Positions 1-26,347 of a stretch of DNA of 26,347 nucleotides are shown here, in pieces. The stretch comes from Physocladia obscura (Eukaryota; Chytridiomycota; Chytridiomycetes; Chytridiales; Chytriomycetaceae). The translations under genes were made by a program, and so were the position numbers. The DNA lies in the NCBI GenBank assembly GCA_027596945.1, contig JADGJH010000181.1, positions 1 through 26,347 on the forward strand, written 5' to 3'. How positions within the stretch are numbered: position 1 is the stretch's first letter; the number at the start of each line of letters is the position of its first letter. The notes below the pieces were generated by a model. It searched no databases. It saw only the letters and a program-made list of their open reading frames with translations, and had not been told where the DNA came from.

Positions 1-304
1 GAATATCTGGTATGCCTCTTCCTCCGCCTTGAAAAGTTGTCCATTTGCCCTTGCTTGGTGCTTGAATTTGCAACACCGAGGTCAAAAGTTTGTTTCTAAA
101 GAATCTACCCCGAGGATTCAGTGTTGAGTCTCCAGTATCCTCGCCCAGTCGTGCATTCAGGTCACCCATTACAACACAACACAGCAAGAATCCATCCAAA
201 TACAGCTCAGCTGCATCCAGAATTGATGTGAGGGCTGAATTTGCTGCAGAAGGAGGGACATAGGCTGTCAGGATGATCAGGTCAAAAAAACAATTTGTTC
301 TTTC
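1..304 (-). mobile_element. Non-LTR retrotransposon fragment: endonuclease (EEP) domain, cut by window edge
   Basis: Read on the minus strand, one frame stays open from 304 down to base 1, giving about 100 residues. It shows the strand LIILTAYVPPSA, then the motif VMGDLNARLGED about 30 residues later, then a TTFQGGGRGIPDI stretch running off the window. This order matches the exonuclease-endonuclease-phosphatase domain of LINE-type elements: the GDxNAR metal and catalytic loop followed by the region before the S-x-x-D motif. Upstream the frame hits a TAA at 305-307, so the beginning of the domain is missing or separated by a break. The element continues beyond the left edge, so its reverse transcriptase cannot be judged. 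A cellular EEP enzyme is possible but less likely given the short broken context. Confidence 0.72.
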
Positions 305-1145
305 TTATGTCTTGGTGACTTTTAAATGATAAGAAACACTAATAAAACTGTTCGCGTGTTTCAGTGAAAACTTCCCTTTATTTAAATAAGAATCAACATA
401 CTTTGTGTGTTTCAGTGAAAACTGTGAAGGCAAATTTTTCATTGCATAAATACTTATTTCTATCCGGAAACCCTTTGAAACTCAATACCCCGAGAATAAA
501 TCTGACAAATTGTTATTTGAAACTCCTCCACTTTGAATCTTTTGCTGTTTCATTCCAATTCCTGAATTCTTGACATAAAATAAAGTTGAAAATGTGTTCA
601 TATTTCCAAACAAATGTGTTCATGTTTTCAAAGAAGAGTAAGTCGGTTCAAGCTTTTGATTCTAAAGGTTTCAAGTAATTGAGCAAAGTTTAAGAGGTAA
701 ATTTAACATCAATCTTAATTATCCCATTTGCTTTTTTGACTTGCAATTCGAACGAATTCCTGAGATCTGATGTAATATGGCTAATATTAGAGGGAAACGC
801 GAATGAAAACCCACAATTTGTGACCAAAACAGATTTTGAGCCAGTCTTAAAATGTTGTTTCAACCGAAAGAATAATTCCAAAATGTCATTTTAAATCGTT
901 CAGAGAGTCTTCAAATGATGGAAGTTTTCAATTACTTGCCACAATTTCATGTTTTTCTTGATGCATATTACCTGATCAATGCCGAGATTGGGATGATAAA
1001 CAATCCAGCTATTTTTCTTCTCATGTCTACTGGTGTTAGTTATCGTCAGTAAAATTTGAGTAACGAAAAAACAAAAAAAACAGTTGGATGCATTTTGAGA
1101 TATTACTAGGCATTATAAACAAATAGCAGAAAAAAAAGAAAAAAA
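305..1145. other. Intergenic region without a supported gene
   Basis: AT-rich sequence between the retroelement fragment and the 3' end of the GH5 gene. I see no conserved reading frame. It holds two small direct repeats. GTGTTTCAGTGAAAACT occurs near 357-373 and again near 406-422. The unit AAATGTGTTCAT occurs twice in tandem near 590-625. The part just left of 1146 should contain the 3' UTR and polyadenylation region of the GH5 gene. Confidence 0.6.
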
Positions 1146-3170
1146 TCAAACTTTGACTGCAACAATATTACTATATGAACCAGTTGCTCCACTGCTTGCC
1201 ACGCCACAAATTCGATACGAATAAATATTGCCTTCAATTACAGAATCCTGGTATACCAAGTTCCCACTTGCCACTGCATCACTAACTTCATCTGCAATAT
1301 CCCCGAACTGATCCAAACTAGACCCTGCCCCTGCCGTCAGATTCCCAATCCCTCTCTGAATAGTATAACTCTGAGCTCCAGCACTCCCCATCCAGACTAA
1401 ATTGACCGTTCCAGAAGAGCTGCCGTCCACTGATACGGATTCAACGAACAAATTTGGAGCCTGGATTGGCGGCGAGCCAAACAGTCTTGTTCCAACACCA
1501 ACGCTGATGGACGCGTTTCCCGAAAAGTTTTTTATTAATTCGATGGTTGAAACTTCGTCTGCTGAAAATCCAATCCCTGCTGCCGCGTCTACGTTGAATC
1601 CGGGCAAGTGATAGCTTGAGTAGACTGTGTCTTCGTGGTGATTCCAGAATCCGCCAAATCGAGAATGGAATCTGAGGCTCCATATCAATGCACCAGCAAC
1701 ATTCACGCCATTGTTGTTGTTAGTGTTTGTAACAGCTTTCAAAAGCTCTGAGTATTGTGTTTGTGATGAGAGACCGTATTCGCCAACGTAGAAAAATTTA
1801 CTCTTTTCGAGAGCTGTGCTCTTGCTGCTGTTGGTTGCTCTTGCAATGAATTCAACATCTTTTTGAAAACGTTCCGCATAGGTTGGATAGTTGTTTAAAA
1901 GCGTGGCGCCAATACTCATCAAGGCGATTGCAGCAACAAGGGATAGGATTGCTGTGATTACTGTTGAAAAGAAGATTCTCTTAATCGTGGTTTTTCGTTG
2001 ACCAAACTCGACTTCTTTTGAATATGACTCATTTGAAAGACTTGTGGTCTGCATGAGTTCTAATTCAATAGCAGTTTCGTGTATGGCAACAGTGCTTGCA
2101 GTTTTTCTAGCACCAAAGCAAATATTGCCAAACATGAATTTCCTACTGCCGAACATGAATTTCCATAACGACTGAGTGGGATCTTTCATGTGTATACCAA
2201 GAGCCTTTGGTCTCCACAACATCATCACACAAATACAAAAAGCCACCACAAAAATCGCAGCAAAACATGCTCCAACAACAATAAAAGAATAAGCCTCCGC
2301 AAGCAAGCTGCCAATCTCATAATAATGACCAGTGAATCCATCAACGGCTCCAAAAACGTTAGGATCCCATCCATAAAGACTGTAACTCCCATCTATAACT
2401 CGCTGCGTGGCGCCTGCTGCTTTGATAGCCGCTACGACCTGTAAAGTCCACGTAGCAGGTGGAGGATTGATATCGCCATCATCGTTTGTAACATGCAGCT
2501 CGTTCCCAGTTTCCCAGGCGTATATGGCTGGGTCGGACGCGTATGTTTTCCCAGTAATGGAGTTTTGGCGAGAGACGATATACGACGAGAGAGCGAGAAA
2601 ATTAGATATTATGTTCGGAGACCAGTAGAAATCGCTAGTATTTGTAGTGCTGTGCATTGCGCAGAAGGCCGGAATGCCGCCCCACCTTTTAGGTAGCAAT
2701 TTTAACTAAAATAAGTGAATCAAAGTAAGTATTTACCAGGCCCATTGGTCAATAAGAGGAACAATAATTTGCACGCCGGTAGATGCAGCGACGGCAATGG
2801 CGGAGTCAAGAGCAGCAAACAGGTTGTCGTTTGCGTAGAGGACAGGGGCGGACGTATTTTTAATTGCAGACCACGAATAGTTACAGTTAGCGGATGCATA
2901 ATCGACGGTGGCCACGTGGAATAGCGATGCTTGCAATCCCTGGATGGCCACGGGGTAAATGCGTGTGACTGTGCTGCCAATCTGTGCCAGTGACGACAGC
3001 GCGTCTGTTTGTTCAAACACCGTTGGAATCAGCCACGGCGTCTGGTCTTCAATCAAGTGTAGATTCGGCGTGTTGAATCCAAAAAACTTCCGTGTTTGGC
3101 TTTGCGTCGTCTGCGCCTGCTTCCGGTTCTCATTTGTTTGGGTCGTTGATTCTGAATTCAGATTTGTCAT
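1146..3170 (-). CDS. GH5 mannanase-like glycoside hydrolase with a two-helix membrane insertion and C-terminal Fn3-like domain
   Basis: Two exons, 3170-2737 and 2685-1146, join across a 51-nt GT-AG intron to give about 657 residues; the join restores IDQWAWWGGIPAF. Known GH5 landmarks are visible: GFNTPNLHLIED at the first strand (about residue 31), WETGNEL with the acid/base Glu near 207, GHYYE near 264, FFYVGEYG with the nucleophile Glu near 447, then GALIWSLRFHS and FWNHHE. This suggests a retaining endo-beta-mannanase or related beta-glycosidase. Between HYY and GEYG lie two hydrophobic helices (about 276-302 and 382-405) with a polar loop of about 80 residues holding a doubled KFMFG. The last 105 residues resemble a fibronectin type III fold. 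No signal peptide follows the chosen ATG. An upstream ATG near 3277 opens a different frame, so the 5' end and an extra exon remain open. Substrate is inferred only from family resemblance. Confidence 0.8.
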
Positions 3171-4178
3171 TTCCGTGCAGGAAATTCAGAGTATCCGTCA
3201 ATGATACTGCAACTGCACGCAACTTTTTCCATCCCATTATTTGTCTCATTGCCAGTGAAGTTTTGACTGTTGTCATGTTATATTACAAAATTTCTAGATA
3301 TAAAAAAGAAGAAAATAGAATATATGCTGTGATTGGTAGAAACCCAGTACAAGCATGTAGTTGTATTTAGTTACAATGCCATGAGAGATTTGAGTAAAAT
3401 ATGATTTATTTATGAGTACCTAACAGCCCAAGTATGCAGTTGTGTGTAGTTTCAATATTGCAAAAGATTTGGCATTTCCTCCACTTCTTACTCTTCTTCT
3501 ATCTCCAATGTGTAATTTCTTTTCTGACACCCATTAGTTAATATTACGAATACAATAACAAGTCAAATAAATCGCAAGAACTGATTGTTCCTTATTATTT
3601 TTTGTTTGAGTGTTTCACTTTCTTTGAGAGGATTGAATCTCATTCAGTGATTGAAGAGTATTGGATATTTGAAGAATTTTAGCTTCTATAGTTGGAATGT
3701 ATGTTGTTTTGCACCACCTGCTTATTCCAGAAAATATTAAGTTTGTCTAAATGTTGATAAACGAAAGTGAGCTTTCTGAATTAAAAATATTCCAACAAGT
3801 CACATTTAATCCAGCATTATCAGTCCATCATTTGTTTGACATAACTTTAGATATGTGAATCAAAATCATTATTGTTACATACTGCTCAAAAGCTCTGAGA
3901 GCATAAGGAAAGATTGATATTTTGAAATTTGAAATTCATTTCTAGTTGTTTTTTTTATTTTTTATTTTTTTCCTTAGAAGTCCATTTTTTAATTTTATCA
4001 CCTTTTTTTTTTTCCAATCTGGACCAGTGGGTCTCATGAACTCACTCCAAACAGCTATTGCCTTGAATACTAGCCAATAACTACAATTTAATGGAGAACC
4101 ATTGAGAAGCAAAACACCTTGTAACAGCAGTGAGCCACGAAAATCCAAAATCCTCTACTGATTTATCACTCCTTTGTT
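3171..4178. other. 5' flank of the GH5 gene and AT-rich intergenic DNA
   Basis: The first 100-150 bases left of 3300 should hold the minus-strand promoter and leader of the GH5 gene, including an ATG near 3277 in another frame. The rest is AT-rich with homopolymer runs (for example a T-rich stretch near 3950-4015) and no frame with recognisable protein similarity. I see no RNA gene. The segment from about 3990 to 4178 may be decayed sequence of the retroelement-like remnant to its right. Confidence 0.5.
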
Positions 4179-4430
4179 TTAGCCATATTGACAGGGCATC
4201 TGCACAGAGATAGCTTTCAATCTACTTCTTGCAGAATTCACAATGAAATTTCTGATTCCATGCTCTAAACTTTGAGCAAAGCTATAGCATCTTTTTTTGT
4301 TGTAAATGTCTCTGCCATGTGAGAAATTTGCAACCTCAGAAGTAAAATATGGCAACAAAGTGTTAGAAACCATGTTTAGAAGGACTTGTAAGCCTGAAAT
4401 TTTGTGGTGGTGTAAGTGTAGAGTAGACTT
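4179..4430 (-). mobile_element. Possible decayed reverse-transcriptase C-terminal fragment
   Basis: A minus-strand frame open from about 4430 to the stop at 4179 reads LQVLLNMVSNTLLPYFTSE, then SFAQSLEHGIRNFI and SRLKAISVQMPC. The pattern (a helix before a lost YG-type strand, then a Q-x-x-x-x-G-I-R segment, then a leucine-rich segment ending before a stop) resembles the region downstream of the palm domain in non-LTR reverse transcriptases. No catalytic YADD or other diagnostic motif is present and flanking frames are broken, so this is a weak inference. It could simply be chance coding-like sequence. Confidence 0.22.
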
Positions 4431-5081
4431 GCAATTATTTCTTGTGCAAAACTTAAAATCTTACATTTGTTGTTTTATAGCTACTTTTGTCCTATCAATC
4501 CTATTTTAAAGTTAGCAAGTCTCAAACTGTTGTTTCTGCTGTCACAAACTAGCTGTAACAGCTAGCATAAAAGCTATTATTGAACACAGTTGGTAGGTCT
4601 ATTCTGTGCTTGTTGTCATTGCTTTTTTTTTACAATGTGGCTATTGAAAAAAAATTTAATTTATATGGCAATGCCAACTGGCATCTTTCTATCAAGAACA
4701 ACAGGGTTGTATTGCCTTGATTTGCTTATTGTTGGTACAGATAGCTGAAATTGCCTGTCATTTTCATTTTTCTGGTTGGATTACTAATGAACAAAAAATG
4801 AAAGACCAATTTATTACCACAAGTTACCCCTGCCTTGATTTGCTATGCAAACCATGCTTTCGTGCAGGATGGTTCAGGTAAGTGATACATTCAAAATTTG
4901 GAGTTTTAGCTATACAGATCAATTCTTGTTATGAAACTATACCAATTCAAAGGTAAAAGTTTTCTTTATAAAAAAACAAAACATTCTTTTTATACTAAAT
5001 CAAGATCGCCGAAATCATTCAAGCGCCGATCAGTTCTTTTCGGTTACCGCCCATTCGGCTCTACTTCCGACCTTCAACTGC
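4431..5081. other. Intergenic region, no gene seen
   Basis: AT-rich, with several short duplications such as TGCCTTGATTTGCT near 4717 and near 4831. From about 4990 the base composition becomes less AT-rich, which may mark the start of the decayed BTB-like locus that follows. No convincing frame, tRNA or promoter can be supported. Confidence 0.5.
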
Positions 5082-5357
5082 TTGACCACACCTTTCGATT
5101 TCACAACTCAGTCACACATTGTCTCAGGAAAACTCTATTTTTTTATCTCGATTTCCTGTCTCTTCAAAAAAAAAGATACTTTCATTTTGCGAATATCATT
5201 TCAGATTGGGAGGTCTGAAGACGCTACTTTTCAATTTAGCTCAAGCAAAAATACGATAGTTTCTTCGGCATATATAGCAAAGACGCAATATTTTAACACG
5301 CTAGCATCAGAAATTTTTGATGAGCAACCCTCAGTTGTCTGCGCCGTTCATTTCTAG
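5082..5357 (+). pseudogene. BTB/POZ-like domain fragment, probably a truncated gene
   Basis: An ATG-initiated frame of 91 codons ends at a TAG at 5355-5357. Its second half, SEDATFQFSSSK followed by AYIAKTQYFNTLASEIFDEQ, matches the start of a BTB/POZ domain: the D-x-x-F strand, then the hydrophobic 'x-x-IL-x-x-S-x-YF-x-x-L' helix pair ending in S-E-F-x-E. BTB domains mediate dimerisation and often recruit substrates to Cullin-3 ligases. The domain stops about a third of the way through, and I found no continuation in the next kilobase in any frame, so this looks like a broken copy. The first half is low in information, and an intron cannot be excluded (AG sites precede ATTGGGAGG near 5205). 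Confidence 0.35.
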
Positions 5358-5495
5358 TGTTGGTGTCTTCTTGACACAATCGAATGTTAACGAATAAGCA
5401 CAAGAATTGAAGAATTTAAAATAAAAGCAGCATATCTGGACTGTAGTTAGAAAGATATATATCAGCAAGTTCCTGCGAATGTTTTGTCTGAGACC

Positions 5496-5610
5496 GCAGC
5501 ACATACTCAACCAACGACCGCAGCGCTGGTTGAATTGACAGAAACAAACGAAGGAACAAGTTAGCAGCACGTACCCAACTAAAGGACCGCAGCACTAGTT
5601 GAGCCGACAG
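5496..5610. repeat. Two diverged copies of a 46-47 bp direct repeat
   Basis: Copy one spans 5496-5541 and copy two 5564-5610. Both begin GCAGCAC, carry a central GACCGCAGC and end with GACAG, differing at roughly a quarter of positions. On the minus strand both copies lie in a 107-codon open frame (5739-5416), where they give repeated LSxQxxLRS segments. That frame matches no family I know. The repeat could be a small tandem duplication in decayed coding DNA or part of a transposable element. Confidence 0.5.
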
Positions 5611-5739
5611 CAACTCGTACATATATATTTTGCTTCGCTGATTCTGTTGACACCGCTGATGAGGCCACCGTAAACTCAGCTCTTTAGCTGAAGTCTTTGT
5701 ATGCCAAATTCGGACTTGTGACTCGTTCAACAAGCCCAA

Positions 5740-6703
5740 GACAGCAATTGCAAAAACGGATTTAAGTCAAAATTTGAATATCGAAACATTGCAAAATTCA
5801 ACTGGAATGTGTGATAAAAGCATCTGTTACTATGCTAGTTCCTGTTTTTGGTGTTGCTTCCAAGGAATTTACAAAGATTTTATAAAAAGTAGCAAGTCTA
5901 ATGAAACAAGTGCATATTTGTTCATAAATGGCTTTAAATTAGCCTGTACTGAACACAGTGAGTCATCAGGATTGGTAATATCTACCAAAGTTACTTAAAT
6001 GACAAATCAAATCAGTGAATTCAAGGGGACATCTGCAATGTTATATGTCAGAAAATGTGTTTCTTTTGAATGCTTAATTGTGAATGAGTACTGATGAGGG
6101 TGAAAAAATTGCTAATTTTGCTGTTTCTTTTTGGAGTTTGTGCAATATTATTTTCTTCCTTTAATTATTGTCAATTTTGTTGAAAATATCTTTTTTCTGA
6201 GTATTCAACAAACATTCAAATCCCCTGTGGTTATGTATGCACAAAACATTTTGATCCTCAGAATACCAACAGAAATAACAAATCTGCCATCTTAGCCCCT
6301 TTGATTTCAACTGCTTAACCACTGAACTTGATTTTACTGCAGGACAAGTGAATATGTTTTTCAGACAAGAAAAACGCAGACTTTTACCATCACACAAACT
6401 CATCACAAAATTATTCCACACGACTTCCTTCCTACCCCTTTACTTCTAGTCAATCTCTACATCAGTCGTTGAGTTTGCACATCTGACTGCAATAATGATA
6501 AACGTCATAGACTTAATAAAAGCGCAAGTTTTTGTCGACTGTAAATTTTTTGCAATGTTAGTATATAATTTATTTATTATCGCATTATAAATAAAAATGT
6601 TGGTACTAATATAATAAAGATGCTTTGATAAGAGGTGGCTGTACTAGCATATTATTTCAAAAGTTTAATCAGTTTAGATAGTAAATGAAAGACAGAGCGC
6701 GCA
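5740..6703. other. Intergenic region, no gene seen
   Basis: AT-rich sequence. Two open frames of 60-90 codons occur (5774-5998 plus; 6421-6161 minus), but neither has family motifs or supporting signals. There is no dynein-like sequence on either strand here, although this is where the missing 3' half of the dynein gene would be expected. I see nothing else that can be supported. Confidence 0.5.
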
Positions 6704-6830
6704 GGTGGCAATAACTGATTTTACTGGTACTGTTGCAGTTATTGCCAATAATGGTGCTTGTTTTTGTGGTTATTTCATTGAGCGACTTATATTGCTCACT
6801 GAAATTTTTATATTGGCAACCACGAACAAA
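6704..6830. repeat. Nested inverted repeats (hairpin-forming)
   Basis: GGCAATAACTG at 6707-6717 is perfectly complementary to CAGTTATTGCC at 6736-6746, an 11-bp stem with an 18-nt loop. Immediately to the right, ATTTCATTGAGC near 6771 pairs with GCTCACTGAAAT near 6794, with one mismatch and a 10-nt loop. That stem is flanked by GTGGTT on the left and AACCAC on the right. The second structure therefore looks like a gapped palindrome of about 75 bp. Such structures are typical of small non-autonomous DNA transposons or of palindrome-prone breakpoints; no terminal duplication could be proven. Confidence 0.5.
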
Positions 6831-6951
6831 TTTTTGTTTTCGTTTCTCATTACGCAAAAGATTCTTCATAAAAAAAAATCTCTGTTAATATTTAAACCAG
6901 CTGTTGGATGTTGTGTAGAGCGGGATAATATGTGAATTGGTGTACAGTTTT

Positions 6952-7027
6952 ACGACAAAATCAAAAACCCTTGTCAGAAAAATTTTCCCCAATCTTCACG
7001 ACAAAATCAAAAAAAAAAAAAAAAAAC
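6952..7027 (+). repeat. Duplicated 16-mer and poly(A) run abutting the truncated dynein
   Basis: ACGACAAAATCAAAAA occurs at 6952-6967 and again at 6998-7013, where it runs straight into about 19 adenines. Seventeen bases later begins the splice donor of the last dynein exon (minus strand). A plus-oriented poly(A) end is what a LINE-type or retroposed insertion leaves, so this may mark the right end of an insertion or a rearrangement joint. A simple A-rich intron expansion is the alternative. Confidence 0.45.
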
Positions 7028-7044
7028 AGAAAAAAATATATTAC

Positions 7045-10000
7045 CGCAACGAGAAACCGTGGCTGGACTTGCATACTGTAAATCACCAACTTCAAATAGC
7101 AAAGCCACATGCTTTTGAAGTCGTATTCGTTCACCATTTGGAAGAGTCAGCAACTTGTTATCATCCATTACCGAATTCATGTTTTCAACCCATACTGCAT
7201 CAACATCTCCATCAAAAACAATGTATTTTCGTTCTTTTTTGTCTGTTGGCTTGTTGGTTTCACGAAAAATATTTGACAGCAGCCCATCTGTCCAGTCTCG
7301 AGTAACTGGATCCATAATTCCATATAGCTCGGCAACAGTTACAGCTTTTGGATTCAACAAATATAATTTCGTTGGAATTCCAAGTTTTGTCTGGGACTTT
7401 GCCAGGGTATCGATTACAACTGTCTTTCCACCTAAAAAACTGCATTTTTAGTGGCTAAAACATTTAATAGATATATTTATAACCTCCTGCTGGACCGACC
7501 ACCATCGTGGTATGTCTTGTAAGCATTGTTTCATATAGTTGAACAACTTTATCAACTTGATCTGGGAGCATTATGTAATGCCCATCTAGTAATACTTCCT
7601 CTACCGCATCGTTAAAGGATGGGTACCTCACACGTGGGCAATCTAATCCCGGGAAAAGGTCATTTATCAACCCAAGGAACAGTGGGACGTCATCGAATAC
7701 GAATTTTGGTAAGTTCATGTCACGCAGGGCTCTCATCAAAACAACATCTTCATTTAAATCAGGTGATCCTCTTTTCAAGCTTCCTGCCATTACAAGAACA
7801 GATTTTAAAGCACGGAGGCCAAAATCGTAATGATGCTGTTTTGACAATTGACCCTTCGCCAATTTGTAAAGAACCACCATTTTTTTGGCCAGTCCTTTCG
7901 CCATTGTAAAACCTTGACATACTGGTGAGTTAAGGTAGATATCAAAACAAACATACCTTCCGAAAAGAGCATATTTTCGCAAATAAGCTCCAAATCTGGA
8001 ATGGCCATAACAACAGGCCGGAACAGAGCTTTAAGATTATCAGGCAATTCAGTTCTTCCCGCGTATCCCGGATTCATACTGTAGATTTCGGCAGTTAAAA
8101 AAAGTTTCTATCAATAATGTACTCATACGTAATGAAAATTCCTGTTTTTCTATCTAAGCCAATTTCGTTTCCTTCAAACTGAAATCGTTTTAATCCCATG
8201 ACCAGTGCATTTTGTATGGTTTTAATTTGAGCGGAAATGACAGAAAGAACGGCAACTAATAAAATTCTGTCAGAAAACGAGCACAGCAATAATTTCAAAC
8301 TTACGAGGAATACGATTGAATTCATCAAAGCACCCCCAAGCGCCAGTTTGAACTAGTCCAGAGAAAATTTTTCCCATTGCTTGAAAATCTAATCCCTCGC
8401 CACAATTTGTCACCATACAAAGTAATCCAAGAGCTTTGGCTAGATCTTTAACTGTTTCAGTCTTTCCCGTCCCGGCAGGTCCTAAAATAAGCATAAGTCG
8501 TGTAAAAATGGAAATAGGAAAGATTGGCACCTGCTGGTGCGCCACCAAGTTTCATTGATAATGCCTGAGTTAGTGTAAGATAGCATCTATCTGTTAATGG
8601 TGTGATAACTAGCCGACCATTAAGACCCATATACTCATATCCATAGTCAAAAACTCCAGTACATTGTCGGACAAGAAGTTCATCAGCTGTCCGATCCCAA
8701 TAAAACCGCAATTGTGACTCCCATTCAAATTCAGACTCATCCATTATGGAATCACGTACAAATTTATCCACAATATCTTTTGCATGAACGTCAATAATAA
8801 TTTGGGAGTTAATTTTCCTTCGATCATTTGTTGACAAATCCGAACGAACTGCCACAACAAGCTGCTCCAATTGTTCAACAAGTGTCTTGGCATATTTTTT
8901 CATAGCCAACTTATTTCCATTCTTGATCTTACGGAACACATCTTCGACTTCAAATGTCCACCAAACCTGAGCGCCTGCCAACCCAACCATTCCTTGATAG
9001 GTATAAAGCCATTTGGTTCTTTCCATAGAAGCGTAGTAGAACACAGCTTCTTTGTGCATTGTTCTATTTGTTCGTTTCATTTCCAGTTCAACTGCAGCCA
9101 TCCATTCTTCAACTCTTCCTTCAACTGGCACCACTTTTCTAAAATCCAAGGTTTCATTTTCGGATGAACTCATACCAACAACAGCTTTTTCATTTTTTCC
9201 TGTTCCAAAATTTAATTTCATCACATTATCATACATTTTTATGATATGTTCTTGAACATTTTTCGGATCATGGCTTCCCAAAATAGAAAGCAGCTCCTCA
9301 TCGGATATAAAGAAAAATCTTGGAAATGCGTTTCTCTTTGATTCCAGATAATCAGATAACGATTTTTGGCACGACTCAAGATCGTTTGAGAGATTTCGCA
9401 AAAGTTCGAGTCGACCTTCTGCATTGCATGCATCAATAACAAGACTGTGTTTAGCGGTTTCACTCATAATTTTTTTGAAGGATTTATCAATACGATCGAA
9501 CTTTGCGGCCTCTTCGGGCAGCTGTTGTCTGATATCTCCAGCTCCAATAAAAATTGATTCAAGATACATCCATTTCCTTTGTACAACCATCCATACTTCT
9601 GTCACTTCTCCAATGTGAGACAGCACTTTTTCCCATTGTTGCACAACAGGCAAAAACGCTGTAACAAACCTTGAGGCCCCCATACTTTGCAATGCCATCG
9701 CATTATCATCCAGCATCAGTGTTATCTCATCTGTTGCACCCAAAATAAATCCTCTCTCCTCTATGCCCTTCATATATTTCGAAACAGTAAACCTGGTATT
9801 CTTCCAAGTTGTTTCTACTTCTTTCAGGCCATTTTCAATGGATAATTCTTTCATTGCACCATTGACAATTTCCCCAATTGATTCAGAATGCTCGTTTAAA
9901 TGCATTGAAAAAAGTTTTTCGAGAGTAAATGTTTCCGGATTCATGTCAAAAGTTTTTCCAGTAATGTCCATAAGTTTTTTCCAGTGTCTTTCCCGCAGAG

Positions 10001-13000
10001 CTTCATTTTTTAAATCAGCAAAAAGTGGAATAGAGTCTTTAAAAGTCACAATTTTTTCTGCCACGACATTGTAAGGAGGCAATTGTTTTAGTTCCTTTGG
10101 TAATTTTTTCAGTCTGGCAGAGAATGTTTCCACGCCTTTGGTCAACACGTTGATATCCAAATTTGACCACAGAGTTGTTGACCAGCCTGTAATTGCTGTT
10201 TTTACCTCTGAATATAACTCATAAATTTTTTCCAAATCTTTGATTTGTTGCTCCAAATCAAACAATTCGGGGTATGATGTTATATTCAGATTAAATAATT
10301 TCTCGGCTTGAACGAGTTGCTCCCGCTTGGTAAGAAATGACAATGTAATCCCATGAGCTTCTTTGAGCATAATAAGGCCCCGATCCATATCATCGTCAAT
10401 AACGCCAGGTCCGTTCAAAGAAAAGTCATCTTTAAATATTTTTAACTCATTTTTGAAATCTTTAACTTGATTTTGTGTCGTTTCCGTAAATTTGGCTTTG
10501 ACTGGAATCAAGGAGTCATCAACTTCATTCGCTTTACGAATCATATCTGCCCACAACTCAGGCAAGCTGTTTGCGGCAACAAGCTCGATTTCCTCACATT
10601 CAATATTATTTAAAGTGAGTGTTCGGTAGGCTTCCATCACATCCAAATATTTGAGTTCTATTTCTTCAGAAGATCTGCGTATGTCAGCAATAATGTTTAG
10701 AACAAATGTGAGATCATCCAATGTTTCCGGGGTTCTTTGAAGATCCTCTTCAAACCTTTGAACTTTTGCTTGAATAGCAACAAGTCCCTCAGAAGCCATT
10801 ATGTTCAAATGCTTTCCTACGCTATTTATAAGTAACTAAATCTTTAAATTACTAGAAATACCTATAGCTAAGATCCATCCATGTGCTTCATTGCGAATAG
10901 CGTTTTTTAAAGGACTGGATACTATTTTCATAAAGTCAATGTCTCTAACATTTGTTTGGCCATCGACATCTTTTTCCAGCTTGGAATAAAATGATATTTT
11001 GTCATCATATTGTACAACAGATGGTTTTTTGAGTGCAAATTTTTCAAGAGTAACAACCTAGGCATAAAATAATGAGATGAATTGTCAAATTAGACGATAT
11101 AATAGTTTCACCAAATTACCAGACCTTATCAACTTTCCATAAAGGTCTGTACTTTCTCCAAGTATCAAGCCATCGGTTCAAATTCACAAAGGTTTTACTG
11201 ACAGTATTATTCAATTGAGACACCATTGCAATCACTGCCACATTACAAACAATGTCCGAATGAAAGCTAAAAATTATCGGATCTTGATCATCATCAATAC
11301 GTTGTGGAAGTGTGATAATGCAAGTTCCATGCATCCATCGATGAAATTGCTTTGTACTATCGACAAGAGAACGCGCAAACTTCACAATCAGTTTATAAAT
11401 TTCGCCAGACAATGGTGATATCACGATTTCAGGGACAGATAACGAAGCAGAAACTTTAAACAGTGGTGCAGCACGCGCCTTTGGTTTGGCGAAATGGGTG
11501 CTAGATCGAAGTTTTTTCAGGTTATGATTCAATAGAGCTTCAAGAAATTGAAGGTTATTCATTAAAAGCTGGATTTTTTTTTCAGTGGCGATTTTACAGT
11601 TCAGACGCAACTTACAAAATTTAAACTGTTGAAAATCCGCCTTTCCCAGTAAGCATAGTAATCTTTCAGCATTTTGCTTTTACCCGTATTTGTTCCAGCA
11701 ACAACTGACTCCATCTTGATTAATAGTGGTCCAATACTGCTGTATTTTTGAACTGTCGCTTCTAGGGAGTTAACTCGATGTTTATTTAAAAAGTCGAAAA
11801 ATTCCTGTGTTTTAAATGTTATCGAGTAAAAGTACAGTTTCATTCGAGCTTACATGCGCATCCAAGATATCATCAACAGCAGGCTCTCCAACCAAAAGTG
11901 TGTGCGCAATGCTTTCGACAGCATTGGAAATATTAGAACTATTTTTTTGTATTTGATTTACAATAGATGAAAGCTTGTTAATCTCCTGATTGCATCTCAA
12001 AATAAACTCTGATATTCCAAGAGAATTCCAGTTGAGCCGTGAAAATCCCGGTTTCAAAACCCGCTTAAGTTCACTCAATTGATCAAAGAGCAACTTAATT
12101 TCTGCAGAATCAAGTAATTCGGTTACAGCATGATAATTATTCAGCATTGTCGTAAGATTCTCAACAAAAGTGTAATATTTTTCCTCCTAGAAGTATTTTC
12201 AGCAATATTTACCCAAAATTTTATGTCACCTGAAGTGCTACATTCAATGCACATTCTGGAACAACATAACCGAGTTTATCAAGATACTTTGTTTCTTTTA
12301 TTATTTCTTTTAGTTCAGGTCGAAAATTGACTTTGATCTTCTCTGGTGTGGATATGTTTTCAGATGGTAACTCGTTTCCAGTGGAGTATCCAGATAAATT
12401 ATTAATCTGTTGAGTATTATCTTTTACTAATATGTACGCTTTCAGGCATTGAAGCGAATTTGCTTCCACTGTTAAGCACCATTGAGTATATAACTGAATA
12501 AAACTTTTAGTTTAAACTTTGAGACCACGAAGTAATACATTTTCTTCATATTCTCGCATAGATTTTGCTACAATTAAATACTTTCGGGTAACCGATCGTC
12601 CCATTTCACTGGCAAGCATTTCTGTTGTTCGGTTTAATAGTGGTAGAGAAAAGGCAATTTATACCTTGCAGTGATTGAAATCTCACAATAGTTTTTTTAA
12701 TACGATAAAATAAAGAACGTGACCAAGCAATAGCTCCCGCAAATTTTGGTTGATTTTTAGTCACAGGTGGATTTCCTCTATTAAAAGAAAAAATTAGTAA
12801 AGTTGGTTACAAAAAAAAAATCTACAAACAAAACCTATTGCTCTTGAAGATTTCATCGATACTATCTACTTCCCTTGAATACTGATCTAGAATCTCATAC
12901 CATTTACCCATCAGCTGAGAATTTATACTTTCACGCGATTTAATATTTTTAATATTTTGAAGTAAGTCAAATGCACCCTCTGCACTTCTCAGCTTTTTAA

Positions 13001-15329
13001 AAGATGCATCAATAAACTGTTTTGCCATATCTTCAATTTGTATTATTTGCTCTCGAAATCGAAACATCAACGATTCCCAATTTTGTTGGTATCTGTATTT
13101 TGATTTAGTAGAAAATAATACACTTAATACTCACTTTTTTGAAAAAATGTCAAACGGAATCTGTTCAAAAGGTACGATCAGCGCCTCTACACGCTTAATA
13201 ACCTCGTCAATTTGTTGTGGATCGCCAGTAACCGCTTTTAGCTCCGGTCCAAATATATTATAGAACTGCTCCATAACTTCGGCAATTTGATACAAGTCGC
13301 CACACCGCTGAGCCATGTAGTTTGTTTGCTCAAAAAGCTTTTTACGATCAAATTCCCATCGTTGATCCCGCCCTGATTGTTCAATTCGTTCGCGTACTTG
13401 AAAATATGTCTGAAAATCGAAGATTAGTTTGATTACAAACAAAACATCTTCACACCTTGCTCCAACTATCCAGTAACTCTCTTGAATCTTCAATTTTTTG
13501 TTTGGCTTGCTGTGGAGTTTCGCGAAGAATCGTTCGTACATTGACAATATTGGCAACCTTGTTGGCGATTTCCCACGCAATTCTAGCCATTAGTGGGACC
13601 ATTCTTTCATCTCGATTGTAATGACGAGAAATTATCCAGACCATGCGAATCGAATTTAGCAGTGACGGGAGAGAATCCTAAGATTTTTTTCAGTTTTCTA
13701 GTCCTATATGACACCAACTTACAAACCTGAACACTCCCTAAACTGCCCGTCACAATATTTTTAAAGTGGCGTTCAAGTGTGCTGAGAAATTTCACGTTGT
13801 CTTTAGCCTCAGTATATACTTTATTCAGCTCTTGAAGTTGAAAATCTAACGAAGGAGAAATCGGAGACGATGCCTTCGCTAAAATTTGAACAAGAATTTT
13901 AACGATGGGCAAATTTAGTTGTTCATACAGAGTCGAAAGACATGCGCTTCTGTCTCTCCAAAATTCAATTTCTGCGAGAGGGCCCTGATGTTAAAAAAAA
14001 TTTCAGGTCTCGCAGAGGAAAGCAAAAGACACAATTACATACATTTCCCAGAGGAATTTTTTTTGATTCTCTTGTTAAAGCGCCACTGACAGTTTCAACC
14101 CATTCCTCAGCAAGTTTTTCCAGCAATTTCACAATTGCTGTATCTCTTGCAGTCTCAACTGTATTTGCACTGTTTAATGCAAGCACTTCCTCTGGTATCT
14201 GAAGCTTTGTGTCACCGGCCACTTGTTGAGCTGTGTGACTAATTTGACTGGCAAATTTTTGCATGCAGATTACAAATTCGCTTTTAAGGTGGTCCTCTTT
14301 CGCAGATGAAACTTTGTGTTTCGATGTGTCGTTCTCTGCGGCCACTGCAACTGTGATTGCTTGTGTTATTTTCGGACCCAAAGATGGCAGATTCGCGGGT
14401 ATCGCTCGCTCTGTCTTATTGAGAAGAGGCAAATATATCTCAGTCAGGACGCGCTCTAGCATAATTAAAGCATGGCCACTGAAATATCCAATTTCAAAGT
14501 ATTCAGGCATACTACTTTCCGCCTCTATGTAAAGAATTAAACTTAAGTTTTGCAGTTGCTTATAATTTACCATCAGCTGAATGTGGAATTGGAACTGGAC
14601 CGATATAATTTTTTAAAAAGAATATAGAATTGACTTCTGCAACTCGTTCAGGTAAATTTTCAATACACATCTGCAATTTAAAATATTCTCGAGTGACAAA
14701 TACTGATTCTGGATTTTCTTGAGATCGCACAAAATTTGAGGGAGGATTATTATGTTCATAATTTTTCTATTTTATACTTCAATAAAAATATCAGTGACAT
14801 TACAAAAACTCACTTCTGTTGCATTTTCTGTGAATTCTAAACTTTGAAAATTACTTAGTTGAACGTCTTGCGTTGTTTCACTGAATTCAGTTTCTGCCTC
14901 AGGCGTTGCTGAATTTACAGCTAGAGGTGATGCTAATGCGCCCCCCAATTCCACATCAGCAACGCCATCTTCGCTGGAATTAAGCATCTCACTTGAATTT
15001 GGTATTTTTTCTTTCACTGTAGTCACTTCGATTTTCTCAATGATGGTTTCTGCCCAAAATAATAAGCAGGAGGAGTGAGAATTCGGTGAATTATTTGTAG
15101 GCTCGGATTTTTTGTAATTCGGAGGATCGAGAAATGCTTCCAACAAACGCAAATTCTTTTTATCATCTCGCTCCAAGCAATCCTGCCATAGATCTAAAGG
15201 TAACGATTTTATAGGTGATTTTGGAACAACATTTTCGGGAAGCTGCAGCGGAATATGTGCAAATTCCATCATCAGCCCGCTTTGTACTTTTTTTCGAAGC
15301 CATATAAAGCGGTCATCGCTTGATGTCAT
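7045..15329 (-). CDS. DNAH10: Axonemal inner-arm dynein heavy chain (DNAH10-type), 3'-truncated after AAA2
   Basis: Dynein heavy chains are AAA+ microtubule motors; DNAH10 orthologues belong to the flagellar inner-arm I1/f dynein. Exons (minus strand): 15329-14814, 14766-14571, 14524-14043, 13984-13727, 13677-13456, 13409-13135, 13092-12835, 12777-12665, 12621-12539, 12493-12230, 12186-11854, 11804-11616, 11568-11125, 11057-10862, 10816-8531, 8481-8305, 8255-8129, 8078-7957, 7912-7484, 7431-7045. All 19 introns are GT-AG, 42-67 nt, and every phase agrees, giving 2452 codons without a stop. Visible landmarks: tail motif [12 protein letters not shown] (about 399), [20 protein letters not shown], the linker in the long exon, AAA1 GPAGTGKT (about 2039-2046) with CFDEFNRI and [15 protein letters not shown]2 GPAGGGKT (about 2320) and IVFDGDVD (about 2394). 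The usual length is near 4500. AAA3-6, stalk and microtubule-binding domain are missing. After ATVSRCG a donor GTAATA leads into poly(T), and read-through stops at 7007. The intact frame argues for a recent break or an assembly joint. Confidence 0.9.
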
Positions 15330-15711
15330 GATTGGGAACCACCGGCTGATGTTACGACTTTTCTATTTACTTCGTGTTTCTAACTTGCTTTATTTTGAAT
15401 TTTGACAATTCAAATACAAAAAAAAAAAGAATCGAAGAAAAAGACAGATTAAAAGTGAATAGCTAAATTTTAATTTAAATAAAAATGCTCCTTCCTTTAC
15501 TGTGTTTTCGATGCTGAAATTGAAATAGCATCTCAAAGAGGTGTGAAACATCATATTGTGACTCGTGACGTACAATCAAAAAAAAAAAAACGAAAAGATT
15601 TTCGAGTCATTCTGACCTGAATTTTCCAAGGTGTGTGAGGAAAAGTTTTCACAACAAAAAAATTTTTGAATTATGCTTCAACTTTTTCAACAAAAATAAG
15701 AGGAAAAGAGA
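15330..15711. promoter_or_regulatory. Divergent promoter region between dynein and tyrosinase
   Basis: This 382-bp AT-rich spacer separates two outward-facing start codons, so both promoters must lie in it or overlap the genes. It contains A-runs near 15417-15429 and 15577-15590, which may exclude nucleosomes. I cannot assign a TATA box or a named transcription factor site with confidence. Confidence 0.5.
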
Positions 15712-17751
15712 ATGGTTGTCAGAGCCACCACCGTCACCACCACAGTTGCAATTACCACTGCACTTATTGCATCTACTCTTCTTGTTGCCGTTTCTGACGC
15801 TGCATGTACAAACCCAATTGTCCGCAGTGAATGGAGCCAACTTACTGCCGACCAGAAATCCCTTTACGTAGCAGCAACACAGGCTTTGGCTGCCAGACCA
15901 GCTAGTGGCCAGTACGTGGATCCCACGCAAATGGGATGGGATGACTTTGTTCAAACGTGAGTCACGAGAAAAAGATATTCCCAACTAGCACTTATTTTTT
16001 GAAACACCTGTGCCACCTGAACCTGTCTCACACATTCATATAAATAGACACTCTCATATGGCATATTGGGCACACGTATGTTTTTGCAGATTTTCTCCGC
16101 AATTTCCGGATACATTAACTTTTGAACAGGGAAACGCACAATTTTATCCATATCACCGCGCCCTCATGTGGAACTTCGAGCTCGCGCTCCGTTCCACAGG
16201 AATCTGGCCTTCTACAATAGGTGTGCCCTATTTTGACTGGTCCGCTATGTCACAGAACTGGTGGACTTCAGACATTTTTTCTACGGATAATTTTGGACCG
16301 ATCAATAACGCAGATCCTACCACAGCACCCTGTGTTGTAGAAGGTGCATTTGCGTGGCACACTGTTGCTGATGATCCTGACAAGCATCGTGTTATTACCA
16401 GTGGGAATTTGACGTGTCTGAGAAGGAATGCTATACAGACTGCTATGACAGATGCAACTACTATTTCGGAATCTTTGTCAGCAACGTCCTTTGTTCAATT
16501 GACTCGGTCAGCGCCAAGCGATTATTATGATGTTCGTGTTTTTGTTGTCGTTTTTTGCAAATTTTTGTGTTCAAAAATTTATTTTCTTATAGACTACCAA
16601 CTATCATGCTGACGGGCATGCAGTTTTTGGTGGTGATGGTGGTGATATGGCAAATGCTGCAGTTTCGCCGAACGATCCTCTTTTTTATTGTAAGTTATTC
16701 TCTTAGGGGAAAAAAAAAAAAGAAGGAAGAAACTCATCATAAAACCAAAAAAGTGCACCATGGCTTTGTGGACAAATATTGGTGGAGATGGCAGCAACTT
16801 TGTCCATCATTTGTGACTGATTATGAAGGCAACTTGGAACGAGCTGACGATCCGATATCAGGAGGATCCACAGTTGCAGATTTTAATCAAACATTTGACT
16901 CGTGGTCAAACTTTATTGTTTGGGACATGCTCAACACGGAGGGTGACACATTGTGCTACACTTATAGTGCATCAGCTGGAGATCTCGCCATTCCTGCTGT
17001 CACCTGCCCAGCAGTAGCTGCAGTTAATGTCCCCGCCACCACCACTTCCAGTGTCAGTGCTACATCTGCTGCTGCTGCCGCTGAATCTGCGGTGGACAAC
17101 AGCTGGGTTGATGCTATTTTTATTACTCTTATCGCTTCTACGACTTTTTCAGAAAACAACACATCAACGGTTATTTTTGGGCGACGAGACATTAGAGCAG
17201 ACGCATCCACTGTCAATAGAAATATTACGACTAGCGATGCCGCAATTATTGAAATTAAAACCGCTGAAGCCAAAAGCGACTTCGAAAATTCTCAAGCCAG
17301 CAATACCGTTGATTCTATCAACACCATCTCTACATCTACGGCTACTAAATTGACGTGGACGTTCACGCTTAATCCAGATAACTCTTCAACAGTGTTTTAT
17401 ATTGGTGCAGACCACAATATCACTGTTCCTGCAGGATACTCCATCAGCGAAGTTTTTCGCGGTTCAGTTACTGGAATCAACAAGTCAACGAGGAAACCAA
17501 AACGCTTTTTTCCAGAAGTTGGAAGTATAGTGTATGTGCGGCATCCTGATACGCCGGTGGTCGTGGTTCCGGGAGAGCACCCATGTCATTTAGCGGCACC
17601 AATCTTGCTTAAAAGTTCATATATTGAAGCGATGGGTATGTCATGGGCAGTTTATTTGAATGCACATAACGTTGAAAAAATGAAAATTGATGCTTTCAAC
17701 ATCAACAATTGTACGACTTTGTCTTCCCCATCGTCAATGATGAACCAGTGA
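15712..17751 (+). CDS. Secreted tyrosinase (type-3 copper protein)
   Basis: Tyrosinases oxidise phenols to quinones and feed melanin synthesis. Five exons, 15712-15956, 16048-16075, 16130-16531, 16593-16689 and 16754-17751, join in phase to 589 residues. Residues 1-30 form a Sec signal peptide (TTVAITTALIASTLLVAVSDA). CuA ligands are His83 (DFVQTH), His91 (YWAH) and His100 (GNAQFYPYHR); the His91-Gly92 join across the 16076-16129 intron recreates the family pattern AHGxxQFxPxHR. CuB shows NYHADGH (His230, His234), VFGGDGGDM and DPLFYLHHGFVD (His259/260), split by an intron after TAT-T. After the catalytic domain comes an Ala/Ser/Thr-rich linker and a C-terminal region of about 280 residues with PGEHPCHLAAP and many N-x-S/T sites, as in long fungal tyrosinases. 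The second exon is only 28 nt. A divergent promoter is shared with the dynein. Confidence 0.92.
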
Positions 17752-17898
17752 TCCAAGATTTATTTTTTCCTTTCCCTTCTTTTCATTGCAAGTTCTTTTA
17801 CCAATTACTTTGTGCATCTAGAACAAAAGTTCCTCTATGGAACAAATAAACGTGTAACGTGTAGAAAATGAATTTAGGCAAAAACAAATAAGTTTATT
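17752..17898. terminator. Convergent 3' region of tyrosinase and gamma-adaptin genes
   Basis: Only 147 bp separate the two stop codons. A plus-strand AATAAA lies at about 17845-17850 and can serve tyrosinase. A minus-strand AATAAA (17893-17898) follows directly after the adaptin stop. The two transcripts probably overlap at their 3' ends. Confidence 0.6.
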
Positions 17899-20800
17899 TC
17901 AGGTCCACAAAGATGGATCAAACCCTGCAAAATCCACAATTTCGTCATGTTGTTCAGTCTCGCCAATCAATCCTGGAACTGAATATGATAACTTGATTCG
18001 AAGCTTGACAACAGTCTTTCAATTAAATACAATACTTTTAAAATTTCGCAAACAACATCAAAAATATAAAAAGCCAACCTTCGAAGGGTTTTCAATACGC
18101 ATAATTTGAACAGCCGAACCACCAGCAGAAATCGATGTTGATGACGGCGGTTGCATAGTCAGCTTAAGACTCTGTAAATTTTTTTTTAAATACAAAATTA
18201 AAACAAATCAAAGTTACAAATTTGAACAACCTTGGGAACAGCAACTTGAAATGCTAAGCCAGTAATCACTCCCGAAAACCTTGTGTTCTCAAACTTCGCA
18301 GTGATACTCAACGCTTGTCCGTTCTCCAAACGTTCCGGGGCTAATTCGATACGCAAACTGTTCTTTTCATAACAAGCGAGATATTTTTTAGTCTGTGATT
18401 TCACGGGGACTGAAGAAGCTGAGAACAAAGATCCAAATGGATCTGTAGGTTGCGTTTGAACTTGAGCAGGAGTGGCACTGAAATTTGAAATCAGAGGCAC
18501 AATAGTTGTCGGATTGGGTCCAAACATATCACCCAAAAGATCAACGGAATTATTAGCATTTTGAGGCAGTGCTTTTTGCGAAGGCTGAGATGTGAATAAT
18601 GGGATTTGCATTGTTGGAAAAGATGGTAACGCTTGTGTTACAGAGGATGGTGGCCCAATTGATAAACCTCCAAACAAATCCATGATCTTTTCACAAATGT
18701 TAGTTGAAAAATACAGAAACGAGAAGAAAAATGAAGAAAATAACATTACATCGTTTTTAGAGGTTGAATTTGTTGGATTTGAAGCACCGAATCCACCAGC
18801 GAAAGATAAAGACCCAAAAGCAGTAGAATTTGTTGCAGTGGTAGTTGCTGGATTATCACCAAAAACTAAATCAAGCAAATCATTTGCTGTGGTTGTTGAT
18901 GATGTCCCCACTTTAGGAGCAGCATTATTTGCGAAAATGTCATCACTAAAATCAAGTATATTTTCAGATTTTTGATTTCTTGAATGGTTCGTGACCGTTT
19001 GAAAAGATGGTTCGCCACGACCTTTTCGTGCCTCCTCTTTTAATGCATTTTCCAAAACTGGGACACTTTCAAGCAAAGCCGCTCTCGTGTCAGCATCTAA
19101 TTTGGTGATCGCAATAAATTCAACTGCCCGAGCCTGGATTTCAATATCCATATGAGTTTGGAATTTCGCGAGAAGAAATCGAATGAATCTGTAATTAACA
19201 AAAGTTAAAGTTTAAACCCAAATTAAATGAAACTGAATACCCTAAAACAGATTCGTCCAAGAAACGACCAGTCAATTTTGCGAGAGCTGTAACGATATAT
19301 TCTCTCACAACAAGCGTCGCAAAAGGCCCCTTTAAAATGTTATCCAAGAAGTCAGCAACCTGCTTTTCTGCTGGAACACTCATATAGTCTGTTTGACCCA
19401 TTGAATCTTCGTCTTCAACCCCACTACTATCTCCTCCTCTTACTAAAAGGTCACCAAATTCACCGACAGACCATACAGTCACAACTACCAGTCCTTCTTG
19501 CGCGAGTGCTTGGTCTCCTTCGAGCCTCACAAGATTATAAAGCTTTCTCACAGCATATAACTGCAAATCTTTGCTCGATGTTGTGATAACTTTCACACAG
19601 TGGTTGATTGTGGCGGCATCCACATTAGCTCCGGCAGCACGCATAACTCGAATTGCAGTGTCCATCTCCCAACGCTTATTTGGGCGGAACCTACCAGCAA
19701 AATCAACAATTCGAGCTGCCACAGATGACTTAATGTCAGATTCAGCAACTTCAAGAAACGAAAGAAGTTCGCGGGTGAGAATACGGATATTTTGGGAGTT
19801 GATCAAAAAGAATGACAGGTCGAGAGCGCGATGACGAATCGAAATATCGGAATCTCTAAGGCAATCTAAAATTGTCGCGCGATGTCGTTGAAGAGCAGAA
19901 GAATCGGCACTTAACGTGGTCTGAGATGTTTTGGTCAAAGTTGTCAAAGCAACATATCTGAGAAAATGTATAGTAATTTAAACTTTCAAATAATATGTGC
20001 CTGATTTTCTTTTAAAAACCTTATGTTGTTATCTTTGTTTGAAAGAAAGCGACCAAGAATGTTAATAGCAAGGACGCGAAGAGAATTTTCACTTTCAATA
20101 TCCATGATTGTCAAAACAGTCTCATACAAGATGGCATTTCCAACATTTTTTGATCCATCAGTATTGGTTGCGACTTGTGCAAGAATATCGTTCATTGCAT
20201 CGCTTGCAAATGACGAATCTTTTCCGAGAATACGCAGTAGTCGCAGAATTTTGACTTGAAGAAACGGATCTGTGATTCCAGAGACATCATGTTCTGGACT
20301 GTACCCGGGGGTTGTTAAATTTTTCAAATGACGGACCAAAACTGGGACGGAAGACTGTTCAATACAAATCAATATAAAAAAAAGTACATAAAGTCCGATG
20401 AGACCTTTCTTAATTCCTCAACGGCATTGTAGTCCAACTTGCACATTTCGATCAACAGAGTAACTCCGGTCAACAAAACACCATGATGTTTCTCACTCAA
20501 AAGACTGATTGCCTTGTTCAAATAATTTTCGAGCAAATCTGGAACTTTATGAATCAATCTTATCGCACATAAAGTCGCCTGCATTTATTTTGTTTACTTC
20601 AAAATTGGACATCAGTGTTTTGGAAACCTTTTTTCTGACAAATGAGTTGTTGCTCGCAATTAATTTCTCGACTTCCATCGACAGATCGCGGGCCATTTCC
20701 GGAGATGAAATATTTCCCAGAGTACAAAGAGCCAGACCAATAATTTGAACATTACCGTTGTTCATGTCGCTAACAACAATGACAAAAATATTTCGTTAAA

Positions 20801-21420
20801 TAGATAGTGAATGAACAAAAATATCATTAAGATACTTTTTCAGCGAGTTCGTAACAAGCGTAAGTAGCTCTTGGTTTTCATCCAAAAGAAGCATAATTCC
20901 GAGATAACCAAGCCGTTTGTCCATGAACCGCGGAGAAGCCACTGTGGAATGATGGAATGTTGCGGTTAGAAAATAAAAACCCCCAAGCAAATATAAAAAA
21001 AGAAACTAACCCAATTTAAGGCATTCCATTTGACCAAAATGGGCTGGATGACCCAGCATAAAGATGTAGAGCAACTTCTGGACATTGATATAGCGAGTTT
21101 CGACATTTTCCGATTTGAAAGACGTTCGAATAAACGCAGATTCCTTCGCAATAACAGCCCGCTCATCAGCCATTGTTTTTGCAGAGCGAATTTGCTTGAT
21201 CATTTCGCGCAGGCGCGTTGTGACTGCGGCGACAGGGGGAGAAAGGCCAATATCAGTATTTCTTGATGGAATAATCTGGTAGAAGTTCCACAGCGCAGAA
21301 GCAATATTCGAAACATGCGGGAGTCGTAAACTTCAACTTCAAACATATCGCCGCTATTCGTTGCTAGTGTTTTTTGGTTTTGTTTATTCACTCACCCAGC
21401 GTTGTCAAAATCTTGTCCAT
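17899..21420 (-). CDS. APL4: AP-1 adaptor complex large subunit, gamma-adaptin
   Basis: Gamma-adaptin is a large subunit of the AP-1 complex, which sorts clathrin cargo between the trans-Golgi and endosomes. Exons: 21420-21396, 21223-21011, 20941-20836, 20769-20628, 20578-20405, 20354-20020, 19957-19241, 19188-18750, 18686-18231, 18171-18079, 18015-17899. All phases agree, giving 938 residues (animal gamma is near 820). The trunk holds [78 protein letters not shown] and [19 protein letters not shown]. The hinge (about 640-815) is Ser/Thr/Pro/Asn-rich with a clathrin-box-like LLDLVF (675-680) plus DLFGG and DPFGS. The ear follows (about 817-938). The first exon is 25 nt (MDKILTTL) and its intron is 172 nt, long for this locus; the acceptor has a good pyrimidine tract. 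An alternative start is Met at 21203. The rest of the model is firm. Confidence 0.93.
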
Positions 21421-21541
21421 CCAACTACTTCGGCGTCAAAAAATTGAAATAAGAGTAGTTGAGAAAAACTCCCCTCATCCGACAAGACAAAATAAAGAAA
21501 AGGAAGTAAGAAAAAAACGTTATGCTAGAAATTCTATCTTT
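21421..21541. other. Short tandem-gene spacer
   Basis: This 121-bp spacer separates the stop of the PH-like gene from the start of gamma-adaptin, both on the minus strand. The adaptin promoter must sit here or extend into the upstream gene's 3' end. Minus-strand AATAAA-like sequence was not clearly seen, so the polyadenylation site of the PH-like gene is unresolved. Confidence 0.4.
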
Positions 21542-23200
21542 TTATTGACACCCAGCTTGAGCTTGCAACGCCATAGACCAAGACTGCATTACTGTCGCGT
21601 CAGAAAATGAAAGAATCAAGTTTTGACCGCTAACGAGACTAACACGAACAAGAAAATGTCTTCCTACTCCCGCATTGAAGCCTTTTGTTTCCACCAACGC
21701 ATTGTGCAGATTCCATATTTGAGTTTCTTGACCAACAAGTCGCCAAACACTTACTTGCAATAACTGTGTTGTACTGTTCAAAGACGCAGTAACGTTGTGC
21801 CATTCGCCACTTGCAAGCTGAAATCCGTTGCCACTTCCACTACCGCCACCATTGCCGCTTCCAACAGTGCCTCTAATTCTATATTTTCCTTTTTTTCCCC
21901 CGTCATCAGAATCTCTGGGAAGATTACCTTCAATTTTAAGTTCGCATTTTGTTGATTCAGGAAACTGAATGAATCTTGGTTGTTGATAGTAATGATCAGG
22001 ATATCGTTTCAAATAATATTGAAGTTGTTGCCGCGGAGATTGAGCCTGTGGCTGATATGCCAGAAAAATTGGCGTTTCATCAGATGAAAATGTAATAAAC
22101 TATTGAAGCAAAGATATAATTACCACTTTGTCTTGGTATTGGACAGAATCAGGCGTGATTGATTGAACTATTGGTTTGTCTGGTATATTTTCTAATGGCT
22201 CGTGGATCTCATCATTTGTGTTCCTGGGTGTACCGGACAATGAGACTTCAGAATGAAAAATACTGGAATTTTGCCGGCATTCGCTTAACGGGTTTTGTGT
22301 AAATGTTTGTGGTAATAACAACTAGGCCTTTTTTCTAAAATTACATAGAAAGAAAGAAGAAAAGCGAGATACCTGTTTATCGGATATTGCATAATTATTT
22401 AAAACTCCAATCGGAAGTGAAGATTTGCCATAAAAGTTTGATGACGATATATTATGGAATGCATTTGCAATTTTTTCAACAGGATTTGCATAAAATTCGT
22501 TCAAATGTCCAGCAGGAAGTGCACTAGCAGCTCTTCTATTTAAACTGGCAGGGTTTGTAATGAACAACACCTTTTCCCAATTAGAAACACCATTCACGCG
22601 TATATCCACCATGTCTAGCTCCCTCTCTGATTGAAATTTTGGGGAGCTCGATACAGCAGGCGATCGTGACGTTGTTGGAGAATGGCAGATAATCGGCGTA
22701 GAAATAGATTGCATGTTGATCAAACTGGGATCTGGGGACTTTTTTTTCTGTCCAAATTTTAACCAGTTCCATGATATTTTTGCAGTTGATTTTGTTTGAT
22801 GGCTGAACGGCTCTTCGGATTTTGATCTTTGACGAATCGGTCGGGGGGCAAGGAAATTTGCATCTTCAATTCGTGATATCACAAAAAAAAGAGGGAGTCA
22901 TAATCATTGACCCTAATAATACCCTAAATTTTTTTTTCCGAAGAAAAACTAACCATTGACAGTTTCAGTTTTCCGGTCGCGATTTTCCGTAACTGCCAGT
23001 GTTCCTGAGCTTCCAACTACATCAGAAAGGACTATTTTTTGCGGCAAATCGAATTTCGAAAAGTCAAGATCTTGATGACGATTTTTGTTGTCAACTGAGA
23101 TTTTCTCGTTTGAAAATAGTTCATTTGGAGAGGAAACTAAGGCAGTAATGCCGTTAGAGTAAAAATATGGCGGTGGAAGTGGAGGTGCTGAGGGCTCCAT
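21542..23200 (-). CDS. Uncharacterised protein with a PH-like C-terminal domain
   Basis: Four exons, 23200-22954, 22863-22373, 22321-22124 and 22051-21542, join in phase to 481 residues. The first 310 residues look disordered: a proline-rich start (MEPSAPPLPPPYF), a basic stretch SWNWLKFGQKKKSPDPS and many Ser/Asn/Pro positions. The last exon holds YYLKRYPDHYYQQPRF, a Gly/Ser-rich linker, then EWHNVTASLNSTTQLLQVSVW and a final segment ending LSFSDATVMQSWSMALQAQA. That order of strands with one Trp in a closing helix is typical of a pleckstrin-homology fold, which binds phosphoinositides or proteins. No family could be named. The 72-nt third intron is placed by frame continuity, because the unspliced frame meets a TAG; its donor could shift by three bases. 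Confidence 0.68.
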
Positions 23201-23499
23201 TTATAACACGTCGTTTATTTTTCTTTTTTTTGTGAGTGAGAATGACAATCCCTAGTCAAAATTTTTGCATTGATGGTGACTTGCGGGAAAAAAAGGGATT
23301 TTAATGCAGACAAAGCAAATCCTGCTATTTACCACTTATAATTAGATCGGTTGCAACAAACTGCAATACTCTCGACTCTTTTTGGTACTTTCTCTGCCGA
23401 AATCAAAACGGAAATAGGAAAATTTTTGCTTTTCCAAACCCTAATTTAGAGTCTTCTCCGGCAATGAAGACTTGACAAAAAGACACGAAAAACACTCAA
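23201..23499. promoter_or_regulatory. Divergent promoter region between PH-like gene and hexokinase
   Basis: This 299-bp spacer lies between two outward-facing ATGs, so it should contain both promoters. It has a T-run near 23219-23231 and an A-run near 23288-23294, plus short mixed-sequence stretches such as ACTTATAATTAGATCGG. I cannot name a specific factor site. Confidence 0.5.
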
Positions 23500-25324
23500 A
23501 TGGATACAGGATCGTTTGTAGGAGGACTTGTTGCTGGTAAGTAGAAAGCGGTTTCCGGTATAGAAATGAATGATTGAATACGCTGCTGCGTGCCGTTTTA
23601 ATTCACGGAATGTAGGGCTCGCAATATGTATTGCCGTTGGTTTGTTCGTACGATTTGTGTTTGCGCCGCGAAACTCTGCCGTGGCGGCGGCGGCGGCGGA
23701 GCACGCGGTTCCTTTGTTAGAAGTCAAGAGCGATTCGGCCTTATTGCAGTCGCAAGACGAACCCAGCCAGGCGACTTTGCTGCGATTACAACATATGTTC
23801 GAAGTTACCGGTGACAAGCTCAGCCAAATCTCCAAGCATATGATGGCTGAAATGAAGAAAGGGCTGGCTTCAGATGAATGTGGTGAGTTTATCTGTCACT
23901 TTCGGGGCTATATTCTTGCTGTGTTCCTTTTTTATTATGCATCCTGGCTCATTCTTGCCTTCGCTTGCTAGCAATGAAGATGATTCCGACACACGTTGTT
24001 CGCAGACCAAAGGGTGACGAGGTCGGCTCTTATCTTGCTCTCGATTTGGGTGGTTCTAATTTCCGTGTCTGCGAAATTACTCTTGACGGTCGCGGTGGAA
24101 CTCGCTCTCGCCAGTCAAAGCATGTAGTTACCGATGATCTCAAGACTGGCACCGGTGCTGCTCTATTCGATTTTTTTGCTGATCAAGTCAAGCATTTTTT
24201 GATGAACGATGGCCAAAACGAGTATTCAGCCGAAGAAATTGAATCAAGAAATTACAAGCTTGGCTTTACTTTTTCTTTTGCTGTGAATCAAGTATCTATT
24301 AACAAAGGTTCTGCATATTTTAGTTTTTCTCTATTTCTTTGCTTATTTTATGATATAGGCTACCTTCTTCTCTGGAACAAGGGATTTTCTGCAGACAATT
24401 GCGTCGGGGAAGATGTTGTTCGTTTGTTGAGTGAAGCATTCAGACGAAAGGTATTTTAAATTCAATAAGTTTTAAAATTAGATTAGATAAACAAAACCAA
24501 ATAATTAGAAATTGAACATTGATGTAACTGCACTTGTGAATGATACAACGGGAACTTTGGTCTCCCACGCCTATGGCGCCCCAGATACTTACATCGGAGT
24601 TATTCTTGGAACTGGAACCAACGCAGCATACGTCGAGAAAGTCGAAAACATTACTAAATTCAAGTCTTCAGGCACTGCAAAAGATATGATTATCAACACA
24701 GAATGGGGAGCTTTCGACGACGAAATGGTTGTTATTCCACGTACGAAATATGATCACAAAGTCGATCGTGGTACTTCGCATCCGAAGACTTACACTTTTG
24801 AAAAGCTTATTTCCGGAATGTATCTCGGAGAAGTTGTGCGTTACGTTCTCTTGGACTTGGTCAAAACCGGAGAAATTTTTGTTGCTGGCGGTTCCGCTTC
24901 GAAGACATTGAAAATTCAGTACGCTTTTGAAACCGCTTATATGTCAAGAATCGAGCGCGACCACTCTTTGGATTTGTCAGATGTGCGAACAGTACTGGAA
25001 GACTTGATGCATATTCCATCAACTACTCTTGCAGACCGCCGTCTGACAAGAGCTATTTGTGAAATGGTTGGAAAACGTTCGGCCCGTCTATCTGCTGCAG
25101 CTATTGCTGGTGTTGTTACCAAAATGAATAAGCTGGATGGATGCACTGTTGGTATTGATGGATCTTTGTTTGAACTGTACCCACATTTTTCCAACCGCAT
25201 GAGGGATGCTTTACATGAAATTCTTGGTTTTTCTGCAGATAATATTGTCTTGGAACAAGCAAGAGATGGGTCTGGCCAAGGCGCAGCTTTGATTGCTGCT
25301 CTTGCGACATCAATCACTGAATAA
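23500..25324 (+). CDS. Hexokinase with N-terminal membrane anchor
   Basis: Hexokinases phosphorylate hexoses with ATP at the entry to glycolysis. Five exons, 23500-23536, 23616-23882, 23972-24307, 24359-24450 and 24509-25324, join in phase to 515 residues. Residues 6-28 (FVGGLVAGLAICIAVGLFVRFVF) form one hydrophobic helix followed by an Ala-rich spacer, so the enzyme is probably tethered to a membrane facing the cytosol, as in plant type-B hexokinases. The core shows DLGGSNFR (126-133), LGFTFSFAVNQ (about 199-208), NDTTGTL with catalytic Asp256, GVILGTGTNAAY, INTEWGAFDD, FEKLISGMYLGE and the adenosine-site GIDGSLFELYPHFSNRM. Two usual sugar-site residues differ: SFP reads SFA (Ala205) and WTKGF reads WNKGF (Asn220). 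It may be a glucokinase- or GlcNAc-kinase-like paralogue with altered specificity. Catalytic residues appear intact. Confidence 0.93.
23681..23702 (+). repeat. GCG trinucleotide run encoding alanines
   Basis: Several consecutive GCG codons within hexokinase exon 2 encode the Ala-rich spacer just after the membrane helix. This is a local GC-rich patch in an AT-rich gene and probably varies in length between strains. Confidence 0.7.
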
Positions 25325-25835
25325 TTTTTTTCTTCTTTTTTTTTCAATGTTCAGGAACTCTACTTAAATAAACTGATGATGAATAATCTTACTTTTTCTT
25401 GCATACACGTTTAAGTCTGTTAAAATATTTGTGCTATTGTGTGAATGAGGAAATCTGCATAAATGTTTGAGTTTACCACAGTAGATTTGAAGAAATGGCA
25501 AATGTGATTACCCAGAGTAATTCAAGAACATAAATGAGCTAAATAATAAGTCCAAAAAACATAGGATACTGATCAACTCTGTCAATATTCCTCTGCTTCT
25601 CGCAAGATGACTACCAATAATCATTGACTCAATTGTTGACAAATCTGAAGAAAGCAGATTAACTGCTGATTTGTTGCCATTTGAAGTACTTGTTTCAAGT
25701 TTTGCAAGAAAGCAGTCATTTATTATATTGTTAGACAAGAGTAAAATCTTCTGATCCTCTCATACCTACCCTCTTGCTTATTTTCCAGACAATTTAATGC
25801 TACCCTGAAATAAGCCAAGAGAGTTCATTTCCTTT
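25325..25835. other. Hexokinase 3' flank and intergenic DNA
   Basis: A plus-strand AATAAA at about 25367-25372, some 43 bases after the hexokinase stop, is a likely polyadenylation signal. The rest is AT-rich. If the copia fragment to the right is real, its 3' end and LTR would fall here, but I could not find a matching LTR pair within the window. A 76-codon minus frame (25738-25508) has no recognisable motif. Confidence 0.5.
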
Positions 25836-26193
25836 TTATGTTGAATCCAAACCAACCATCTGTATATTTGCAACCTGTTGATGCATCTGAATATGCTTAA
25901 CTGAAATAAAGCATGACCAAACCATATCCCCAGTAAACATATATTTAATATCCATGTGTTTTGTTATGTGCCATTCAGCTCCATCCTCTTTACATTCCAA
26001 ACTACACCAAAATTATCACACCAGATATTTGTGGATGAGTCTTGTGATATCCAAGCAAGATTAAAAATATATTTTTGTGCTCAAGCTATTGATTTTGCAC
26101 ATATTGCAGTGGCAATTGATTCAGCAGCTACAATTGAGTCTTGTTGATATGTGGCACACTAACTTCAGTTCCATTAATGAAAATTGCAACTCC
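25836..26193 (-). mobile_element. Decayed Ty1/copia retrotransposon, RNase H region
   Basis: Read on the minus strand in order, three frames give GVAIFINGTEVS (strand before the usual S-K-K-Q), then QDSIVAAESIATA (usual K-Q-x-x-V-A-x-S-S-x-E-A-E-Y), then IWCDNFGVV (usual D-N), then AEWHITKHMDIKYMF (usual H-x-x-T-K-H-I-D-I-x-Y-H-F) and FISVKHIQMHQQVANI (usual Y-V-x-T-x-x-Q-x-A-D-I). This is the RNase H order of copia elements. Frame changes occur after the first and third blocks, there is an in-frame stop, and key acidic residues are lost, so it is inactive. The sequence upstream (26194-26347) is too decayed to call reverse transcriptase. Confidence 0.65.
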
Positions 26194-26347
26194 AAATATT
26201 GAGACATATTTGAGTATTTGTTAAATATAATGAAATTATATTTAGATATACAAACTGAATGCACAATATCAAATGTTAAACAAAATAGTTTATATTTTAT
26301 TAGTGTAATTGGAAGAAAATTGTTTATTTGACAGGCACATGATCAAG
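26194..26347. other. AT-rich window end, no gene seen
   Basis: By position this should be the reverse-transcriptase side of the copia remnant, but no conserved block is readable. Nothing else is supported before the window ends. Confidence 0.4.

Follow-up and report, generated by a model that had tools for sequence, protein, structure and literature searches.

The GH5 endo-beta-1,4-mannanases that lie nearest by structure to the chytrid protein described here are those of BlMan5_7 (8gf3), tomato (1rh9), Thermotoga petrophila (3pz9 and 6tn6) and Rhizomucor miehei (4qp0), and to our knowledge these enzymes are secreted or soluble and their beta6-alpha6 loop is free of membrane helices. The bacterial relatives (Planctomycetota, Paenibacillus, Ignavibacteria and others) in PF26410, the family precomputed for the proteins studied here, resemble the chytrid proteins in their conserved catalytic residues, with ~27–47% identity over aligned parts, and at least some of them share an FN3-like C-terminus (e.g., a weak fn3 match in P0015). 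In contrast to the chytrid proteins, however, these relatives usually have a signal peptide (128 of 144 scorable plain proteins), their catalytic His and Glu are 27–36 residues apart, and no hairpin is found in 74 loci. Among other wall-related hydrolases, KORRIGAN1 and Exg2 have anchors that lie outside the catalytic domain. Both KORRIGAN1 (GH9; PMC13181414) and Schizosaccharomyces pombe Exg2 (GH5_9; PMC3526467) are membrane-associated and, in the available parts of these sources, linked to the making of wall polysaccharides or to wall material. The plant mannanases AtMAN2 and AtMAN5 are anchored in the membrane by a TM segment that stands where a signal peptide would be expected, and glucomannan synthesis requires their activity (PMC13181414, available part). 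They are like the chytrid proteins in being anchored without a signal peptide, but their TM domain is N-terminal, whereas the chytrid helices lie between beta6 and beta7; by analogy, they offer the best functional comparison. In addition, a fascin-like module follows beta-strand 1 in GH5_14 enzymes (PMC3526467), which likewise illustrate a GH5 barrel tolerating an insertion, although this module sits elsewhere in the barrel and the available part of that source does not present it as a membrane hairpin. GH5 mannan endo-1,4-beta-mannosidases have been counted in chytrids, with helices unmentioned in the accessible portion of the account (PMC6690862). Among the matches listed in the open-licence literature, none described a glycoside hydrolase with a TM hairpin dividing its barrel, which is weak evidence of absence. 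The fold and enzyme class (GH5) are known, as are barrel insertions; what appears to be new is the placing of a membrane hairpin within the barrel.

In the 26,347-nucleotide stretch of Physocladia obscura DNA that we analysed (the window), a GH5 gene occupies the minus strand from 3170 to 1146, with two exons, one 51-nt intron and a 657-aa product (Table 1). Exon 1 encodes a 28-residue polar N-terminus and then the first portion of the GH5 barrel; exon joining yields QWAWWGGIP, and the homologue search returned a database protein identical to the spliced product, Physocladia obscura HK100_003288 (hereafter P0001). A first-pass annotation, made from the letters of this stretch, had placed the two Glu motifs WETGNEL and FFYVGEYG on either side of two hydrophobic helices within one exon and one frame, and both indeed lie in exon 2, in a single frame. 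No intron separates them, as had been stated, but the gene is not intron-free, since its N-terminal half contains one. The polar loop, given there as about 80 residues, measures 83 residues between 19-residue hydropathy windows and 63 between the AlphaFold2 helices, and both methods uphold an insertion site after the HYY strand and before the nucleophile strand, i.e., between beta6 and beta7. Mean hydropathy in P0001 is 3.01 at residues 280–298 and 2.51 at residues 382–400. Regarding the C-terminal domain, a profile search with the family alignment matched FN3 chains (e.g., titin), and fn3 Pfam matches in relatives were under the cut-off. A second Physocladia copy, P0002 (G000:C861:7354-9427), has the same hairpin.

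Table 1. Parts of the GH5 gene in the window (positions from the first letter of the window; residues of P0001)
Feature	Position	Strand	Remarks
Exon 1	2737..3170	(-)	ATG at 3170; residues 1-145; splice model and identical annotated protein
Intron, 51-nt GT-AG	2686..2736	(-)	GTAAAT...AAAAG; within the N-terminal half of the barrel
Exon 2	1146..2685	(-)	Remaining barrel, transmembrane hairpin, C-terminal FN3-like domain, stop
WETGNEL, residues 202-208, acid/base Glu207	2496..2516	(-)	N206 and E207 invariant in 31/31 aligned hairpin rows
HYY, residues 265-267, end of strand beta6	2319..2327	(-)	H265 and Y267 invariant in 31 rows
Transmembrane helix 1, predicted helix 271-302, hydrophobic core 280-298	2214..2309	(-)	Hydropathy and AlphaFold2
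Polar basic-flanked loop, residues 303-365	2025..2213	(-)	Between helices; 331-366 pLDDT <50, partly disordered
Transmembrane helix 2, predicted helix 366-408, hydrophobic core 382-400	1896..2024	(-)	Hydropathy and AlphaFold2
FFYVGEYG, residues 442-449, strand beta7, nucleophile Glu447	1773..1796	(-)	AlphaFold2 and residue alignment
C-terminal FN3-like beta domain, ~residues 551-657	1149..1469	(-)	Predicted strands 556-656 and profile matches

Our sequence comparisons and structure models demonstrate this architecture, its conservation, the retention of active-site residues, a predicted closed barrel and the lack of a recognisable signal peptide. In AlphaFold2 models, both halves close into one complete mannanase-type (beta/alpha)8 barrel that the helical hairpin leaves (pLDDT 86 for P0001 and 95 for the Spizellomyces protein), bearing out the idea that the two halves can meet. 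The fold assignment to GH5 of clan GH-A, a (beta/alpha)8 fold, agrees with the top structure matches, which are GH5 with a model range spanning both halves; moreover, the nearest structures and sequences are mannanases, as would fit a GH5_7-type endo-beta-1,4-mannanase, and the GH5 matches in the profile search are mostly mannanases as well. With Pfam, PF00150 (cut-off 23.5) matched P0130 with 41.1 bits over 43–361 and P0136 with 21.4 bits, below the cut-off, and P0001 was assigned no family; an NCBIfam scan of six proteins gave no match above cut-off. Residues R70, N206, E207, H265, Y267, E447 and W480, which we take to have catalytic roles, are invariant in 31/31 aligned hairpin rows, P0001 included. 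Note that this alignment took 31 of the 40 hairpin proteins and omitted 9 fragmentary or odd models (the gene model of P0008 is without the nucleophile stretch, one position is misaligned in P0018 and two are in P0183, and others end early). Sequence and model together suggest a chytrid family of membrane-tethered GH5 mannanase-like enzymes that are probably active.

Three homologue searches (~8,000 candidates scored per search, one of which listed the best 120 of 1060) led to 227 fetched proteins, and motif plus simple hydropathy rules classified them into 40 with the hairpin, 171 with none, 10 others and 6 unclassified. The two helices are found at the same site in all 40, i.e., in 40/227 fetched homologues among the matches listed, and these 40 proteins are mutually related and not independent. 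Taken with the bacterial loci below, this recurrence goes beyond coincidence. Sixteen are metagenomic and 24 come from named chytrids, namely Physocladia, Entophlyctis, Rhizoclosmatium, Chytriomyces, Podochytrium, Obelidium, Phlyctochytrium arcticum, Globomyces, Spizellomyces, Gaertneriomyces, Thoreauomyces, Batrachochytrium, Powellomyces and Fimicolochytrium; order labels such as Chytridiales, as used below for protein groups, are presumed. For bacteria, 80 loci were kept of 307 confirmed stretches, with the motif in 76, and 74 were measurable (4 without the motif and 2 without a nucleophile match were left unmeasured); no hydrophobic stretch lies between His and Glu in any of these 74, the spacing being 27–36 residues. 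The suggestion of a chytrid-specific family made from the sequence alone fits this distribution (24 named-chytrid and 16 metagenomic proteins, and 0/74 measured bacterial loci). In a tree of 71 rows, including 31/40 hairpin proteins and with 10/71 rows flagged for odd letter make-up, the 34 rows termed bacterial, which are plain non-chytrid proteins, form one side of a branch with support 99. The presence of the hairpin on this quick tree requires 2 changes, and a single hairpin clade was not rejected (p-AU 0.473); the hairpin may have been gained once, or gained and then lost.

Across the hairpin proteins, the hydrophobic windows start 10–31 residues (median 16) past the catalytic His, and the loop between them is 12–85 residues long (median 32; 28/40 at <=50) with a sequence that varies among family members. 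A metagenomic subgroup (P0037, P0045, P0120, P0122 and P0123) has very short loops of 12–25 residues. It is hardly credible that the segment encoding the helices is a gene-model artefact, with an intron or alternative exon wrongly included, given that helices, basic flanks and position are maintained across 40 proteins and that 0/6 GT sites near the hairpin start are donor-like. Such an artefact would nevertheless agree with the lower GC of this stretch (40.3% vs 47.5% in the rest of the gene), with the 18/78 GT-AG pairs around the hairpin that are in frame, with the single helix of P0016 and P0021, and with Chytriomyces hyalinus P0009, which is 43 residues shorter than P0005, chiefly over the helix-1 stretch. 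This difference between the two Chytriomyces hyalinus proteins, which resides mainly in that stretch, may be a splicing variant or an annotation error. An intron at 1820–2330 was rejected as a candidate, since its 6 GT and 13 AG sites include no donor-like GT and the open hydrophobic segment is conserved in the family.

Using simple hydropathy rules rather than SignalP or other dedicated predictors for signal peptides and helices, we found a signal-like stretch before the barrel in 0/29 scorable hairpin proteins (P0001 included) vs 128/144 plain relatives, excluding 11 hairpin and 27 plain proteins that were unscorable; the contrast has p 9e-22 under an assumption of independence, although the proteins are actually related. 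The barrel starts 1–29 residues from the N-terminus in these 29 proteins, and the family seems to be without the usual export signal, unlike signal-peptide GH5 enzymes, which carry theirs at the N-terminus (0/29 by the hydropathy rule in the hairpin proteins). Among plain chytrid relatives, an N-terminal hydrophobic stretch is found in P0143, P0155 and P0159 (best 12-residue means of 1.73, 2.82 and 2.27, respectively) and is missing from P0156 (0.85) and from Synchytrium P0145 and P0147 (0.56 and 0.58). The two Synchytrium proteins have neither hairpin nor signal peptide; either these enzymes may be cytosolic or their starts may be misannotated.

An ordinary signal peptide on an unannotated upstream exon could also bring the barrel to the exoplasmic side; this would agree with the positive-inside rule and require no unusual translocation, and the N-terminus of P0001 (28 residues vs 1–11 in other scorable Chytridiales-type proteins) hints at a misannotated 5' end. 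We nevertheless consider such a hidden exon improbable. Indeed, the 1.4 kb ahead of P0001 contained no signal-like ORF at any of three thresholds, with introns of up to 400 nt allowed. In the 1.2 kb ahead of P0002, one threshold was applied and no such ORF had a usable donor; here another same-strand open frame stops 8 nt before the P0002 ATG; the open frames upstream of P0002 had no Pfam match. Moreover, the scorable members that begin 1–29 residues before the barrel include long metagenomic proteins, taken as uninterrupted ORFs.

Concerning the side of the membrane on which the barrel lies, three lines of sequence evidence of unequal weight favour the outside, the basic loop flanks being the strongest. 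Because the loop side carries the basic flanks in 38/40 hairpin proteins (1 tie, 1 loss), with summed charges of 242 K+R and 37 D+E in loop flanks and 82 K+R and 72 D+E in outer flanks, the barrel is placed outside and the loop in the cytosol. The barrel and FN3 part is low in Cys in the three hairpin groups (0.30%, 0.19% and 0.64%) compared with the loops (0.75%, 1.95% and 1.04%) and the helices (1.97–4.51%); between barrel and loop alone, the difference is clear in 1/3 groups (p 0.056, 5e-5 and 0.32), with small loop counts of 6, 7 and 4 Cys, which weakens Cys as a guide to topology. For comparison, Cys amounts to 1.03% in the cytosolic window ORFs (dynein, adaptin and hexokinase), 0.74% in 178 other homologues (mostly bacterial, and as such mostly exported), 0.19% in each of the plain chytrid relatives P0155 and P0159, 0.71% in P0143, 1.6% in P0156, and 1.72% and 0.64% in the Synchytrium relatives. 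Sequons exceed the shuffle expectation in the 14 Chytridiales-type hairpin proteins (100 vs 59.9), with no enrichment in the remaining 26 (41 vs 40.6 and 54 vs 52.0 expected) or in four plain chytrid relatives, three of which have an N-terminal hydrophobic stretch (13 vs 14.7). The corresponding numbers are 1 vs 4.0 in the two Synchytrium proteins, 329 vs 350 in 101 other homologues, 12 vs 11.8 in the cytosolic window ORFs, and 9 vs 6.0 in the tyrosinase-region window ORFs, which are taken as secreted with a Pfam match in one of two. In P0037, P0045 and P0120, sequons fall below the shuffle expectation (3 vs 9.1). Sequons were dropped as a stand-alone topology test since their enrichment is limited to the 14 Chytridiales-type proteins.

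If the barrel is outside, its N-terminal half, an N-tail of ~240–300 residues ahead of helix 1 (median 260, 31 rows), must cross into the ER with no signal peptide to direct it. According to the available part of the respective sources, the EMC is unable to translocate structured or long N-tails (PMC10155758), the helix number of human N-exo multispan proteins is mostly odd, and loops of <=50 residues are the usual size of an exoplasmic loop in a TM pair (PMC13220792). The first two of these points count against an outside barrel. In the reverse topology, the N-terminal half would stay cytosolic and the helices would insert as a regular TM pair whose loop lies outside; the barrel would then work on the cytosolic membrane face, where its substrate could be a lipid-linked glycan or a cytosolic one. 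We rate this arrangement as rather unlikely, since it would put the basic flanks of 38/40 proteins on the exoplasmic side and would leave unexplained both the low barrel Cys (clear vs the loop in 1/3 groups) and the sequon excess of 14 proteins. It does, however, readily accommodate the signal peptide counts (0/29 scorable hairpin proteins, and no upstream signal exon at the two Physocladia genes), the 28/40 loops of <=50 residues, which match the common exoplasmic loop size of TM pairs (PMC13220792, available part), the cytosolic appearance of the Synchytrium relatives, which have neither signal peptide nor hairpin, and the unenriched sequons beyond the Chytridiales-type proteins. The outside-facing barrel with a cytosolic loop, which the first-pass annotation had held to be topologically possible, thus receives partial support: the basic loop flanks (38/40) speak for it, the long signal-less N-tail speaks against it, and on balance we lean towards it.

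Altogether, we modestly favour, from sequence and model, a chytrid family of GH5 endo-beta-mannanase type in which two membrane helices interrupt the barrel right after beta6, beside the catalytic His/Tyr, with the barrel exoplasmic. The hairpin would be the sole ER-targeting element and would anchor the protein permanently, the FN3-like domain and the two half-barrels would face the ER/Golgi lumen or the cell exterior, and the short basic loop would lie in the cytosol. In a TIM barrel, the loops following the strands form the catalytic face; the hairpin exits from such a beta-alpha loop and therefore the active-site opening should be close to the bilayer, and the strand order suggests that it would be kept there. 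Much like the plant membrane-anchored mannanases, the enzyme might trim or cut beta-mannan-like chains at the membrane, possibly as they emerge from a synthase or during their incorporation into the wall, and would not be shed for food digestion. The N-terminal half should be unable to close the barrel before the hairpin is synthesised and could possibly stay unfolded enough to cross once helix 1 reaches the translocon. Going further, we propose tentatively, and with slightly less than even confidence, that the hairpin replaces the signal peptide phylum-wide: the incomplete barrel of ~240–300 residues would be translocated after its synthesis as an N-exo tail and would close on the far side once the C-terminal part follows, so that the split would both leave the N-terminal half fit for translocation and hold the catalytic face next to the membrane. 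As judged by their sequences, some members without hairpin or signal peptide (Synchytrium) may be cytosolic.

A further role considered for these proteins is that of a receptor or sensor, in which glycan binding by the barrel would be relayed through the hairpin to the cytosolic loop, and the first-pass annotation had raised such a link between polysaccharide contact and an internal signal. Some RsgI factors bear glycoside hydrolase domains. In Clostridium thermocellum, transmembrane RsgI factors detect polysaccharides and relay a signal into the cell (PMC12203970, available part), and comparison of the family by eye shows a recurrent short juxtamembrane motif behind helix 1, in which aromatic and basic residues come after a Pro. 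However, sensors of the RsgI kind have a cytosolic signalling domain, whereas the chytrid loop is 12–85 residues long and variable, with no Pfam family over cut-off in the six hairpin proteins scanned, and the catalytic residues are kept in 31/31 aligned rows, as for an enzyme. A sensor is very improbable on these grounds, and the proposed link found no support in a loop this short, variable and devoid of a recognised domain. Regarding the recurrent motif itself (e.g., window 2184–2225), Cys is frequently seen by eye at the helix end in the Spizellomyces group, and a membrane-interface or acylation site is possible from the sequence.

A barrel threaded twice through the membrane in mid-chain with its active site kept is an unusual anchoring solution. 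Because no scorable hairpin member has a signal peptide, two rules conflict here: the positive-inside bias places the barrel outside, and N-tail translocation models place a long signal-less N-domain inside. An exoplasmic barrel would be a natural case of long N-tail translocation; a cytosolic one would be a conserved positive-inside exception and a cytosolic membrane-bound fungal GH5. With either topology, CAZyme surveys relying on signal peptides could miss or misplace these enzymes. The question is directly testable since Spizellomyces punctatus, which has the member P0132, can be transformed (PMC7213984, available part).

The window contains several other genes. Dynein heavy chain exons (DHC_N2, AAA_6 and DYH2-5-8_CC) lie on the minus strand at 7467–10835, of axonemal type by one match just below cut-off, and further minus-strand open frames up to 14612 may belong to the same gene. 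The plus strand carries a tyrosinase central domain at 15989–16609 (PF00264, 45.4 bits), with an overlapping downstream ORF at 16531–17748 that has no Pfam match, and a hexokinase gene at 23887–25321 (Hexokinase_1 and Hexokinase_2); between them, an adaptin gene (Adaptin_N and Alpha_adaptinC2) occupies the minus strand at 18201–19977. A minus-strand open frame at 5–304, which is open at the edge of the window and has no Pfam match, has a text that we take to resemble the endonuclease part of a LINE-type retroelement.
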